From Anaerolineaceae bacterium (GTDB lineage Bacteria > Chloroflexota > Anaerolineae > Aggregatilineales > Phototrophicaceae), in contig PABP01000014.1 of assembly GCA_002699585.1 (NCBI GenBank), positions 558,001 through 622,000 of the forward strand: 64,000 bases of DNA, written 5' to 3'. Shown piece after piece: positions 1-64,000 of this stretch (position 1 is the stretch's first letter; each line of letters starts with the position of its first letter). The position numbers and the translations under genes were made by a program. The notes below the pieces were generated by a model. It was not told the origin of the DNA and made no database searches. It worked only from the letters and a program-made list of their open reading frames with translations.

Positions 1-65
1 GGCGGAATAACCTGAGTCACAACAACATTTGCAACCACGCTACAGCCAAGGGATTTGGGGAAAAC

Positions 66-425
66 ATGGGGAATACGATCTTAATCGTCGAAGATGACAT
101 GGCGCTTTGGTATGTCTATAAATACGCGCTACGCCACCTGGACGCCGAATTACTTTTTGCGAAAAATGGGCAGGCTGCTTTAGAAATTCTGGATAGCAAA
201 ACCCCCACACTCGTTATTCTAGATATGCGTTTGCCGCTCGTCAGTGGCCTGGAACTGCTAAAGCACTTCCAGCGCGTGCTGCGTCTGGCCAATACGCCCA
301 TTATCCTGACCAGTTCCATGAAAGAATACAGCACCCTGGCGCCCAATGGTGTGTTCATTCACAAGCCCGCCAAGCCAGATGCGATTACCCGCACGGTTGA
401 TAACGTGCTGGCCCTGACAGGTTAG
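66..425 (+). CDS. stand-alone response regulator receiver domain protein
   Basis: A 119-residue single-domain CheY-like receiver with no output domain. Visible motifs are the acidic pair D10-D11 after a hydrophobic first strand, the phospho-acceptor D53 in VILDMRLPL, T82/S83 in the switch position and K100-P101. All phosphorylation residues are therefore present. The start has GGGG seven bases upstream. Such proteins relay phosphate from a histidine kinase to a partner protein; the partner cannot be told from here. A second receiver of the same kind follows at 1159, with an unrelated small gene between. The upstream neighbour lies outside the window. Confidence 0.93.
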   Translation: MGNTILIVEDDMALWYVYKYALRHLDAELLFAKNGQAALEILDSKTPTLVILDMRLPLVSGLELLKHFQRVLRLANTPIILTSSMKEYSTLAPNGVFIHKPAKPDAITRTVDNVLALTG

Positions 426-611
426 CCCAGGCTGGCGTTGATCCAGACTGGCGTTTGCCCAGCGAGATAGAATAGGTACAATACGTTTTCATCAGGGTGC
501 GTAGGGTTACTGCATGAAGATAGGCAGCGATCCTATCGTGCCGTACCTGCACATAGTTTGCAGCAATGCGCATCGGACAATCTACACATCGGACGATTAA
601 GGAGTACCGAC

Positions 612-992
612 ATGACCCAGGCGATGCCCGTAGCCGTGTTTGAAATTAAGCAGTATATGGTCATCTTCCGGCAGCTAGAGCGCCGTGACTTCAATGGCGT
701 AGAAGCCAAAATTCGCGGTATTGTGCGTTGTACTGGCATCAAGCCCGATACCCATGACGAGTTCCGTCTGGATGTCTACTTCCTGACAGCCGACAGCCCG
801 GTACCCGATCCAGTAGTCGATTTGGACAGCAACAGCGGCGCGATCTTTTTCCCGATTGCCGATATGCCCATCTTTGTCGATGTGCTGCGCAACGAAAAAC
901 CCATCTACGGCCATCTGCGCGGTGATCGTCCTGAATGGACCAGCATCACCACCACCAATGAGCCGGTCGGTGTGGGGGACGAAGACGAATAA
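612..992 (+). CDS. conserved-looking protein of unknown function, 126 aa
   Basis: I do not recognise this family. The start at 612 is chosen because AAGGAG lies at 599-604, eight bases before the ATG; the reading frame is open further upstream but without such a site. The protein is soluble, with no signal peptide or membrane segment, and has alternating hydrophobic strands through the middle (positions about 35-95), suggesting a beta-rich fold. It ends in an acidic tail (GVGDEDE). It lies between two single-domain response regulators and may be co-regulated with them, though more than 150 bases separate it from each. Confidence 0.75.
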   Translation: MTQAMPVAVFEIKQYMVIFRQLERRDFNGVEAKIRGIVRCTGIKPDTHDEFRLDVYFLTADSPVPDPVVDLDSNSGAIFFPIADMPIFVDVLRNEKPIYGHLRGDRPEWTSITTTNEPVGVGDEDE

Positions 993-1039
993 GCTCACTA
1001 ATTACATGCTGGCGGGAGAAATCCCGTAGGAACCCTTAG

Positions 1040-1058
1040 GGTTTGTAGCGTATTTTTG
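1040..1058 (+). terminator. possible weak terminator after the 126-aa gene
   Basis: The intergenic stretch 993-1158 holds a small hairpin (AACCC, loop TTA, GGGTT) with a TATTTTT run a few bases further on. The stem is short, so this is a weak call. A TATACT hexamer near 1105 could be the -10 box of the next gene. Confidence 0.25.
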
Positions 1059-1158
1059 CGTGTCTCATGCGTTCGTTATGCATTGCTAGCGGCACTTTCA
1101 GGCTATACTAAACGCATGTTACGTCGTTATTTAGATAGAAATAAGGCCAGGTAACATC

Positions 1159-1533
1159 ATGCAACGCATCTTGTGCATCGAAGATAACCCCCAAAATATG
1201 CGCCTCGTTCGCAAGATTTTGAAGCATTACGGCTATGAAGTTATTGAAGCTGTTGATGGGACATCTGGCGTTGCCCTGGCCCAAAGTGAAGTGCCCGATT
1301 TGATCCTGATGGACATTAACCTGCCGGATATCGACGGCCTGGACGCGACCAATCAGATCAAAAACAATCCCGATCTGGCTCATATCCCGATTGTGGCCCT
1401 GACCGCCAATGCCATGTACGGCGATGAAGAACGTATTCTAGCGGCGGGTTGCGATGGCTATATTTCTAAGCCCGTCAGCAAAAACGCATTGGTGGAAAAA
1501 GTCGCGGAAACGCTCGCCGAGCATGCTCGCTAG
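1159..1533 (+). CDS. response regulator, DivK-like single receiver domain
   Basis: A 124-residue receiver with E8-D9 in the acidic pocket, phospho-acceptor D52 in LILMDINLPDIDG, T82 in VALTANAM, and K104-P105. The sequence is close to the DivK/stand-alone receivers of large signalling systems, including the ALTANAM stretch typical of receivers fed by hybrid kinases. There is no output domain. A hairpin terminator follows directly, so it is probably the last gene of its transcript. The partner kinase is not identifiable; the PAS kinase at 41842 is the only histidine kinase in the window. Confidence 0.93.
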   Translation: MQRILCIEDNPQNMRLVRKILKHYGYEVIEAVDGTSGVALAQSEVPDLILMDINLPDIDGLDATNQIKNNPDLAHIPIVALTANAMYGDEERILAAGCDGYISKPVSKNALVEKVAETLAEHAR

Positions 1534-1590
1534 CACGTCTTCTCACTTCAGAAAACACAACAAGCCAACGAACAACCTTTTGGCTCGAAG

Positions 1591-1618
1591 CCCCTCCCCA
1601 TGATGTGAGGGGACTTTT
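1591..1618 (+). terminator. hairpin terminator after the DivK-like gene
   Basis: CCCCTC at 1591-1596 pairs with GAGGGG at 1607-1612 across a short loop, followed by ACTTTTGTTT. It sits 58 bases after the receiver stop codon. The T-rich side also starts the block shared with 53699 (see findings). Confidence 0.6.
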
Positions 1619-1635
1619 GTTTGCTGCCAAATGGT

Positions 1636-1689
1636 TAAGAAAGGCATCCTTGCCCCTCATGGGGAAAGGAATGAGGATAGGGGTCTGAC
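1636..1689 (+). repeat. intergenic repeat family B, copy 1
   Basis: About 53 nt in the order TAAGAAAGGCATCCTT, a GCCCC-TCAT-GGGG hairpin, and GAGGATAGGGGTCTGAC. It is almost identical to the copy at 53728-53782, and the similarity continues on both sides. It lies at the 3' side of the minus-strand epimerase gene. Confidence 0.8.
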
Positions 1690-1725
1690 AGTAAAACATG
1701 CGCTGTTTAATTCTCGGATAGACAC

Positions 1726-2709
1726 TCAGTCCAAAAATCCATGTTCCCGATACCAGCGCACGGTATCGTCTAGGCTTTGCTGCATATCAATCTGCGGCGC
1801 GCCCAGCTCTTCCACACACTTGCTGTTATCGACATACACATAACGACCGCCTAGCCGTACCTGATTGGCGTCAATCGGTGTGGGGATTCCGACCATACGC
1901 GCCAGGTCGATGGCCGTTGCCGCCAGTGGAAGCAATGGGGTTGGTGCGACCAGTTTCGGCGGTGCGATGCCCAAAGCCTTGGCGATCATCCCAAACCAGG
2001 TTTTGTAATCATAATTGGCTGTGCTCAGAATATAGCGCTCACCACGACGCCCTTTTTCTGCGGCAGCTACATGCCAGCGTGCGATGTCACGAACATCGGC
2101 GAACGCTGTACCACCGTTAGTCAGTGGCGTCAGACCTCGGTAGCGCCACAACTGCACCACGAACGTCCCGCTAATCATATTCAGGTCGCCCGGTCCCATG
2201 ATAATCACCGGATTGACCGTGACCACATCCTGCCCCTGTGCCACCGCTTCCGCAACGACGCCCTCAGCGCGGGATTTGCTGTAACCATAGGGGAAGATTC
2301 GGGGAGGCAGGTTAAAGGGCATATTTTCATCGGCCAGCTTCTTGTTCCCACGTACACCAATCGCGGCTACGCTGCTGGTGAAGATCACCCGCTTGACACC
2401 CGTTTCGCGGGCGGCTTGCAGCACCTTCTGTGTGCCGTTGATATTCACATCGAACATGTGCTGCTTATTGGCGCGCCAGTAATCGGCTACCGCCGCCACA
2501 TGGAACACCCAATCCATGCCCTGGAAGGCCTCGCGCATGGCTTTCAGGTCGGTGACATCGCCAATTGCCGATTCATAATTCAGGCCAGCTAAAGCATCTA
2601 ATTTCGAGGTCGTGCGATGCAGCACCCGCACTTCGTGGCCCTGTTCATTGAGCTCCCGGACGATATGCGAGCCGACAAAGCCCGTCCCACCTGTCACCAA
2701 CGCGCGCAT
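1726..2709 (-). CDS. NAD-dependent epimerase/dehydratase (extended SDR)
   Basis: A 327-residue extended short-chain dehydrogenase. The Rossmann motif GGTGFVG is at residues 7-13, an acidic D51-V turn follows the second strand, TSS is at 111-113 and the catalytic Y141-x3-K145 is clear. The overall pattern (LVTGGTGFVGSHIV, HVAAVADYW, YGYSKSRAE) is like hopanoid-associated sugar epimerases and dihydroflavonol-4-reductase-like enzymes. Substrate cannot be assigned. AAGGAG lies about 11 bases before the start. The gene stands alone; it shares fold and 3' flanking sequence with the epimerase at 53799, although the two proteins are clearly different. Confidence 0.9.
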   Translation of the reverse strand: MRALVTGGTGFVGSHIVRELNEQGHEVRVLHRTTSKLDALAGLNYESAIGDVTDLKAMREAFQGMDWVFHVAAVADYWRANKQHMFDVNINGTQKVLQAARETGVKRVIFTSSVAAIGVRGNKKLADENMPFNLPPRIFPYGYSKSRAEGVVAEAVAQGQDVVTVNPVIIMGPGDLNMISGTFVVQLWRYRGLTPLTNGGTAFADVRDIARWHVAAAEKGRRGERYILSTANYDYKTWFGMIAKALGIAPPKLVAPTPLLPLAATAIDLARMVGIPTPIDANQVRLGGRYVYVDNSKCVEELGAPQIDMQQSLDDTVRWYREHGFLD

Positions 2710-2817
2710 GATGTCTCGTTCTCCTTATGGTCTGGTTCATAAAGCGATCATTAGATTGATGCTAGATGCCCTGCTTGAAACTTCGAAAGAGTAGGGCATT
2801 TGTCGGCCACCAGACGA

Positions 2818-2869
2818 TAAAGAAAGGCATCCTTCCTCCTTCGGGGGAAGGACTGAGGATGGGGGTCTG
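2818..2869 (+). repeat. intergenic repeat family B, copy 2
   Basis: TAAAGAAAGGCATCCTT, then the hairpin CCTCCTTCGGGGG with a CTTCGG cap, then GAAGGACTGAGGATGGGGGTCTGG. The middle is shared with the copies at 20728 (inverted), 31063 and 49845. Confidence 0.8.
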
Positions 2870-2960
2870 GTCATTAACTGTGATCGCTCGACAGCATCTT
2901 ACCCGCACCGGTTCCCACACGCCATACTGGAGCGCCATCTCTGGATGCTAACTGTCGTAG

Positions 2961-2980
2961 GGACACAGCATGCTGTGTCC
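2961..2980 (+). repeat. family A palindrome (GGACACAGCATGCTGTGTCC)
   Basis: A perfect 20-nt palindrome preceded by TCGTAG. One of at least eleven good copies whose arms differ from copy to copy but stay complementary. Confidence 0.85.
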
Positions 2981-3082
2981 GACTCAAGTTCGCATAATTC
3001 CTATCTGCAACCCTCCCTACCATCTTTTCGTTATACTGTTCAAAAGCTAAGTGATGTTCTTAAGAGCAGAAAGAGGGGAGTT

Positions 3083-3502
3083 ATGGCCTGGTCGTCTCGC
3101 CAAGTATACGATGTCACGCGCATCATGATTTATGCTTTGCTGGGTATTTTCTTGATTTGTATGGTGATCGCTGCGGTGACAGGCGGTTCGCGCTTCTATC
3201 AATTCTATGATATAGCCACGATCATCGCCCAACTTGTGATGTTCGCCGGCGCCATTGTCGCCCCGATTGCCGCTATCGCCGGGGCACGCGCATATAGAAC
3301 AGGTCAGTTTGAGCGCAAACGCAAGCCGCAGGAAGCCGCCACAGCCGAACAGGACCGCCTCCAACGCATTTACAATCAACTCTCATCAGAAGACGAAAGC
3401 TACCTACGCGAGCAGCTCGCTCAACACAACCTCAGCTTGGGCGAAGATAACGATATTTCGACTGGAGATGATGCTGTTTCCCAAAGCGGTAAGCAATCTT
3501 AA
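3083..3502 (+). CDS. small membrane protein of unknown function, 139 aa
   Basis: The ATG at 3083 follows an AGAGGGGAG Shine-Dalgarno; the frame is open further back but there it runs through a family A palindrome, so the longer form is rejected. Two hydrophobic segments (about residues 15-35 and 44-66) form a helical hairpin, followed by a basic stretch (RTGQFERKRKPQ) and a charged, Q/E-rich cytoplasmic tail of about 70 residues that may be coiled. No catalytic motif is visible. A palindrome pair and a strong bidirectional terminator separate it from trxB, which is convergent. Confidence 0.75.
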   Translation: MAWSSRQVYDVTRIMIYALLGIFLICMVIAAVTGGSRFYQFYDIATIIAQLVMFAGAIVAPIAAIAGARAYRTGQFERKRKPQEAATAEQDRLQRIYNQLSSEDESYLREQLAQHNLSLGEDNDISTGDDAVSQSGKQS

Positions 3503-3570
3503 TTCCAAACACAATTCTGCACCGTAGGGAGGCAGCGCGCGTCAGCACCACACACAATTCTGCAGCGTAG

Positions 3571-3590
3571 GGACGCAGCATGCTGCGTCC
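3571..3590 (+). repeat. family A palindrome (GGACGCAGCATGCTGCGTCC)
   Basis: Perfect 20-nt palindrome preceded by GCGTAG. A decayed relative (CCGTAGGGAGGCAGCGCGC) lies just upstream near 3522-3540. Confidence 0.85.
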
Positions 3591-3617
3591 TGACCTCGCT
3601 TATTATAGCTACCGTAG

Positions 3618-3637
3618 TGGCAAGGCATGCCTTGCCA
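3618..3637 (+). repeat. family A palindrome (TGGCAAGGCATGCCTTGCCA)
   Basis: Perfect palindrome preceded by ACCGTAG. The arm sequence differs at several positions from the neighbouring copy, yet both arms changed together. Confidence 0.8.
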
Positions 3638-3646
3638 CACCCAAAC

Positions 3647-3679
3647 AAAAAAGCCAGACCGCGATGGTCTGGCTTTTTT
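3647..3679. terminator. bidirectional terminator
   Basis: GCCAGACC (3653-3660) pairs perfectly with GGTCTGGC (3666-3673), flanked by six A on the left and six T on the right. It therefore serves both the plus-strand membrane protein gene and the minus-strand trxB. Confidence 0.9.
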
Positions 3680-3696
3680 CGTAGAGTTGTTTCAGG

Positions 3697-4671
3697 CTAG
3701 TCGCCAGCTGGTTCGGGCGTTTCGTCCAAGGGCTGCAAATCTTCCTCATGTTCTTCCAGCCAGTGGATCGCCTGCATGGCTGCGGATGTGCCCTGGCCGA
3801 CGCTGGTCGCTACCTGCCGCCATATCTCATCCTGAATTTCGCCAGCGGCGAACACGCCTTCAACGCTGGTGCGCATGCGATCATCGGTGATGATGTAGCC
3901 GCGCTCGTTCATCGCCAACTGGTCGCCAAAGATCGGGCTGTTGGGAATGTGGCCGATGAAGATGAACACGCCCTCGGTCGGGAAAGTGCTGGTGTCGTCT
4001 GTCTTGACGTTCTTGAGGCCGACGGCATTCACCTGGCCATCGTCACCAAACTGAACGTCCTCAACAACGGTATCCCAGATGATGTCGATCTTCTCGTTGT
4101 CAAAGGCGCGCTTCTGCAACTGCACGCCTGCACGGAACTCGTCGCGACGGTGGATGACGGTCACCTTGCTGGCGAAGCGCGTCAGGAAGATAGCTTCTTC
4201 CAGGGCACTGTCGCCACCACCGACGACCACAATCTCGCGGCCACGGAAGAAGAACCCATCGCAGGTACCGCAATAGCTAACGCCCTTGCCGACGCCTTCA
4301 ATTTCGCCAGCGACACCCAGCTTGCGCGGGTCAGCGCCAATCGTCACGATAACAGCATCTGCGCTGTATTCTTCCATCATGGTCTTCACCCGGAAGGGCG
4401 AGCCATTGGTGAAGTCCACGCTTTCTACGATGTCATAGACGAATTCCGCACCGAACGACTCGGCATGTTCTTTCATCTTGTCGACCAGATCCGGGCCACT
4501 GAGGCCACCGGGGAAGCCGGGGTAATTTTCAACTTCGCTGGTGATGGCTGCCTGACCGCCAAGCTGCGGGCCGACGATCACAACTGGATTGAGCTGGGCG
4601 CGCGCCGTATACAGGGCCGATGCCAGGCCCGCGGGTCCAGATCCGATGATAACAACACGTTCTTTTTTCAT
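3697..4671 (-). CDS. trxB: thioredoxin reductase (NADPH)
   Basis: A 324-residue FAD/NADPH disulfide reductase that reduces thioredoxin in the cytoplasm. The FAD motif GSGPAGL is at residues 10-16, the redox-active CGTC at C134-C137, the NADPH site GGGDSALEEA follows and HRRDEFRA carries the arginines that read the 2'-phosphate. The C-terminal FAD motif is GVFAAGEIQDEIWRQ, where most relatives have AAGD; the Asp-to-Glu change is conservative but unusual. The start at 4671 is chosen because it begins directly with KKERVVIIG and has AGAGG upstream; an upstream GTG would add 12 residues. The next gene upstream on this strand is a small three-Cys protein. Confidence 0.95.
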   Translation of the reverse strand: MKKERVVIIGSGPAGLASALYTARAQLNPVVIVGPQLGGQAAITSEVENYPGFPGGLSGPDLVDKMKEHAESFGAEFVYDIVESVDFTNGSPFRVKTMMEEYSADAVIVTIGADPRKLGVAGEIEGVGKGVSYCGTCDGFFFRGREIVVVGGGDSALEEAIFLTRFASKVTVIHRRDEFRAGVQLQKRAFDNEKIDIIWDTVVEDVQFGDDGQVNAVGLKNVKTDDTSTFPTEGVFIFIGHIPNSPIFGDQLAMNERGYIITDDRMRTSVEGVFAAGEIQDEIWRQVATSVGQGTSAAMQAIHWLEEHEEDLQPLDETPEPAGD

Positions 4672-4857
4672 AGGGATAATCCTCTTTCGTTGCAGATTCC
4701 GTTGCACATCCGGGCCGTAGGTTGGCAGTTTGTGCGCATCTCGTTTATGTCAGATAAGTCGCGTTGGCCACAGCGTTTCTTACGGGCCATTTTTCATAGA
4801 ATAAGGCGATGGACGTCATAATGGGCACTGTGTCTAAATATGTGCCTGGATACGTGC

Positions 4858-5163
4858 TCAGTCTTCCGGGATGGGCGGCAGTTCACCAGCCAGCTCGGCT
4901 TTTAACACGTTAACCAGCGCGAAAAATTCCTCGCGACAGTCACCCCAATACTTCATGTGCTCCTGTAGTTCGGGCAGCACATTTTCCAGGGCTTCACCAT
5001 CCGCGACGCGCTCGGCCAGGGTGGCCATCTGCTCGCAGTGGTCATTACAGTCCATGTCGATGATTTCTTGGTGCTCTGGTGCCTTCTCGACGAAGTCAAT
5101 CAGCGATTCCAGATTCTTCAGACGTTGATCGGGTTGCTTTTGCTGCAGATTTTGCTGTGCCAT
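4858..5163 (-). CDS. small cysteine-containing protein of unknown function, 101 aa
   Basis: The start at 5163 is supported by GAGGAG ten bases upstream; the frame is open further but with no such site. The protein is acidic and mostly helical, with a Q/K-rich N-terminus. It has three cysteines, two in DCNDHC and one in GDC, with a histidine between the first two, which could bind a metal or form a disulfide. It lies upstream of trxB on the same strand with a 186-base gap, so a redox link is possible but not shown. I do not recognise the family. Confidence 0.75.
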   Translation of the reverse strand: MAQQNLQQKQPDQRLKNLESLIDFVEKAPEHQEIIDMDCNDHCEQMATLAERVADGEALENVLPELQEHMKYWGDCREEFFALVNVLKAELAGELPPIPED

Positions 5164-5390
5164 CAGGGTCTTACTCCTCGTCCATCTGCGATTCTGACGT
5201 ATGGGCAGCATACATTCTTACGACAAACAATCTGGCAATTCTACGGAAAATTAACGCGTAGGTCGACCAATTGACTGTCAGCAAAAGCAAATTCCTATAC
5301 TCATATGCGCTTTTTGCCCACTTGGATGGGGGTAATCTGGCAATCACCAGCCGCAATTGGATATAGGTCAACATCGCCCTTGCCCGCATA

Positions 5391-6641
5391 ATGGAAGCTC
5401 GTTCGCAGATAAGATTTGATGATATGTCCCGTACGCGCCAGTTCCTGATCGACAATCCCATTGTCCTGACAATTTACTTGCCCTGGTTGCTGATTGCCAT
5501 CGGCATTGGCTGTTTGCAACCGATTATGCCGCTGTACGTGGCCGAGTTTGGTGCATCTTATAGCTTGGTCGGCTTGGTTCTGGGCGCGGAAGGCATCGGC
5601 CAGTTATTGGGCAACGTTCCGGCGGGTATCATGCTGCGCCGCTACGGCAGCAAACGCACGCTGCTAACCGGTAGCCTGGGCATTACCCTGGCGATCCTGC
5701 CGCTTATCTGGACGCAGTCGATTGCCATCGTGCTGCTGATGCAATTCCTCGGTGGCTTTTCCCGCAGTCTGTTTTCGGTCGCCCAACATACCTACTTCTC
5801 GCAGAATGTGTCCGTATCCAAGCGTGGACGGGCCATCTCGATCTACGGTGGCGTCATGCGGATCGGCGGCCTGATTGGCCCGGTGATTGGCGGCTTGCTG
5901 GGGGCCAACTTCGGCCTGCGGGCAGCGTTCCCGTTCTATGCGCTGCTGGGGGCGATGGTCGTCGTCATCATCGTTATCTTCGTGGAAAATCACACAGTCA
6001 ATGACGAAAGCAAGGGCGCACAAGCCAGCCCCTTACGGACCACACTGCGCGTCAGTGGCCGCATCCTGACCATTGCCGGGACGGCCTCTTTGTTGGCCCA
6101 GATGATCCGTGCATCGCGGCGTGTGCTGCTGCCGCTGATTGGCCGCGATCTGCTCGGCCTGGATGTAGACGCCATCGGCCTGGTGATGAGCATCGCCTCG
6201 GCAATGGATGTGGTGCTGTTCTACCCGGCAGGCGTCATTATGGATCGCTTTGGCCGCAAATTCGCCATTTTGCCCTGTTTTGCTATTCAAGCGGTGGCTA
6301 TGCTGCTGGTACCGCTGGTTTCGACCTTCGCTGGATTGGTGGCCATCGGCGCGTTGATTGGCTTTGGCAATGGCCTCGGCAGCGGCACGATGATGACGCT
6401 CGGCTCCGACTTGGCCCCGCCGGAAACGCGCGGCGAGTTCCTCAGCATCTGGCGCTTGATTGGGGATGGTGGTTTTACGGGCGCGCCGCTGCTGGTTGGG
6501 GCGGTCGCGGATGCCCTCACCCTGAGCGCCGCTGCGGTGGTGATGGCTTTTGCTGGGTTTGGTGCGGTGGCCGTATTTGGCCTTTTTGTGCCTGAAACCC
6601 TGGAAAAGTCCAAGCGCAAGCGTTTGCATCCATCTTCATAG
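5391..6641 (+). CDS. MFS transporter, 12 membrane segments
   Basis: A 416-residue major facilitator superfamily permease. Twelve hydrophobic segments are visible in two halves. The loop between segments 2 and 3 reads GMxxRRxGxK-like (GIMLRRYGSKRTLL), and the matching loop of the second half is GVIMDRFGRKFAIL, the MFS signature. It resembles the drug/sugar exporter subgroup (MFS_1); the substrate is unknown. Neither the ATG at 5391 nor that at 5424 has a clear Shine-Dalgarno, so the first 11 residues are uncertain. It stands alone between divergent and co-directional neighbours. Confidence 0.9.
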   Translation: MEARSQIRFDDMSRTRQFLIDNPIVLTIYLPWLLIAIGIGCLQPIMPLYVAEFGASYSLVGLVLGAEGIGQLLGNVPAGIMLRRYGSKRTLLTGSLGITLAILPLIWTQSIAIVLLMQFLGGFSRSLFSVAQHTYFSQNVSVSKRGRAISIYGGVMRIGGLIGPVIGGLLGANFGLRAAFPFYALLGAMVVVIIVIFVENHTVNDESKGAQASPLRTTLRVSGRILTIAGTASLLAQMIRASRRVLLPLIGRDLLGLDVDAIGLVMSIASAMDVVLFYPAGVIMDRFGRKFAILPCFAIQAVAMLLVPLVSTFAGLVAIGALIGFGNGLGSGTMMTLGSDLAPPETRGEFLSIWRLIGDGGFTGAPLLVGAVADALTLSAAAVVMAFAGFGAVAVFGLFVPETLEKSKRKRLHPSS

Positions 6642-6785
6642 TGTGCGCCGCCTGAAGTGTTAAAACCTGTAAACTATCCACCTGGATAGGCCGTTCGTCA
6701 GTTGTGGGGAATGGCATTTCTTTATAGAATGCTACTAATTGGAAGGCATGTAATTCTGTCAATAAGAGCGAGATGGTCCAATTTA

Positions 6786-7379
6786 ATGGTTTTCATGAAC
6801 GACGATTCCAACATTCCGGGGCCAGTGCGGCCCGTCGATGACGCGACTCGTGATGTCCGTGAACACGCTGCGGAAGCGCTGCGCATGTTGCATGAAAATC
6901 AGGACGATGGCAATACCACTCGAACCCATGCCGTCGATAGTCAGACGACCTATGACATCAAACAAGCGGCTAAAGAAGCGATGGAGATGGCCGCCAAAGC
7001 TCAGGAAGTAGCTGCAGGCCAGCAGACCGGGACCGACCAGTTCAGCGACGAAAACCTTCTCAATCTCATCCTGGCGGAGGATGAAATGATCGTGGTTGAA
7101 CCCTCACCGGAGATGGTCATTGGCCGCAGTGACAGCGGCACCAATTACAAGCCGGAAATCGACTTGACGCAGTACGGGGCTTATCGCCTCGGACTCAGCC
7201 GCAGCCATGCGATTTTGCGCCGAAACGGCCAGCACCTGGAACTCATCGACCTTGGCAGCCGCAATGGCACGCACCTCAATGGCCGCAAACTGGCTGCTCA
7301 ATCACCGCAGCGCCTACACGATGGCGACCTCGTTCGCCTGGGCAACTTGGCCTTCCGCATCAAATTCCAATCGCGCTAG
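6786..7379 (+). CDS. FHA domain protein
   Basis: About 197 residues. The N-terminal half is acidic and Ala-rich, without a recognisable fold. Residues about 105-195 form a forkhead-associated domain with the diagnostic GRS (113-115), LSRSH (137-141) and LGSRNGTHLNG (156-166) motifs. FHA domains bind phosphothreonine peptides, so a Ser/Thr kinase partner is expected; the kinase at 27656 is the only candidate here (inference). The start could be 6786 or 6795. The stop is only three bases before the AT-rich HEPN gene, an unusually tight join between genes of different composition. Confidence 0.88.
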   Translation: MVFMNDDSNIPGPVRPVDDATRDVREHAAEALRMLHENQDDGNTTRTHAVDSQTTYDIKQAAKEAMEMAAKAQEVAAGQQTGTDQFSDENLLNLILAEDEMIVVEPSPEMVIGRSDSGTNYKPEIDLTQYGAYRLGLSRSHAILRRNGQHLELIDLGSRNGTHLNGRKLAAQSPQRLHDGDLVRLGNLAFRIKFQSR

Positions 7380-7382
7380 ACG

Positions 7383-8819
7383 ATGGATGATCTCGATTCT
7401 AAGATCAATTCAGCTCATGATCTTTTAGATCAAGGCGAATTAGAAGCGGCTAGATCATTATTGATTCAAATTGAACAAAATGTTGCTGATAGACGACAGC
7501 TCTTATATAAAGCCGATACATTTTCACCTTTGTGTATTGAAGTTGGTAAAGCTTTGTTGGATGAGAGCTTAGTTAATCTGGGTACAACCTATCTTCAGGA
7601 ATGGGTTGACGAAGATGATCAAAACTCTTCGTATCGAGATCATTATAATCTCGCTAATGGTTACAATGCACTTTGGCGATTTCGTTCTGAAAAATATGAT
7701 AAAGAAGGTATTGACTCAACTGAGCATCAAAGTGCCCGACACTATTATAGATTGTCCTCTGAACACAAATTACAAGATCGAAGCGAAGTCTCACTTCTTA
7801 GTCAAATATGGGTTAATTACGGTATTTCATTAAGCGAAGTCAATAGGCCAATAGAGGCTATCGCCGCCTTTGATAGGGCACTCAGCTTGAACTCAAATAT
7901 GGGAATGGCTTTGGGCAACAAGGCTATGGTTCTACAGGCACTTGCGTCTGATTTCTTTGGTTATACACACCTTTTATACCTTGAGTCTATATCATTATTT
8001 GAACTTGCTTTAACCCAAAGAGATATATCCAAAGCAGCTAAAAATATTTTTCTAGAGGAGTTAGGGCATTTACGACAGATTGTTTCCTCGCACAAAGATA
8101 GCAAGTTGATTCCAGAAATTTTACCGCCTGGAGTTGAGCCAAAAAACAGATTTCAGGAATTTCTCTGTAATTTTTCCTTTGAACATAATCTATTTCTAAG
8201 TCCAAACTCTCTGCTCAGTGCTGAGCTAAGTAAATTCCCCGGTGATCCGCTGTTTATTACATCAATGTATGATGAGGGCGAATATGCTGGTAAGTTTGAG
8301 AGATATATTTCTTTCCTTAACGAAATCAAGCAAGACTATATAATGGCGCGTTTTTTCTTGGTACAGTCCCAAATACCATCAGAAATTATTGACTCAATTG
8401 ATGAGGGAGTAACATTATTTTATACCCTAGATTATGCACTCTATAGTTCATATGTTCAGCTTGTGAAAATGGCTTTAAAGCAGACAATAATGGTATTAGA
8501 TAAGATTGCATTTTTTATCTATGATTATTGTCGTTTATCAAAGCCTAGCCCAACCAGAGTAACGTTTACGGGTCTTTGGCTTAAACTTGATGATGGAAAG
8601 ATTCGTGATGATCTAGGTGAATTCAAGAACCCTTATTTGTTTGCGCTGTTTACATTGGCGAGAGATTTAAGTAAAAATGGTGATTGGAACTATTTACAGC
8701 AATTTCGTAATGCAATTACTCATCGATTTCTTGTCATTCATAGTGAAGATTTTATAGGTGATTACAATCCAGATATTCCGCGCCACGATATAGATGATTT
8801 TATTAATAAACGCGAATAG
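7383..8819 (+). CDS. TPR / HEPN-domain protein, LA2681-like; candidate RNase
   Basis: A 478-residue protein. Residues about 140-190 contain TPR-like helices (NYGISLSEVNRPIEAIAAF). The C-terminal part (about 365-460) has FRNAITHRF with R442-x4-H447, the catalytic motif of HEPN ribonucleases, preceded by LDKIAFFIYDY and FTGLWLKL, which match my memory of the LA2681-type HEPN family. HEPN proteins cleave RNA in toxin-antitoxin and anti-phage systems. The gene is far more AT-rich than its neighbours and lies directly against an IS982 element, indicating acquisition. It starts three bases after the FHA stop with no Shine-Dalgarno, so it may rely on translational coupling. No antitoxin gene is seen beside it. 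Confidence 0.75.
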   Translation: MDDLDSKINSAHDLLDQGELEAARSLLIQIEQNVADRRQLLYKADTFSPLCIEVGKALLDESLVNLGTTYLQEWVDEDDQNSSYRDHYNLANGYNALWRFRSEKYDKEGIDSTEHQSARHYYRLSSEHKLQDRSEVSLLSQIWVNYGISLSEVNRPIEAIAAFDRALSLNSNMGMALGNKAMVLQALASDFFGYTHLLYLESISLFELALTQRDISKAAKNIFLEELGHLRQIVSSHKDSKLIPEILPPGVEPKNRFQEFLCNFSFEHNLFLSPNSLLSAELSKFPGDPLFITSMYDEGEYAGKFERYISFLNEIKQDYIMARFFLVQSQIPSEIIDSIDEGVTLFYTLDYALYSSYVQLVKMALKQTIMVLDKIAFFIYDYCRLSKPSPTRVTFTGLWLKLDDGKIRDDLGEFKNPYLFALFTLARDLSKNGDWNYLQQFRNAITHRFLVIHSEDFIGDYNPDIPRHDIDDFINKRE

Positions 8820-8839
8820 CGGATAAGAAATGAGTTGGG

Positions 8840-9815
8840 TTGCATTGCGTATCAGCGTTAAGCTGAAAGGTGACTAAACCAAAGCAAGGCAACCCATCAT
8901 GAATCTACTCGAATTATTCTGCGATGTCGATGATTTCTGGCAAGGTTTCCGACCGATCTGGCATGTGCATCTACTTGAAAGTGGTGAAATACAGCGAATT
9001 CGAGCAACAAAGCTGAGTGAAAGTGAGATCATGACGATCCTGATTCAATTCCACACCAGCCGCTTTCGGGACTTCAAGGCATACTACGCCTTTGTCTGTG
9101 ACCATCAGCAATGTGAGTTTCCTAACCTGGTGAGCTACGAGCGTTTTGTGAAGTTGATGTCGCGTGTGGGGATGCCGATGTTGGTGTATCTGCACCTTTG
9201 TCAGGGCGACTGTACGGGTATTTCCTTCGTCGATAGCACACCGTTGAAAGTCTGCCATAACAAGCGCATCCCCCAACATCGCGTCTTTGAGGGTTTCGCT
9301 GCCCGTGGCAAAACAACGATGGGCTGGTTTTTCGGCTTCAAACTACATTCTGTCATCAATCATCACGGTGAAATTGTTGCTTTCAATCTGACACCGGGTA
9401 ATGCGGACGACCGACAACCGCTTGAAATCTTCCAGAACCATCTATTTGGCAAGCTTTTCGGCGACAAAGGCTACTTGTCCTCGACATTGTGCGACAATCT
9501 GCGCGAGGTGGGTATTGATCTCATCACCACCCTTCGCCGTAACATGAAACCACAAATCATGGCATTGGAAGATCGTTTGCTCCTGCGCAAGCGTGCTGTG
9601 ATCGAGTCCATTCACAATATCTGGAAGTCAGTGCTTCAAATTGATCACACACGCCATCGCAGCGTCGATAATTTCGTTGTCAACTTATTGGCGGGGTTGA
9701 TCGCTTATTGTCATCGTCCTAATAAGCCAACGATCTCACTTCCTGACGACTCAACTCGGCAATTGGTTCCTGCTTAAACTTTATTCGCGTTAATAAGACA
9801 ATATTCGCAATGCAA
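8840..9815 (+). mobile_element. IS982-family insertion sequence
   Basis: An intact transposase gene lies between the inverted 10-mers TTGCATTGCG (8840-8849) and CGCAATGCAA (9806-9815), giving 976 bp, within the usual IS982 size. A second inverted 9-mer pair, ACGCGAATA at 8810-8818 and TATTCGCGT at 9782-9790, also fits an element of 981 bp, and its left arm overlaps the HEPN stop codon. I cannot decide which pair marks the true ends, and no target duplication is obvious. The leader contains TGGGTTGCATTGC and its near-complement GCAAGGCAACCCA just before the transposase start. Confidence 0.75.
8899..9777 (+). CDS. IS982-family transposase
   Basis: A 292-residue DDE transposase that looks intact. 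The catalytic acids are D112 in ISFVDSTPLKVCHN, D189 in LFGDKGYLS and E236 in RAVIESIHN. The stretches EGFAARGKTTMGWFFGFKLH and the end of the protein (HTRHRSVDNFVVNLLAGLIAYC) are typical of the family. A hairpin formed by TGGGTTGCATTGC and GCAAGGCAACCCA ends two bases before the start codon region and may limit translation from outside transcripts. The element lies in the same direction as the HEPN and FHA genes. Confidence 0.95.
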   Translation: MNLLELFCDVDDFWQGFRPIWHVHLLESGEIQRIRATKLSESEIMTILIQFHTSRFRDFKAYYAFVCDHQQCEFPNLVSYERFVKLMSRVGMPMLVYLHLCQGDCTGISFVDSTPLKVCHNKRIPQHRVFEGFAARGKTTMGWFFGFKLHSVINHHGEIVAFNLTPGNADDRQPLEIFQNHLFGKLFGDKGYLSSTLCDNLREVGIDLITTLRRNMKPQIMALEDRLLLRKRAVIESIHNIWKSVLQIDHTRHRSVDNFVVNLLAGLIAYCHRPNKPTISLPDDSTRQLVPA

Positions 9816-10032
9816 ATTGCTCGTGCAGCTATTATTTATTTATTGCTCTTTGTTGATGGCCAAGAAAAAGGAGTAGAAAATTCTACGGTAAGGTACAGTC
9901 CCCTGACAGTAAGAAGCATTCCCGTAGACGAGAAGTTGCGTTATCGTCCACGGGATTTTTGACTAGGTAGATTGTTACGTTTCTTGATGTTCTCAGTGAT
10001 TTAGAAAAAAGACAAACATACATATTCCGAAA
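9816..10032. other. gene-free stretch after the IS element
   Basis: From the transposase stop to 10086 there are 309 bases without a gene. Apart from the IS right end and the terminator at 10033-10061 there is an imperfect CCCGT...ACGGG hairpin with a T run near 9926-9962. Nothing else is recognised. Confidence 0.5.
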
Positions 10033-10061
10033 TCAAAAAGCCGCTGACATCTGACAGCGGC
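10033..10061 (-). terminator. terminator of the roadblock gene
   Basis: On the minus strand GCCGCTG pairs with CAGCGGC (10040-10061) and is followed by TTTTTG. It lies 26 bases after the roadblock stop codon. Confidence 0.8.
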
Positions 10062-10086
10062 CCTGTGGTTATGGTGAGAGTGGGGG

Positions 10087-10488
10087 TTACGTCCCCAGGA
10101 TGCGCGCGATCTCGTCGGCAGCCTGCTTGGTCGCGTAGAGCACGCGTGCCATGTAGGCGTCTTTTTCTACAAGCACAGCGACAGCGGTACGTCCCGCCGG
10201 GTACACGACCATCGTGCCGTCTTCACCCTGCATCAGCAGCCGTTCCAGATCGCCCTGCGCCAGCCGACCCAGCGTCTTTTCCGCGAGGCCAATCAATGTA
10301 GCCGACATCGCCGCCACCTGTGGGCTGCTGGTCGGGTTATGATGCGGATTCTCGTCGTCCTGGGCCGGGTAGGCCGCGACCAATAGCCCGTCAATGTTGA
10401 CGATGACCGTCGCTTTCACGCCCTCGACGACGTTATACAGCTTTTGCAGTTCGCTCTCTAGGGCTTCACTGCGGAATTGTTGCGCCAT
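10087..10488 (-). CDS. roadblock/LC7 domain protein (MglB-like)
   Basis: A 133-residue single roadblock domain. The N-terminal helix (EALESELQKLYNVVEGVKATVIVNIDGLL fold pattern), the strand with DG at about 33-34, the central helix (SATLIGLAEKTL) and the C-terminal strand MVVYPAGRTAVAVLVEKDA are all present. Bacterial roadblock proteins usually act as partners or GAPs of small Ras-like GTPases such as MglA. No such GTPase gene lies in this window. The gene is monocistronic, with its own terminator. Confidence 0.88.
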   Translation of the reverse strand: MAQQFRSEALESELQKLYNVVEGVKATVIVNIDGLLVAAYPAQDDENPHHNPTSSPQVAAMSATLIGLAEKTLGRLAQGDLERLLMQGEDGTMVVYPAGRTAVAVLVEKDAYMARVLYATKQAADEIARILGT

Positions 10489-10702
10489 AGGTTTACTACT
10501 CTCAATGCGCGTTGTGCGCGTGTCATCCTAACCCGGATCAAGCTTCAACGAGCTACCTCGCTGAGGATCGTTTGCGTGGGTAGTGATGACCCAGATCACA
10601 TTACAAGGTTACAACTTTCGTACAGTATCGATCATAGCATGATTTGGTTTTTTTGGGGAGACAAGTCCATTAAGGATTGACCCGCCGATCAGGACTATTT
10701 TC

Positions 10703-11464
10703 CTAGTCGTTTGTCATCTTCTTCGTCATATTCGCAGCGGCGGCCTCTTCGTCCCACTGGGCGACCAAAGCCCGCTCTTTGTCGCTCAACGCCGCTGAGG
10801 CCAGCAGATCGGGCCGTTTTTCCCAGGTTCGGCGCAGGGCTTGCTCCCGTCGCCACAGGTCAACTGCACCGTGATTCCCACTCTTGAGGATGTCCGGCAC
10901 GCCCAATCCGCGATACTCAGCAGGCCGCGTATAATGCGGGTACTCTAGCAGACCATCGGCGTGGCTGTCGCGCTCGGCCCCGCCTTCTGCTCCTAAGACA
11001 CCCGGCAGCAACCGCACAACCGAGTCAATCACGACCATTGCCGCCAGTTCACCGCTGGTCAGCACATAATCGCCAATGCTGATCTCATCCGTGACGACTA
11101 GTTCCCGAATGCGCTCATCAAAACCTTCATAGTGCCCACATACGATGACCATATGCTCGTGCTGCGATAGCTCCTGCGCGATCTCATGCGTCAGCACGCG
11201 CCCCTGCGGTGACATCAGAATAACCGGGGCGTCGCTCTCACCGCGCACGGCTTCAATGGCAGGTGTCAGAATATCGACCTTGAGCACCATGCCACCGCCG
11301 CCGCCATAGGGCGTATCATCCACCGTGCGATGGCGATCCGTCGTCCACGCGCGGATGTCGTGCGTAGCCAATTCGAGAAATCCCCGGTCCTGCGCTTTCC
11401 ACATCATACTTTCGTGCATGGGGGCGAACATACCAGGGAACAGGGTGAGTACATCAACGCGCAC
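10703..11464 (-). CDS. trmD: tRNA (guanine-37-N1)-methyltransferase
   Basis: A 253-residue SPOUT methyltransferase that forms m1G37 in tRNAs reading CNN codons, preventing frameshifts. The family pattern is clear: [11 protein letters not shown] at the N-terminus, [29 protein letters not shown], the SAM-knot stretch [14 protein letters not shown], and [18 protein letters not shown] near the C-terminus. I choose the GTG at 11464 because AAGAGG lies six bases upstream and it places the conserved start at residue 2; an ATG at 11500 would add 12 residues. The usual rpsP, rimM and rplS neighbours are absent. Confidence 0.95.
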
Positions 11465-11694
11465 AGGTAGCCTCTTGTCGATAGATCTATTTACAATCAT
11501 CGCACTATATTTTGCGGTTCCAGCCCTGTCAACAGACGATTGCCAATATATGCTCCACAGTTCAGGTAGGCACAGGCTACAGCGTAGGGCAATTGCCGCT
11601 TGCGCCCATTGCGACCCCTTCGCATAATGTTCTTACGTTCGGTAACATGGACCGATGATAGCGACCGAGAAGGTCATCCAAAACGATAAGGCCT

Positions 11695-12111
11695 ATGAAA
11701 AAGCGACTATTCCTGGCGTTAATGGGCAGCCTACTGATAGTGATCTTAGCTGCCTGTAACCTGACCACACCCGACAAACTGCCGACAGCCATCCCCACGC
11801 CTGACCTGCCGCGCGTCGAGATTCTCGACCCACCCAATAATGTCCAGGTCTATGAAAATACCGAGTTCAACTTCGATATTGTCGCCCGTGACGAGTCGCA
11901 GGGTATCGCCTGGTTGGTGCTGCTGGTCGATGGCGCGGAACTCAACCAGGCCAAACCGCAGGATGAAGAAGCGGTCGCGGTCTTCCGGGTGACCATGAAC
12001 TGGCGCACGAGTGAGTTGGGAAACCATGCCATAGAAGCCATCGCCTATCGCGCTGATGGTACCCAGAGCGACCCGGCAGTGCTCAACGTGGAAGTGATCT
12101 CTCGCCCATGA
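11695..12111 (+). CDS. lipoprotein with Ig-like domain
   Basis: A 138-residue exported lipoprotein. The signal peptide MKKRLFLALM... ends in the lipobox ILAAC with C21 as the lipidated residue. A Pro/Thr-rich linker follows (TAIPTPDLP), then a single beta-sandwich of about 95 residues beginning PRVEILDPPNNVQVYENTEF, which resembles bacterial Ig-like domains that describe departures from a baseline. The stop overlaps the next start by four bases (ATGA), so both lipoproteins are translated together. Confidence 0.85.
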   Translation: MKKRLFLALMGSLLIVILAACNLTTPDKLPTAIPTPDLPRVEILDPPNNVQVYENTEFNFDIVARDESQGIAWLVLLVDGAELNQAKPQDEEAVAVFRVTMNWRTSELGNHAIEAIAYRADGTQSDPAVLNVEVISRP

Positions 12112-13298
12112 TAGGTGCGCGCGGCTGGCTGTTCGCTCTGATTGGGCTGCTGCTGGTGGCCTGCCAACCTCCGGCGACTGATGTCTGGGGGCCAGTTATC
12201 AACTTTGGGACCATCCAGCACGACCAGCCGCCGGCCATCATGCCCACCAGCCAGGGAACCGTCTTTGTTTGGTCGGATGCCGATGCCACCGAAGCACGCC
12301 TCTATGCGGCGACTGCGCGCAAGCCAGCCACGATTTTAGCCTTGCCGACCACTATTTCTTATCAGCACAGTACCTATCCAGCTCTCAATGACAATGCCCA
12401 TCTGCTGTGGATCGACCAGCCGCTAGATGAAGGCCCGCGCTTGATGGCCGCCACCTATTCACCTGATCTAATTGCATTGACTGGTCCGATTAAGCTCTCG
12501 CGCCGCGACACCTATCACTATGCGGCTGCTTCGCTGCCCGATGGCGGCCTGCGCATCGTCTGGACCTCTGGTTTCATCAGTGAACCAACCCTCTACACGC
12601 TGACCATTGATGGCATGGGACGCCCCAGTTTCGCCGAAGAAGTGCGCTTCTTCGTGACGCATCCGGCGCTTGTGCGCGATGGTCGTGGCGATCTGTGGTT
12701 GTTCTGGTTATGGGAGGGCGATGTCTATCGCGGTCGCTTGGTGGATACCGCCCTGGAAGATGTCGAAGTGGTCACGTCGGATGTGGCCTTGCAGCGTGGC
12801 GATTATCTGGATGCCTTCTACGCCGTCATGGACGAAACCCATACGTATTTGCTATGGCAGGTCAGCCGCGCCGATGGCTCCTGGGATGTACAGTGGTCGA
12901 TAGGAACCAAAGTTGGCGATGTTTGGACGCCCCCGCGTCCGCTAGCTTTTGCCGTTGACCCTGAAGCGACCGTGCAAACCGGCTTCAATTCCGGCACAGT
13001 CCAGGCTGCTCGTTCAGGCTCGAATGCCAACCTCTTGCAGTTGGCGCGTCCGCTCCCTGGCCAGAACCGCAGCGTGCCGTTGTCGGTCGTTACCCAGGGA
13101 GAAGAGGCGACTACGATTGGTGTCCTCTACTTGCAAAATGGCGCACTGCTTGGCTACCAGTCTTTAGCTGGTGCGACCGTCTTGCGTGCGCCGACCATCG
13201 CCGCCGATCCCTCTCTGTATCTAACCCTAGCCTGGGGACAGCTCGGCCCCGCCGGAACGACGCTCAACTTTATTACCTCTCAGCCTGATACTGAGTAA
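12108..13298 (+). CDS. lipoprotein with probable beta-propeller fold
   Basis: A 396-residue lipoprotein with signal peptide and lipobox LLLVAC (C19). The mature part is rich in Trp and in repeated strand patterns such as FVWSDADATEARLY, LLWIDQPL, IVWTSGF, LWLFWLWEGDVYRG and YLLWQVSRADGSW, spaced by 40-60 residues. This is what a beta-propeller made of WD/Asp-box-like blades would show; the assignment is an inference. No catalytic residues are identified. It is translationally coupled to the smaller lipoprotein before it, so the two probably act together outside the cell. Confidence 0.82.
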   Translation: MIGARGWLFALIGLLLVACQPPATDVWGPVINFGTIQHDQPPAIMPTSQGTVFVWSDADATEARLYAATARKPATILALPTTISYQHSTYPALNDNAHLLWIDQPLDEGPRLMAATYSPDLIALTGPIKLSRRDTYHYAAASLPDGGLRIVWTSGFISEPTLYTLTIDGMGRPSFAEEVRFFVTHPALVRDGRGDLWLFWLWEGDVYRGRLVDTALEDVEVVTSDVALQRGDYLDAFYAVMDETHTYLLWQVSRADGSWDVQWSIGTKVGDVWTPPRPLAFAVDPEATVQTGFNSGTVQAARSGSNANLLQLARPLPGQNRSVPLSVVTQGEEATTIGVLYLQNGALLGYQSLAGATVLRAPTIAADPSLYLTLAWGQLGPAGTTLNFITSQPDTE

Positions 13299-13313
13299 GA
13301 CATGATGCCGTAG

Positions 13314-13333
13314 GGATGCAGCCTGCTGCATCC
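13314..13333 (+). repeat. family A palindrome (GGATGCAGCCTGCTGCATCC)
   Basis: Arms GGATGCAG and CTGCATCC pair across CCTG. Preceded by CCGTAG. Located between convergent genes. Confidence 0.8.
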
Positions 13334-13415
13334 GCGTTGCACTGCATCTGTTCCACGCCCGGATACAAACTGTAGTGGCACAAATATAGGGTGCCCATTG
13401 AATCAGCGCATGTCC

Positions 13416-13844
13416 TTAAGCATCAACAGGCCGCAGTTCAATCAATGGAATCGTTCGATCTGTTTTCTGACGATACCCATCCCACGCAGGGTTAGTCTGA
13501 ATTGCGCGCTGCCAGACGTCTTCGCGCTCGCTGCCTGTAAGTTCGCGCGCCTGCACGCGCATTTTGTTCGTTCCGGCACGTATGGCGACACTGTCATCAG
13601 CGAGAACGTTGTAGTACCAACCTGGATTTGTAGGCAAGGCACTGTTTGACGCCACGACAAAATAATTTTCGCCCTCACGATGATAAGCCAGCGGCATCGT
13701 ATATTGTTTGCCACTTTTGCGGCCTTTAACGTACAGCAGCAATGCCGGAATCCCACCCAAATTACTGCCGATTCTGCCGCCGGAGACCTCATACAGCCAA
13801 CGGTGCAGTGGCACAACAAGTTTCGTCACGAAGAAGTTCATCAT
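13416..13844 (-). CDS. DUF385/Ddn-family deazaflavin (F420)-dependent oxidoreductase
   Basis: A 142-residue split-barrel protein. The pattern GGRIGSNLGGIPALLLYVKGRKSGKQYTMPLAYHREGENYFVVAS is split over residues about 22-66 and matches the Ddn (deazaflavin-dependent nitroreductase) family, as does NPGWYYNVLAD. Family members use F420H2 or related cofactors to reduce quinones and nitro compounds. F420 use is inferred from the family; no F420 biosynthesis genes lie here. It is followed on the same strand by nothing close; the GT gene upstream is 35 bases away and may be in the same operon. Confidence 0.88.
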   Translation of the reverse strand: MMNFFVTKLVVPLHRWLYEVSGGRIGSNLGGIPALLLYVKGRKSGKQYTMPLAYHREGENYFVVASNSALPTNPGWYYNVLADDSVAIRAGTNKMRVQARELTGSEREDVWQRAIQTNPAWDGYRQKTDRTIPLIELRPVDA

Positions 13845-13879
13845 AAGTGTCCTTAGGGAACTATGTTGTCGTCATACGC

Positions 13880-15142
13880 TTAACTTGGCTGTTTCATCTG
13901 ATCCAGAAAACGAGTTGTTACTCGGATGGACTCGGCCAAACCGTCTTCTGCTGAGATCAACGCGCCTAGTTGGGATGCTTTTTGCTGGATAGATGGGCTG
14001 CTGGTTGCTTGGTTGATGGCGGTTGCCAGTTTATCCACTGTTAGTTTCTTACGTGGGATCGGACCTGCCCCTACACCCATTTCCACGACGCGCCGCCCCC
14101 AGTAGGGTTGGTCGCCATTGTGGGGCACGATGACCGTCGCCACACCTGCTCTGAAGCCGGAGGCAGTTGTTCCAGCGCCACCATGATGCACCACCAACGC
14201 CATCTGTGGGAACAACCAGCTATGCGGTGCATACTTGAGGAAATAGATGTTGTCAGGCGCATTTCTTGTGCCGAACCCGGCCCATCCGGTCAGGATAACA
14301 GCGCGCTTGCCCGTTTGTTGCACAGCTTCGATGAGGGTTCCCGTGGTGGTTTCGGGTTGGCTGTCGGGCATACTGCCGAAGCCGATATACACGGGCTTGT
14401 CACCTGCTGCCAAAAAATCGACCAGATCTTGCGGCGGCGTCCATGCGGGGTCATCATCAAACAGATAACCCGTGATCTGGTAGTGCTCTGGCCAATCGGC
14501 TGGGCACTCTACCACATGCTTGCTGACAGTCGTCAGGGCCGGGGTTTTTGCCAAAAATGCTCGGAAGTCCTTGAATGTGCTCTTGGGTAGGCCCAGTTGC
14601 TTGGCGATCTGGTTGCGCGGCCCTGCCAGCACCATCCAGCCCATGCGCTCCACAAACCAGTAGCTGAATCGGTTGTATCCACCCTGGAAAGGGAACCATG
14701 ATGGTGCTGGTGGCATCGCTGAAGGAAACGCGCTGGTGGGGTTCAAAGGCGCTGGATTGAGTGTAATGGCCTGTAGGTTGTTCACACGCAGGATGTCGAA
14801 CAGCAGCGCCATGCCAAACTCGACGGTCATCAGCACATCGCTATCGCGCGTGGCTTCCAGCACTTCCAGGCCCATCTGCACCATGATCGGGTTGAGCACT
14901 TTGCTGGCGGTCCGTAACTGCTGGAAGACGCCCTGGTCCATGATGTGGGCATTCTCTTTGGAGAAGGTGTTGACATCGGCACTGAGGGGGGCATAGTCCA
15001 GGCCGCGTTCGCGCACCCAGGCTTCATAACCCGGTGATGCGATGACCTGCACCTCATGGCCTGTCGCTTTCAGGGCTTGTCCCAACACCACATGCGGGCG
15101 GATGTCGCCCCAGGTTCCGTAGACAAATATAGATATTCGCAT
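13880..15142 (-). CDS. GT1-type (UDP-glycosyl/sterol glucosyltransferase-like) glycosyltransferase
   Basis: A 420-residue glycosyltransferase of GT-B fold. The N-terminal start ISIFVYGTWGDIRPHV and the C-terminal donor-binding motif VVHHGGAGTTASGFRAGVA... PHNGDQPYWG are typical of the UGT/sterol 3-beta-glucosyltransferase group that also includes antibiotic glycosyltransferases. It probably transfers a sugar from a nucleotide sugar to a lipid or small molecule; the acceptor is unknown. The start at 15142 is chosen because it begins with the conserved N-terminal strand. The DUF385 gene lies 35 bases downstream on the same strand. Confidence 0.92.
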   Translation of the reverse strand: MRISIFVYGTWGDIRPHVVLGQALKATGHEVQVIASPGYEAWVRERGLDYAPLSADVNTFSKENAHIMDQGVFQQLRTASKVLNPIMVQMGLEVLEATRDSDVLMTVEFGMALLFDILRVNNLQAITLNPAPLNPTSAFPSAMPPAPSWFPFQGGYNRFSYWFVERMGWMVLAGPRNQIAKQLGLPKSTFKDFRAFLAKTPALTTVSKHVVECPADWPEHYQITGYLFDDDPAWTPPQDLVDFLAAGDKPVYIGFGSMPDSQPETTTGTLIEAVQQTGKRAVILTGWAGFGTRNAPDNIYFLKYAPHSWLFPQMALVVHHGGAGTTASGFRAGVATVIVPHNGDQPYWGRRVVEMGVGAGPIPRKKLTVDKLATAINQATSSPSIQQKASQLGALISAEDGLAESIRVTTRFLDQMKQPS

Positions 15143-15195
15143 AAGTAGGTCCGGCCAATGACTCAGCTTATTTGGGGATGGGGGTGATAGGTGGC

Positions 15196-15215
15196 GGGGC
15201 ACAAGACTGTGCCCC
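15196..15215 (+). repeat. family A palindrome, divergent (GGGGCACAAGACTGTGCCCC)
   Basis: Arms GGGGCACA and TGTGCCCC pair across AGAC. The usual 5' GTAG is replaced by GTGGC. It lies between two minus-strand genes. Confidence 0.65.
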
Positions 15216-15234
15216 AATGGAGGTCGATGCCGTG

Positions 15235-15672
15235 CTACATCCGCGTCATCACCCGACGATAGCGCCGTGCCAGCTCTTTGAGCATTTCAATGGCGATGTC
15301 CGGCTCAGCCTGCAGTTCTTCAATGAAATCCAGGTTGAGCAGCACGAGGCACTTCACCGCTTCTTCAGCGACGATTGAAGCCGTGCGCGGTGCTTCGTCT
15401 AATAGCGACAGCTCACCGAAGAAATCCGTACGCTTCAGTCGGTCCAGCTCACGTTCGCTGCCATCCAGCAGCTTGCGAATGACCCTAGCTTCGCCGCGCA
15501 CCATAATATAAAGTCCGATACCCGGTTGGCCCTGCTCAACAATCGCATCCCCGGCTTCGTAGTCGCGCTCACGAATGCGCTTGGCGATTCGGTTAATCTG
15601 ACGATTATTCAAATCTTTGAACAACGGTACTTTTGCAAGGAACTCAGCAATATCTGCAACAGAAGCTGCCAT
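15235..15672 (-). CDS. cyclic nucleotide-binding (CAP_ED) domain protein
   Basis: A 145-residue protein consisting of a single CRP/cNMP-binding domain. It shows VPLFKDLNNRQINRIA at the N-terminus, the GDAIVEQGQPGIGLYIMVRGEARV strand series, and the phosphate-binding cassette FFGELSLLDEAPRTASIVA with E, R and T in place. There is no helix-turn-helix, so it is not a CRP transcription factor on its own. GGGGAG lies six bases before the ATG at 15672, which decides the start over a longer frame. Its ligand and partner are unknown. Confidence 0.9.
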   Translation of the reverse strand: MAASVADIAEFLAKVPLFKDLNNRQINRIAKRIRERDYEAGDAIVEQGQPGIGLYIMVRGEARVIRKLLDGSERELDRLKRTDFFGELSLLDEAPRTASIVAEEAVKCLVLLNLDFIEELQAEPDIAIEMLKELARRYRRVMTRM

Positions 15673-15833
15673 ACTATCTCCCCTATATTGACTTGTTAGG
15701 AATATCAGCGGTCGATACCTAAATATAGTTGCTTGCCCATTTATAGGCAAAAGTATTGGGCGTTTTGCTGCCGGATAACGCCTTATCTAGCGATTTTTAG
15801 TTTCTTTATACAAGTTACAGGCTGTTACGTGGC

Positions 15834-15839
15834 TATAAT
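15834..15839 (+). promoter_or_regulatory. possible -10 box upstream of the protease gene
   Basis: A TATAAT hexamer lies 106 bases before the protease start. No convincing -35 box is seen, so this is a tentative site. Confidence 0.25.
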
Positions 15840-15944
15840 ATGGTCATGCCTCGTTCATTTTATCAGGTAAATGGGGCCGTACTTTCATCATTGATACCAA
15901 TAATGACGTGAGTCAAAACATAAACTGGCACAGGAGGTTGAGTT

Positions 15945-17960
15945 GTGAAGCGTGGGATTGTATTGATTGCGATGATGTTGTTGGCATTCAGCAGCGTGGT
16001 ATCTGCCCAGATGGACCCCGATACCATTGACGATATTTCCAAGAAGGTCGTACAGATCATTGCCTTACAAGATGGGGAACCCGTTTGGGTGGGTTCTGGA
16101 ACGATTGTTACAAGAGACGGACTTATTTTTACGAATCGCCATGTCGTCGATGGGGCTGATGATTTTGTCATCGCGCTGTTGGATGACCCCAACGAAAAAC
16201 CTGTACCGACCTATTTCGCCAGTGTGGAGCAGATGTTCCCCTTCGATTATGGCACCTTCGAACTGGATTTTGCCATGCTGCAAATCGACCGGGATATTGA
16301 TGGCAACAGCATCTTCCGCACTCGCCTGGACCTGCCATTTTTGGACACAACCACCTTTGCCGAGGCCCGTCGTGGTGAGCCGATCTATGTTTTCGGCTAC
16401 CCGACGATCGGCGATGGCTACTTCGTCTTTACCGATGGCCTGATTAGCTCCATCCAGAATGCCGATGTCGGCAGCAACCGCATCCCGGTCTTCTATCAGA
16501 CCAATGCGGAAATTGCACCGGGCAATAGTGGCGGCTTGGCGACCACTGCCGATGGCCAATTGCTCGGCATCCCGACCAGCGTGCGCTCGGAAGAACGCAC
16601 CGCTGCGCGCCTAAGTGGTGTTATTCCCTTCAGCGTGATCGAAGCCGCCGTGACCAATCGCCTGGTCCGACCAGAAAATCCGAGTGTGCCTGATAGCACG
16701 ACAACGACGACTACCGATACCAATCCAAATATGAATATCCAGATTACTGATGTCGATTGGAACGTGGATGACAACGGCACCCCATCGATCGCCATTCACA
16801 CGGAAATCAACGTCATCGGTTACCAGGATCAGGATTTGCGCGTGGGCGTTTTCTTCTACTATGACGATCTGGAAGAAATCACCGCCGTCCCTAGCCTGAT
16901 GGAAGACTTTTCTTCGCCCAGTGGGTCGCTCACGGCCCAGGATGTCATTACACCGGGCTATGAAAATACCATCTATGAAGACTTCGTCTTTGTGGTGCCG
17001 CTGGCGGCGTTCCCATCGGAAGACTTTGACCGCACTGCGGTTATCGTCGCCGACATGGGCCTCAACGGCGGCAGCTTTGAAAACTTGAGCGAACCCTGGC
17101 CCTATACCGTCACTGCCAATTCAAGCACGACACCGCCGGATACCACGACGACCAGTACGGGTACGGCTACCACTGTAGGTGCTGATGTCGTCTGCCCGGA
17201 TGGTCTGGTCATCAACGATGGTGTTGAAATCATCGTCGTTCAGATGCGCCCCGGCTTTGAATACACAGCAACGGTCGTTGGCCTCGATGGCTACGATCCG
17301 ATCCTGGCGGTGACACCGACCATTGATGGCGTCGGCACTTATGAAGCTGAGTTGTGCTCCGATGATGACGACATCGCCGCCAATTATAGCGTCAATCTGC
17401 CGACCACGGGCCCCGTCCCGACTAGCACGCGCAGCAGCCGCGTTCGCTTTAGCCATAGCAACAGCGATATGCTCAATGTCTCCTTCATCGTCGGCGAGTT
17501 CGACCGCAATCCAGGTGAGTTTGTGCTCATTCTGGAAGGCATGGCCGCTACCCCTGCCGATGGCATTGGCGATCCTTTCGTACTGCGTGCGACGCCCAAC
17601 GTGCTCAATGGGGCCGTCGGTGCCAACGTCTACATGATCGGCGCAGAGTCACAGCTTGACCCGCTCATGTACTTGCTCGACTGGGATACCATGGAACCGC
17701 TACAAACAGAATCCGGCGCGGTGGTCTGTGACGACAGTGATTCTGATACCTGCTGGGGCTCGTCCTATCCGTTGAGCGGTGGCACAGTTTCTCGTGCGGG
17801 TGGTCGTACCTATACGGCTGACGAATACGACCCCATGCTGCGTATTCCCCTAAATATGGGCGATGCCACCGAATCTATTGACTTCCCTTACGTCATGACC
17901 AGCTACCAGCAAAGCACCAGCGGCCAGTACATCATTGCGTTCCACATTGGCGCACAGTAG
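15945..17960 (+). CDS. secreted trypsin-like serine protease with C-terminal beta domains
   Basis: A 671-residue exported protein. A signal peptide ends near SVVSAQ (21-22). Residues about 30-235 form a trypsin/HtrA-type protease with H66 in TNRHVVDG, D108 in ELDFAMLQI and S195 in APGNSGG. There is no PDZ domain. Two Thr-rich linkers (near 245-255 and 395-410) separate a beta domain of about 130 residues and a long C-terminal part, which contains PPC-like stretches and Cys pairs that may form disulfides. The GTG start is fixed by AGGAGG seven bases upstream. A strong terminator follows. It probably works at the cell surface; its target is unknown. Confidence 0.9.
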   Translation: MKRGIVLIAMMLLAFSSVVSAQMDPDTIDDISKKVVQIIALQDGEPVWVGSGTIVTRDGLIFTNRHVVDGADDFVIALLDDPNEKPVPTYFASVEQMFPFDYGTFELDFAMLQIDRDIDGNSIFRTRLDLPFLDTTTFAEARRGEPIYVFGYPTIGDGYFVFTDGLISSIQNADVGSNRIPVFYQTNAEIAPGNSGGLATTADGQLLGIPTSVRSEERTAARLSGVIPFSVIEAAVTNRLVRPENPSVPDSTTTTTTDTNPNMNIQITDVDWNVDDNGTPSIAIHTEINVIGYQDQDLRVGVFFYYDDLEEITAVPSLMEDFSSPSGSLTAQDVITPGYENTIYEDFVFVVPLAAFPSEDFDRTAVIVADMGLNGGSFENLSEPWPYTVTANSSTTPPDTTTTSTGTATTVGADVVCPDGLVINDGVEIIVVQMRPGFEYTATVVGLDGYDPILAVTPTIDGVGTYEAELCSDDDDIAANYSVNLPTTGPVPTSTRSSRVRFSHSNSDMLNVSFIVGEFDRNPGEFVLILEGMAATPADGIGDPFVLRATPNVLNGAVGANVYMIGAESQLDPLMYLLDWDTMEPLQTESGAVVCDDSDSDTCWGSSYPLSGGTVSRAGGRTYTADEYDPMLRIPLNMGDATESIDFPYVMTSYQQSTSGQYIIAFHIGAQ

Positions 17961-17985
17961 TTTCAACGTTACAAAGTAGGACCCA

Positions 17986-18017
17986 ACGGGGCATGGCCAA
18001 AGCTGTGCCCCGTTTTT
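17986..18017 (+). terminator. terminator of the secreted protease gene
   Basis: ACGGGGCA (17986-17993) pairs with TGCCCCGT (18006-18013), followed by TTTTTG. Confidence 0.88.
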
Positions 18018-18147
18018 GTTTGTCTATTTGGTTGCTCCTATTTTTATGGCTTTTTTGCCTGATGCCCGTGCAGCGATTGATGCCCCACGCTAAACTTGGA
18101 TCATCGTTCGTCCGAGCCACGCGCTCGGATTGAGGGGGAGTTGGCTT

Positions 18148-18885
18148 ATGTCACGTTTGATGGGGGCTTTGATTATTCTGCGGACCCTGGCGCTGCCTGT
18201 GCTGGTCGTCGTGACCTTTTTGGTAGTGCAGGCGATGGTTAGCGACGTCTTACAGAAAACTGAACAGCGTCGCATGCTCATCACGACCGAACTGTCACAG
18301 ATTGAAGACGACATGACAGTCCTTGCCGGGACAGTTGGCAGCGCCCAGGAAACGGTTAACGGCAGCTTTGGGCGTCTGGCGCGTTTTCTGGATCAAATCG
18401 ACTTTGATGAGCTGCCGCTGCCGGATTTCACCGTGCCGACGACACTCAGCCTGGATGTACCTGAATTTCTGGAAGATGGCTTGAAAGCCATTCCTGTCCC
18501 TGGGACCAGCTACAATCTACTCCAGGTGATCCAAAACTGGACCAAAGTGACGGTGCCCTTTGCCGATGACATCAACGGCATTCCACTGGCCATCGAAAAC
18601 GCCTTCGGTGAATTCGAGGATGCGTTTGGCGCTTTTGCCACAATGGCATCGCGCATGAATAGCACCCTCGACAGCATGCAGGTGGCCAATGCGCAAACCG
18701 TCGCCCTCGTTGATGACATACACATCATTTTACAAGGCGGCACGGGCAAACAACCCGGCACACCCTGGTTGACGATTTTACGCACCTTGTTGATTACGCT
18801 TGGCGTTTTTGTGGCTATCTGGTATATCACCAGCGCCTATGACGACCTGCGTCATGGCTGGCGCATGATGACCGGTCAGGCTTGA
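18148..18885 (+). CDS. membrane-anchored protein with helical extracellular region
   Basis: A 245-residue protein with a membrane segment near each end (about residues 5-30 and 210-230) and a long helical middle. The middle contains amphipathic helices (TELSQIEDDMTVLAGTV, SMQVANAQTVALVDDI) suggesting a coiled or bundle structure. The start at 18148 follows GAGGGGGAG. No family is recognised and no catalytic motif is seen. It follows the secreted protease after a terminator, so it has its own promoter. Confidence 0.75.
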   Translation: MSRLMGALIILRTLALPVLVVVTFLVVQAMVSDVLQKTEQRRMLITTELSQIEDDMTVLAGTVGSAQETVNGSFGRLARFLDQIDFDELPLPDFTVPTTLSLDVPEFLEDGLKAIPVPGTSYNLLQVIQNWTKVTVPFADDINGIPLAIENAFGEFEDAFGAFATMASRMNSTLDSMQVANAQTVALVDDIHIILQGGTGKQPGTPWLTILRTLLITLGVFVAIWYITSAYDDLRHGWRMMTGQA

Positions 18886-18964
18886 GGTTAAGCATCTATA
18901 TATCGTTGACATGATCGGGGTTGTTGCGCGTGTTAACTCAACGGGAATTGTCACCACGAAACCT

Positions 18965-19055
18965 TTTGTTTCGGCGCACTGCGCCGAAAAACATCGGGTC
19001 AAGGGGCGACAGTCCCTTGTGGGAGCACGAGGGTAAAACCCTCGTTATCTCATCA
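18965..19055. repeat. intergenic hairpin cluster
   Basis: Three consecutive inverted repeats: TTTCGGCGCA/TGCGCCGAAA, AAGGG...CCCTT around GCGACAGT, and CGAGGGT/ACCCTCG around AAA. None has a long T run. The CACGAGGGTAAAACCCTCGT part looks like a dispersed intergenic repeat known from many environmental genomes, but no second copy is seen in this window. Confidence 0.5.
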
Positions 19056-19066
19056 GCGGATAGATA

Positions 19067-19816
19067 TTAACTTTGCTCAGTCACAGTATTTTTCTGGCGT
19101 GGCATGGAGCGATAGTGCCACTTGAGGTCCCAGGTGCGTAAGGCGGCCTCAGCGGCGATTTTCAGGCTCATCTTGGATTGCCCGCGTGCCCGATCCGGGA
19201 AGTGAATCGGCACTTCCACAAAGCGGCAGCCCAGCAGGGACGCCACATAGCTCATCTCAATCTGGAAGATATAGCCATTCGACTGGATATTATCCAGGTC
19301 GATGCGCTGCAAAGTCTCGCGCGTCCATACTCTAAAACCCGCTGTGGCATCTTTGACGGGTAAGCCCAGGATGGCCGGAGTGTAAATGCGATTCGCCCAC
19401 ATGCTCAGGGCCTTGCGCAAAAAGTGCCAGGATTCATCCACGCTGCCGCCCTTCACATAGCGTGAGCCGATGACCACGTCATGGTCCTTGATAGCTGCCA
19501 ACATCTGCGGGATATATTTGGGCTGATGCGAAAAATCGCAGTCCATCTGGATGATGTACTCCGCACCCATCGCCAGGGCCTTCTTGAATCCGGCGATATA
19601 GGCTGGTCGCAGTCCTTGTTTTTCCGGGCGATGCAAAACAGACACGCGCGGATCGTCTTTGGCGATCTCGTCAGCCAGTTTGCCCGTGCCATCCGGGGAA
19701 TTGTCATCCACAACCAGCACGCTCAGCGCGTCTATGCCCAGACCGAGCAGGGCATCCACCATCAGCGGCAGGTTTTCGATTTCGTTGTAGGTTGGGATGA
19801 CGACGATTATAGACAT
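19067..19816 (-). CDS. polyprenol-monophosphomannose synthase-like GT2 glycosyltransferase
   Basis: A 249-residue GT2 enzyme like dolichol-phosphate mannosyltransferases, which load a sugar onto a lipid phosphate. Motifs: VVIPTYNEIENLP at the start, VVDDNSPDGTG (the UDP/GDP-binding DD), GADYIIQMDCDFSHQP-like QMDCDFSHQ (the DxD site), and ATAGFRVW. The C-terminal part lacks the extra membrane domain of larger relatives. The start at 19816 has GAGAAGAG upstream. It stands alone; the lipid-linked sugar could feed protein or surface glycosylation. Confidence 0.92.
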   Translation of the reverse strand: MSIIVVIPTYNEIENLPLMVDALLGLGIDALSVLVVDDNSPDGTGKLADEIAKDDPRVSVLHRPEKQGLRPAYIAGFKKALAMGAEYIIQMDCDFSHQPKYIPQMLAAIKDHDVVIGSRYVKGGSVDESWHFLRKALSMWANRIYTPAILGLPVKDATAGFRVWTRETLQRIDLDNIQSNGYIFQIEMSYVASLLGCRFVEVPIHFPDRARGQSKMSLKIAAEAALRTWDLKWHYRSMPRQKNTVTEQS

Positions 19817-20124
19817 AGGACTCTTCTCGATTCTGTCCATTCAAGTTGCCCGTTCAAGCACCAGGGAGCGCGATTATATCATAGGTATCCAGCGAAAAAG
19901 ATCACCGAACTAGCGTATCAGTTGGCATATATCGGATTCTACTGTAGCCTTTTGTCCTCTGTAGAACGTATCCGATCAGTCGTGCACCATAGTCATCTTA
20001 ATTATGGTTCTAAAATAGCTGAAATTGCCTGTAGATATACATCGCAATAAGTTTAGGTGGGCAATCGCCCGCTAGCTGGGGTCACAGTATCGCACAATAA
20101 GCTCAAAATCGATGGGATAAAGCC
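19817..20124. other. gene-free stretch, nothing recognised
   Basis: This 308-base gap lies between divergent genes and must contain both promoters. It is relatively AT-rich in its middle. I see no repeat, RNA gene or clear promoter boxes in it. Confidence 0.5.
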
Positions 20125-20727
20125 ATGCCGCAAATTCCTTTTGATGACTGGTCCCCGCTCACTCTGGAACAGACCGTCGCGCTGTTCGAGGATGCGCCAT
20201 TTACCTGGTTCATTGCCGGGGGCTATGCTGTTGAATTGTTCCTGGGCCATTCGATACGCGATCATAGCGATGTGGATGTGGTCGTCTTCCGCGATGAGCA
20301 ACTTGCTGCCCAATCATGGATGAGAGGTTGGCAGCTCTACGCCGCCGATCCGCCGGGGACGCTGCGCCCCTGGCTAAGAGACGAGTTTTTGCCATTTGGC
20401 GTGCATGATATCTGGGGCCATCGTGAGGGGAAACAACACTGGGAAATGCAGTTCATGCTGGCTGAATGCGAGGGTGAGCGCTGGTTCGCTCGCTTTGATG
20501 ACGGCATCGGTGGGCTGCGTGATGACCTGTTCACAACCTATGGCGGCGTGCCTTGCATCCGTATAGAAGTGCAATTGCTCTACAAATGCCGCCGACGTCG
20601 CCCCAAAGACGAACTTGACTTCGTCGCCTGCCTGCCGCTGCTATCATCCGACCAGCGCCAATGGCTCACCAGCCGCATTCGCCGTCTGTTCCCGGATGGC
20701 CATCCCTGGCTAGGACTGTTTGAATAA
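20125..20727 (+). CDS. nucleotidyltransferase, aminoglycoside-2''-adenylyltransferase-like
   Basis: A 200-residue protein of the polymerase-beta nucleotidyltransferase fold. The motif is GGYAVELFLGHSIRDHSDVDVVVF (the GG and D-x-D pair, residues about 32-55), followed by a helical C-terminus. This matches the family annotated as aminoglycoside-2''-adenylyltransferase, but chromosomal members are mostly uncharacterised and resistance should not be assumed. It stands alone between divergent genes, with a family B repeat directly after the stop. Confidence 0.82.
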   Translation: MPQIPFDDWSPLTLEQTVALFEDAPFTWFIAGGYAVELFLGHSIRDHSDVDVVVFRDEQLAAQSWMRGWQLYAADPPGTLRPWLRDEFLPFGVHDIWGHREGKQHWEMQFMLAECEGERWFARFDDGIGGLRDDLFTTYGGVPCIRIEVQLLYKCRRRRPKDELDFVACLPLLSSDQRQWLTSRIRRLFPDGHPWLGLFE

Positions 20728-20775
20728 GACCCCCATCCTCAGTCCTTCCCCCGAAGGAGGAAGGATGCCTCTTTT
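20728..20775 (-). repeat. intergenic repeat family B, copy 3 (inverted)
   Basis: GACCCCCATCCTCAGTCCTT, the hairpin CCCCCGAAGGAGG, then AAGGATGCCTCTTTT: the reverse complement of the 2818 copy. It begins at the base after the nucleotidyltransferase stop. Confidence 0.8.
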
Positions 20776-20798
20776 GCGACCATACGCGCTTTTTGAAT

Positions 20799-20837
20799 TC
20801 CCCTCTCCTTCGGGCAGGGGACACAGGGGAGGGGTTA
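20799..20837. repeat. C/G-rich intergenic repeat related to family B
   Basis: TCCCCTCTCCTTCGGGCAGGGG hairpin (CTTCGG cap) followed by ACACAGGGGAGGGGTTA. A comparable unit lies at 45831-45871. The last bases are the stop codon of the minus-strand membrane protein gene. Confidence 0.6.
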
Positions 20838-21173
20838 ATCCTTTTTTTTCCTGCGCTTGCGCAGCTCCCAATCCTGGCCGAATTGAATGGCGACACCCAG
20901 CAAATAGCCCAGTACAGCAAGGACGAGCGTAAAAAAGCTCATGACCGATGCCGGTGTGTCAATGTCTCCGCTGGCAGCAAAATAGAGATAGGCGAACGTC
21001 AGGAGGTTGATGCAACCTGCAACTAGCAGAAAACCACCCAGGTATCGTGCGGCTTTGCCCCACAGAATCGTCTGATTGATATTCAGGCCCGTTGGCGCTT
21101 TGTAAAAGGCGTAGAGTCCGCTTGCAACGTAAAACAGACCAAGAAATACCAGGATGGCGACACGTATCGACAT
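20835..21173 (-). CDS. small membrane protein of unknown function, 112 aa
   Basis: The start at 21173 begins with SIRVAILVFLGLFY. The open frame continues upstream through the tRNA gene, which cannot be coding, so the longer form is rejected. Three or four hydrophobic segments are visible (about 5-25, 40-60, 75-100), followed by the very basic C-terminus LRKRRKKKD. No family is recognised. It lies directly downstream of tRNA-Leu on the same strand and could be read from the tRNA promoter. Confidence 0.7.
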   Translation of the reverse strand: MSIRVAILVFLGLFYVASGLYAFYKAPTGLNINQTILWGKAARYLGGFLLVAGCINLLTFAYLYFAASGDIDTPASVMSFFTLVLAVLGYLLGVAIQFGQDWELRKRRKKKD

Positions 21174-21245
21174 AGGGCTATGCTCAACTTTGTTTTGCAG
21201 CGAATTCATTATACGAAAAAACCAGCCGTTAAGCTGGTTAAAGTG

Positions 21246-21327
21246 TGCCGAAGGTGGGAGTCGAACCCACACGCCCAGAAGGCAATCGCTTTTGAGGCGA
21301 TCGTGTCTGCCATTCCACCACTTCGGC
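21246..21327 (-). tRNA. tRNA-Leu (anticodon CAA)
   Basis: Read on the minus strand, GCCGAAG pairs with CTTCGGC as the 7-bp acceptor stem with A as the discriminator. The anticodon arm is ATCGC-CTCAAAA-GCGAT, giving CAA, which reads UUG. The long variable arm and GGTTCGACTCC T-loop are typical of class II tRNA-Leu. CCA is not encoded. Length is 82 nt. Confidence 0.95.
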
Positions 21328-21433
21328 ATTGTGTGATTGATTGTAGATTTTCAGCGGCAGTCGTGGCAAGATACGGCCTACACACGACATGTTACTATGG
21401 ACCAGATAGTAGAGGCTACAGGCCAAAAAGTCA

Positions 21434-22072
21434 ATGCCAGACCCGCAAGCTCCTTCCCTCATAACACCCCCTGACATCGACGATAGTCAGTTGGTGGAGC
21501 AGGCCGTAAACGGCGATGTGAATGCATTTAATGGGCTGGTTTTGCGCTATCAGGATCGTGTCTATAGTATCGCCTACCGCATCATGGGTGAGCCAGATGG
21601 TGCCGCCGATATGACCCAGGATGCTTTCATCAATGCCTTTCGCAAATTAGAGACGTATCGTGGCGGCAGCTTCATCGGCTGGATGGGGCGCATCGTCACC
21701 AATACCTGCTATGACGAACTGCGCAAGCGTAAACGTCGCCCGCAAACTGCTTTTGACGATTTGCCCGGTGGCGATGCTGATGACGGCCCTCCGATAGCCT
21801 CCGATAGCATCACGCCGGAAGAAGCCGCCCAGCGCAGCGATCTCCAGCAGGCTATCGCCGATTGCATCCGCGCCCTCAACGACGACCAGCGCGTCGTTAT
21901 GGTGTTGTGTGACATCGAAAACCAGAGCTATCAGGAAATCGCGGAAATCATGAATCTCAATATGGGCACGGTTAAATCGCGCCTGAGTCGAGCGCGGGTG
22001 GCCGTTCGTAATTGTTTGCAAGCTGTTCAGGAACTTTTGCCACCTGAATTTCGTCTAGGTGATGAAGGCTAA
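21434..22072 (+). CDS. RNA polymerase sigma factor, ECF subfamily (RpoE-like)
   Basis: A 212-residue sigma-70 family member. Region 2 covers about residues 20-95, with FNGLVLRYQDRVYSIAYRI, DAADMTQDAF-like (AADMTQDAFINAFRKL, the -10 recognition helix) and YRGGSFIGWMGRIVTN. Region 4 covers about 140-195, with LPP-like spacing, QSYQEIAEIMNLNMGTVKSRLSRAR as the helix-turn-helix for the -35 box. A 191-base gap with a family B repeat separates it from the anti-sigma gene, which is unusual for such a pair. It likely responds to an envelope signal. Confidence 0.95.
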   Translation: MPDPQAPSLITPPDIDDSQLVEQAVNGDVNAFNGLVLRYQDRVYSIAYRIMGEPDGAADMTQDAFINAFRKLETYRGGSFIGWMGRIVTNTCYDELRKRKRRPQTAFDDLPGGDADDGPPIASDSITPEEAAQRSDLQQAIADCIRALNDDQRVVMVLCDIENQSYQEIAEIMNLNMGTVKSRLSRARVAVRNCLQAVQELLPPEFRLGDEG

Positions 22073-22149
22073 ACAAGTTGTTGGTGATTGGTTGTTAGTT
22101 TTTAATGCTGAAATCGCTTCTGAAGGTCATTGCTCCTAAGTTAAGGATC

Positions 22150-22196
22150 AAGGCATCCTTCCACCTCATGGGGGAAGGACTGAGGATAGGGGTCTA
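22150..22196 (+). repeat. intergenic repeat family B, copy 4
   Basis: AAGGCATCCTTCCACCTCATGG then GGGAAGGACTGAGGATAGGGGTCTAAA. It has the CTCATG cap instead of CTTCGG. It lies between the sigma and anti-sigma genes. Confidence 0.75.
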
Positions 22197-22263
22197 AACA
22201 ACAACTCATCACTAAAAACCAAAGACTAAAATCTGCGAACTGTGAGCTAAAGACTGTGAACTG

Positions 22264-23460
22264 ATGGAACCCTACGAACTGACTGACCGCGATGCCGAAC
22301 TGCTTTCGGCCTACATTGACGATGCCCTGGACGCTGAACAGCGATCCAGCCTTGAAGCACGTCTGGCGCAAGACGCGGATTTACGTCGGGAGCTGCGCAG
22401 CTTGCAGCAAACAGTCGCTCTGGTTCGTAGCCTGGAAGATGTACGCGCCCCGCGTGATTTCACCCTGACACCGGAAATGGTCGGCCTGGGTGATCCCACA
22501 CCTGCTGCGCCGGAGCGTCCTGCTCTGAAAGTTATGCCACGCCGCCGCAATATCTGGCAGATCGCCATGACAAGTGCCGCCGCCTTTGTGCTGGTGTTCG
22601 CGGGTGTGCTGGTCGTCATGCGCGTCATGGATAACCAAAGTGCCCCAACGGATACGCCTGCCCAGGTAGCCGTTGCGCCTACACTCACGGCTGAGGTAGT
22701 CGCTGATGAAGCAGCCGATGAACCCGAAAATGCCAACTTGATGGTCGCAACGCTTGCAGAGACAACGCTCGCCCAGACCATGACCGTCCAGACAGAAGGC
22801 TATAGCTCGCGGCAGGCCATAGAAGCCACGCCTGTTATCACCATCGTTGATGGCGTGGCAATCATCACGCCTGCTGTCAATATGCCTACTATCCCAGAAG
22901 TAACGCCGCTACCGACTCAATCTCTATCTGCAACGCCGCTCCCTGGCTCGGCTAACGATACGGGTATGATCGTGCCTGTGTCCCCGCCTGAGGATGTCGA
23001 AAGCGATGACAGCCTAGGCGACGAAGGTTTCGCCCTGGAAGCACAGCCAACGCCATCTGAGCCGCCTATTGCGTTATCCGTCCAGCAGGCAACGCCCACA
23101 CCCGCACCGACGCTTATGGCCCAAACACAAGCCAGGGGGGCCGGGGGTGCGGGATCGGATACACAAGATGGCGAGGCTGAAGTAGCCGAAGTACCGCAGG
23201 ATAGTGCAGCGGATAGTGCGGCCAGTGAACCCATCCCCTCCGATGCGGATACGACAATGGGTGGTGCGGCATCTGCTGAAGAATCTGCCGCTCCTAAAAC
23301 GGGTGACGTGTTGGGCATGCTCCTGGGCGGATTATACCGATCCAGTGCCGAAACAACGCTCTTCCGTCTACCCAATGAGCAGGTTGTTACACTGCAAGAT
23401 GCGCTCGACGTTTTCCTGCGGATTGCGGCAGGCATCGCCAATGTGGAGGCCACCCGATGA
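22264..23460 (+). CDS. membrane-bound anti-sigma factor (zinc motif missing)
   Basis: A 398-residue protein. The N-terminal 50 residues (LLSAYIDDALDAEQRSSLEARL...) match the anti-sigma helix pattern, but the HxxxCxxC zinc ligands are replaced (AQDADLRREL), so it is not a zinc-bound ZAS domain. One membrane segment lies at about 97-118. The external part of about 280 residues is low-complexity, rich in Pro, Thr, Ala and acidic residues, with no fold visible until a final 60 residues. It presumably holds the sigma factor encoded upstream. Its stop overlaps the Nudix start by four bases. Confidence 0.82.
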   Translation: MEPYELTDRDAELLSAYIDDALDAEQRSSLEARLAQDADLRRELRSLQQTVALVRSLEDVRAPRDFTLTPEMVGLGDPTPAAPERPALKVMPRRRNIWQIAMTSAAAFVLVFAGVLVVMRVMDNQSAPTDTPAQVAVAPTLTAEVVADEAADEPENANLMVATLAETTLAQTMTVQTEGYSSRQAIEATPVITIVDGVAIITPAVNMPTIPEVTPLPTQSLSATPLPGSANDTGMIVPVSPPEDVESDDSLGDEGFALEAQPTPSEPPIALSVQQATPTPAPTLMAQTQARGAGGAGSDTQDGEAEVAEVPQDSAADSAASEPIPSDADTTMGGAASAEESAAPKTGDVLGMLLGGLYRSSAETTLFRLPNEQVVTLQDALDVFLRIAAGIANVEATR

Positions 23461-23957
23461 GCCGCAGCGCCCATTATTGCCCTCAGTGTGGTGACGCCCT
23501 CGCTCACATCGAGCGCCACGGGCGCATCCGTCCTGTATGCCCCTCCTGCGACTACACCGTCTATTATGATCCCAAGGTCGCTGTGACCATCTTTATTGAG
23601 CAGGACGAGCAGGTGTTGCTGGTGCAACGCAAGAATGATCCCGGCTGTGGTAAATGGGCCATGCCCGCTGGCTTTGTGGAGTATGACGAAGCGCCGGAAG
23701 ACGCTGCCATCCGCGAAACGTTGGAAGAAACCGGCCTGCAAGTCGAAATCACTGATCTGTTGGCCGTTTTCCCCCGCAAAGACCACGGTCTTGCGGATAT
23801 CGTCATTAGCTATGCGGCCCGCGTCACTGGCGGCCTCCTCCAGGCGGGCGATGATGCCGCCGCTGCTCAATGGTATACGCGGGCGGCTGTGCCCATTGAC
23901 GACCTCGTATTTTACCCCTCCAAGACGCTGATCGGGGCCTGGGTCAATCAGTGTTAA
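23457..23957 (+). CDS. Nudix hydrolase with N-terminal zinc ribbon
   Basis: A 166-residue protein. C8-x2-C11 and C28-x2-C31 form a zinc ribbon, as in NudC-like and ADP-ribose pyrophosphatase-like Nudix enzymes. The Nudix box GFVEYDEAPEDAAIRETLEETGL runs over about 72-94 with all metal-binding Glu residues. It would hydrolyse a nucleoside diphosphate linked to another group; the exact substrate is not readable. The ATG overlaps the anti-sigma stop (ATGA), so the two are translated together. Confidence 0.92.
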   Translation: MSRSAHYCPQCGDALAHIERHGRIRPVCPSCDYTVYYDPKVAVTIFIEQDEQVLLVQRKNDPGCGKWAMPAGFVEYDEAPEDAAIRETLEETGLQVEITDLLAVFPRKDHGLADIVISYAARVTGGLLQAGDDAAAAQWYTRAAVPIDDLVFYPSKTLIGAWVNQC

Positions 23958-23980
23958 GCCTTCATTGTGCAAAAATGCAC

Positions 23981-23986
23981 TAAAAT
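23981..23986 (+). promoter_or_regulatory. possible -10 box for the first SpoIIAA-like paralogue
   Basis: TAAAAT lies 42 bases before the GTG start, preceded by TGCAC. A similar TGC-TAAAAT lies before the third paralogue at 24949-24954, and TATAAT at 25438-25443 before the fourth. Each of these three may have its own promoter. Confidence 0.3.
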
Positions 23987-24027
23987 GAACATATTGTAAG
24001 CATCTGGAAAAAGAATGTTATTTCGCC

Positions 24028-24441
24028 GTGGAAAACTCAAAGTCGACAGGCTTCACCTACGAAGTTCGAGACGACGGTATCAAGATCTATCGATTAACGG
24101 ACCTCAAACGTGATACGGTTGATGCCTTTTTTGAGATGAATCTTTCAATAGGTTTAGCGATAATGGAAGCGGGGCATCACAATCGCAGTATATTGGATGT
24201 GTCCACATTATTGATGCCGACGCCCTACGCCGCCAAGCGTTTCCAACAGTTGGCCTCCTTGCGCCCTAACGACAGTCGATCTTCTGTGGCCATCCTGACG
24301 CCATCACGCCAGTTATATATGTTTGTACGGACGATGCTGAGTCGTGTCCCGCAGAATAATAAATCGCACATTCGGTTATTTAGTTCAGAAGAAGAGGCAC
24401 TTGCCTGGTTGGATGAACGCCTGAATGAACTGGGTCCTTAA
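24028..24441 (+). CDS. SpoIIAA/STAS-like protein, paralogue 1 of 4
   Basis: A 137-residue soluble protein, first of four tandem paralogues. Shared marks: (Y)E-x-RDDGI near the N-terminus, LKRDTVDAF, a strand ending SILDVS, then MPTPYAAKRF, VAILTPS, IRLF-x-EEEALAWLDERL and the terminal LGP. The last strand-helix unit (LF..EEALAWL) resembles SpoIIAA-like/STAS domains, which act as regulatory partners, but the phospho-serine site is not obvious. The GTG start is the only in-frame choice that keeps the conserved N-terminus; the Shine-Dalgarno is weak. The second copy follows 17 bases later. Confidence 0.8.
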   Translation: MENSKSTGFTYEVRDDGIKIYRLTDLKRDTVDAFFEMNLSIGLAIMEAGHHNRSILDVSTLLMPTPYAAKRFQQLASLRPNDSRSSVAILTPSRQLYMFVRTMLSRVPQNNKSHIRLFSSEEEALAWLDERLNELGP

Positions 24442-24458
24442 GGGGGCAAAAACGAAGG

Positions 24459-24893
24459 GTGGAGAAACAAAGGGTGGACTACCAAGTCGGCATATCATCG
24501 GGCTGTACATACGAAATGCGCGACGATGGTATCGCTCACTTTGTGTTTTTGAATCTAAAGCGTGATGCGGTTGATGTGTTTGTCGATACTTTGAAGGTAA
24601 TCGTTCAGGAACGTGTTGCTGCTCAGCAGCACAGTCGTACGCTGGTCGATGCCAGCCTGCTAACAATGCCGACGCCTTATGCGGTGAAGCGCTTTCAGGA
24701 ACTTGTGATTGATAAGCCTGATAAACTCAGGTCTTCGGTGGCCATTATTACACCCTCTAAAATGATCAATACCTTCACGCGGACGATCTTTACGCGGATG
24801 CCCCCTGACAAGAAATCACATATCCTTCTGTTTAATACAGAAGAAGAAGCTCTCCTCTGGCTGGATGCTCGCCTGGAAGAAGTTGGCCCCTAG
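24459..24893 (+). CDS. SpoIIAA/STAS-like protein, paralogue 2 of 4
   Basis: A 144-residue paralogue. It keeps YEMRDDGI, LKRDAVDVF, LVDAS, MPTPYAVKRFQEL, VAIITPS, LLFNTEEEALLWLDARL and ends in VGP rather than LGP. It is closest to copy 1. The start is a GTG at 24459, 17 bases after copy 1, with AAGGGGG overlapping the previous stop, so these two are probably one transcript. A later GTG at 24474 is possible. Confidence 0.8.
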   Translation: MEKQRVDYQVGISSGCTYEMRDDGIAHFVFLNLKRDAVDVFVDTLKVIVQERVAAQQHSRTLVDASLLTMPTPYAVKRFQELVIDKPDKLRSSVAIITPSKMINTFTRTIFTRMPPDKKSHILLFNTEEEALLWLDARLEEVGP

Positions 24894-24948
24894 GAATATC
24901 GCCTGCGTGATGCTCTCGTGAATTTCCCTTCTCGTACCAGGAACATGC

Positions 24949-24954
24949 TAAAAT
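24949..24954 (+). promoter_or_regulatory. possible -10 box for the third SpoIIAA-like paralogue
   Basis: TAAAAT within the small inverted repeat ATGCTAAAATAGCAT, 40 bases before the ATG at 24994. Confidence 0.3.
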
Positions 24955-24993
24955 AGCATTGTCTGATAGCGGACTCGTTAGGACGAGCCTGGT

Positions 24994-25416
24994 ATGCCCA
25001 AGTCATTCAATTCGAAATCCTCAGGATTCAGTTATGATATACGCGAGGATGGTATTATCGTCTATCGCCTTGCTAATCTGCGACGCGACACAGTCGATGA
25101 ATTCGTAGAAGTCTCTCGTAACTTTGATGTCGTCGCTTACGAAGCGGGGCGTCATAGCCGTTGTCTGCTCGATATTTCAAAACTGTCGTTTCCAACACCC
25201 TACGCAATCAAACGCCTCCGAGAGAATACGGAGTCAACGCCCGATGGACTCAAAGAATCCTGGGCGGTTCTCGCACCTACATCACGCCTTTATACCTTCA
25301 TGATGACCAACTTGAAGGGGTTAACGAAGTCTAAAGTCCAACCTGTTCGCTTGTTCCAGACTGAAGAAGAAGCCTTCGCCTGGTTGGAGCAGCGCCTTGA
25401 AGAGTTAGGCCCCTAA
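24994..25416 (+). CDS. SpoIIAA/STAS-like protein, paralogue 3 of 4
   Basis: A 140-residue paralogue, more diverged: YDIREDGI, LRRDTVDEF, CLLDIS, FPTPYAIKRL, AVLAPTS, VRLFQTEEEAFAWLEQRLEELGP. The PTPYA-x-KR core and the terminal LGP are unchanged. A 100-base gap with a possible promoter precedes it. The start ATG is the first in frame. Confidence 0.8.
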   Translation: MPKSFNSKSSGFSYDIREDGIIVYRLANLRRDTVDEFVEVSRNFDVVAYEAGRHSRCLLDISKLSFPTPYAIKRLRENTESTPDGLKESWAVLAPTSRLYTFMMTNLKGLTKSKVQPVRLFQTEEEAFAWLEQRLEELGP

Positions 25417-25437
25417 TGGATTGTACCGTCCGCTCAA

Positions 25438-25570
25438 TATAATTAAGTATCATTACGCATTTGGGGTGGCTGCTATGCCTGTTACCCTATGACTAAGGAG
25501 GCCTCTGTAGCGGCCTCATCCTCGTAATATCGCTGCGTCGAGTCGAAAGATTCTAGAAAGGACGAGATGC
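25438..25570 (+). promoter_or_regulatory. possible promoter and leader hairpin for the fourth paralogue
   Basis: TATAAT at 25438-25443 is followed by a leader of about 120 bases holding the hairpin GAGGCC/GGCCTC (25498-25517). AAAGGA just before the ATG at 25571 is the ribosome site. Confidence 0.3.
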
Positions 25571-26002
25571 ATGAACGCCAAAATTGCTCACTATGGTGAG
25601 CTTGAAAACGGATTTGAGTATTCGATACGTGACGATGGTATTCATTATTACCGCCTGTCCGATACCAAGCGTGTGTCGGTAGATGCATTCTTTGATGTCA
25701 ATCTGCGCATATCGCTGGATTGTGCTGACCGCGACGAACACTGTCGCAGCCTCATGGATGTTACAGAGATGGAGTTCCCGACGCCCTATGCGGTTAAGCG
25801 CGTACAAGCGTTGATGCGCCTAAAACCGGATCATCTGCGCACATCATTTGCAGTAATCACACAACCGAGCATCTTTTATGCTTTGACAGGGGCCATATTC
25901 AACCGCATGCGCCAGGAAGAACACAATCATGTCCGTATGTTCACTTCTAAAGCCGACGCACGGCAATGGCTGGATGACCGCCTTGAAGAACTGGGTCCCT
26001 AG
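25571..26002 (+). CDS. SpoIIAA/STAS-like protein, paralogue 4 of 4
   Basis: A 143-residue paralogue with YSIRDDGI, TKRVSVDAFF, SLMDVT, FPTPYAVKRV, FAVITQPS, VRMFTSKADARQWLDDRLEELGP. It is the best-started copy, with AAAGGA upstream of the ATG. Its stop codon touches the stop codon of the convergent methyltransferase gene with no base between. No partner kinase or phosphatase of SpoIIAA type is found nearby. Confidence 0.8.
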   Translation: MNAKIAHYGELENGFEYSIRDDGIHYYRLSDTKRVSVDAFFDVNLRISLDCADRDEHCRSLMDVTEMEFPTPYAVKRVQALMRLKPDHLRTSFAVITQPSIFYALTGAIFNRMRQEEHNHVRMFTSKADARQWLDDRLEELGP

Positions 26003-26758
26003 TTAGCGGGGCTTGCGCACAATATTGATCTGGTTAACGCCTAGCGATAGGGGCATGAGTGTTGTGCGCGTAAAGAGTTGCGCTGCTGCTGGCAGCCCGA
26101 AAAGGGCAAACTGCACGCCTTTGGGGATCAGTGGCAGGTAGGGCACATCCCATAGCCCATCGCCAAATTGCTTAAGCACCACAAAACCCGTCTCCTCACA
26201 CCACTGCTTCCACGTCGCCGGGACATGGCAGTTGATATGGGTTTTGTCCTTGCCGATGGCATCTGTATCGCGGTCTTTAAAGCGCCGTAAACTGTACTCC
26301 GGGTGCGGTGTAGCGAAGAACAACAACCCGCCTGGAGCCATTGCCCGGTAAATATCGCGTAGGGTCTGCTGCGGGTCCCGCAGATGTTCGACTAGATGCA
26401 GCGCCACCACCACGCTCAATTCCCCATCTGCATAGCGACTGAAATCGGTCGCATCGCCGACATAGGCATCGACCTTCGGCGCGATTCTGCGCGTGTTTTC
26501 AATACTGCGCGGGATGAGATCCACACCGATGCAGGTGAAGTCATCTTGCAGCAAACTGAGCAAATCACCCAATCCGCAGCCCATTTCCAGTAGTTTGCGT
26601 TCCGGGCCACCCGCCGGAGCATAGCGCCGGATCAGCGCCGCGAAATAGCGCCGTGCAAACCAGTACATGCTGAACTTGCCCAGAGGGCGGTCTGCATAGT
26701 TCCATTTGTCGAAGTATTCGTCTGTATAGTGTTCGACCGGGACGTTGTTATCGCTCAT
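26003..26758 (-). CDS. class I SAM-dependent methyltransferase
   Basis: A 251-residue methyltransferase. Motif I is LLEMGCGLGDLLSLL (about 55-70), the acidic residue ending strand 2 is in IGVDLIP, and the post-I motif VVVALHLVEHLRDP and PGGLLFFATPHPE follow as in Methyltransf_11 proteins. Substrate is unknown; relatives often act on lipids, quinones or sugars. The gene is convergent with the fourth SpoIIAA-like paralogue and lies downstream of a phosphoesterase gene on the same strand. Confidence 0.9.
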   Translation of the reverse strand: MSDNNVPVEHYTDEYFDKWNYADRPLGKFSMYWFARRYFAALIRRYAPAGGPERKLLEMGCGLGDLLSLLQDDFTCIGVDLIPRSIENTRRIAPKVDAYVGDATDFSRYADGELSVVVALHLVEHLRDPQQTLRDIYRAMAPGGLLFFATPHPEYSLRRFKDRDTDAIGKDKTHINCHVPATWKQWCEETGFVVLKQFGDGLWDVPYLPLIPKGVQFALFGLPAAAQLFTRTTLMPLSLGVNQINIVRKPR

Positions 26759-26842
26759 AAGTGGGTTACCCTATGAAGAGGCCGGGACGCCCAGCGGCAC
26801 CCCGGCAATTGGGTGGATGGTGAGAGACGGTGACGCCCTGAC

Positions 26843-27445
26843 TCAAGCGCCCTTCTGGAAGTTGGCCATGGCGATGGCCTGAACCTGCGTGGCGCGGGCG
26901 TCATACAGGTCAAAACGCAGCGTGATTAGGTCCAGCACGCCATACGTGCCAGATGTCGACCGACTGCTGTCAAATGTATACAGTGACCCCGGATTAACCA
27001 GCACACCTTCATCGACCCGCATGTACAAAGGCACATGCGTATGGCCTGTGATGAGTACATCTGCCTGTAAAGAAGACAGCACCATGCTCAGGTACGTTTC
27101 CGACAGGTGGTCACGGTACATGCCCCACATGTTGTTGCCCGGTTTACCATGACACATGAAAATGGTGCGGTTGCTGATTTGTCCCTGCCAATCGATAGGC
27201 AGCTCCTTGAGATACTGTTGATTCTCGCCGTTGATATCGGTCACGTAGTCATCATGGTTGCCACGGACGCTGATGATGCTGCGACGGCGTATTTCTTCTA
27301 CGACAGCGTTTTCACGCGGCCCACGCCCGACAATATCACCAGCACACAGCACATGTGTAGCCTGGTGTTCATAGCTCAGGCGGTTAAGCGTCGTCAGAAG
27401 GGTGTCTAAGTCTCCGTGTACATCGGATATGATACCAACTTTCAT
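26843..27445 (-). CDS. metallophosphoesterase, YfcE/MJ0936-like
   Basis: A 200-residue calcineurin-like phosphoesterase. The metal-binding motifs occur in order: D8-x-H10 in ISDVHGD, GDIVGRG, GNHDD, CHG and GHTHVP. This matches the small phosphodiesterases of the YfcE group, which hydrolyse phosphodiester or phosphomonoester bonds with Mn2+. Start at 27445 begins directly with KVGIISDVHGD; a longer frame has no support. The methyltransferase gene lies 84 bases downstream on the same strand. Confidence 0.92.
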   Translation of the reverse strand: MKVGIISDVHGDLDTLLTTLNRLSYEHQATHVLCAGDIVGRGPRENAVVEEIRRRSIISVRGNHDDYVTDINGENQQYLKELPIDWQGQISNRTIFMCHGKPGNNMWGMYRDHLSETYLSMVLSSLQADVLITGHTHVPLYMRVDEGVLVNPGSLYTFDSSRSTSGTYGVLDLITLRFDLYDARATQVQAIAMANFQKGA

Positions 27446-27655
27446 CCCTATGATCCTAACAGTGTGAACATGCTGTACATTATAGGCGAGACTACGAAAC
27501 CTGTGTACCCTTCTCAAAAACGGACTCTTTATCACCAATTGATGCGTAATCTGACCTGATGGGGGGCATTCTTACACGCGATGTCCCATGATGCGGTATA
27601 GTTAGGCGAACATGTTAAGTGGGATAATTTCAGGCTAGGGTCAGAGTTAGGTAGC

Positions 27656-30600
27656 GTGTCGGGACAGTCTGAGCGACAGTGGGTGAACAATCGCTATGAA
27701 CTGCGCCGTTTGTTGGGGCGTGGGGGTATGGGCGAGGTTTTTGCTGCCTATGACCGCCTGACCCAGGCCGATGTCGCTTTCAAGCGCGTTTTGTTACACC
27801 CTGGCGAGAGTGACGATACCCTCCCCGGCGTCGATTTCCGGCTGGCGCTGGCGATGGAGTTCCAGACACTTGGCTCCTTGCGCCATCCCAATATCATCAG
27901 CGTGCTGGACTATGGCTTTGCTGATGAAGGCGGCCATCCTTTCTTCACAATGGAGCTATTACAGCAGCCCCGCAACATCATTGAAGCCGCGCGCGGCCTC
28001 AGCTTCTACGACAAACTCGACTTGATCCTGCAACTGCTGCAAGCATTGGCCTATCTGCACCGACGCGGCATCGTTCACCGCGATCTCAAACCGGATAACG
28101 TCATGGTCGTGGATGGCCAGGTGAAGGTGCTTGATTTTGGGCTGGCGTTGCATCGCGGTGGGGATGCGTCCCTGGTGGCAGGTACGCTGGCCTACATGGC
28201 CCCGGAACTGCTGCAAGAGGCCCCGGCGTCCCAATCCTCGGATTTATACGCCTGCGGGATGATCGCCATCGAACTGCTGGCGGAAAAGCACCCCTTCAAT
28301 ACGGCTGATGTCACCCAACTAATACAGGACATCTATAACAAACAGCCCGACACGCTCGCTCTGGATATTCCAGAGTCGTTAGCCTACATCCTGGCCGGGT
28401 TGGTGCAAAAATCGCCACAGAAGCGTTATCAGGACGCGGCAGGTATTCTGGCGATGTACACCCAATCGGGCGAAGCCTACGCGGAAAATCCGGCTATGCG
28501 CGATAGCTTTTTGCAGGCGGCGCGCTTCATAGGCCGTGAAGACGAAATGGGCGACTTGCTTGACCGCCTGGGCGCGCTCAAAGAGGGCCGGGGTGGTCTG
28601 GTGCTCATCGCGGGTGAAAGTGGCGTGGGCAAGTCGCGTTTGCTGGGCGAAGTTCGTATGCATGGTCTGGTACATGGCGTGCGCGTGCTGCTGGGCCAAT
28701 CGGTGCAGGATGGCGGTAGTCTCTATCATGCATGGCGTCCCATCATCGAGCGATTGGTGCTCTTCACTGAAGTCGAGCCGGAAGAAGCCGCTGTGCTCAA
28801 GGTGCTCGTGCCCGACATCGAACGCCTGCTGGCTGATAGCGACCTGACCGAAAGCAAGCTGCCGGAACTCAATCGCAAGGCCGCGCTGGAAAAACTACCA
28901 GCGGTGTTAGAGACGCTCTTTAAGCGCCAGAGTGTGCCGCTGCTGATTATTCTTGAGGATTTGCACTGGGCACGGGAAAGCGTCGATTTACTGGCGCGGG
29001 TGCATAGCAGTTTAGCCGGGACGCTCGTCTTGATACTGGCCAGCTACCGCAATGACGAAGTTCGCAACCTCCCGACATCGCTGCCACAAGCCCAACTCAT
29101 GCAACTGGATCGCCTGAGTTCTGATGAAATCGGCCAATTATGTCATTCCATGCTGGGCGAGCATATCCATAACCAGGAAGCGGTCATCGACTTGCTGGAA
29201 CGCGAGAGCGAAGGCAACGTCTTTTTCATCATCGAAGTCATGCGCGCACTGGCTGAAGAAACCGGGCGGTTGGATTTAATCGGGACACAAACCTTGCCAC
29301 CGACCGTCTTCGCCAGGGGTATGAAGACCATTATCGAACGGCGCTTGTCGCGTGTCCCGGCGGCTGACCGTGCCTTGCTGCAAGCCGCCGCCGTCATAGG
29401 CCGCCATTTGGACCTGGAGCTTTTGCAGCATCTTTCGCCAGCGACGGACCTGTCGAACTGGTTGACAACCTGCTCCGATGCGGCTGTGCTGGATGTCAGC
29501 GAGGGCCGCTGGCGCTTTGCCCATGATAAATTGCGTGGTGGCTTGCTCGACGATATGGAAGAGGGCAAGCGCCGCATTTTGCATCGCCAGGTCGCCCAGG
29601 CTATCGAAGCTGTCAGGGGGGCCGAACCCGAACAGTACAAGCGGCTGGCGTATCATTGGGGCATGTCCGGCAGCCTGGAGCATCAAGCGCGGTATGCCAG
29701 CCTGGCCGCGGAGCAGTTGGCGCAGGCGGGTCTGAATCGCGATGCCAAGGCACAGTACGAAGTCGCCATTCGCGCCTTGCTCAAACAGCCCATGACCGAT
29801 GAGCGCCGCCTGGATCTGATTCGTTGGGCGACTCGCAGCGCGGAAGTGGCCATCTACCATCCTGATGACACCGTGGCTGAACTGCTCGACCATGCCATGC
29901 AAGCCGCCCAGGAACGCAACGAAGTCGAGTCTATTTTGCAGGTTATGTCTGCCTATGGGACCTACTACTATATGGTCGGGCAGGCCGACGCCGCCCATGA
30001 AGTCCTGACAGGCTGCATTCATCTGGCGGAGGAACACGGCTTTGATAGTCAGGAACACCTACGCGTTTATTTGATGCAGCCGTGCAGCGTACTCGGGCGC
30101 AATCTGCTGCTGACGGGCGATTGTGTGGGCGCATTGGCCATGCTGGAACGCGCCTCTGAACTCGCGCTTGAGGCGGGCGCCGATGAAGTCCTGGCTGGGG
30201 CACTGAACTGGCGCGCGGTCAGTTTGTTCTTGCAGGGCGACCGTCATGCGTCCATCGCCCTGGCTGATGAAGCTCTGGCTGTAGCGCTCAAATTGGGCCA
30301 TCCCAGCCGGATTGCCGGCAACAAGGCCATGCTGGCTGTCATTGATGCTGTCAGCGGCCACACTGACCGTAGCCTGCAACATGCTGAAGAAACCCTGGCC
30401 ATAGTCGAAAAAACAGCGGATGTTCACCCGCAGTACAACGCCCTGGCCGCCATTGGTCGTACCCACATGCTGCTGGGGATGCAAAACCGAGCTGCTCGTT
30501 CATTGGAGCGTGCCTTAACGCTGGCCTTCGAACAGCAGGTTTATACGTTTGTGCCCATGTATCAGGCTTGGCATGCGGAAGCCATCGCCGTCCGTGGTGA

Positions 30601-30958
30601 GGCCAACCGTGCCCTGCGCCTTGCCGAAAATGCCGTTCAACTCGCCCAGAAGACCCACCAACGTCTGGGAGAAGCCACCGCCAAACGTGCGTTGGGGGCT
30701 ATCTATGGCAGCATGGACGTTAGCGAATGGCCGCGTGCTCGTGCTTACCTCGATGAGAGCATCACCATGCTGCGCGATATGAACATGAAACCCTTCTTGG
30801 CTGCGGCCCTGTTCCAATTGGCCCAACTCAGCTTTGAACATGGCGACATCCAGGTCGCCGCCGACGCCCTCGCGGAAGCTCGCCAACTCGCTATTGAAGT
30901 TGATATGCCCTGGTATAAAGTCCAGATCGCCGCTCTTCAGGGCACAATTGGCGTCTGA
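27656..30958 (+). CDS. Ser/Thr protein kinase fused to AAA ATPase and TPR-like repeats
   Basis: A 1100-residue cytoplasmic signalling protein. Residues about 14-275 are a Hanks-type kinase: GRGGMGEV, K43, HRDLKPDN (D143, N148), DFG at 160-162 and APE at 182-184. After FIGREDEM comes a predicted AAA/STAND ATPase with Walker A GESGVGKS (320-327) and Walker B LLIILEDLHW (about 429-438). From about 640 to the end there are TPR-like helical repeats. There is no membrane segment and no LuxR-type DNA-binding end. Such proteins (PknK-like) couple a ligand or partner to phosphorylation. The FHA protein at 6786 is a conceivable reader. Confidence 0.93.
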   Translation: MSGQSERQWVNNRYELRRLLGRGGMGEVFAAYDRLTQADVAFKRVLLHPGESDDTLPGVDFRLALAMEFQTLGSLRHPNIISVLDYGFADEGGHPFFTMELLQQPRNIIEAARGLSFYDKLDLILQLLQALAYLHRRGIVHRDLKPDNVMVVDGQVKVLDFGLALHRGGDASLVAGTLAYMAPELLQEAPASQSSDLYACGMIAIELLAEKHPFNTADVTQLIQDIYNKQPDTLALDIPESLAYILAGLVQKSPQKRYQDAAGILAMYTQSGEAYAENPAMRDSFLQAARFIGREDEMGDLLDRLGALKEGRGGLVLIAGESGVGKSRLLGEVRMHGLVHGVRVLLGQSVQDGGSLYHAWRPIIERLVLFTEVEPEEAAVLKVLVPDIERLLADSDLTESKLPELNRKAALEKLPAVLETLFKRQSVPLLIILEDLHWARESVDLLARVHSSLAGTLVLILASYRNDEVRNLPTSLPQAQLMQLDRLSSDEIGQLCHSMLGEHIHNQEAVIDLLERESEGNVFFIIEVMRALAEETGRLDLIGTQTLPPTVFARGMKTIIERRLSRVPAADRALLQAAAVIGRHLDLELLQHLSPATDLSNWLTTCSDAAVLDVSEGRWRFAHDKLRGGLLDDMEEGKRRILHRQVAQAIEAVRGAEPEQYKRLAYHWGMSGSLEHQARYASLAAEQLAQAGLNRDAKAQYEVAIRALLKQPMTDERRLDLIRWATRSAEVAIYHPDDTVAELLDHAMQAAQERNEVESILQVMSAYGTYYYMVGQADAAHEVLTGCIHLAEEHGFDSQEHLRVYLMQPCSVLGRNLLLTGDCVGALAMLERASELALEAGADEVLAGALNWRAVSLFLQGDRHASIALADEALAVALKLGHPSRIAGNKAMLAVIDAVSGHTDRSLQHAEETLAIVEKTADVHPQYNALAAIGRTHMLLGMQNRAARSLERALTLAFEQQVYTFVPMYQAWHAEAIAVRGEANRALRLAENAVQLAQKTHQRLGEATAKRALGAIYGSMDVSEWPRARAYLDESITMLRDMNMKPFLAAALFQLAQLSFEHGDIQVAADALAEARQLAIEVDMPWYKVQIAALQGTIGV

Positions 30959-31272
30959 ACCCATAACCCATAAAATTGATGCCTCGTGCTATAACCTTCT
31001 GCGTAAATAGTGATCTTCTCAAAAAATAGACCCGCTCAGTTTCCACAACCTGGACCACTTTGAGGTATCCTTCCTCCTTCGGGGGAAGGACAGAGGATGG
31101 GGGTCTAAAGAAGTTGATTTTGAAGTTCATAATCCGGCGACTATGTAATAGATAACTATCCTCACGTCATTGAAACGTTTTATAGTGAAAACCGTAAATC
31201 TATGTAGGGGATGACACCAATCCAGCATAGTCGTCACATCTCCCTGAGCGTTTTGCTGACGAAAGAAATACC
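30959..31272. other. gene-free stretch with one family B repeat
   Basis: This 314-base gap holds the family B copy at 31063-31108. The remainder is AT-rich and should contain the promoter of the gene at 31273. No terminator hairpin is obvious just after the kinase gene. Confidence 0.5.
31063..31108 (+). repeat. intergenic repeat family B, copy 5
   Basis: GAGGTATCCTTCCTCCTTCG, GGGGGAAGGACAGAGGAT and GGGGGTCTAAAG. It lacks the AAGAAAGG start of other copies and has the CTTCGG cap. Confidence 0.75.
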
Positions 31273-31998
31273 ATGAAACTCAAATGTCCGGCCTGTGGCG
31301 CACCCATCTCTGTGGATAGTATCAACGTCCAGACGATGACCGCAGTCTGCCCGGAGTGCGATAACGTCTTTACTTTTGATCCGGCCAAGTTGCAACCGGA
31401 TCGCAAGGTCAAGCCACCCAAGCAAATCACCTTCTACGACGATGCACCCATGCACTTCTCGTTCAAGTGGGATTGGCGCACGGAACCGATGGCGGCGATT
31501 TTCTCGATAGCAGCTTCATTCCTGGTTGCGGCCTTTGTCCTCATTCCCGTAGGCATGGGGGTCCTGTCTGTCTTGATCGCTATGCCCGTTATTTATGCCA
31601 TGCTGGCGCTCACTTTGAACAGCACCCACTTCCATATCGCTGACGGCTACCTGCATGTCTATACCAAACCGCTGTGGTATGCCTATTATGGTCGCCATAA
31701 AATCCCCCTGAGTGACATCACGCACATCAGCACGGAAAAATTGCTGGATACGCCCAGCGTCTCGCGCTCGGATACGTTCTATAACGTCTACGCGCACACC
31801 GTCGATGGTCGTTCCATGATCGCGCGGTTGGTGAATGCCCAGCACGCGCGTTTCATCGCCCAGGAGATCGAATCCGCGCTGGCGTTGCCGGAACATGATA
31901 TGCAGGGTGATGCCTTCAGCCAGCGCTTGGTTGATGCGGTCATCAGCGAGGTGGATCTAGACGAGCCACAGTCGGCAACGTTATCGGCCCGCCACTAG
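31273..31998 (+). CDS. zinc-ribbon membrane protein of unknown function
   Basis: A 241-residue protein. C5-x2-C8 and C26-x2-C29 form an N-terminal zinc ribbon. Two adjacent membrane segments lie at about 76-115. The C-terminal half after them has strands HFHIADGYLHVYTKPL and KIPLSDITHIS, as in bacterial PH-like (bPH) domains, and ends in an acidic tail. The product may sense or scaffold at the membrane. It is monocistronic and followed by a bidirectional terminator. Confidence 0.8.
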   Translation: MKLKCPACGAPISVDSINVQTMTAVCPECDNVFTFDPAKLQPDRKVKPPKQITFYDDAPMHFSFKWDWRTEPMAAIFSIAASFLVAAFVLIPVGMGVLSVLIAMPVIYAMLALTLNSTHFHIADGYLHVYTKPLWYAYYGRHKIPLSDITHISTEKLLDTPSVSRSDTFYNVYAHTVDGRSMIARLVNAQHARFIAQEIESALALPEHDMQGDAFSQRLVDAVISEVDLDEPQSATLSARH

Positions 31999-32006
31999 CC
32001 CAAATT

Positions 32007-32037
32007 AAAAACGACGCCCATCAGGACGCCGTTTTTT
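32007..32037. terminator. bidirectional terminator
   Basis: ACGACGCCC (32011-32019), loop ATCA, GGACGCCGT (32024-32032), with AAAA left and TTTTTT right. Pairing is best when read on the minus strand, where two G-U pairs replace the mismatches. Confidence 0.8.
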
Positions 32038-32055
32038 GTTGTTGAGATTCATTCC

Positions 32056-32943
32056 CTAAGAACTGCTGCCGACTATTTCCATCATGCCTTCACCGACAAT
32101 CGCCGTGGCAAATACCAGGCTTTGGTCGCCTTCAGTCAGCACACCCGCGATATAACCCACAGGTGCATCCGGGTTGAGGTCTATTGCGGAGAATACAAAA
32201 CCCTGGTCGCTTTCGATAGCCGTCATTTCGTAGGATGCCAGCGCTGGGTAGGCGGAAATCAGCAGCGATTGGGCTGTTGGCGCGTCCGTCACCAAAATAG
32301 GGCGGTACAGCACCACTAGGCCGACCGAAGCTTCTTCAATCGTCAGTTGCGCCCGCCCCAGGTCAATCGAGCAAGCATCACTGTCGCAGGGAATATCGCT
32401 GCTGACAATGCCAAAACCATCGTTGAAAATCCCCCAGAAGCCATTGAGCTGCATCATGGCGACAATCGTCATCATGTTCTGGATTTCCGCAGGTATGGCT
32501 GCCACAATCTGCCGGAAATCGGCTGTACTGGAGCTGTCGGCGTTGATCGTTCCGGCATAGATCGGCGCAAGGGATGCGCCCATATAAGTGCTGGCAAACC
32601 CGGAAACAACGGCGGCGGCATCCGGGTTGGATGTCGGCTTAAAGTTGTCCAGATCAAGCTCCAGCAAGACGTCATATTGCGCCAGCCATGCTTCCAATTC
32701 TTCAACCGTCGCTGGCAGGCTCTCCGGTAGCGTGATGTCCGCCCACGCTTCTGGGATGGTCCACTCGCCCAGGTCGTCCGGTAAATCCGGCAGATCGAAC
32801 TGCGGCAGGTCGGGCAAGTTGTTGAGGTCAATCGGTGGGCGGTCCGTGCCGCCGCGGCCCCGTTGGGCCAGCGCGGGTATGGCCAGCGTCAGCAGCAAGA
32901 GGGCCGTTACGAATACGGTCAGCGTGCGTTTAAAGGGCATCAT
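32056..32943 (-). CDS. secreted protein of unknown function, 295 aa
   Basis: A signal peptide ends at IPALAQ (about residue 27). The mature protein starts with a Pro/Asp/Leu-rich stretch in which DLP recurs (NNLPDLPQFDLPDLPDD), then has a mostly beta/alpha domain of about 230 residues. Two cysteines (CDSDAC) may pair. No family is recognised. The gene stands alone between convergent and co-directional neighbours. A 13-nt sequence repeated twice lies about 105-130 bases upstream of the start. Confidence 0.8.
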   Translation of the reverse strand: MMPFKRTLTVFVTALLLLTLAIPALAQRGRGGTDRPPIDLNNLPDLPQFDLPDLPDDLGEWTIPEAWADITLPESLPATVEELEAWLAQYDVLLELDLDNFKPTSNPDAAAVVSGFASTYMGASLAPIYAGTINADSSSTADFRQIVAAIPAEIQNMMTIVAMMQLNGFWGIFNDGFGIVSSDIPCDSDACSIDLGRAQLTIEEASVGLVVLYRPILVTDAPTAQSLLISAYPALASYEMTAIESDQGFVFSAIDLNPDAPVGYIAGVLTEGDQSLVFATAIVGEGMMEIVGSSS

Positions 32944-33047
32944 CTTGTCCTTTGTCTCGTTTCTTTTTTGGCTACCGAAAAATAGCTAGGAACAATTTCA
33001 TTGTATGGCATGGTCAATCCATTGCACCCTTAACGGCACAATTCATC

Positions 33048-33074
33048 ATATGACATACCCAATATGACATACCC
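33048..33074. repeat. tandem 13-nt direct repeat upstream of a secreted protein gene
   Basis: ATATGACATACCC occurs at 33048-33060 and again at 33062-33074. A third, degraded form (CATACGACA) follows. Two sites with 14-base spacing could be an operator for the minus-strand gene starting at 32943; this is a guess. Confidence 0.4.
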
Positions 33075-33190
33075 ATCATACGACAAAGCCGATCCGCTTG
33101 TTGTTGGATCAGCCCTGAATTCGGTAAATATCGGGTAAAGTTTGTGTAATGCTTTTTGAGGATGGAACGCATAGGTGGCAAAAGGCGTAG

Positions 33191-33210
33191 GGACGCAGCA
33201 TGCTGCGTCC
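33191..33210 (+). repeat. family A palindrome (GGACGCAGCATGCTGCGTCC)
   Basis: Perfect copy, preceded by GCGTAG, identical to that at 3571 and 44788. It lies just past the mutS2 stop codon. Confidence 0.85.
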
Positions 33211-33245
33211 GTTATTTACTGTAATAGAGTGCGGAGCGCCTTGCC

Positions 33246-35645
33246 TTAGTTCATGGATGCCATATGCACGATGGTCACGCCTGCGCCGCCTTCTTTGCTA
33301 TCGGCAGCCGTGTATTTACTGACCAGGCTGTGGTGTTGCAGGTAATTGCGGATCGCTTCCCGCAGTTTACCCGTGCCTTTACCGTGAATGATGCGCCCGA
33401 ACGGCAAGCCTGATAGGTAGGCTGCGTCGATGTAGCGGTCGAGCTTTTCCAGCGCTGTTTCCACACGCTCCCCGCGTAGGTCGATTTCCATGCCGGGGCT
33501 GTCCGGCATCGGTGGCGCCGGTTCAGTCGACTTAGGCACGACTTTGTGACCGCGCTTGGCGGCACGTCGTTCGCTGCGGGTACGTTGACGCATATCGGTG
33601 TACTTGGCGCGCACGCGCAGCGTCCCCACCTGGACCAACGCCTCTTTTTCGTCTAGCTCCATGATGGTGCCTTCGGCGTTCAGCGTGTCCAGATAGACAT
33701 TATCGCCGACGCGCGGCTTCCAATCGGTTTCACGCGCAGGTTCGACAGCATCCTCGTCCATAGGGGCCGCGACCCAGTCGGTCATCTTGTCAGCCGCAGC
33801 CTTAAGCGCTTCTAACTGCTCCATCGGCATGCCGACGCGGCGCATATCGCCTTGCAAACGCTTGATTTCCTTGCGGACTTCTTCTAACTCCTCGTCGGAT
33901 TTCTGACGGGCGACTTTCAGGATGTCGCGGCGCTCGTCTTCGATTTTGTCCAGGCGGGCTTGCAGGTCATCGCGCAAATCCTGTGCTTCCTGACGTAATA
34001 CCTCGACTTCATCGTGCTTGCTGGTGATTTCCTTGCGTGTCCGCTGAATTTCATCGAGCAGGTCATCAGCCACCAGGTCTTCGGTAGCGACCAATCCACG
34101 CGCTGCGTTGATAATGCTGTCATCCAGGCCCAGGCGGTTGGCGATAGCCAGCGCATTACTGCGACCGGGCAAACCGACGACCAGTCGATAGGTTGGGGCT
34201 AATGTCTCCAGATTGAACTCCACGCTGGCGTTGCGCACACCTGAGGTTTCGACAGCATAGATTTTCAGTTCCGGGTGATGCGTGCTGACCATTGTTGTGA
34301 CGTGTCGCTTGAGCAGGCGATCCAACAGCGCCCGCGCCAATGCGGAGCCTTCCGCCGGGTCTGTCCCTGCGCCCAACTCATCCAGAATCACCAGCGAGGT
34401 CGGCGTACAGTCTTGCAGAATGCTGATGATATTGGTCATGTGCGACGAGAAGGTCGACAGCGATTGCTCAATGCTCTGTTCGTCACCGATGTCAGCGAAG
34501 ATGCCATCGAACACGCTGATTTCGGCTGCGACTGCTGGAACGTGCAGGCCGGCCTGGGCCATCAGTGTCAGCAGACCGACCGTCTTCAAGGCGACGGTTT
34601 TACCGCCCGTGTTCGGCCCCGTGATAACCAGCACATAGGTGGCATCATCGAAGGTGACGTCAATCGGCACGACTTCGCCTGTGAGCAAAGGATGGCGCGC
34701 GCTGGTCAAGCTGATGGTGCTGCCAGGGTGGTTAGGGTTGGACTTTTTGGCATCGAAGGCGCGCATACGCGGGGCGACAGCGCCGTGCTTTTCAGCATAA
34801 CGCGCTTTGGACATCGTAAAATCCAGATAGCCCATGATCTCCACCGCGCGCACGATATGTTCGCTGAAGCGCCCGACCTCGTCGGTTAGCGCCGCCAAAA
34901 TGCGCCGTATCTCTTTTTCTTCTTCTAGTTGCAGCTCACGCCACTCGTTGTTGAGTTCGACCGTCGCCAGCGGTTCGATGAAAATCGTCGCGCCCGATGA
35001 CGATTGGTCATGGATGATGCCCGGTATTTTGCCCTTGTAGTCCATCTTCAAGGGGACGACATAACGGCCACCGCGCATGGTAATGACGTTGTCCTGCAAA
35101 TATTGGAGATTGGTCTTGCTGGTGATGATGCGATTGAGCTTGGTTTGGAGGCGGTCGAAGGCTTGCTTGAGGTCACGGCGGATGATGGCGAGTCGGGGGC
35201 TGGCGCTGTCTTTGACCTCGCCGTTATCGTCGATGCTGCGGGCAATGTCCTTTTGCAGGTCCGCGCATTCGTCGATCTCTGCGCCCCATTCCGCCAATAA
35301 CGGATACTCATGGCGGACTTTGTGCAGATCGCGCTGGATCAGTCCGGCTCGGCGCATCGTATAGCGAATATCGAGCAAATCCGATGCGTCGATGACCACG
35401 CCGCGAGTGGCATTCATCGCTTCTTCGCGGATGTCGCGCGCGCCACCCAGGCTGTAGGCGATCTCGTTCTCAATCATCGCGACGGCCTCGGCAGTTTCCG
35501 ACTGCCAGGTGCGGACTTCTTCCAGGTCCGTGGATGGAATCAAATCATGAATATGCTGGCGTCCGGCGGAAAAAGAGGCGTGGTCCGCAAGCTGCGCCAG
35601 AATTTTGTTGAATTCCAGGGTTCTAAGCGTTTTTTCGTTAATCAT
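33246..35645 (-). CDS. mutS2: MutS2 endonuclease / ribosome rescue ATPase
   Basis: A 799-residue MutS2. The ABC-type ATPase has Walker A GPNTGGKT (343-350), DEQSIEQSLSTFSSHM, and Walker B LVILDELGAGTDPAEG. A coiled, KOW-like region follows (about 520-690). The C-terminal Smr domain (about 715-799) has DLRG and HGKGTG. MutS2 suppresses recombination, and in Bacillus it splits collided ribosomes; both roles depend on this architecture. Length is normal for the family. It is monocistronic. Confidence 0.95.
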   Translation of the reverse strand: MINEKTLRTLEFNKILAQLADHASFSAGRQHIHDLIPSTDLEEVRTWQSETAEAVAMIENEIAYSLGGARDIREEAMNATRGVVIDASDLLDIRYTMRRAGLIQRDLHKVRHEYPLLAEWGAEIDECADLQKDIARSIDDNGEVKDSASPRLAIIRRDLKQAFDRLQTKLNRIITSKTNLQYLQDNVITMRGGRYVVPLKMDYKGKIPGIIHDQSSSGATIFIEPLATVELNNEWRELQLEEEKEIRRILAALTDEVGRFSEHIVRAVEIMGYLDFTMSKARYAEKHGAVAPRMRAFDAKKSNPNHPGSTISLTSARHPLLTGEVVPIDVTFDDATYVLVITGPNTGGKTVALKTVGLLTLMAQAGLHVPAVAAEISVFDGIFADIGDEQSIEQSLSTFSSHMTNIISILQDCTPTSLVILDELGAGTDPAEGSALARALLDRLLKRHVTTMVSTHHPELKIYAVETSGVRNASVEFNLETLAPTYRLVVGLPGRSNALAIANRLGLDDSIINAARGLVATEDLVADDLLDEIQRTRKEITSKHDEVEVLRQEAQDLRDDLQARLDKIEDERRDILKVARQKSDEELEEVRKEIKRLQGDMRRVGMPMEQLEALKAAADKMTDWVAAPMDEDAVEPARETDWKPRVGDNVYLDTLNAEGTIMELDEKEALVQVGTLRVRAKYTDMRQRTRSERRAAKRGHKVVPKSTEPAPPMPDSPGMEIDLRGERVETALEKLDRYIDAAYLSGLPFGRIIHGKGTGKLREAIRNYLQHHSLVSKYTAADSKEGGAGVTIVHMASMN

Positions 35646-35774
35646 GGATGTGCCAGTGTTTGAACAAGTATCGCCGTTTATTGTATCAGCGGTCTGTGGC
35701 CTGTCAATGTCGGGTCATGAGGGGTCAATGAGGGGTTTTCAGGGTAAGGGCCCTTTTCCGTTAGATAGCCATTA

Positions 35775-35808
35775 AAACAAACACGCGGACAGACCCATGT
35801 CCGCGTGC
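35775..35808 (-). terminator. terminator of the DUF5666-like gene
   Basis: CACGCGGACA and TGTCCGCGTG pair around GACCCA (35782-35808), followed on the minus strand by TTTGTTTT. Confidence 0.75.
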
Positions 35809-35845
35809 CTGTGATAGGTGACGTTGTTTGCTAGATAGGGATTAG

Positions 35846-36739
35846 CTAGCCGTTACGGCCATTGCCATTACCCCGGCCATTATTGCCGTTGTTACCATTC
35901 CCACGACCATTGTTGCCGTTGCCGCGGCCATTGTTACCACTGTTACCCGGACTCGTGCTCTGGGTATCGAGTTCGGTGCCGTCATCGCTCGTATCATCGG
36001 TATTGCGATTGCGCAGACGACCCGGTGCCAGTTCGCTGGGGTGCACGCCGCTTTCCTGGACGATCTGACCCCAGCCCATGCCGGCACCGTGCAGATCCAG
36101 GTAAGCCCAGGCGTCTTCTGGCGTGATGATCAACTCGGTATCTTCGCCATCGACACTTTCACTGTCGTCCATATTGGCATCTTCAGCCGCAGCCTCTGCC
36201 AGTAGGAAGGCACGAGCAATATTGCCGAAGCCGTTACCGGCACAGTGCATGGCGATCACTTCAGCGACGTCCACGTCATAAGCATTAGCAATGCGGTTAG
36301 CGACCGGGTGCGTTTCCGGGACGCAGTTACCCAGTACAATCGGCGCTTCTTCGGTGACGTCCGGTTCCGGTGTTTCAGTTTCTTCGGGTTCGGGGGTCTC
36401 GGTCTCTTCTGGATCCGGTGTCTCTTCCGGCGCAAAATTGACCGTGATGACCATGACGCTGTCGTCGTCCATCAAGACACCCGTTATTTCCACATAGCTG
36501 CCTGGGACCAACCCCATCGGATTGAATGTCTCCGAGGCGCTTACAACAACGCCGCCCACCAGCACAGTGGTTGTGCCATCATCAGCGACGATAAACTCGA
36601 CCGTGCCGCTGATGGTGATTTCGATGGTTTCCAGGTCCGCCGTGTCATCGGTGGTGTCCTGGGCCATCGTCGGGAGTGCTACTGCCAGCATAAAGACCAT
36701 AACAAACAAAATCAGGATGCGTGTTTTGAACATAAACAT
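35846..36739 (-). CDS. secreted protein with DUF5666-like domain and Asn/Gly tail
   Basis: A 297-residue exported protein. The signal peptide ends near LPTMAQ (27). Residues about 40-108 form a small beta barrel (ISGTVEFIVADDGTTTVLV...SYVEITGVL) like DUF5666/OB-fold secreted domains. An acidic linker with repeats of PEETETPEP follows. The next 100 residues contain two Cys and are helical. The last 40 are the low-complexity run GNNGRGNGNN. This tail is likely flexible. It is monocistronic and has its own terminator. Confidence 0.82.
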   Translation of the reverse strand: MFMFKTRILILFVMVFMLAVALPTMAQDTTDDTADLETIEITISGTVEFIVADDGTTTVLVGGVVVSASETFNPMGLVPGSYVEITGVLMDDDSVMVITVNFAPEETPDPEETETPEPEETETPEPDVTEEAPIVLGNCVPETHPVANRIANAYDVDVAEVIAMHCAGNGFGNIARAFLLAEAAAEDANMDDSESVDGEDTELIITPEDAWAYLDLHGAGMGWGQIVQESGVHPSELAPGRLRNRNTDDTSDDGTELDTQSTSPGNSGNNGRGNGNNGRGNGNNGNNGRGNGNGRNG

Positions 36740-36876
36740 GTCCTCCTAAGGGTACACACCTTGTGCACCAGATACGGGCAAGTTCATCCGACGTGAGGCG
36801 CTGGCATACGCCGCACGCTGAATGCTATGTAATAGGTGTGAGCTGTGAATAACAATGGGTAGATAGTCCGGCCTGA

Positions 36877-37368
36877 TTATTGCGGCATCGGCGTGTCACT
36901 CTTATGGACATCACTGACGTGCATGTCACTGTTTTGTACGTCATCAGGTGCCGCTTCTGGCATGTTGTGAGGGGGGATGGACGTTGGCCGTATTTGGGCG
37001 ACCTTGCGGATGACTTCTACCAACGCAATTGGGGCAACAGGCAAAATCAACGCAGCAGAGGCGCCAATTTCCTGCGAACGTTCATGGATATCGGAGCGCG
37101 CCGAGCAAATGATAATGCGGCTTTGCGGGCTAACGGCTTTGATTTTTACAGCCGCTTCATAGCCATCAATACCGGGCATCATCACATCCATGACGACCAC
37201 ATCCGGCTTAAGCGGACCACCTACATCGACAGCGCTGTTGCCATCGTAGGCTGCACCCACGCATTCCATATCATCTTGAATATTAATCATCCGCTGCCAG
37301 AGCATACACATGGGCTTCTGGTCGTTGACGACGAAGACGCGGGTTTTTTCTGAGGTTGGTGCTGCCAT
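36877..37368 (-). CDS. atypical response regulator, single receiver domain (Lys missing)
   Basis: A 163-residue receiver with phospho-acceptor D61 in VVVMDVMMPGIDG and S89 in the switch position. The first acidic residue is N15 (VVND) and the conserved Lys before the proline is L109 (LILP), so two of the five key residues are changed. The C-terminal 40 residues are a hydrophilic tail with repeated HVSDVHKSD-like units. It pairs with the paralogue at 37477, 108 bases upstream on the same strand. Confidence 0.88.
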   Translation of the reverse strand: MAAPTSEKTRVFVVNDQKPMCMLWQRMINIQDDMECVGAAYDGNSAVDVGGPLKPDVVVMDVMMPGIDGYEAAVKIKAVSPQSRIIICSARSDIHERSQEIGASAALILPVAPIALVEVIRKVAQIRPTSIPPHNMPEAAPDDVQNSDMHVSDVHKSDTPMPQ

Positions 37369-37476
37369 AGCAATAGAGCCTTAGCCTTGTTGGCAATGGA
37401 ATCGACTATCTTCATTGTATGGCGCAAACAACAATATTTTGTTAATTAACTGTTGAGGTTTATAGGCAACTTCGGT

Positions 37477-37959
37477 TTATTTCTCCGTTTTTGCCACATC
37501 ACGGATGGTATCGAGCAGTTTATCCGGGGTAATCGGCATCAGCAGGTATTCGCTGGCACCCGCTTCAAACGCCTCGTTTTGGGTATTGGTATAGGCTGAA
37601 TATATGATGACTTTAACCTGGGGCATTTCAGAGACAATGACGCGTGTTGCATCATAGCCATTGTAACGACCCGGCATCATCACATCCATCAGCACAATCT
37701 GTGGGACTTCTTCGCGTGCCAGTTCAACGGCAGCTTCGCCGTTGATGGCGAAACCTATGCAGTGCATGCCTTCCGCCCGGTTGATGACCCGTTCCCATAG
37801 TTGGCAGATGCTCTTGTTATCGTTGACCAGCATCACCGTGATGCTATCGCGCGTATCGGCAGCCTTAAATTCCTTGGTTGTGGCATCCGATGAATCGAGT
37901 TTTGCTGTATCGGCATTGGCCGCACTATGATTGGCCGATGATGCATTGTGTTCTGGCAT
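37477..37959 (-). CDS. atypical response regulator, single receiver domain (Lys missing)
   Basis: A 160-residue receiver with a 39-residue N-terminal Ala/Ser/Asp extension. D92 in LMDVMMPG is the phospho-acceptor, S121 the switch residue, the acidic pair is N46-D47, and the conserved Lys is replaced by M141 (YLLMP). It shares NDxKxxCxLWxRxIN with the gene downstream, so the two arose by duplication. No output domain and no kinase beside them. Confidence 0.88.
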   Translation of the reverse strand: MPEHNASSANHSAANADTAKLDSSDATTKEFKAADTRDSITVMLVNDNKSICQLWERVINRAEGMHCIGFAINGEAAVELAREEVPQIVLMDVMMPGRYNGYDATRVIVSEMPQVKVIIYSAYTNTQNEAFEAGASEYLLMPITPDKLLDTIRDVAKTEK

Positions 37960-38206
37960 GACTCAGACCTTTTTCAGGCATTCCATATCCCATAACAATT
38001 CTAACTATAATGATACACAGGAAAACCAACTTCACAACAAAGGAGAGCACTTTTAGGGGCTTGTGTGTTAAATCTTCATCCTGTTCAAGGCCCGTCAATC
38101 TTCGCTATATTATAGGGACGCGCGCTCCGGTGCGCTGATAACCTGGCCTCCATTCGCATTTGTTAATGCCAACGCTTTAGGGCTAGGCATTCATTTCATC
38201 TGTTTA

Positions 38207-39439
38207 TTGCAGCCTACCTACCTCTGGTCAATTGCCTTGTTAGAAATTTGGTCTAGCGTTCATTCAGGTGCCGTTCGCATCGGCAATCGATGGTCTAAAT
38301 CCATAATGCTTATCATCGTCTTGTCGATGTGGGTTTTTCCTGCCAGCTTGACGACAATAGCCCAGGATAGTCCCTCAGCCGACTTGCAGCCATGTGGCGA
38401 GCGCCCAGGGACCATCACGCTGCCGCGCATCAATTACAATTATTACTGCCTGGAAACCATTACCCAGACGGACGTTGGGCGGCCCTTTGCTTATACGGCC
38501 TTAGCCTTCGCTGAGAACGGGTCACTCTATGCGACACGGCCTTTACAGGGGCAGCTTATCCACCTGGCCGATGCCGAAGGTGATGGCCTGCCGGAGTCCG
38601 AGCAGGTGATCTTGTCCGACCTGGATAGGCCCAATGCGCTGTTCATGGCTGAAGATGGGCTGTATATCGCAGGTGGGGCACACATTTATCGTTATGCCGA
38701 TGGCGAACTCACGACGCTGGTAGACGATTTGCCATCGGGCACCGGTTACTGGACAGGTGGTCTGGTTGTCCATGACGAGCGCCTGTATGTGGGCATCGGC
38801 GTCAACTGTGACGATTGCTCCCTCGATCCCGACCGCGGCGTCATCCTGAGCTATGCCCTCGATGGCCGTGATCGTCAGGTGGTCGCCACTGGGCTGCACC
38901 AACCAGCGGCACTGGCCATATTCCGGGGCGATGTCTGGTTCACTGACATCATGCCTGCTGATGATGTGCAGTACCCGCACGACGAAGTCAATCGGCTGGT
39001 CGTGGGGGCTGACTATGGCTACCCGACCTGTGCGAATGAATGCGAGCCGCCCCTCATCCCGATTGCCAGGGGGTACGCGCCTGTGGCCCTATTGGCCTAT
39101 GAAGGTGACGCTTTTCCCAATCTGGAAGGTCAGCTATTAGCGCTGCTGGCAGGCGCGGAACGCACGGCCCAGTTACGGGGCCCTGATCTGGTGGGGTTTG
39201 ATCTGGAGCCGGAGCGCATCATTGCGGAAGCGCTCTTTCCCTATGATCCGACGGTATACGTCGATACGCCATTCGCCATCAATATGGATACAGGGTATAT
39301 CAACCCGGCGACCAACTACCTCAACCAGCGTGGCGCAGGCTTTTGGCCGCAGCGTTTGTATGGTTTGGCTATCAATACCCAGGGATGGATGGTCTTTAGC
39401 GTCAGTGATGGCCGTTTGATGGCCTTACGACCGCGGTAA
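38207..39439 (+). CDS. secreted sorbosone/glucose dehydrogenase-like beta-propeller protein
   Basis: Up to 410 residues. A hydrophobic segment with IMLIIVLSMWVFPASLTTIAQ near residues 33-53 is the signal peptide. The mature protein has repeated strands such as GSLYATRPLQGQLIHLAD, DGLYIAGGAHIYRYADG, DERLYVGIG, DVWFTDI and WMVFSVSDGRLMAL, like six-bladed PQQ-sugar-dehydrogenase-like proteins. Cofactor residues cannot be confirmed. The start is uncertain: TTG at 38207 gives a long N-terminus, ATG at 38306 begins inside the signal peptide. Confidence 0.75.
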   Translation: MQPTYLWSIALLEIWSSVHSGAVRIGNRWSKSIMLIIVLSMWVFPASLTTIAQDSPSADLQPCGERPGTITLPRINYNYYCLETITQTDVGRPFAYTALAFAENGSLYATRPLQGQLIHLADAEGDGLPESEQVILSDLDRPNALFMAEDGLYIAGGAHIYRYADGELTTLVDDLPSGTGYWTGGLVVHDERLYVGIGVNCDDCSLDPDRGVILSYALDGRDRQVVATGLHQPAALAIFRGDVWFTDIMPADDVQYPHDEVNRLVVGADYGYPTCANECEPPLIPIARGYAPVALLAYEGDAFPNLEGQLLALLAGAERTAQLRGPDLVGFDLEPERIIAEALFPYDPTVYVDTPFAINMDTGYINPATNYLNQRGAGFWPQRLYGLAINTQGWMVFSVSDGRLMALRPR

Positions 39440-39548
39440 TCTGACCAATCACAGGTGAGTGTGTTCTCACGTAGGTATAATGCGCTTTATATACAATTAT
39501 TTGCCCCATGTGCTATCATTTTGGATAAATAAGGAACAATCATCTCAC

Positions 39549-40196
39549 ATGACAAAACTGCTTCTAATTCGACACGCGGTCAATGATTTTGTAAAGACAG
39601 GCAAGCTCGCAGGCTGGACGCCCGGTGTGCACTTAAACGAAGAAGGGCAGGCGCAGGCCGCCGCCCTGGGCGAACGCCTCGCTGATGTTAAGCTCGCCCA
39701 TATTTATGCCAGCCCGCTGGAGCGCACCATGGAAACGGCGCAAGCCGTCGCTGAGCATCACCCCCAGCTCAAGGTCGAGCAATACCTCGGCATTGGTGAG
39801 GTCCGCTATGGCGATTGGGAAGGCAAACGCATCGCCGATTTGCGTGGACGCAAGATGTGGCAGGTCGTGCAGGAATATCCTTCGCGGGCGTATTTCCCAA
39901 ATGGAGAAGCCATGCGCGACGTCCAGACCCGTGTTGTCAATGCTCTTGAAACGATTGTAGACAAGCATCGCGGCCAGACGGTCGCCCTCGTCTTCCATGC
40001 GGATTTAATCAAAATGGCGGTGGCGCACTATCTTGGCGTCCACCTGGATAACTTCCAGCGAATCGTCATTTCACCTGCATCGATCTCTACGATCTCACTG
40101 GGTCACAGCCGCCCGTTTGTGGAGACTGTCAACGACACAGCCCATGTGCAATTGATGAAGAGGCAGAAAGAGCAGGTAAAACATGCCAAAAACTGA
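39549..40196 (+). CDS. histidine phosphatase family protein (MSMEG_4193-like)
   Basis: A 215-residue protein of the phosphoglycerate-mutase-like superfamily. The catalytic LIRHA is at residues 6-10, the second-Arg motif SPLERTMETA, an acidic EVRYGDWEG and the second His in FHADLIK are present. It matches the TIGR03848 (MSMEG_4193) group, which is always encoded with DUF3090. Substrate is unknown. The start at 39549 has AAGGA upstream. Its last 14 bases overlap the DUF3090 gene. Confidence 0.9.
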   Translation: MTKLLLIRHAVNDFVKTGKLAGWTPGVHLNEEGQAQAAALGERLADVKLAHIYASPLERTMETAQAVAEHHPQLKVEQYLGIGEVRYGDWEGKRIADLRGRKMWQVVQEYPSRAYFPNGEAMRDVQTRVVNALETIVDKHRGQTVALVFHADLIKMAVAHYLGVHLDNFQRIVISPASISTISLGHSRPFVETVNDTAHVQLMKRQKEQVKHAKN

Positions 40197-40680
40197 ACTA
40201 GAACTGCGACCTGTTGATTTCATCACAGTTGGGACCATTGGCCCGAAAGGCCAGCGGACATTCCATTTGCAGGCCGGTAGCGACAATCAAATCGTCTCAT
40301 TCATTATCGAAAAAGAGCAAGCCTGGGCGCTGGCATCAGCCATAGAAGAATTTCTTGATGATCTGGATGAGCGCGAAAATACCGAGACCAGTGTGGAAAT
40401 GGCCGCGCTCGATATGGACCTGCGCGAACCGATCCGCCCCATCTTCCGTGTGGCGCAAATGGGCCTGGCCTATGACGAAGAAGAGCGTTCAGTTGTGCTC
40501 GTCGCCCAGGAATTTACCGGTGAAGAAGTCGACCCGGATGATGACGAGGCGGCAGGCGTCGTGCGTATGTGGTGTACGCGTGAGCAAATGCGTGCGCTCA
40601 GTATGCAAGCGATGGATATGGTGGAATCCGGGCGACCCAGCCCCAAACAGAATGGTCGTATTCTCTACTACTGGACCTGA
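40183..40680 (+). CDS. DUF3090 family protein
   Basis: A 165-residue protein. The N-terminus ELRPVDFITVGTIGPKGQRT and the following FHLQAGSDNQ with EKEQ identify DUF3090 (TIGR03847). Function is unknown. It overlaps the phosphatase gene by 14 bases and is followed by the SCO1664-like gene; this order is conserved in Actinobacteria and in Chloroflexi. Acidic patches EEVDPDDDEAAG lie in a loop near the middle. Confidence 0.92.
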   Translation: MPKTELELRPVDFITVGTIGPKGQRTFHLQAGSDNQIVSFIIEKEQAWALASAIEEFLDDLDERENTETSVEMAALDMDLREPIRPIFRVAQMGLAYDEEERSVVLVAQEFTGEEVDPDDDEAAGVVRMWCTREQMRALSMQAMDMVESGRPSPKQNGRILYYWT

Positions 40681-40810
40681 TCCTGATATGGACCCGGTCC
40701 GACGCGCACGGCTGTCGTTTGGCCGCGCCGCTGACAACCATGCCATCGTGTGATTGTCTATCCGATGGAAAACATACCAAACCAGCCTACAGGTATGAGA
40801 GTTGAACCCC

Positions 40811-41578
40811 ATGACCCGATGCATACACACTGCCAGCAGCCTGGATGACCCGATTTCCGTTGCATACGACGAAGTAGTCGATGCCCTGACCTATGGCGAC
40901 ATCAATGAAGAGGTAGGGTTGATGCGTATGGGGTCCAATTACACCTTCCTTGTCAGGGTTCGCCACGAAGAAAAGACACTCTTAGGGGTCTACAAGCCGC
41001 GCATGGGCGAACGCCCGCTGTGGGACTTCCCGGAAGGCACACTCTGCCAGCGAGAAGCTGCCGCTTATGTGGTGTCCGATGCTCTCGGTTGGGATATCGT
41101 GCCGCCGACCCTCATGCGGCAGGGCACGCGCGGCGAAGGCTCCTTGCAGGCCTTCATCGACCATGACCCCCAGCGTCATTACTTCACGCTCCAGGTGCAT
41201 CACGATGAACAGCTCCAGCGCATATCCGCTTTTGATGCGCTCATCAACAATGCCGACCGCAAGGGCGGCCACTGCTTGCTCGATGCCGATGACCATATCT
41301 GGGGCATTGACCAGGGGTTGTGCTTCCACGCGATGGACAAACTGCGCACGGTCATTTGGGACTTTGCAGGCCAGCCCATCCCGGAGCCTATTCTCACAGA
41401 TTTGCAGCGCTTCCGCGATCAACTCGATGACGATCAGGATTTGCATACCCTGCGCCTCAACCGCCTGATCGAACCGTATGAAGTCAAAGCGCTTAACACG
41501 CGCTTAAGTTACCTGCTTGATGAGGGCATATTCCCCATGCCCGGTCCTGGCCCCAATCGCCCCTGGCCGGCCATTTAG
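40811..41578 (+). CDS. SCO1664 family protein (PI3/4-kinase-like fold)
   Basis: A 255-residue protein of TIGR03843, distantly like the PI3/PI4 kinase and HipA-like fold. LLGVYKPRMGERPLWDFPEG carries the nucleotide-binding Lys; NNADRKGGHCLL and IWGIDQGLCFH give the catalytic N-x-D-R and metal-binding D. Function is unknown but the active-site residues are kept, so phosphotransfer or nucleotidylation is likely. The ATG at 40811 is chosen over a TTG nine bases upstream. Third gene of the trio, 130 bases after DUF3090. Confidence 0.9.
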   Translation: MTRCIHTASSLDDPISVAYDEVVDALTYGDINEEVGLMRMGSNYTFLVRVRHEEKTLLGVYKPRMGERPLWDFPEGTLCQREAAAYVVSDALGWDIVPPTLMRQGTRGEGSLQAFIDHDPQRHYFTLQVHHDEQLQRISAFDALINNADRKGGHCLLDADDHIWGIDQGLCFHAMDKLRTVIWDFAGQPIPEPILTDLQRFRDQLDDDQDLHTLRLNRLIEPYEVKALNTRLSYLLDEGIFPMPGPGPNRPWPAI

Positions 41579-41841
41579 CGCTATTAATCCAGATATTATT
41601 GATTTATAACGCTATATAACAATATTGGAATGATTAATTCTTGAGTTGCAGTCCATTTTTGCTTGCTCAAAAATTGATTATGCTTTATATTGCGTAATTG
41701 AAAGTGGCGTTTCATTGTGCTTGTAACGAGCTAACAATGTTTCGTTATGGGAAGCTCAACCTGAAGGCTAATCTGGTGGCGTGGGGACATCTACCGTATG
41801 GATTTGCCCGTAAGTTTAGACATAACTGGGGCAAACCGGTT

Positions 41842-43857
41842 ATGAATTTAAAGGCTAAAAAGCTCGTAACGCTGGAACCACAGGATACAGCGGATGTGCT
41901 CGAGCGTATGATGTTCATCGCCAAATGGTCGACCCATCGACGTTGGCAGATCGTGCTCATTGCCCTGCTTGTGTTTGCCATCGTGACGACAGCCAGTTAT
42001 GCACTTGGCTTCCCCCAGACCGTCGCTATCTTCCTCGCTGTGACGTACTTGCTGGCCACCTGTGGCATGGTTGGTCTACCCGGCGCCTGGTTACTTGGCC
42101 TACTCGTTTACCTCACACTCGCTGTCAATATCATCTTGCTCAATAGCAATTTCTACGGCGAACTACATGTGCATAATTCAACCGAGCTGTCGGCGAGTGC
42201 CTTCACCGGGGCGATTCTGCTCTCAGAGTTCGTTGTCGTTATGATTGTCAGCACCGTCGTGGGTGGCGTTGGTATGCTCCTCATACGGACGCATGAAGAA
42301 TTCGTCGCCCGACGCGAGACAGAAGATCGCTATCGCCTGCTGGTAGAAGAAACCACTGACGTGGCCTATATTACCGACTTGCGTGGGCGTTTCTTGTATA
42401 TTAGTCCAGCAGTCTCGCGCCTCATTGGCTACAAACCACAAGAAATCATCGGCAAACGCTTTGCTAAACTTGTACTTCCCAAGTGGCGTAAAGCCACACT
42501 TGCTTTCTATTTAGAGCAGTATCGCAGCGGCTTGCCCGAAACCATCTTCCTGCTGCCGATTGTGCGCCAGGATGGCGAAACCCGCTGGATAGAACAAACC
42601 GTCGTCCTGCGCAAACACGACAACGGGATTGTCGGTTTCCATGCCTTAGCTCGGGATGTCACCGACCGCAAACAGGTTGAGGATGAACTCCAGGCTGCGC
42701 GTGATAAAGCCGTCATGGCGTCGCGCTTCAAATCGCAATTGCTGGCCAACGTTTCTCATGATCTGCGGACGCCGCTCTCCTCCATCATGCTGATTTCCGA
42801 AATGCTGCAAAAAGGCTATTATGGCGACATCAGCGAGGAGCAGGAAGAGCGTCTGCAAATCATCCGCGATAGCGGCTCGATGCTGCAATTGCTCATCAAG
42901 AACCTGCTTGATGAAGCCCAGCTAGAAGCGGGCAAGCTTGAACTGCAAATGGGGGCCTTTTCGCCGGATAATTTCCTGGGTATTACCTCTGTGCTCAAGC
43001 CCTTGGTAGAGCAGCGCGGCCTAACCTGGGAAGAAGATGTGGCCGATGACCTGCCGCCGGTACTTTATGGCGATGTCGAGCGCCTGAAGCAAGTCTTATC
43101 CAACTTGGTGACCAACGCCGCCAAGTTCACGCGCAAAGGCAAAGTCAAGCTGCGCGTCTACCAACCCGATGAAAGCCACTGGGCATTTGAAGTCTGCGAC
43201 ACGGGCAAAGGCATCTCGCAGAACATGCTGCCACATGTCTTTAAACCCTTCTGGCAGGAAGATGGCTCTACGACTCGCGACACGCAGTCCGGCGTGGGCC
43301 TGGGCTTGTCGATTGTCAAGCAGCTCACCACCAGCATGAACGGTGAAATCGTAGTGGATAGCGTCGAAGGCGAAGGCACGACCTTCACCTTAACGTTCCC
43401 CATACCGCAAATCTATCGCCAGCCCAAGCTAGATGCTGAGCACGATGCCGATTCGCAAGGCCCTATCGTCCAGGCTGATGAAGACATTACCGAAGTAAGC
43501 AATCGGGCAGATTTTTTTGTTGAAGAAGAGGTTGAAGAGGGGGCTGAAGAAGGGGCCAATGCATCTGATGAAGAATCTGAGCGCAAATCCCTCAGTCAGC
43601 CACTACAAGGCCTATCTCGACAAGATGAATCCGTAGTTGATGATGTTCTGGCCGATGGTGAAGCCGATAACAAAGAGGAAACTGCTGACAACAGCACTAT
43701 CGACGACAGCAATGAAGCTGAGACGAAAGCGCCCACTACAGCGTTTTCCACGACAGGATCCGGCAACATCGAGCTTGCCGATTCCCAGGCAGTGGATCCC
43801 AACGAAGAGCCGACCCAACTCCCCAAGCCCAGCGGTGACGAATCGCTAAGCGCTTAG
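41842..43857 (+). CDS. PAS-domain membrane sensor histidine kinase
   Basis: About 671 residues. A membrane domain of several segments (about 35-145), then a PAS domain (about 165-275; RYRLLVEETTDVAYITD...YISPAVSRLIGYKPQEIIGK), HisKA with H306 in NVSHDLRTPL, and HATPase with SNLVTNAAKF, CDTGKGI and GVGLGLSIV. The last 140 residues (from about 529) are a low-complexity acidic tail. The start is uncertain: the frame is open to 41698 but that part is weakly coding. A likely client is one of the single receivers in the window. Confidence 0.9.
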   Translation: MNLKAKKLVTLEPQDTADVLERMMFIAKWSTHRRWQIVLIALLVFAIVTTASYALGFPQTVAIFLAVTYLLATCGMVGLPGAWLLGLLVYLTLAVNIILLNSNFYGELHVHNSTELSASAFTGAILLSEFVVVMIVSTVVGGVGMLLIRTHEEFVARRETEDRYRLLVEETTDVAYITDLRGRFLYISPAVSRLIGYKPQEIIGKRFAKLVLPKWRKATLAFYLEQYRSGLPETIFLLPIVRQDGETRWIEQTVVLRKHDNGIVGFHALARDVTDRKQVEDELQAARDKAVMASRFKSQLLANVSHDLRTPLSSIMLISEMLQKGYYGDISEEQEERLQIIRDSGSMLQLLIKNLLDEAQLEAGKLELQMGAFSPDNFLGITSVLKPLVEQRGLTWEEDVADDLPPVLYGDVERLKQVLSNLVTNAAKFTRKGKVKLRVYQPDESHWAFEVCDTGKGISQNMLPHVFKPFWQEDGSTTRDTQSGVGLGLSIVKQLTTSMNGEIVVDSVEGEGTTFTLTFPIPQIYRQPKLDAEHDADSQGPIVQADEDITEVSNRADFFVEEEVEEGAEEGANASDEESERKSLSQPLQGLSRQDESVVDDVLADGEADNKEETADNSTIDDSNEAETKAPTTAFSTTGSGNIELADSQAVDPNEEPTQLPKPSGDESLSA

Positions 43858-43858
43858 C

Positions 43859-44632
43859 CTAGGCGTCCGGTTTATGGGCGATGATGAGCGTCATGAAGTT
43901 GAATAACCAGGGTGCGAAGCGCTTTGCACTGCGACCCAGGTTATCCGCCAGGGCGCTGGTCTTGTAATAGCCCTCCGCCTGGAACGGTCCCCCAAGTCCC
44001 CAGAACGTATACGAATGACTGGTCGGGATGGCCTCCGCCAGCTTGAATCCCACTTGCTCCACATTGCTGACCAACTCACGCCGATTGTAGGTGCTTTCGT
44101 AAAAGTCCTCGTCGATGAGCTGTTGACCAGCCATCTGCCGCTTGAACTGCGCCACCCGCCACACGATATTCGGATAGGGAATCGTCAGGATGAGCACGCC
44201 GCCCGGTGCCAGGATACGATAGGCTTCTGACAGCCCCGGTTGTAAGCCATGTTCAAAATGCTCCAGCACCCCAAATGACAGATAACCCGCCAGGCTGTTT
44301 TCAGCAAAGGGCAGCTTATGAACATCCCCCGCAACCAATGGCAGGCTCGGCTCATACTGGCGCGAGATATGCAGCGCGTTTTCGGCGTAGTCCAGCCCCA
44401 GCACATTATAACCATGTTCCCGCAGCCAGATGACCACCGCGCTCAGGCCGCTGCCCGCTTCTAATATGGGCTTCTCCCGGTCGAGGTAGGGCAGATACGC
44501 CTGGATCGTCTCCTGCGCTCGCTCGGAACGCATCGTTTCCAGTTCGATCTGGACATTGGCCTCGTCCCAGATCGTTTCCCAGGCTTGACGTGTGCTGTCA
44601 TAACGGTCAGATGTGGATTTTTCTTCAGGCAT
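43859..44632 (-). CDS. class I SAM-dependent methyltransferase
   Basis: A 257-residue Methyltransf_11-like enzyme: ILEAGSGLSAVVIWL (motif I), LGLDYAENAL (strand 2 acid), SFGVLEHFEHGL and PGGVLILTIPYPN. Substrate unknown. Its stop codon is one base from the kinase stop, with the two genes convergent. Upstream lie three family A palindromes and then two glycosyltransferase genes on the same strand; a role in surface glycan methylation is conceivable. Confidence 0.9.
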   Translation of the reverse strand: MPEEKSTSDRYDSTRQAWETIWDEANVQIELETMRSERAQETIQAYLPYLDREKPILEAGSGLSAVVIWLREHGYNVLGLDYAENALHISRQYEPSLPLVAGDVHKLPFAENSLAGYLSFGVLEHFEHGLQPGLSEAYRILAPGGVLILTIPYPNIVWRVAQFKRQMAGQQLIDEDFYESTYNRRELVSNVEQVGFKLAEAIPTSHSYTFWGLGGPFQAEGYYKTSALADNLGRSAKRFAPWLFNFMTLIIAHKPDA

Positions 44633-44661
44633 AGTTGAGTTTCACTCAGATGGATTATTTC

Positions 44662-44686
44662 GTAGGGACACAACAGGCTGCCCCCG
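44662..44686 (+). repeat. degenerate family A palindrome
   Basis: CGTAGGGACACAACAGGCTGCCCCC keeps the CGTAGGGACACA start but the right arm has decayed. Two intact copies lie within 120 bases. Confidence 0.5.
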
Positions 44687-44745
44687 AATTGTACCAGGCA
44701 GCCATTAGGTTCATTGGGAAGTCATTCAATAACAGTCATACGTAG

Positions 44746-44765
44746 GGGCACAATATATTGTGCCC
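44746..44765 (+). repeat. family A palindrome (GGGCACAATATATTGTGCCC)
   Basis: Perfect palindrome preceded by CGTAG. Compared with the copy 42 bases on, both arms changed in a matching way. Confidence 0.85.
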
Positions 44766-44787
44766 TTGCCTTTAGGATATGCCGTAG

Positions 44788-44807
44788 GGACGCAGCATGC
44801 TGCGTCC
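44788..44807 (+). repeat. family A palindrome (GGACGCAGCATGCTGCGTCC)
   Basis: Perfect palindrome preceded by CCGTAG. Identical to copies at 3571 and 33191. Confidence 0.85.
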
Positions 44808-44903
44808 GAATGACGCAAAAAATCCCTAATAATCGGTAGTGTAGCCGCGTGCCCTGCGCTTGAGTAGGTTGGATGTATCCCATGCGCTGACCCGACCCGC
44901 AGC

Positions 44904-45734
44904 TTACGAGCTGCTGACCCTGTTCTTTAGCCACATGCCCCAATACAGCGGACGACTCAGCAGCCACAGCATGACCATCGCCACAATCCCATGATGCTTG
45001 CGCACATACACCAGCAAATCCCGATAATAAATGCGGGTTGCGTTCCAATTCTGGGTAGCGGCCTTCTCGTGATGGGTGATTTGTGCCGTCGTTAAATAGC
45101 GAAACGGGCGCCGCGTGCGTTGGGCGAGGTCATCTTCGGGATAATACAGCAGCAAATCATCATCCAGCAGGATGTCTTTGCGCCGCATCAGCGTGCAGCT
45201 ACCGGGGATGACTTCGACGTTATAGTCGCTTTCACGGTCCCATTCGCTGTACCAGTGTCGCGCATCCAGCCGATTGCGCCAACCAGCGAAAAACGTCAGC
45301 GGCGTGTGCTTGACGAACAGGTAGGTCAGCGTCGGCACGCGGCTGCATGTACGTTGAATGCTGCCATCAGGATAGCGCATCTGGGCTGTACAGCCCGCAT
45401 AATCGGGGTGCGCGTCCATGAAGGCCAGCATAGTCGCCAGCGCGTCCTCCGCGACTTCTGTGTCCGGGTTGAGCAGCAACACATAGTCGCCTGTCGCTGC
45501 ACGAATGCCGATATTGTTGCCGCCACAGAACCATGTATTGCTCGTCTGGGCCAGCAGTTTTACCTGCGGGAATGCCTCGGCGACCATTGTCGCGCTGCCA
45601 TCGGGCGAGGCGTTATCTACCACGATAATTTCTAGATCATGTGCTGGCAGCGTTTGCTGCATCAAGGATTGCAAACAGGCCCGCAGCAAATCGCGCGTGT
45701 TGTAGTTGACGATGACAACAGACAGGCGTGGCAT
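44904..45734 (-). CDS. GT2 family glycosyltransferase (rhamnosyltransferase-like)
   Basis: A 276-residue GT2 enzyme. LSVVIVNYNTRDLLRACL opens the nucleotide-binding domain, VVDNASPDGSA carries the base-binding Asp, and LLNPDTEVAEDAL holds the D-x-D-like metal site. The C-terminal part contains basic, aromatic helices close to the membrane. Such enzymes build surface polysaccharides. Start at 45734 or 45749. It is followed by a methyltransferase and preceded by another glycosyltransferase, all on the minus strand, though with large gaps. Confidence 0.9.
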   Translation of the reverse strand: MPRLSVVIVNYNTRDLLRACLQSLMQQTLPAHDLEIIVVDNASPDGSATMVAEAFPQVKLLAQTSNTWFCGGNNIGIRAATGDYVLLLNPDTEVAEDALATMLAFMDAHPDYAGCTAQMRYPDGSIQRTCSRVPTLTYLFVKHTPLTFFAGWRNRLDARHWYSEWDRESDYNVEVIPGSCTLMRRKDILLDDDLLLYYPEDDLAQRTRRPFRYLTTAQITHHEKAATQNWNATRIYYRDLLVYVRKHHGIVAMVMLWLLSRPLYWGMWLKNRVSSS

Positions 45735-45830
45735 GAGGCTAACGACCATCGTCTGAAGTGCTTAGTTGGCAATTCGCTGCCTGGAACCCTATTCTCAAGG
45801 CCTCTTTGAGCAACATGGCAGTGAGTACAA

Positions 45831-45871
45831 GTCCCCTCACCTCATGGGGAGGGGATTTAGGGGTGGGGTTT
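45831..45871. repeat. C/G-rich intergenic repeat related to family B
   Basis: TCCCCTCACCTCATGGGGAG followed by GGGATTTAGGGGTGGGGTTT. It has the CTCATG-capped hairpin CCTCA-CCTCA-TGGGGAGG and resembles the unit at 20799. Confidence 0.6.
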
Positions 45872-45896
45872 CGTTGGAACACGAGAAATCGTTTCA

Positions 45897-47033
45897 TCAG
45901 TCTAACAACGCCTCAATCGCATCCAGACGCTGCTCGTAAGTGTGATGCTTGAGCGCATGCTGCCGACCCGCTTGGGCGATCTGCTGCCGTTCGTCAGGGT
46001 GATCCAGATAATAACGGACTTTCTGGCGCAGGTCGTCCAGGTCGCTGTAGGTGACGAGGTGCTCGCCATCGCGGAACCACTCATGCACGCCCGGTCGATC
46101 ATCCGTAAGCTGGAACGCGCCCACGCCGGCTGCTTCAAATAGGCGCATGTTGCCGCCATAGCGCATGAAGTTACCGTGTACGTTCAGGCTGATGGTGCTG
46201 CCACTCAACACGCGGAACATCTCTAGCCCTAATGCGGAGCCGCGCAGATAGCGTTTGAGCGCCATCGGGGCATCATGCACGCTCCATAGGCCCAGGTCGA
46301 AGTCGGTCAGGGCGTTGAGAGCATCGACGCGCTCGCTGTACAGGTTTTCTGGTAGTAGCGTCCCGACGAAGGTGACATCGCAGGCATATTGCTTTTGCTC
46401 ATCTTCGCTCAGCGTCTGTGGCTTATGGAATTCCGGGTCGATAGCCGACAAGGGCAGACATTCGGCCCGTTTAGCGCCCAATTCCAGCCATTGAATGCCG
46501 TGATAAAAATCATTCACCAGCACCAGATCGTACAGGCTGGCCGCGTCGCGCTCAATCTGCCCACTGAACACAATCGGCGATACGCCCGTTGCATACACAA
46601 TTTTGCAATCATATGCGTGCTTGAGCGTGCGCAATGTTTCCGGGTAAATTTCGCGGTTGTCGCCCACCATCCATACGATTTCCGGCCTGAACGCTTTCGC
46701 CCGTTCCAGCAAATTCTGGTTACGCTGCCGTAAATCGGGGTTGGCCCGTGCGGGCATTCGGCGCATGAGGGCCTGGGCGACTTTTTGCGGCGTGATACCT
46801 TCAGAAAACCGATTGGCCTGTAATCGACGTATATCTTGTGGCCCGTACCCTGGCAGATTCCGCCAGAAGACATCCAGCGTATAGCCCCGCCGCAGCATGG
46901 CCCGTTCTAGGTAATGCTGGCGCAAACTGGTCGGGAAAAGGGGCAGCGGCCCACCCTCAGCAACGGCGGCAATATCTGCAAGGAGCTGTTGAGGGTGGTG
47001 CAAGTTGGCAACGAATAGGATACGGTGAGGCAT
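45897..47033 (-). CDS. glycosyltransferase, CgeB/GT-B type
   Basis: A 378-residue GT-B protein. The N-terminal half reads RILFVANLHHPQQLLA, and the C-terminal half has the CgeB-type donor site SLNVHGNFMRYGGNMRLFEAAGVGAFQLTDD, with the EAAGVGAF segment typical of DUF3880/Glyco_trans_1_2 glycosyltransferases used in surface decoration. Donor and acceptor are unknown. The start is the first ATG of the frame with no strong ribosome site. It is the first gene of the minus-strand glycosylation group at 43859-47033. Confidence 0.88.
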   Translation of the reverse strand: MPHRILFVANLHHPQQLLADIAAVAEGGPLPLFPTSLRQHYLERAMLRRGYTLDVFWRNLPGYGPQDIRRLQANRFSEGITPQKVAQALMRRMPARANPDLRQRNQNLLERAKAFRPEIVWMVGDNREIYPETLRTLKHAYDCKIVYATGVSPIVFSGQIERDAASLYDLVLVNDFYHGIQWLELGAKRAECLPLSAIDPEFHKPQTLSEDEQKQYACDVTFVGTLLPENLYSERVDALNALTDFDLGLWSVHDAPMALKRYLRGSALGLEMFRVLSGSTISLNVHGNFMRYGGNMRLFEAAGVGAFQLTDDRPGVHEWFRDGEHLVTYSDLDDLRQKVRYYLDHPDERQQIAQAGRQHALKHHTYEQRLDAIEALLD

Positions 47034-47363
47034 AGTCTAAATTGTGCCCATAAGTTGATGTGGGTGTGGTTGGCAGCTACGTATCACTGCCCATTACAAG
47101 ATATGGATTGTAAACTCATAATAATCATTAAACTGTAATGCTTGTCATGAGGACTGTCCACTGCGAAAGTGGTCGCCTTTACGTTACACTTGATCTTACG
47201 ACTTCCTGGTAATATTGAATGTAAACTTACCAGTTGAGGGACGTACCGCTGTCATGCGGATACAACAGCAAGGCAGATGGTGAAACGATTCAGCAACAAT
47301 TCAATGATGATTCAGATGGGTATCGCATCCCAAATACATGCAACATAGGAGACGACAAGCAAC
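47034..47363. other. gene-free stretch between divergent genes
   Basis: This 330-base gap holds no gene or repeat family member. It contains the hairpin CCACTGCGAAAGTGG near 47158-47172 and several AT-rich patches, and must carry the promoters of the glycosyltransferase and the debranching enzyme. No promoter boxes stand out. Confidence 0.5.
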
Positions 47364-49337
47364 ATGTTTGAACTGGGGCGAGACATCACCAATGACCCAA
47401 ACGCCGCCACTGCCCGTGAATGGCTGGTCACCAATGGCATCGGTGGCTATGGCTGCGGCACCATCAGCGGCGCACTGACGCGCACGTATCACGCGACCCT
47501 GGTCGCTGCGCTTAAACCGCCGCTGGGGCGCATCGCGCTATTTAGCAAATTTGACGAAATGGCCGTCTACGATGGCCAACGCTACAACCTGTATACCAAT
47601 CAGTGGTATGACCAGACCGAACTGACGCCCACCGGCTACACCCATATCGAGCGTTTTTACCTCGATGACGCCGCGACCCCCACCTGGGAGTTCGCTATTG
47701 GTGATGCCCGCTTGCGCAAACGCATTTGGATGCAGTACGGTCACAATACGACCTACGTGCAGTACACCCTGCTGAACGCCCGCCAGCCTTTGCAGCTCGA
47801 TATGCACGCCATGCTGCAATACCGCGATCATCACGCCAACGTGCGCTCTCGTGATTGGAAGATGATGATTACGCCTGTCGAGCACGGCTTGCAGGTCGAT
47901 GCCTATTATGAGGCACTCCCGTATTACATTCTCAGCGATAGCGCCACCCTCCAGCGGGAACACACCTGGTATCAGGATTACTGGCTGAGCAAAGAGTCCT
48001 ATCGCGGTCTGCCGGACCTGACTGACAGCCTCTATGGGGGCTTCGTCACGGCTGAACTCGAACCGGGTCACAGCGTGACGCTGGTCATTTCTACCGAGCC
48101 GGATGCCTCGCTCGATGGCGAAGCCGCTTATGCCGAGCACACCGCTCGTGCTGCCAGTCTGGTCAAACAGGCCAAACTCAAAAAAGTGCCGCCCGCGATT
48201 CAACATTTGGTGCTGGCCGCCGACCAATTTATCGTGCAGCGCCTAGCCAATGGCGACATGGATGGTCGCTCGGTGATTGCTGGCTATCCCTGGTTCAGCG
48301 ACTGGGGCCGCGATACCATGATTTCCCTGCCCGGCCTGGCGATTGCGACAGGTCGCACCGAGGAAGCGGCCAGCATCCTGCGCACTTACAGCACCTACAT
48401 CAGCCAGGGCATGCTGCCCAACACCTTCCCCAATGGCGATGACGTACCGGGCTATAACTCGGTTGATGCCATTTTGTGGTACTTCAACGCGATTGCGGCT
48501 TACTATGAAGCTACCAACGACATCGACCTGCTGCGCGAGCTGTATCCTGCTTTGCAAGACGCCATCTATTGGTATCAGGAAGGCACGCGCTATGGCATCA
48601 AGGTCGATAGCGAAGATGGCCTATTGGCTGCCGGGGAAGCGGGCGTCAACCTGACCTGGATGGATGCCAAAATCGACGCCTGGGTGGTGACGCCGCGCCA
48701 GGGTAAGGCCATCGAAATCAACGCGCTGTGGTACAACGCCTTGCGCCACATGGCGGATTTCGCCCGTTTGCTAGGGGAAACCGACGCCGACGAGTACGAT
48801 ACTGCTGCCAATCTGGCCCAGACCAACTTCAGTAAGTTCTGGTACGAGAAGGGCGGCCACTGCTACGATGTCATCGACAGCCCTCAAGGTGATGATGCCA
48901 GTCTGCGCCCCAACCAGATATTGGCCGTTTCTCTGCCCTATAGCCCCCTGACCGCCGACCAGCAAAAAGCGGTGGTTGAAGTCTGCTCACGCGATCTGCT
49001 GACGAGTTATGGTCTGCGTAGTCTGTCGCCGGAATCCATATATTATGCGCCTAGCTACGGCGGCGCGGCCTTCGAGCGTGACTCGGTCTATCATCAGGGT
49101 ACGGTCTGGGGCTGGCTGATCGGCCCCTATGTTGAAGCCCATGCCCGTGTCTATGGCGACAAGGCCAAAGCTCGCGCCTTCTTGCAACCGCTGCTGGATC
49201 ACCTCGGCGCGTCGGATTGCATCGGCAGCATGAATGAGATTTTCGATGGGGACGCGCCCCATACGCCGCGCGGGGCCTTCGCCCAGGCCTGGACCGTTGC
49301 CGAAGTCCTCCGCACCTGGCGCACACTCAGTGAGTAG
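47364..49337 (+). CDS. glycogen debranching enzyme (amylo-alpha-1,6-glucosidase, GH133)
   Basis: A 657-residue two-domain enzyme. The N-terminal GDE domain (about 1-270) opens with TAREWLVTNGIGGYGCGTISG and RTYHATLVAAL. The C-terminal (alpha/alpha)6 barrel has the catalytic region WFSDWGRDTMISLPGL (about 311-326), then LPNTFPN and SVDAILWYF, and AGEAGVNLTWMDAK. It removes alpha-1,6 branches in glycogen or related glucans. AGGAG lies upstream of the ATG. A small DUF4259-like gene follows after 33 bases, and PPi-PFK lies convergent beyond it. Confidence 0.95.
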   Translation: MFELGRDITNDPNAATAREWLVTNGIGGYGCGTISGALTRTYHATLVAALKPPLGRIALFSKFDEMAVYDGQRYNLYTNQWYDQTELTPTGYTHIERFYLDDAATPTWEFAIGDARLRKRIWMQYGHNTTYVQYTLLNARQPLQLDMHAMLQYRDHHANVRSRDWKMMITPVEHGLQVDAYYEALPYYILSDSATLQREHTWYQDYWLSKESYRGLPDLTDSLYGGFVTAELEPGHSVTLVISTEPDASLDGEAAYAEHTARAASLVKQAKLKKVPPAIQHLVLAADQFIVQRLANGDMDGRSVIAGYPWFSDWGRDTMISLPGLAIATGRTEEAASILRTYSTYISQGMLPNTFPNGDDVPGYNSVDAILWYFNAIAAYYEATNDIDLLRELYPALQDAIYWYQEGTRYGIKVDSEDGLLAAGEAGVNLTWMDAKIDAWVVTPRQGKAIEINALWYNALRHMADFARLLGETDADEYDTAANLAQTNFSKFWYEKGGHCYDVIDSPQGDDASLRPNQILAVSLPYSPLTADQQKAVVEVCSRDLLTSYGLRSLSPESIYYAPSYGGAAFERDSVYHQGTVWGWLIGPYVEAHARVYGDKAKARAFLQPLLDHLGASDCIGSMNEIFDGDAPHTPRGAFAQAWTVAEVLRTWRTLSE

Positions 49338-49370
49338 CTAATTTATGGTCTACCTAAGAGGTATTCGATA

Positions 49371-49772
49371 ATGGCATCCTGGGGACCAGGCAACTTTGAC
49401 TCCGATTCGGCACTTGATAAGTTAGCTAAGTGGTGTGAGTTTCTTTTACAAGAGGTAGGAGACTTCTATAGTCAAAGTGGCGAAATCGACGATCTGTCGT
49501 TTCTTCGGAAAGCTGATGGCAATGTTATCCCTAACGCGGATATTGTTGTGACTCTCTGTGAACACTACGAATCCTATTATATCGGTGTTTCATCGGACAT
49601 AGTTAAGTCGTGGAAGGACATCTACTTAAGGATTCATGATAGAGTATTTGATGCGAGTAAATATCCATCAGATATAGAACTTTCTGAAGCCTTGCAGAGA
49701 AGGCGCATTGTCGAAGATACCTTTAATCGGCTTTATGCAATTGCTTCGCACGACGAAGTTGTTGATGGCTAG
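49371..49772 (+). CDS. DUF4259-like small protein
   Basis: A 133-residue protein. The start MASWGPGNFDSDSALDKLA resembles DUF4259 proteins, which begin M-x-x-WG-x-G-x-F-x-(N/S)D-x-ALD. The rest is helical and acidic. Function is unknown; related proteins include immunity-type proteins. It is clearly more AT-rich than the debranching enzyme gene 33 bases upstream, so it was probably acquired separately. A terminator follows. Confidence 0.75.
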   Translation: MASWGPGNFDSDSALDKLAKWCEFLLQEVGDFYSQSGEIDDLSFLRKADGNVIPNADIVVTLCEHYESYYIGVSSDIVKSWKDIYLRIHDRVFDASKYPSDIELSEALQRRRIVEDTFNRLYAIASHDEVVDG

Positions 49773-49791
49773 AACGTCTCTAAATATATAA

Positions 49792-49830
49792 AAGGCCGCC
49801 CATTCCGATTAAGGAACGAGCGGCTTTTTG
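49792..49830 (+). terminator. terminator of the DUF4259-like gene
   Basis: AAGGCCGCCCATTCC and GGAACGAGCGGCTTTTT form a long imperfect stem with GCCGC/GCGGC at the base, followed by TTTTTG. Confidence 0.8.
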
Positions 49831-49844
49831 TATCCATGTGATTA

Positions 49845-49891
49845 GAAAGGCATCCTTCCTCCTTCGGGGGAAGGACCGAGGATGGGGGTTA
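49845..49891 (+). repeat. intergenic repeat family B, copy 6
   Basis: AGAAAGGCATCCTTCCTCCT, TCGGGGGAAGGACCGAGGAT and GGGGGTTA. Its last three bases are the stop codon of the minus-strand phosphofructokinase, so the repeat has grown right up to the coding region. Confidence 0.8.
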
Positions 49892-51055
49892 ATACAAAAA
49901 CATCGGCTTGCCCAGGATATGACGCACCTTAGGCCGATACTGCTTCTTGTCGTATAGCTCATCAACATCCACCCGCTTGACGCCGCTGGTGACGGTGCTC
50001 ATCGGCACATGCGTATAGGTGCCGTCGCGTAGGGCCACCATGCGCCCGCTGGACCCGGAAATCGCCAGGTTCATGGCCAGGTTGGCGTAGTTGGTACCGA
50101 CCATCAGGTCGAGCGCGTCCGGCACGCCGGAGCGCATCAGGTAGCCTAACCGCTGGCTGATGATATTCTGCCCGGTGATTTTCTTGAGCGCGTCACCTGT
50201 GATTTCACCAATGCCGCCCAGCTTACGATGACCGTAAGCATCCGCTTCGCCAAATTCGACGACTTTATCGCCGACGATATGCGCGCCTTCACTGACCGTT
50301 ACCATCGCGTAGTTGCTGGGGTTCTGGGACTTGTCCTTCATCACCAGTTCGGCGAGCTGCTCAGGGTCGAAAGGCACCTCGGAAATCAGCGCCCGGTCGA
50401 CGCCCGCCAGATAGGAGCTAATCAGGCTGGTTTCGCCGCTGTTACGACCAAATAGCTCAATGACCGCGATGCGCTCATGGGAGCCAGTGCTGGTCCGTAG
50501 CTGGTTGATGAACTGCACGCTGCGCGTCACCGCTGTACTAAAGCCGATGCAGTAATCCGTGCCGTAGACGTCATTGTCCATCGTCTTGGGGATGGCTACT
50601 ACCGGGAAGCCTTCGCTGTGCAGACGTTCGCCATAGCTCAGGGTGTCATCGCCACCGATGGGGATGAGCGTATCAATCTTGAGGAATTCCAGATTCTTGA
50701 GCACATGTGGCGTAAAGTCGCGGGGGCGCGTATCCGATTCTTCCGCTTCCGGGTGTTCCGGGTCACGCAGGAATTCCGGCACTTTATCCGGCTTGACCTT
50801 GCTCGGCTTGGTACGGCTGGTATGCAAAAAAGTACCACCGGTGCGGTCGATGGTGCGGACCAGCATGCGATCAAGTTTGATGAAGTGCTTGTGGAACGTA
50901 TCGGGATCATCTGGATTGAGTTCAAAGATGCCGCCCCAACCCCGCCGCAAGCCGATGACCTCGTGGCCTTCATCAATCGCCCGATTCACAACAGCCTTAA
51001 TCGTTGGGTTCAAACCAGGGACATCACCGCCGCCTGTCAAAATACCAATTCTCAT
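49889..51055 (-). CDS. 6-phosphofructokinase, pyrophosphate-type motif
   Basis: A 388-residue phosphofructokinase acting on fructose-6-phosphate in glycolysis. [12 protein letters not shown] opens the protein. The phosphoryl-donor site is [13 protein letters not shown] with D137 where ATP enzymes have Gly, and [12 protein letters not shown] has K157 where ATP enzymes have Gly; both changes mark PPi-dependent enzymes, which can work in both directions. The substrate motif is ELFGRNSGE. The start at 51055 has AAAGGA eight bases upstream; a longer frame is unsupported. It is convergent with the DUF4259-like and debranching genes. Confidence 0.93.
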
Positions 51056-51275
51056 CGCAACAATCCTTTTAAATACGTAAACTAATTTGATGACGGAGCA
51101 TACCCCGCCAACAGGTTCGCTTGAAACGCTAACCTTATCCGAGGATACACCAGATTCACCCTTCAATTTTAACGCTTATGTGGATTGTCTTGGCGCGTTT
51201 CAAAGCCTAGAGTAACGTCTGTCTAAAAAAATGGTGTTTTCTATCACCACCTGTACGCGCAAGTTTTTTGATGTG

Positions 51276-52496
51276 TCAAACAGTATGGCTAGGCTGTACG
51301 CCGGGACGATGCATTTGCAGCAGCCCGACAGCGATCAGCGCCAGCACAGCACCCGATACAAAGGGCGCTGCTGGGCCAAAGAGCTGCCACAAAATGCCCG
51401 CCAGCACGCTCGCTGGGAGCGCCATCAACCCAACGACGGCATTGTATAAGCCGTAAGCTGTGCCTCGCTTTTCCGAGGGGACTAGGTCCGCGACATAGGC
51501 TTTAGCTGTGCCTTCGACTGCCGCGTAGTAAATGCCATACAGCGCATACACTAGCCAGATTTGCTCGCCCGTGTTGGCCCCCGCAAAGCCCAGGTAGATC
51601 AATCCATAGGCCAGCCAACCCCCGATTATCAAACGCCTGCGCCCGATCTTATCTGACCAGGCTCCTAGCGGACCGGATAGCACAGAATAGACCACATTAA
51701 AAGTAATCAGCATGGCCGTGATGCCGACGACGCTCAGGCCGCGCTCCTGGGCCCGCAGCACCAGAAAGGCATCTGACGAATTGCCCAACGTGAAAATCGC
51801 AATCACGACCAGAAAATATTTGAAGTCTGGGTTCAAGCCAGCCAGTGAGAGCCGTACAGGCGCTGACTTTTTCTCTGAACGGACCTCACGCGCAAAACCG
51901 ATCAACACGCCTACCGCCAGCAGTGCCGGAATTGTGCTGACGATGACCAATGTCTGGAACATCTCGCGCGTCATCGCCAGGGATTCAGCCTGCGTGGCCA
52001 TCACGACAACCAGCGCGATAGTTAGCCCCAGGACCGCGCCAGCCGTATCCCCTGCACGATGCAGCCCGAAAGCCAATCCACGATGCTCTGGTTGAATGCT
52101 GTCGGCAATCAGGGCGTCACGCGGTGCCGTGCGGATGCCTTTGCCGACCCGGTCAGAAAAGCGCACCAGCAGGACGCCAGCCCAGGTCGCGGTGAAGTAC
52201 AAAAACGGCTTGCTGATTGCTGAAATGCCGTACCCAGCGACAGCCAGCCATTTGCGGGTGCTCAATTTATCAGATAGCCAACCGGAGGCCAATTTCAACA
52301 GTGAAGAGGTCGTTTCCGCAATGCCCTCAATGATGCCAATGACAGCGGTAGGGGTTCCAAGCACATTCGCCAAAAACAGCGGCAGCAGGGTGAGTAGCAT
52401 CTCACTGGAGACATCGGTCAAAAAACTGGTAGCGGTTGCTGCCCACACATTCCGGGGTAATTTCCGTAGCGGATTACGATTTTCTTCAAGGGGCAT
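51276..52496 (-). CDS. MFS transporter
   Basis: A 406-residue permease with about 12 membrane segments. The loop-2/3 motif is GWLSDKLSTRKWLAVAGY and the second-half loop is GAWSDKIGRRRLIIGGW, as in MFS. GVLLVRFSDRVGKGIRTAPRDALIA is characteristic of a subgroup that includes phosphate- or drug-like exporters of unclear substrate. The start at 52496 or 52514; the first residues are not conserved. It lies alone between convergent neighbours. Confidence 0.9.
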   Translation of the reverse strand: MPLEENRNPLRKLPRNVWAATATSFLTDVSSEMLLTLLPLFLANVLGTPTAVIGIIEGIAETTSSLLKLASGWLSDKLSTRKWLAVAGYGISAISKPFLYFTATWAGVLLVRFSDRVGKGIRTAPRDALIADSIQPEHRGLAFGLHRAGDTAGAVLGLTIALVVVMATQAESLAMTREMFQTLVIVSTIPALLAVGVLIGFAREVRSEKKSAPVRLSLAGLNPDFKYFLVVIAIFTLGNSSDAFLVLRAQERGLSVVGITAMLITFNVVYSVLSGPLGAWSDKIGRRRLIIGGWLAYGLIYLGFAGANTGEQIWLVYALYGIYYAAVEGTAKAYVADLVPSEKRGTAYGLYNAVVGLMALPASVLAGILWQLFGPAAPFVSGAVLALIAVGLLQMHRPGVQPSHTV

Positions 52497-52665
52497 GAAA
52501 ATTAAACGATTCAATAAGTTGAAAAAAATCTATTATAGCTCGCTTCCTCAGAATGTGATCATAATACAGTTTTGCAAGGGTCCCAGATTGGCTTTGTGAT
52601 CTTTGCCCCTTTGTGGTTCAATATAGCTTCCTTGTAGCCTTCTCCTAGCGTTGGTCTAATTGTTG

Positions 52666-53682
52666 ATGCCGAAAATGACAGCCTTTATTGAAAGTGCCAT
52701 GCAGCAGCGCCACATTCCTGGCGCGGCTCTGGCTATTTTGCGGGGTACGGATGTCCTCTACGAAGGCTATCATGGGCTGGCGAACCTTGAGCACAACGCT
52801 TCGGTTTTGCCCGATACCATGTGGGAGATCGCATCCATCACCAAGCCCTTTACCGCCCAGGCCATTTTGCTGCTGGCCGATGCCAACCGCCTGAATCTGG
52901 ATGCTCCCCTGGCGGCCTACGTCCCGGATTTACCCCATGCTTGGCGCAAGATCACGCCGCGCCACTGCCTTGCACATCAATCGGGCATTCCATCCTACAC
53001 TGACGCCATCAACTACTGGGAGCATTCTCGCAAGGATAAAACCCATAGCGAAGTGCTGGCCCTGGTCAAAGATCAGCCTGTACTGTTCCAACCGGGTCAA
53101 CGTCACAATTATGACAACACCGGCTACTATCTATTGGGCATGATGATCGAAGCCATTACGGGCGTGACCTACAGTGAAGCCATTCAGGAGTTGGTTTGTG
53201 CACCATTGGGTCTGGTGCATACCCGTGCTAACGACTACAGCACCATCATGCCGAACCGGGCCGCTGGCTACAACTACGAAGGTGACCAGCTCGTCAACAA
53301 GCCGCCCTACAGCACTTCGAACACCTTTAGCGGTGGCGTCCTGGTGACGACCCTCTCCGACCTGATGCAGTGGAGCCGTGCGCTAAAGCCAGATGTCTTG
53401 CTGCCTGCCACCACGCTGGAAGCCATGCTCACGCCCTATCTATCGAGAGAAGCCAACGAGCGCAAGTTCAACTACACCATGAGCCTCGGCTGGTATCTGG
53501 TCGATCATGAATATGGTCGCTTCATCGGTCATAATGGCTCGATAGTCGTCTTTGCCTCGGCCTTTGCCTACTTCCCGGACCGTGACCTGACGCTCATCAG
53601 CCTGTCCAACCAGGGCAGCGTCAAGATGCCCCACGCCCTCATTTTCGACACCGCCCGCGAACTTCTGCCAGAACTCACTTAG
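52666..53682 (+). CDS. serine hydrolase, beta-lactamase/D-ala-D-ala carboxypeptidase-like (class C fold)
   Basis: A 338-residue protein. The active-site S57-x2-K60 is in EIASITKPF, Y149-x-N151 in HNYDNTGYY and H-x-G in IGHNGSIV. No signal peptide is seen, so it is probably cytoplasmic and not a classical beta-lactamase. Substrate is unknown; relatives include esterases and peptidases. Start at 52666, with 52675 also possible. Confidence 0.9.
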   Translation: MPKMTAFIESAMQQRHIPGAALAILRGTDVLYEGYHGLANLEHNASVLPDTMWEIASITKPFTAQAILLLADANRLNLDAPLAAYVPDLPHAWRKITPRHCLAHQSGIPSYTDAINYWEHSRKDKTHSEVLALVKDQPVLFQPGQRHNYDNTGYYLLGMMIEAITGVTYSEAIQELVCAPLGLVHTRANDYSTIMPNRAAGYNYEGDQLVNKPPYSTSNTFSGGVLVTTLSDLMQWSRALKPDVLLPATTLEAMLTPYLSREANERKFNYTMSLGWYLVDHEYGRFIGHNGSIVVFASAFAYFPDRDLTLISLSNQGSVKMPHALIFDTARELLPELT

Positions 53683-53727
53683 ATCCTAGTCATGTTATGG
53701 GGCGACTTTTGCCTGCTGCTAAATGAC

Positions 53728-53782
53728 TAAGAAAGGCATCCTTGCCCCTCATGGGGAAAGGACTTGAGGATAGGGGTCTGAC
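53728..53782 (+). repeat. intergenic repeat family B, copy 7
   Basis: TAAGAAAGGCATCCTTGCCC, CTCATGGGGAAAGGACTTGA and GGATAGGGGTCTGAC: almost the same as copy 1 at 1636. The similarity starts about 29 bases earlier in both places. Confidence 0.8.
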
Positions 53783-53798
53783 GGGAAAATATGCCCGC

Positions 53799-54827
53799 TT
53801 AGCGCTTTACCAGCCCCAGATCAATGAGGCTCTGGCCCGCATCGATGAGGGTGGTTTCTAAGGGGCGCGGTTGCCAACCGAGCACGCGCTTGGCCTGCTC
53901 ATTGGAAAAATGCGTTTCATGACCGAGCTGGTCTACCACCAGCCGCGCTTGCTGGTCGAACAGTGCAAAGAGCCGCACGGCGAAATCCGGTAATTGCATC
54001 GTCGGGATGCGATAGCCTTTTTCAGCGAAGTGGTTGTCGAGTATGATAGCGATCTCTTTTGTCGTCAGCAGCCCATTATCGACACAAAAACGTTTGCCAG
54101 CCGCTTCGGGTGTCGTCATCGCCAACAGATGCGCCGCCGCCACATCGCGCGTATCGACAATGCTCCAACTCAAGCGCGGCAATCCTGGCATATCCCGCCG
54201 CAGCAGCTTGCGAATGATCTCAATCGATGTGCTGAAGCGCTCATCGAATACGGGGCCAATGACATAGACCGGGTTGATGGTCGCTAGTTCCATGTCAGGA
54301 TGATCTGCCACAAAATCCCAGGCGGCGCGTTCGGCCAGGGCTTTACTCTTGGGGTAAGCGCCGATGTCCTGCGTTGGGTCGGCCCAATCGCTTTCGGTCC
54401 AGATGCGCTGGTTGTCCGTCATGCGGGGGTCGTGCATGGCGGCCACTGATGACGTCATCACCACCCGTTTGATGCCTGCTTTGTGGGCCGCTTGCATCAC
54501 GCGCCGCGTGCCCTGCAACGCTGGCTGAATGAGATCATCTTCGGAGTTGAGCTTGCCGCTGGGGACAGGCGATGCCACATGCATGACGTATTCCAGGCCC
54601 TGCATGGCCTCATCCCAACCGGCATCTTGCATCAGGTCAGCCGTGACAAAGTCAAGCTGGCGATCATCTTTGATGTCTTTTGCGAAGATCGACCTCAGTC
54701 GTGCCTCATGTTTGGTGGAGCGTAACGTACCGCGTACGGCATAGCCTTGCTGCAAGAGGTGTTGCACGACATGCATCGCAATATAGCCGGATGCACCTGT
54801 GACTAGTATCCGCGATTGAATGGTCAT
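53799..54827 (-). CDS. NAD-dependent epimerase/dehydratase (dihydroflavonol-4-reductase-like)
   Basis: A 342-residue extended SDR. GASGYIA at residues 11-17 is the Rossmann motif, MTSSVAAMHDPR follows the fourth strand, and the catalytic Y158-x3-K162 lies in AYPKSKALAERAAW. The best match by pattern is with dihydroflavonol-4-reductase/aldehyde reductase-like enzymes acting on carbonyls with NADPH. It is followed downstream by the block shared with the gene at 1726. Confidence 0.9.
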   Translation of the reverse strand: MTIQSRILVTGASGYIAMHVVQHLLQQGYAVRGTLRSTKHEARLRSIFAKDIKDDRQLDFVTADLMQDAGWDEAMQGLEYVMHVASPVPSGKLNSEDDLIQPALQGTRRVMQAAHKAGIKRVVMTSSVAAMHDPRMTDNQRIWTESDWADPTQDIGAYPKSKALAERAAWDFVADHPDMELATINPVYVIGPVFDERFSTSIEIIRKLLRRDMPGLPRLSWSIVDTRDVAAAHLLAMTTPEAAGKRFCVDNGLLTTKEIAIILDNHFAEKGYRIPTMQLPDFAVRLFALFDQQARLVVDQLGHETHFSNEQAKRVLGWQPRPLETTLIDAGQSLIDLGLVKR

Positions 54828-54843
54828 AGCGCCGATCCTTCGC

Positions 54844-56373
54844 TTATTTTTGGAAGAACGGATAGCTTGCGTCTAGCAGATAGCCCAGTATACCCAATAC
54901 GGCCAGGGTCGTCGCCAATGTCAAAAAGGCATCCTGAGAGATGAAACCCACCAGCACAATCGGAATCCCGCACACCAGGACAGCCGTTTCGTAGGGCAGC
55001 GTTCGTTTGAAAACGTTCGTTTCCGGGATGACCTCAAAGGCTTGGCAAATCGTCAGAATCAAGCCAATCGCCAGCACGAACAGGCTGACCATCGGGATAT
55101 GCGCCGGGATGCTCAGCCCAAGCGCAATGACGCATCCCACATAGATCAAGGCAAAGGAATACAGGCTGTGCGCCGCTAAAACTTGTGGAATCGGTACAGG
55201 TAAGAATTGCCGCAGCCAGGGCTGTTGCATGGCGCTGCGGAATGTCGGGATGATGTCCGGCCTGCGGCTCATCATCAGCGCCAGTAGAATCACTACCCAC
55301 GTTTGTACTTGGCTCAGGCTGCTGACGGACAGAAGCGTGCCAGCAAGCGACCCCATCAGCAGTCCTTGCCCAATAAGCTGCAACGGACTCAGCACAGAGA
55401 CGCGCATGGACATTAGCATAGACTGGCTCAGCAACGTGACGAAGTCATTGCGCTCAGTTATCAAAGAGAAGCGAATCCGCTTTTTCTTCATCAGCTTGTG
55501 TTGCTTCTGGATGCGTGCGATCAGGTCGCGTGCATAGTATCCGGCATACGGTCCCAGCCGCGCGATGCGCGCATACATCTGGTTGGCCTCAATGATGATG
55601 GGCATATCCACCCGCCGCGCTGACAGCACCAGCATGATGGTTGCTATCACACTCAGCGCCACCAGGACCAGCCATAGGGGTAGGGCAGGTGTGCTCATCG
55701 CTGCCGAGGCCCATACATGACCGGGCCACAACCCTACTTGGGGTAGCCACAAGGCCAGCAAAATCATCGCTGGGAAGATCGCCCACAGCGCTTGTCGGTT
55801 GATCGTTGCTTTCGCCTGTAAGCGATACAGCGAGATTGCCCAGGCTGCGGCGGAGCTCGTATAAGCGATGAAAACCATCATTATCGCGGCGTATAACCCG
55901 GCGAACCCGGCATAGTCCGGCGACGTGGGGAAAGCCTGGAACATCCCTAGCAGGCAGCTAACAACCGCCAGCCCGAAGATCGGCAGCCAGGTGTTCCGCA
56001 GCAGATTGACCCACATCAAGGCGCCGCGATGAACGGGCGAAATCGCCAGATAGGCGATGTCCGCGCCACTCAACCGCGCAGGTTGCTTCCTGAAAACGAT
56101 GAACAGGTAAGCCACCTGCGCCATAAAAATCAAAATCGGCAAGCCCTGTCCGATGGATGGGGCTACATCCAGCGGCAGCATGCGGCTCATCTGGTAGACC
56201 GACTCCGTCGCATAGGCCCACATAAAAAACACCCAGTACAGCCAGAACAGCCCAACATAGATGCGGTAAAAGTGCGTGTCCTTGGGGTCCATCCCCAGGA
56301 CGCGCAGCCAGTAAGCAGCTTTGCTCTTTAAGCGTTTGGCTTCCAGACGCAGCAGGGTAATGAGGTCATTCAT
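54844..56373 (-). CDS. ABC transporter permease-like membrane protein
   Basis: A 509-residue protein with about 10-12 hydrophobic segments. It begins with a helix LITLLRLEAKRLKSK and a soluble segment, then blocks of membrane helices. It overlaps the ATP-binding gene by eight bases, which marks the two as one ABC transporter. No substrate-binding protein is nearby, so export is more likely than import. The family is not one I can name. The start at 56373 was chosen over 56388. Confidence 0.85.
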   Translation of the reverse strand: MNDLITLLRLEAKRLKSKAAYWLRVLGMDPKDTHFYRIYVGLFWLYWVFFMWAYATESVYQMSRMLPLDVAPSIGQGLPILIFMAQVAYLFIVFRKQPARLSGADIAYLAISPVHRGALMWVNLLRNTWLPIFGLAVVSCLLGMFQAFPTSPDYAGFAGLYAAIMMVFIAYTSSAAAWAISLYRLQAKATINRQALWAIFPAMILLALWLPQVGLWPGHVWASAAMSTPALPLWLVLVALSVIATIMLVLSARRVDMPIIIEANQMYARIARLGPYAGYYARDLIARIQKQHKLMKKKRIRFSLITERNDFVTLLSQSMLMSMRVSVLSPLQLIGQGLLMGSLAGTLLSVSSLSQVQTWVVILLALMMSRRPDIIPTFRSAMQQPWLRQFLPVPIPQVLAAHSLYSFALIYVGCVIALGLSIPAHIPMVSLFVLAIGLILTICQAFEVIPETNVFKRTLPYETAVLVCGIPIVLVGFISQDAFLTLATTLAVLGILGYLLDASYPFFQK

Positions 56374-57136
56374 CGCTGGCCACTTCATCTACAAGCGACG
56401 GGTCGTCAGACGACGGATCTGCCAGCGGTGTTTCTGTATCCGGCTCTTCGTAATCGGGTTCCTCGTAATTGAGCAGCGAAGACATATTGTTAAAGTGGGC
56501 GGCATCAACGAACTGCGTTTGTTGATGTTGCAGCAGCAGATGCCGATCCGCATGTTTGCCTTCTGGCAGCATATGGCTGCTCATCAGGATGTAAGCCCCT
56601 TGCTGTTGCAGGCTTTCTAATTCCTGCCATACGGTCTCAATGGCGTTGATGTCCAGCGGACCAAATGGCTCATCCAGGAAAATGACCTGCGGACTGACCA
56701 TCAACGCCATGATGATCGCCAACTTCTGGCGCATCCCGCGGGATAGGCTGAAGGGGAAAGCTGTTTCGATGTCTTCCAGCTCGAACACATCAAGCAGGCG
56801 AATGGCTTCGTCTTCCCAATCGGCCATATGATATAGGTTGCCAATTAGTTCCAGGTGCTCCCAAACGGTCAGCTCATCATAAAAATCGGGCACATCTGGT
56901 ACAAAAATAACCTTGGGGTCTTTGGCGGATTGCGCCTGATGCAATTCAATCTCGTTGACAGTGATCGTACCTGCTCCGGGTTTGGACCATCCGGCCAGGC
57001 AGCGTAAAAGCGTGGATTTACCCGCGCCGTTGCGCCCCACCAGCATGGCAATTTCACCGGGATAAAGCGCAAACGAGACATCTTGCAGGACGTGGTGCGG
57101 TCCATAGCTGTAAGACAGATTGCGTACATTTAACAT
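56366..57136 (-). CDS. ABC transporter ATP-binding protein
   Basis: A 256-residue ABC ATPase. Walker A is GRNGAGKSTL, the signature is LSRGMRQK and Walker B is VIFLDEPFGPLD. The short C-terminal tail is acidic, with an EEPDYEEPD repeat. It partners the permease encoded downstream. The start at 57136 begins with LNVRNLSYSYG; a 16-residue extension is possible. Confidence 0.93.
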   Translation of the reverse strand: MLNVRNLSYSYGPHHVLQDVSFALYPGEIAMLVGRNGAGKSTLLRCLAGWSKPGAGTITVNEIELHQAQSAKDPKVIFVPDVPDFYDELTVWEHLELIGNLYHMADWEDEAIRLLDVFELEDIETAFPFSLSRGMRQKLAIIMALMVSPQVIFLDEPFGPLDINAIETVWQELESLQQQGAYILMSSHMLPEGKHADRHLLLQHQQTQFVDAAHFNNMSSLLNYEEPDYEEPDTETPLADPSSDDPSLVDEVASDE

Positions 57137-57337
57137 GGTTGGCACTTTGTATGTTGTTGATCGTTCGATGTGCTTCTGAGGCATTCTAGTCCTCTAATTT
57201 CAATTATGAAACCGGGACCGTCCGCGTAAGTCCATGTAATGCCTGGGATAAGCATGGCTCAGGTTGCAATTTTGTCGGGCATTCTGTACCCTTCACAGCA
57301 GATTCATAACGGCTTACCCAAAGGTAACAGGCACCCT

Positions 57338-58342
57338 ATGAACATTGATCCTATTCTGCAAGCGGCCCGTCAGGCGGCTTGGCTCTGCCGAGAAGTCCAG
57401 CACAACAGCTTTAAGAGCGCTACCAAAACCAGCCTGGACAAACAGCATACCGAGCCTGTTACCATTGCTGACTACGGCAGTCAGGCGATTATTTGCCGCG
57501 CATTGTCCCAAAGTTTCCCGGATGATGCTATCTACGCAGAAGAAGCCGGGGATCAGTTCGCCAATTTGCTGGCTGATGAGCATCGCGCGCGCGTTGTCCA
57601 ACTCCTGAATGACATTCTCGATGTGTCCGTGACGACCGATGATGTCGTGCGCTGGCTGGACTTCGGCAAAGATCGCCAGGGACAGGCCGCCCGTACCTGG
57701 GTCATCGACCCGATTGATGGCACCAAGGGTTTTATCGCCATGCGTCACTATGCGATTGCCATTGGTTTGCTCGATGAAAATATGCAGGCTGTGGGCGGCG
57801 TCATGGCGGCCCCCGGTTATGGCGATGGTGTCAGTGGCTATGACGAAGAAGGCGCCCTATTTTACGTCCGCGATGGCAAAGCCTATCAGGAGCCGCTCAA
57901 CGGCGGTGAAGCCATTGAAATCAAGCCATCCACCCGCACCGAATCCGCGACCATTCGTATTGTCCAGAGCTTTGAGCGCTCGCATGCCAGTAAAGACCGT
58001 ATGCGCCGCGTGTTTGACGATGCCGGTTTGGTGGATGCCACCGTCATTGATATGGACAGCATGGAAAAATACGCCCTGATTGCCAATGGCGAAGCGGATG
58101 TGCTCATGCGTATTCCGCTGCTGGGCAGCACTCGCCGCCACAAAATTTGGGATCATGTTGCCGGGGTGGCGCTGGTACTGGCGGCTGGTGGCCGCGCTAC
58201 CGACCTCGATGGCTCGCCTTTGCTGTTCACCGATGGCAACAATATGCCCAACCAGGGCATGATCGTCACCAGCGGCGTCTATCATGATGCCCTCGTCAGC
58301 GCGACCCAGGCCCTATTAAAAGAAGAATCGCAGTCATCCTAG
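57338..58342 (+). CDS. 3'(2'),5'-bisphosphate nucleotidase, HAL2/CysQ-like
   Basis: A 334-residue inositol-monophosphatase-fold enzyme. The metal site is IYAEEAGD and WVIDPIDGTKGFI (DPIDGT with the two metal Asp residues), then KIWDHVAGVALVLAAGG. The HAL2-like insert around 90-120 is present. It hydrolyses 3'-phosphoadenosine 5'-phosphate, recycling a product of sulfate activation. Start at 57338. The heptose/glycero nucleotidyltransferase gene follows after 46 bases. Confidence 0.93.
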   Translation: MNIDPILQAARQAAWLCREVQHNSFKSATKTSLDKQHTEPVTIADYGSQAIICRALSQSFPDDAIYAEEAGDQFANLLADEHRARVVQLLNDILDVSVTTDDVVRWLDFGKDRQGQAARTWVIDPIDGTKGFIAMRHYAIAIGLLDENMQAVGGVMAAPGYGDGVSGYDEEGALFYVRDGKAYQEPLNGGEAIEIKPSTRTESATIRIVQSFERSHASKDRMRRVFDDAGLVDATVIDMDSMEKYALIANGEADVLMRIPLLGSTRRHKIWDHVAGVALVLAAGGRATDLDGSPLLFTDGNNMPNQGMIVTSGVYHDALVSATQALLKEESQSS

Positions 58343-58388
58343 GCGTCACTCGCCCTGGGTTGACCTATTTCAGATCGAGAGCCTATAG

Positions 58389-58868
58389 ATGGGCCAGGTT
58401 TTAACGTTACACCGAGCAAAAATCATCCGTGATGCCATGCATACGGCTGGGCACAAGCTGGTCTTTACCAATGGCCACTTTGACTTGCTGCATGTCGGTC
58501 ATCTGGATTACCTGGAAAAAGCGCGTGCCCTGGGCGATGCGCTCTTTGTGGGCGTCAATGGCGATCCTTCAAGCGAACGTTTGAAGGGCAGTGGTCGGCC
58601 CATCGTCCCGGCAGCGGAACGCGCCCGTTTGTTAGCGGCGCTGGTCCCGGTGACAGCCGCCATCATCTTTGAAGATGACACCGCCGATGAACTGATCCGG
58701 GCGTTGCGACCGGATGTTTACGTCAAAGGTGGCGATTATGCCCATAAGCCGCTGCCGGAGCGTACTCTGGTGGAGTCCTACGGTGGCCAGGTTCACCTGA
58801 TTGACTTTTTGCCGGACCATAGCACGACCCAACTCATTCAGCGCATTCGGGCGCTGCCGCGCATCTGA
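58389..58868 (+). CDS. rfaE2: RfaE2-like (HldE C-terminal) nucleotidyltransferase
   Basis: A 159-residue cytidylyltransferase-fold enzyme. LVFTNGHFDLLHVGHLDYL carries the HxGH site, GRPIVPAAERARLLAAL follows, and YVKGGDYAHKPLPE is the second half. It makes an ADP-heptose from heptose-1-phosphate in LPS-bearing bacteria; here the acceptor pathway is not evident. The stop overlaps the murJ start (ATGA), so both are co-translated. Confidence 0.92.
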   Translation: MGQVLTLHRAKIIRDAMHTAGHKLVFTNGHFDLLHVGHLDYLEKARALGDALFVGVNGDPSSERLKGSGRPIVPAAERARLLAALVPVTAAIIFEDDTADELIRALRPDVYVKGGDYAHKPLPERTLVESYGGQVHLIDFLPDHSTTQLIQRIRALPRI

Positions 58869-60562
58869 TGACCCGCGATACACCGCCCATAGACCCACTC
58901 GACCTCGATCCCATTGCACCCGATTCTGACGCATCCAATCAGCAGCAGACGGATGCCCAGGTCGCTGGGGCGACAGCGGTGCTCTCCATTGGTAACATCG
59001 CCAGCCGCGTGTTGGGCCTCGTCCGGGAACAGGTGCTAACGTACCTGTTTGGGGCTTCAGCCGCCATTGATGCCTTCCAGACCGCTAGCATCATCCCACG
59101 TACCATTTACGACTTGCTGATCGGTGGCCAACTTAACGGGGCTATCGTCCCTGTCCTGAGCGAGGTTGTACAGACAGAAGGCCGCGACGCTCTGTGGCGG
59201 GTGGTATCCGGTCTGGTCAGCATCGTCATGACCCTGCTGATCGGCCTGTTTTTCATTGTGCAGCTATTTGCTCCGCAGTTGGTCCAGTTGACAGCCAGCG
59301 GTACCAGCGCCGCTACCCAGGCCCTCGCCGTTGATTTACTGCGAATCACCTCTCCCGGCTTGATCTTCCTGGGCTTGTTCGCAGTGCTTTCCGGCACATT
59401 ATTTTCGCTCAAATCCTTTGTGTGGCCCGCCTTGGCGACCCTGGTCTTTAATGCCTGCATTGCTGGATTTACGGTGCTGCTGGCCCCACCTGTGACTATC
59501 CTGCTCAATACCAACCCCATCGCGCCAGTCGCCATTGCGCGGCCTGACAGCGGCATTGCCGCGGCCGCCATCGGCTGGACGCTAGGCGCTTTGGCTCAGT
59601 TATTGCTGCAAATGTGGGGACTACGTCGTAGTAAAATCCGCCTGACCATCGACTGGCGGCATCCGGCACTGCGCAAAATGGGCAAGCTCTATTTGCCAGT
59701 GATGGCTTCGCTGCTGCTGGATACGCTCATCGTGCGTTTCTTCACCTACAATCAGGCCACCCAAACGGGCGTCGTCGGTGCGCTGGGCTATATGCAATGG
59801 GCCACCACCCTGATCCAATTCCCGCAAGGTTTGGTAGCGACCGCCATCGCTCTGGCTATTCTGCCGACCCTCAGTGAACAGAGCACCGCCACCAATGAAC
59901 GCGCGTTCCGGGGTACATTGGGCCTGGGCCTGCGCCTGACGTGGGTGCTCATTATTCCGGCGATGATTGGCATGTTTGTGTTGGCACAACCGCTGGTGAT
60001 GCTGCTGTTTGAGCGCGGTGCTTTCACCTCGGAGGCAACGGCGATTGTGGTACAGGCGACCCGCATTTACCTGATCGGCTTGCCCTTTGCCGCTATTGAC
60101 CTGCTGTTGGTCTATGCCTTTTATGCCCGTAAAGACACCCTGACTCCCGCGCTGATTGGCGTGGCCAGTCATGTCGTCTATATCATCACGCTGCTGCTCT
60201 TGCTGGAACCATTGGGATTGTTCGCTATCATGGCCGCGGATGCCGTCAAGCACCTGACGCATGTGTCGATTAGTGTCGTGCTGCTGCGGCGACGGATTAG
60301 CGGCTTTGGTGACCGCGACCGCATCATATCGACCGGGTTACGCACATTGGTTGCTTCGGCGGGGATGGGGATTGTCGGCTGGGTGACGCTACCGTATTTT
60401 GTGGAGGCTATCGGCACCAGCGGCTTGCTACAAAAAGCTCTGCTGATGCTCGTCAGTGGTGGACTGACAGGCGGCGTATTCCTGCTGCTGGCCTACCTCC
60501 TGCGCATCGAAGAACTGCGCTGGATTTTCCGCCTTGTTCGTTCCCGCCTGGGCCGTACGTAA
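58868..60562 (+). CDS. murJ: lipid II flippase MurJ (MVF family)
   Basis: A 564-residue membrane protein with about 14 hydrophobic segments. The hydrophilic N-terminus is followed by GNIASRVLGLVREQVLTYLFG, as in MurJ, and FQTASIIPRTIYDLLIGGQLNGAIVPVLSE. It flips lipid II for peptidoglycan synthesis. Coupling to the rfaE2-like gene by four bases is notable and may link cell-wall and surface-sugar supply. Confidence 0.92.
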   Translation: MTRDTPPIDPLDLDPIAPDSDASNQQQTDAQVAGATAVLSIGNIASRVLGLVREQVLTYLFGASAAIDAFQTASIIPRTIYDLLIGGQLNGAIVPVLSEVVQTEGRDALWRVVSGLVSIVMTLLIGLFFIVQLFAPQLVQLTASGTSAATQALAVDLLRITSPGLIFLGLFAVLSGTLFSLKSFVWPALATLVFNACIAGFTVLLAPPVTILLNTNPIAPVAIARPDSGIAAAAIGWTLGALAQLLLQMWGLRRSKIRLTIDWRHPALRKMGKLYLPVMASLLLDTLIVRFFTYNQATQTGVVGALGYMQWATTLIQFPQGLVATAIALAILPTLSEQSTATNERAFRGTLGLGLRLTWVLIIPAMIGMFVLAQPLVMLLFERGAFTSEATAIVVQATRIYLIGLPFAAIDLLLVYAFYARKDTLTPALIGVASHVVYIITLLLLLEPLGLFAIMAADAVKHLTHVSISVVLLRRRISGFGDRDRIISTGLRTLVASAGMGIVGWVTLPYFVEAIGTSGLLQKALLMLVSGGLTGGVFLLLAYLLRIEELRWIFRLVRSRLGRT

Positions 60563-60645
60563 GCCTGTGCTACAGGTGTAGCAGTAAGATATGACTTGCC
60601 CTTGGTCAAGCTAAAAACTAATAACTAACGACTAAAAACTCTCAG

Positions 60646-60963
60646 CTAATTACTGCCGCCGGCATCCTCATAAACATCACCGTACCACATGGTGATGCCA
60701 TTCTCACCGAAGCGCCGCAGCTCGTTCCCCGCTTCCTGACCTTCCGGCGTTAGCAGCGCCTTCTCCATCGTCGCATGATCTTTAAAGTACAGTTCCATCA
60801 CCCGGAAAAAGGGTGCTTGGCCCGAAGGACTGCCCGTCAAATGTACCACCTGTCGCCGTTCAATATCCGGCATGCGCTCGACCAGTGCCAGAAAATCGGT
60901 ATAGGCATTTTCAAAGATGAAGGTGTCTTGTGGGTGATGGAACATGACAACGAACTTGGTCAT
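60646..60963 (-). CDS. EthD-like small protein
   Basis: A 105-residue ferredoxin-fold protein. TKFVVMFHHPQDTFIFENAYTDFLALV and MELYFKDHATMEKALLTPEGQEAGN fit the EthD family, which often forms dimers with aromatic substrates or with oxidoreductases. Function is not known. It stands alone between convergent genes. Confidence 0.8.
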   Translation of the reverse strand: MTKFVVMFHHPQDTFIFENAYTDFLALVERMPDIERRQVVHLTGSPSGQAPFFRVMELYFKDHATMEKALLTPEGQEAGNELRRFGENGITMWYGDVYEDAGGSN

Positions 60964-61110
60964 GGGGCCTCGCTTACTTGGGAATCGTGTTCAACGTGCG
61001 CCCGATTATAAGACACCTCGCCCTAGCATGGCAGGGCATAGATTGATTCCATGTTGTGAACATGCTGACATTGTCAACATGCCGATTCCATGTTTACACG
61101 CACATCGTAG

Positions 61111-61130
61111 GGATGCAGCATGCTGCATCC
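61111..61130 (+). repeat. family A palindrome (GGATGCAGCATGCTGCATCC)
   Basis: Perfect palindrome preceded by TCGTAG. First of three in a row. Confidence 0.85.
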
Positions 61131-61157
61131 GGCTCTCGCTTGCTTTAGCTATTGTAG

Positions 61158-61177
61158 GGACACAGCACGCTGTGTCC
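61158..61177 (+). repeat. family A palindrome (GGACACAGCACGCTGTGTCC)
   Basis: Palindrome with one mismatch at the centre, preceded by TTGTAG. 47 bases after the previous copy. Confidence 0.85.
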
Positions 61178-61204
61178 GGCCCTCGCTAGTTTTAGGTACC
61201 GTAG

Positions 61205-61224
61205 GGGCACAATACATTGTGCCC
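61205..61224 (+). repeat. family A palindrome (GGGCACAATACATTGTGCCC)
   Basis: Near-perfect palindrome preceded by CCGTAG. 47 bases after the previous copy. The arms differ from its neighbours at paired positions. Confidence 0.85.
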
Positions 61225-61242
61225 GCGAACGTCCCGCCCCAA

Positions 61243-61272
61243 CAAAAAAGAGGACCCGCAGGCCCTCTTTTC
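61243..61272 (-). terminator. terminator of the S8 protease gene
   Basis: On the minus strand AGAGGGCC pairs with GGTCCTCT around TGCG, followed by TTTTTTG. It lies 28 bases past the protease stop. Confidence 0.85.
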
Positions 61273-61299
61273 GACTTGATTGCTCGTATCGCTTACGGA

Positions 61300-64000
61300 C
61301 TATGCACGCCGCTTGCGATATGCGCCGCCCATCCCAAAGATAAGGGCTGCGCCTGCCATCAGCAAGGCAATCGCCACGATCTCTTGTGACCAGGGCGCGT
61401 CACCGGTTGCTGGTAGCTGGCTAACCAGAGACAGGGTGCCGCTGGTGGTCGCCAGGGTGGTGCCATTGCCGTACAGTGTGCCGTTCATGACCACGCTCGA
61501 TTGGCTGTAATTGGTCGGGATCAGGGTGTTGATGGTGATTATCACCTGTTCCCCGGCCTGGATCACATCCTGTGCGAACTGGACCACATTCTGCTGCGCG
61601 GATTGGCTGAAGCTGCGCGGTTGGCCCAACGGACCCATCGTATAGCGAGCATCGGCCAACTGCGTCCCGGTGCTGACCGTACCACTGGTGCTGGTCGCGC
61701 TCTGGATGCTGATATTACCGGGCAGCGTCAGGTTGATGCTGGCGTCGTTGATGGCTGCGCCTGTCGTGTTGTTGATGCTAACTTTCCATTCGACGCTATC
61801 ACCCGGTTGGGCGAAAACGTTCATCGGTGTGATAGCGAACAGCATATTGGGAACGACGAAGTCGCCGATAGTTTCGCCACCGCTGGAGCCACTTTTGACC
61901 GGGGTGACATTACACGTCTCGATATTGCCACCCACGCAGATACGCCGTGCCGCCGTGTTGTTGGAAGTGTCCGTTTCGGTGTTGCCGCTGGTCGCACTGT
62001 ATGACACATCCGTTGTGATGACCAGATCGCGGCCTTCGGTCCCGGCATCAACTGTGGAAGCCACCTGCAACGTGAGCAGGAAATTGGGCGGTACGACAGT
62101 CTTGCCATAGTCGCAGGTGATGACTGTCGGGCTGCCGCTGCCACCCGTAACACTGCTGACTGTCGGGCAGTCATCGCCAGTGTAGGTCAGGCCAATCGGC
62201 AGTGTATGTTCGATGACCACACCTTCTGCAGGTGCGGGACCATTATTGGTTGCCTCCGCCATGGTAGCCATGATCGCGCCTTCTGCCGGGGTTTCCTCAC
62301 TGGCGTTGATGCCTGCCTCAAGGTCGGCTTCACCGCTGATGTCCATCGTGAGCACTTCCACGCGGTTGCCGCTGGCATTGTGATGATGCAGCAGCAAGAT
62401 TTCCGGCGGTGTGGTCGTGCTGCTCAGGTCATAATCAACCGGGATGTACAGCCCGTCGAAGTCCGGGTACCAGGGCATGCCTGGGAAGGGACCGCCTTGC
62501 AAGCCACTGTCATCATTGAAGCTAAAGGGTGCTGTTGCGATGTCGTAGCTGATGTACGGCCCTGGCGTTGTAATGCGTGTCGAATCAGTGAAGTTCAACT
62601 CGCCCAGGACATCCACATAGAAGTTGATGTTGGAGTCGGCACTGGTCAGCCCCAGGTCACTTGCCGGGATGGGGAAGACCACGACGTTGTTGTTCAGTAG
62701 ATATGTGTCGTATGTATTTGCTAAGTACTCGTTCGGAATAAGCAAGTCTAGGACAGAAGACGTGTTCAAATCCTGCCAGAAGCCGATGAAAACATCACTG
62801 GGATCATCAGCCACGCCGAACGCACTGGCGGCGGTTCCCAGGTCCCAGTTAAACAGATTCAAATCTTCGACCTGATCACCATCGGTGTCAAAGTAAATAT
62901 CGAACAGTGTTTCATAGGCGTTGGCTGTGCTCCAATCGCCGTAGACCGTGAGCGCCATGTAGATGGTCGTATCAGCCAGGGCCGCATTCAGATTGCCATC
63001 ATTTTCACTCAGCCAATAGCTTAAATCCGATGCCAGTCCGATGTACTGCAAGTCGCCTCGGTCGTACCCGGCTGGGCTGAAGGCGTCGTTCGGGCTTTCA
63101 TATACCTTCTCAAAGGCTGTGACCATCGACAACGTATCGTAAGGCCAATTCACGCCGGTAAAGATGTCTGTACCGGTCAGGTCGATGGTGGTGACGCCTG
63201 TTGCCGCTGTGCTGACGGTGACGGTATCGTCGGCTGCTGCCATATTAGAAGCCGGACGCGGTACGGCATGCACGGCTACGCGCAAGCTGCTGCTCGTATC
63301 CGTCGGTGTCAGCACCACATAGCCGCCTTCTTCCGCCACGAAGTGACGGGGGCCACTAGCGAGCAGCCTGCTCTGGATGAGGTCGGTCGTCGCATCCGGC
63401 GTATGCGGTTGGCTGGCGGTTGGGTCCAGCGTCAGCGTAACGGTGACCGTTGTACTGCCTCCCGCCGGAACATTGATGCTCGATGGCGACACGCTGAACG
63501 CGGCCATTGACGTGTCATTGCGCTGGTCGAACGTGACGTTATACGTCCGCGGTGTTGCCCCCAGGTTACGTACGGTGATTGTCTGGTTGATGGTCTGGGC
63601 TGTCACCGCTTCGATCAGGCCGAAGGAGACGCTCACGCGCTCTGGTGCGTTGGTCGCATAAGCCACCGTCTCTGTATTAATCGCATTGGCCAGGTCCACA
63701 CGGCCACTACCCACCCGGCTGACGCCATAGTTCGAGCCTGTCTGGTCCGGTTGGGTCCAGACATCGTTTGCCGCCGTATTCATCAACAGCGCCTTGATCT
63801 GGCCAACGGTCCAGGTGGGATGTAGCTCGCGCATGAGCGCAGCCGACCCGGTGACATGCGGGGATGCCATTGACGTACCGCCCAGGGTGGTGCCTTCCGT
63901 CCCGCTGCCGACATCTGTGCTGAATATGAAGTCACCAGGGGCGGCCAGGTCGGGTTTCAGGATTTGCAGGCCGGTTTCCGCATCCATACGCGGCCCGCGT
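61300..64000 (-). CDS. S8 (subtilisin-like) serine protease, 3' part of gene
   Basis: The gene runs off the window end, so only about 900 C-terminal residues are seen. KPDLAAPGD, GGTSMASPHVTGSAAL (catalytic Ser) and the first-seen bases reading RGPR match subtilisins; the Asp and His are outside. The protein continues with an Fn3-like domain (QTINQTITVRNLGATPRTY), a long middle region with DxDGDxxED-like Ca-binding text, and DUF11-like domains. It ends in LPATGDAPW, a membrane segment and RKRRA, an LPxTG-like anchor. It is a surface protease, processed at the cell wall if a sortase exists. Confidence 0.9.
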   Translation of the reverse strand, partial: RGPRMDAETGLQILKPDLAAPGDFIFSTDVGSGTEGTTLGGTSMASPHVTGSAALMRELHPTWTVGQIKALLMNTAANDVWTQPDQTGSNYGVSRVGSGRVDLANAINTETVAYATNAPERVSVSFGLIEAVTAQTINQTITVRNLGATPRTYNVTFDQRNDTSMAAFSVSPSSINVPAGGSTTVTVTLTLDPTASQPHTPDATTDLIQSRLLASGPRHFVAEEGGYVVLTPTDTSSSLRVAVHAVPRPASNMAAADDTVTVSTAATGVTTIDLTGTDIFTGVNWPYDTLSMVTAFEKVYESPNDAFSPAGYDRGDLQYIGLASDLSYWLSENDGNLNAALADTTIYMALTVYGDWSTANAYETLFDIYFDTDGDQVEDLNLFNWDLGTAASAFGVADDPSDVFIGFWQDLNTSSVLDLLIPNEYLANTYDTYLLNNNVVVFPIPASDLGLTSADSNINFYVDVLGELNFTDSTRITTPGPYISYDIATAPFSFNDDSGLQGGPFPGMPWYPDFDGLYIPVDYDLSSTTTPPEILLLHHHNASGNRVEVLTMDISGEADLEAGINASEETPAEGAIMATMAEATNNGPAPAEGVVIEHTLPIGLTYTGDDCPTVSSVTGGSGSPTVITCDYGKTVVPPNFLLTLQVASTVDAGTEGRDLVITTDVSYSATSGNTETDTSNNTAARRICVGGNIETCNVTPVKSGSSGGETIGDFVVPNMLFAITPMNVFAQPGDSVEWKVSINNTTGAAINDASINLTLPGNISIQSATSTSGTVSTGTQLADARYTMGPLGQPRSFSQSAQQNVVQFAQDVIQAGEQVIITINTLIPTNYSQSSVVMNGTLYGNGTTLATTSGTLSLVSQLPATGDAPWSQEIVAIALLMAGAALIFGMGGAYRKRRA

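Follow-up and report, generated by a model that had tools for sequence, protein, structure and literature searches.

Four tandem genes in the window (the whole 64,000-nucleotide stretch of Anaerolineaceae DNA analysed here) encode small paralogous proteins with a predicted SpoIIAA/STAS fold, which we place as a diverged branch of the SpoIIAA-like superfamily that lies under the Pfam thresholds and is not composed of classical anti-sigma antagonists. As a tentative functional reading, to which we assign a probability of roughly 0.4, these stand-alone domains may serve as small cytosolic adaptors or switches that act through the start of helix 2 and are possibly controlled by phosphorylation.

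Four tandem paralogous genes

The four genes, referred to below as copies 1 to 4, are the following:

24028..24441, + strand: copy 1, predicted STAS-fold protein of 137 aa, with a GTG start that is the only start 5' of the conserved core (open reading frame, AlphaFold2 model and fold matches)
24459..24893, + strand: copy 2, 144 aa, GTG start, 17 nt past the stop of copy 1
24994..25416, + strand: copy 3, 140 aa, grouping in the tree with one copy of the sister species Phototrophicus methaneseepsis (56% identity)
25571..26002, + strand: copy 4, 143 aa, the most diverged of the four

The first-pass annotation of this DNA had described four tandem paralogues of 137-144 aa, and this description is borne out by open reading frames at exactly those positions, all on the + strand. 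Their products align from end to end, and 33 alignment columns are invariant. Copy 1 is 46-52% identical to the other three, and the remaining pairs range down to 38% (38-52% overall), while at the DNA level tandem repeats run across the copies with spacings of 452, 523 and 586 nt. Differences are about twice as frequent at third as at second codon positions, indicating that the copies behave as real coding genes; no dN/dS is given because synonymous sites are saturated. Most of the shared motifs listed in the annotation were recovered, except that copy 3 carries REDGI instead of RDDGI and has RR-x2-VD, whereas the C-terminal motif was found only in part, with copy 4 lacking E-x-A before WL (ADARQWL) and copy 1 ending in RLNELGP. 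Copies 1 and 2 had also been assigned to one transcript. Judged from the sequence, this is plausible because only 17 nt separate them (copies 3 and 4 are preceded by 100 and 154 nt, respectively), but a promoter and terminator scan gave no signal exceeding that of shuffled sequences.

Predicted fold and placement in the SpoIIAA-like superfamily

An AlphaFold2 model of copy 1, with the four paralogues as alignment input, has a mean pLDDT of 85.6 and a pTM of 0.81. Its elements follow the order b1-b2-a1-b3-a2-b4-a3-b5-a4, which is the strand order of SpoIIAA and STAS domains and the order reported for the SpoIIAA-like fold (PMC2954212). When the model was searched with Foldseek and VIA-align, STAS anti-sigma antagonists ranked first (Z of 13.4 for STAS 4xs5, 12.1 for RsbS 6jhk and 11.2 for SpoIIAA 1h4y), the SpoIIAA-like protein 2q3l reached a Z of 9.9, and Sec14 proteins were also among the Foldseek matches. 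Together with repeated sub-threshold matches to PF11964 and DUF7793, the strand order and top matches of the model support a SpoIIAA/STAS fold for copies 1-4, and the link to STAS and SpoIIAA drawn in the first-pass annotation was thus right with regard to fold. A PDB sequence search gave no significant match, the best being 3bl4 (E 0.053) through the C-terminal FFTS..AL.WL stretch.

Copies 1-4 score 14.8, 15.5, 13.1 and 13.8 bits against PF11964 (SpoIIAA-like), all under its gathering cut-off of 25 bits, and every copy is also sub-threshold for PF25056 (DUF7793; cut-off 26 bits), for which copy 2 is the best match with 21.7 bits (E 2e-4). Among 56 relatives, matches with E <= 0.1 were obtained to PF11964 in 28 and to DUF7793 in 20, far above any other family. 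No match of copies 1-4 to classical STAS (PF01740) was found in the Pfam profile search, hhalign of the family against three of the six PF01740 proteins of the same genome was not significant, and all six PF01740 sites lie away from the window locus. Searches with NCBIfam and PADLOC models returned scattered weak matches only. The earlier suggestion of an undescribed family therefore needs to be divided: it is a family, because homologues occur outside the source genome, but Pfam already models the superfamily, and this branch of it is only diverged and poorly described.

In copy 1 numbering, conservation across the wider family is highest at A88, F118, A124, W127 and L128, with W127 conserved in 85 of 86 members and A88 in 81. 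The spacing F118-x5-A124-x2-W127-L128 equals that of F114/A120/W123/L124 in the Shewanella SpoIIAA-like structures, so that the second conserved cluster of the 2q3l family (F-x5-A-x2-W-L and an Ala in b4) is present. The first or 'switch' cluster of that family, A-A-W-D-D in helix 2, is absent, and helix 2 of the window copies carries PTPYA-x-KR.

These similarities bear on a reading that ranks second after the adaptor reading and that we regard as possible but doubtful, namely that the proteins carry or sense a small nonpolar ligand in the manner of 2q3l/2ook and the CRAL-TRIO/Sec14 proteins, with helices 2 and 3 forming lids over a hydrophobic pocket. By analogy, such a function would agree with PF11964 as the commonest family match, with the spacing shared with the Shewanella proteins, and with the scores of 2q3l and the appearance of Sec14 proteins in the Foldseek list. 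Helix 3 is hydrophobic and has no invariant residue, and tandem copies that each bind a different ligand would fit a fast-changing helix 3. However, classical STAS chains outscore both 2q3l and Sec14, and PTPYA-x-KR replaces the helix 2 cluster of 2q3l. The F/A/WL cluster has been described as packing helix 4 on the sheet, and for this reason it speaks for homology and not for a pocket.

The conserved start of helix 2

The adaptor reading centers on one stretch, which in copy 1 is encoded as follows:

24217..24240, + strand: codons of P64-T65-P66-Y67-A68-A69-K70-R71, where the b3-a2 loop passes into helix 2

The DNA counterparts of this PTPYA-x-KR stretch lie at 24669, 25192 and 25778, and it is the densest invariant stretch of copies 1-4 (7 of 8 columns), in contrast to helix 3, where no residue is invariant. 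P66 is present in 47 of the 86 family members, where the preceding residue is T in 42 and S in 5. Among representatives with less than 50% identity, T or S precedes P66 in 36 of 36 (the next-best column reaches 67%). Choosing rows by P66, however, enriches for those that carry the motif, the rows share ancestry, and position 65 is T or S in only 7 of the 39 family rows without P66. A Thr or Ser is thus strict at the helix 2 start of P66 members, in the setting P-T-P-Y and not D-S/T-x-G. SpoIIAA, RsbR and RsbS are phosphorylated on structurally equivalent Ser/Thr residues, and STAS proteins widely keep a Ser/Thr at that site, Thr52 of MlaB among them (PMC7367683). From the secondary structure, T65 would fall roughly at the phospho-site of SpoIIAA (Ser58) and RsbS, which makes it a candidate phospho- or N-cap residue. 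It should be noted that Ser/Thr-Pro is also an ordinary N-cap where a helix begins, and that helix 2 of the model starts at residue 66, both of which argue against a phospho-switch.

An N-cap is all that T65 would be if the proteins were phosphorylation-free structural adaptors, forming homo- or hetero-oligomers and using G136-P137 only to end helix 4. We consider this unlikely. In the model, helix 2 spans residues 66-77 and helix 4 residues 121-135, so both motifs are located exactly at helix ends; moreover, the family occurs in tandem pairs or arrays at many loci and the Shewanella homologues are dimers (PMC2954212), both consistent with oligomers. Yet Asp and Asn, which are equally good N-caps, precede P66 in none of the 47 members.

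The mechanism that we favour, an adaptor or switch acting through helix 2, would involve contact with a partner through the conserved face that the b3-a2 loop forms with the start of helix 2. The Thr or Ser before P66, placed like the phospho-residue of SpoIIAA, RsbS and RsbR, would control this contact, either through its phosphorylation or by making a polar contact.

The conserved (L/V)GP end of the window copies had been taken in the first-pass annotation as a hint of an interaction surface, a suggestion that the data do not support. A C-terminal GP is limited to the window locus and absent from other paralogues, one of the two P. methaneseepsis copies ends in LGP and the other in LGD, and the tail lies beyond helix 4 in the model. 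Given overall conservation, the last two columns would be invariant by chance with a probability of about 0.05. A docking motif was accordingly rejected, the tail being not conserved in the family, at a helix end in the model and not far from chance. On the simplest reading, G136-P137 look like a stop to helix 4, because that helix runs from 121 to 135 in the model.

Genomic context and candidate partners

The genes around the four copies that could bear on a partner are listed here:

21434..22072, + strand: ECF sigma factor gene, about 2 kb upstream of copy 1
22264..23460, + strand: gene for an anti-sigma-like membrane protein, so named from sequence reading only (no Pfam match), overlapping the NUDIX start by 4 nt
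23457..23957, + strand: NUDIX hydrolase gene, preceding copy 1 by 70 nt and syntenic in the sister species
27656..30958, + strand: Hanks-type Ser/Thr kinase gene with AAA_16 and TPR regions, 1.7 kb downstream, syntenic in the sister species (64% identity)

Besides the kinase gene, genes for a methyltransferase and a phosphoesterase lie downstream of the copies. The region 22072-22264, between the ECF sigma and anti-sigma-like genes, contains many near-repeated AAC/ACTAAA-rich words. A model of the anti-sigma-like protein was too poor for use (pLDDT 44).

The absence of partner-switch genes nearby, as first annotated, holds for the SpoIIAB and SpoIIE types, but a Hanks-type kinase gene and an ECF sigma gene are close. 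A HATPase kinase and PP2C phosphatase are absent beside the window copies; HATPase_c_2 and SpoIIE sites occur elsewhere in the genome. The genome contains 26 Hanks kinase sites and 22 sigma-region-2 sites. The family occupies about 11 loci, and only the window locus has a kinase or sigma gene at a distance of up to 5 kb (in its case, both). A genome-wide linkage of the family with kinase or sigma genes was rejected, as one locus near each compares with about 0.4 expected (simple arithmetic for 11 loci and 5 kb). Different family loci have no neighbouring gene in common.

These data also bear on whether the copies are classical partner-switch anti-anti-sigma factors, with distant RsbW- or RsbT-like kinases or the upstream ECF sigma/anti-sigma pair as targets. 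Besides the STAS fold, this would agree with the presence of ECF sigma and anti-sigma-like genes upstream in both species and with partner-switch genes elsewhere in the source genome, where a full RsbV/W-like pair is found on contig C35 and a PAS-STAS protein, a STAS protein, two HATPase kinases and a SpoIIE-type phosphatase are encoded in a row on contig C7 (L088:1469-4229), resembling the RsbR/S/T/X stressosome set. We nevertheless judge it very improbable, since the copies have no PF01740 match, the D-S/T-x-G motif is absent, just one family locus is near a sigma gene, and control of ECF anti-sigma factors by STAS proteins is not known. For the adaptor or switch proposed above, the kinase would be no dedicated neighbour but could be one of the Hanks-type or RsbW/RsbT-like kinases of the genome. 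The more specific idea that the Thr/Ser-Pro is phosphorylated by Hanks-type and not SpoIIAB-type kinases, with the tandem paralogues serving as parallel phospho-adaptors in Phototrophicales, appears quite improbable.

Distribution and evolutionary history

In a family profile search of 46 genomes, the source genome (6.7 Mb, 42 contigs) had the most members (21), followed by one with 14; P. methaneseepsis, the only other genome of its genus examined, had 7. Synteny at the window locus extends to P. methaneseepsis, which has two copies there versus four here. Syntenic neighbours are 58-90% identical between the species, and the best family pair, involving copy 3, is 56% identical. Likewise, an array of six family genes on a different contig is matched by a syntenic two-gene locus of P. 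methaneseepsis, and many family loci, including ones in other genomes, contain tandem pairs or arrays. In the tree, copy 3 pairs with one P. methaneseepsis gene (100/86 support) and copies 1, 2 and 4 group together, although many forks have weak support, since the alignment offered no more than 123 columns. The tandem arrays are best explained by local tandem duplication in Phototrophicales, in a fast-duplicating branch.

Beside the six-gene array on contig C5 (L072:5733-6185), and at L079:2333-2752 in P. methaneseepsis, lies a further gene whose product reads as a SpoIIAA-like fold; it is 72% conserved beside the array in both species and is missed by the family profile. A second tandem pair of distant SpoIIAA-like genes (L090:640-1056 and 1156-1620; contig C28:548 kb) is located about 10 kb before the window, and tandem duplication is therefore a habit of the whole superfamily in the source genome.

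Since the copies are tandem and fast-changing, a conflict-type array of immunity or antitoxin-like genes was also considered. Copy number varies between the sister species (4 versus 2, 6 versus 2) and divergence is greater for the copies than for the genes around them, as would suit such an array. It is nonetheless extremely unlikely: sequence reading revealed no toxin gene beside the arrays, there is no consistent match to defence models, and, with the patterns used, no relatives were found in viral contigs. A search for close relatives in named genome contigs gave none either.

Significance and comparison with known systems

If the conserved Thr/Ser is a phospho-switch, phospho-regulation of STAS domains would extend to the functionally uncharacterised SpoIIAA-like superfamily, and a cultured organism, P. 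methaneseepsis, would be at hand for testing. Even without a phospho-switch, many unannotated Chloroflexota genes are placed in a known fold and their arrays are explained by local duplication.

Compared with SpoIIAA, RsbV and RsbS (PF01740), the window copies are alike in predicted fold (Z 11-13) and have a Ser/Thr at the helix 2 start that may match the phospho-site. They differ in carrying P-T-P-Y in place of D-S/T-x-G, in missing a PF01740 match, and in having a conserved WL in helix 4 and no SpoIIAB- or SpoIIE-type neighbour. DUF7793 (PF25056) is the best sub-threshold match of copy 2, but the copies miss its 26-bit cut-off, and DUF7793 is itself without known function. The PF11964/DUF3478 proteins (Shewanella 2q3l/2ook, PMC2954212) have A-A-W-D-D in helix 2 where the window copies, scoring 13-15.5 bits, have PTPYA-x-KR, whereas both are stand-alone domains of about 130 aa that are alike in predicted fold, strand order and F-x5-A-x2-WL spacing.
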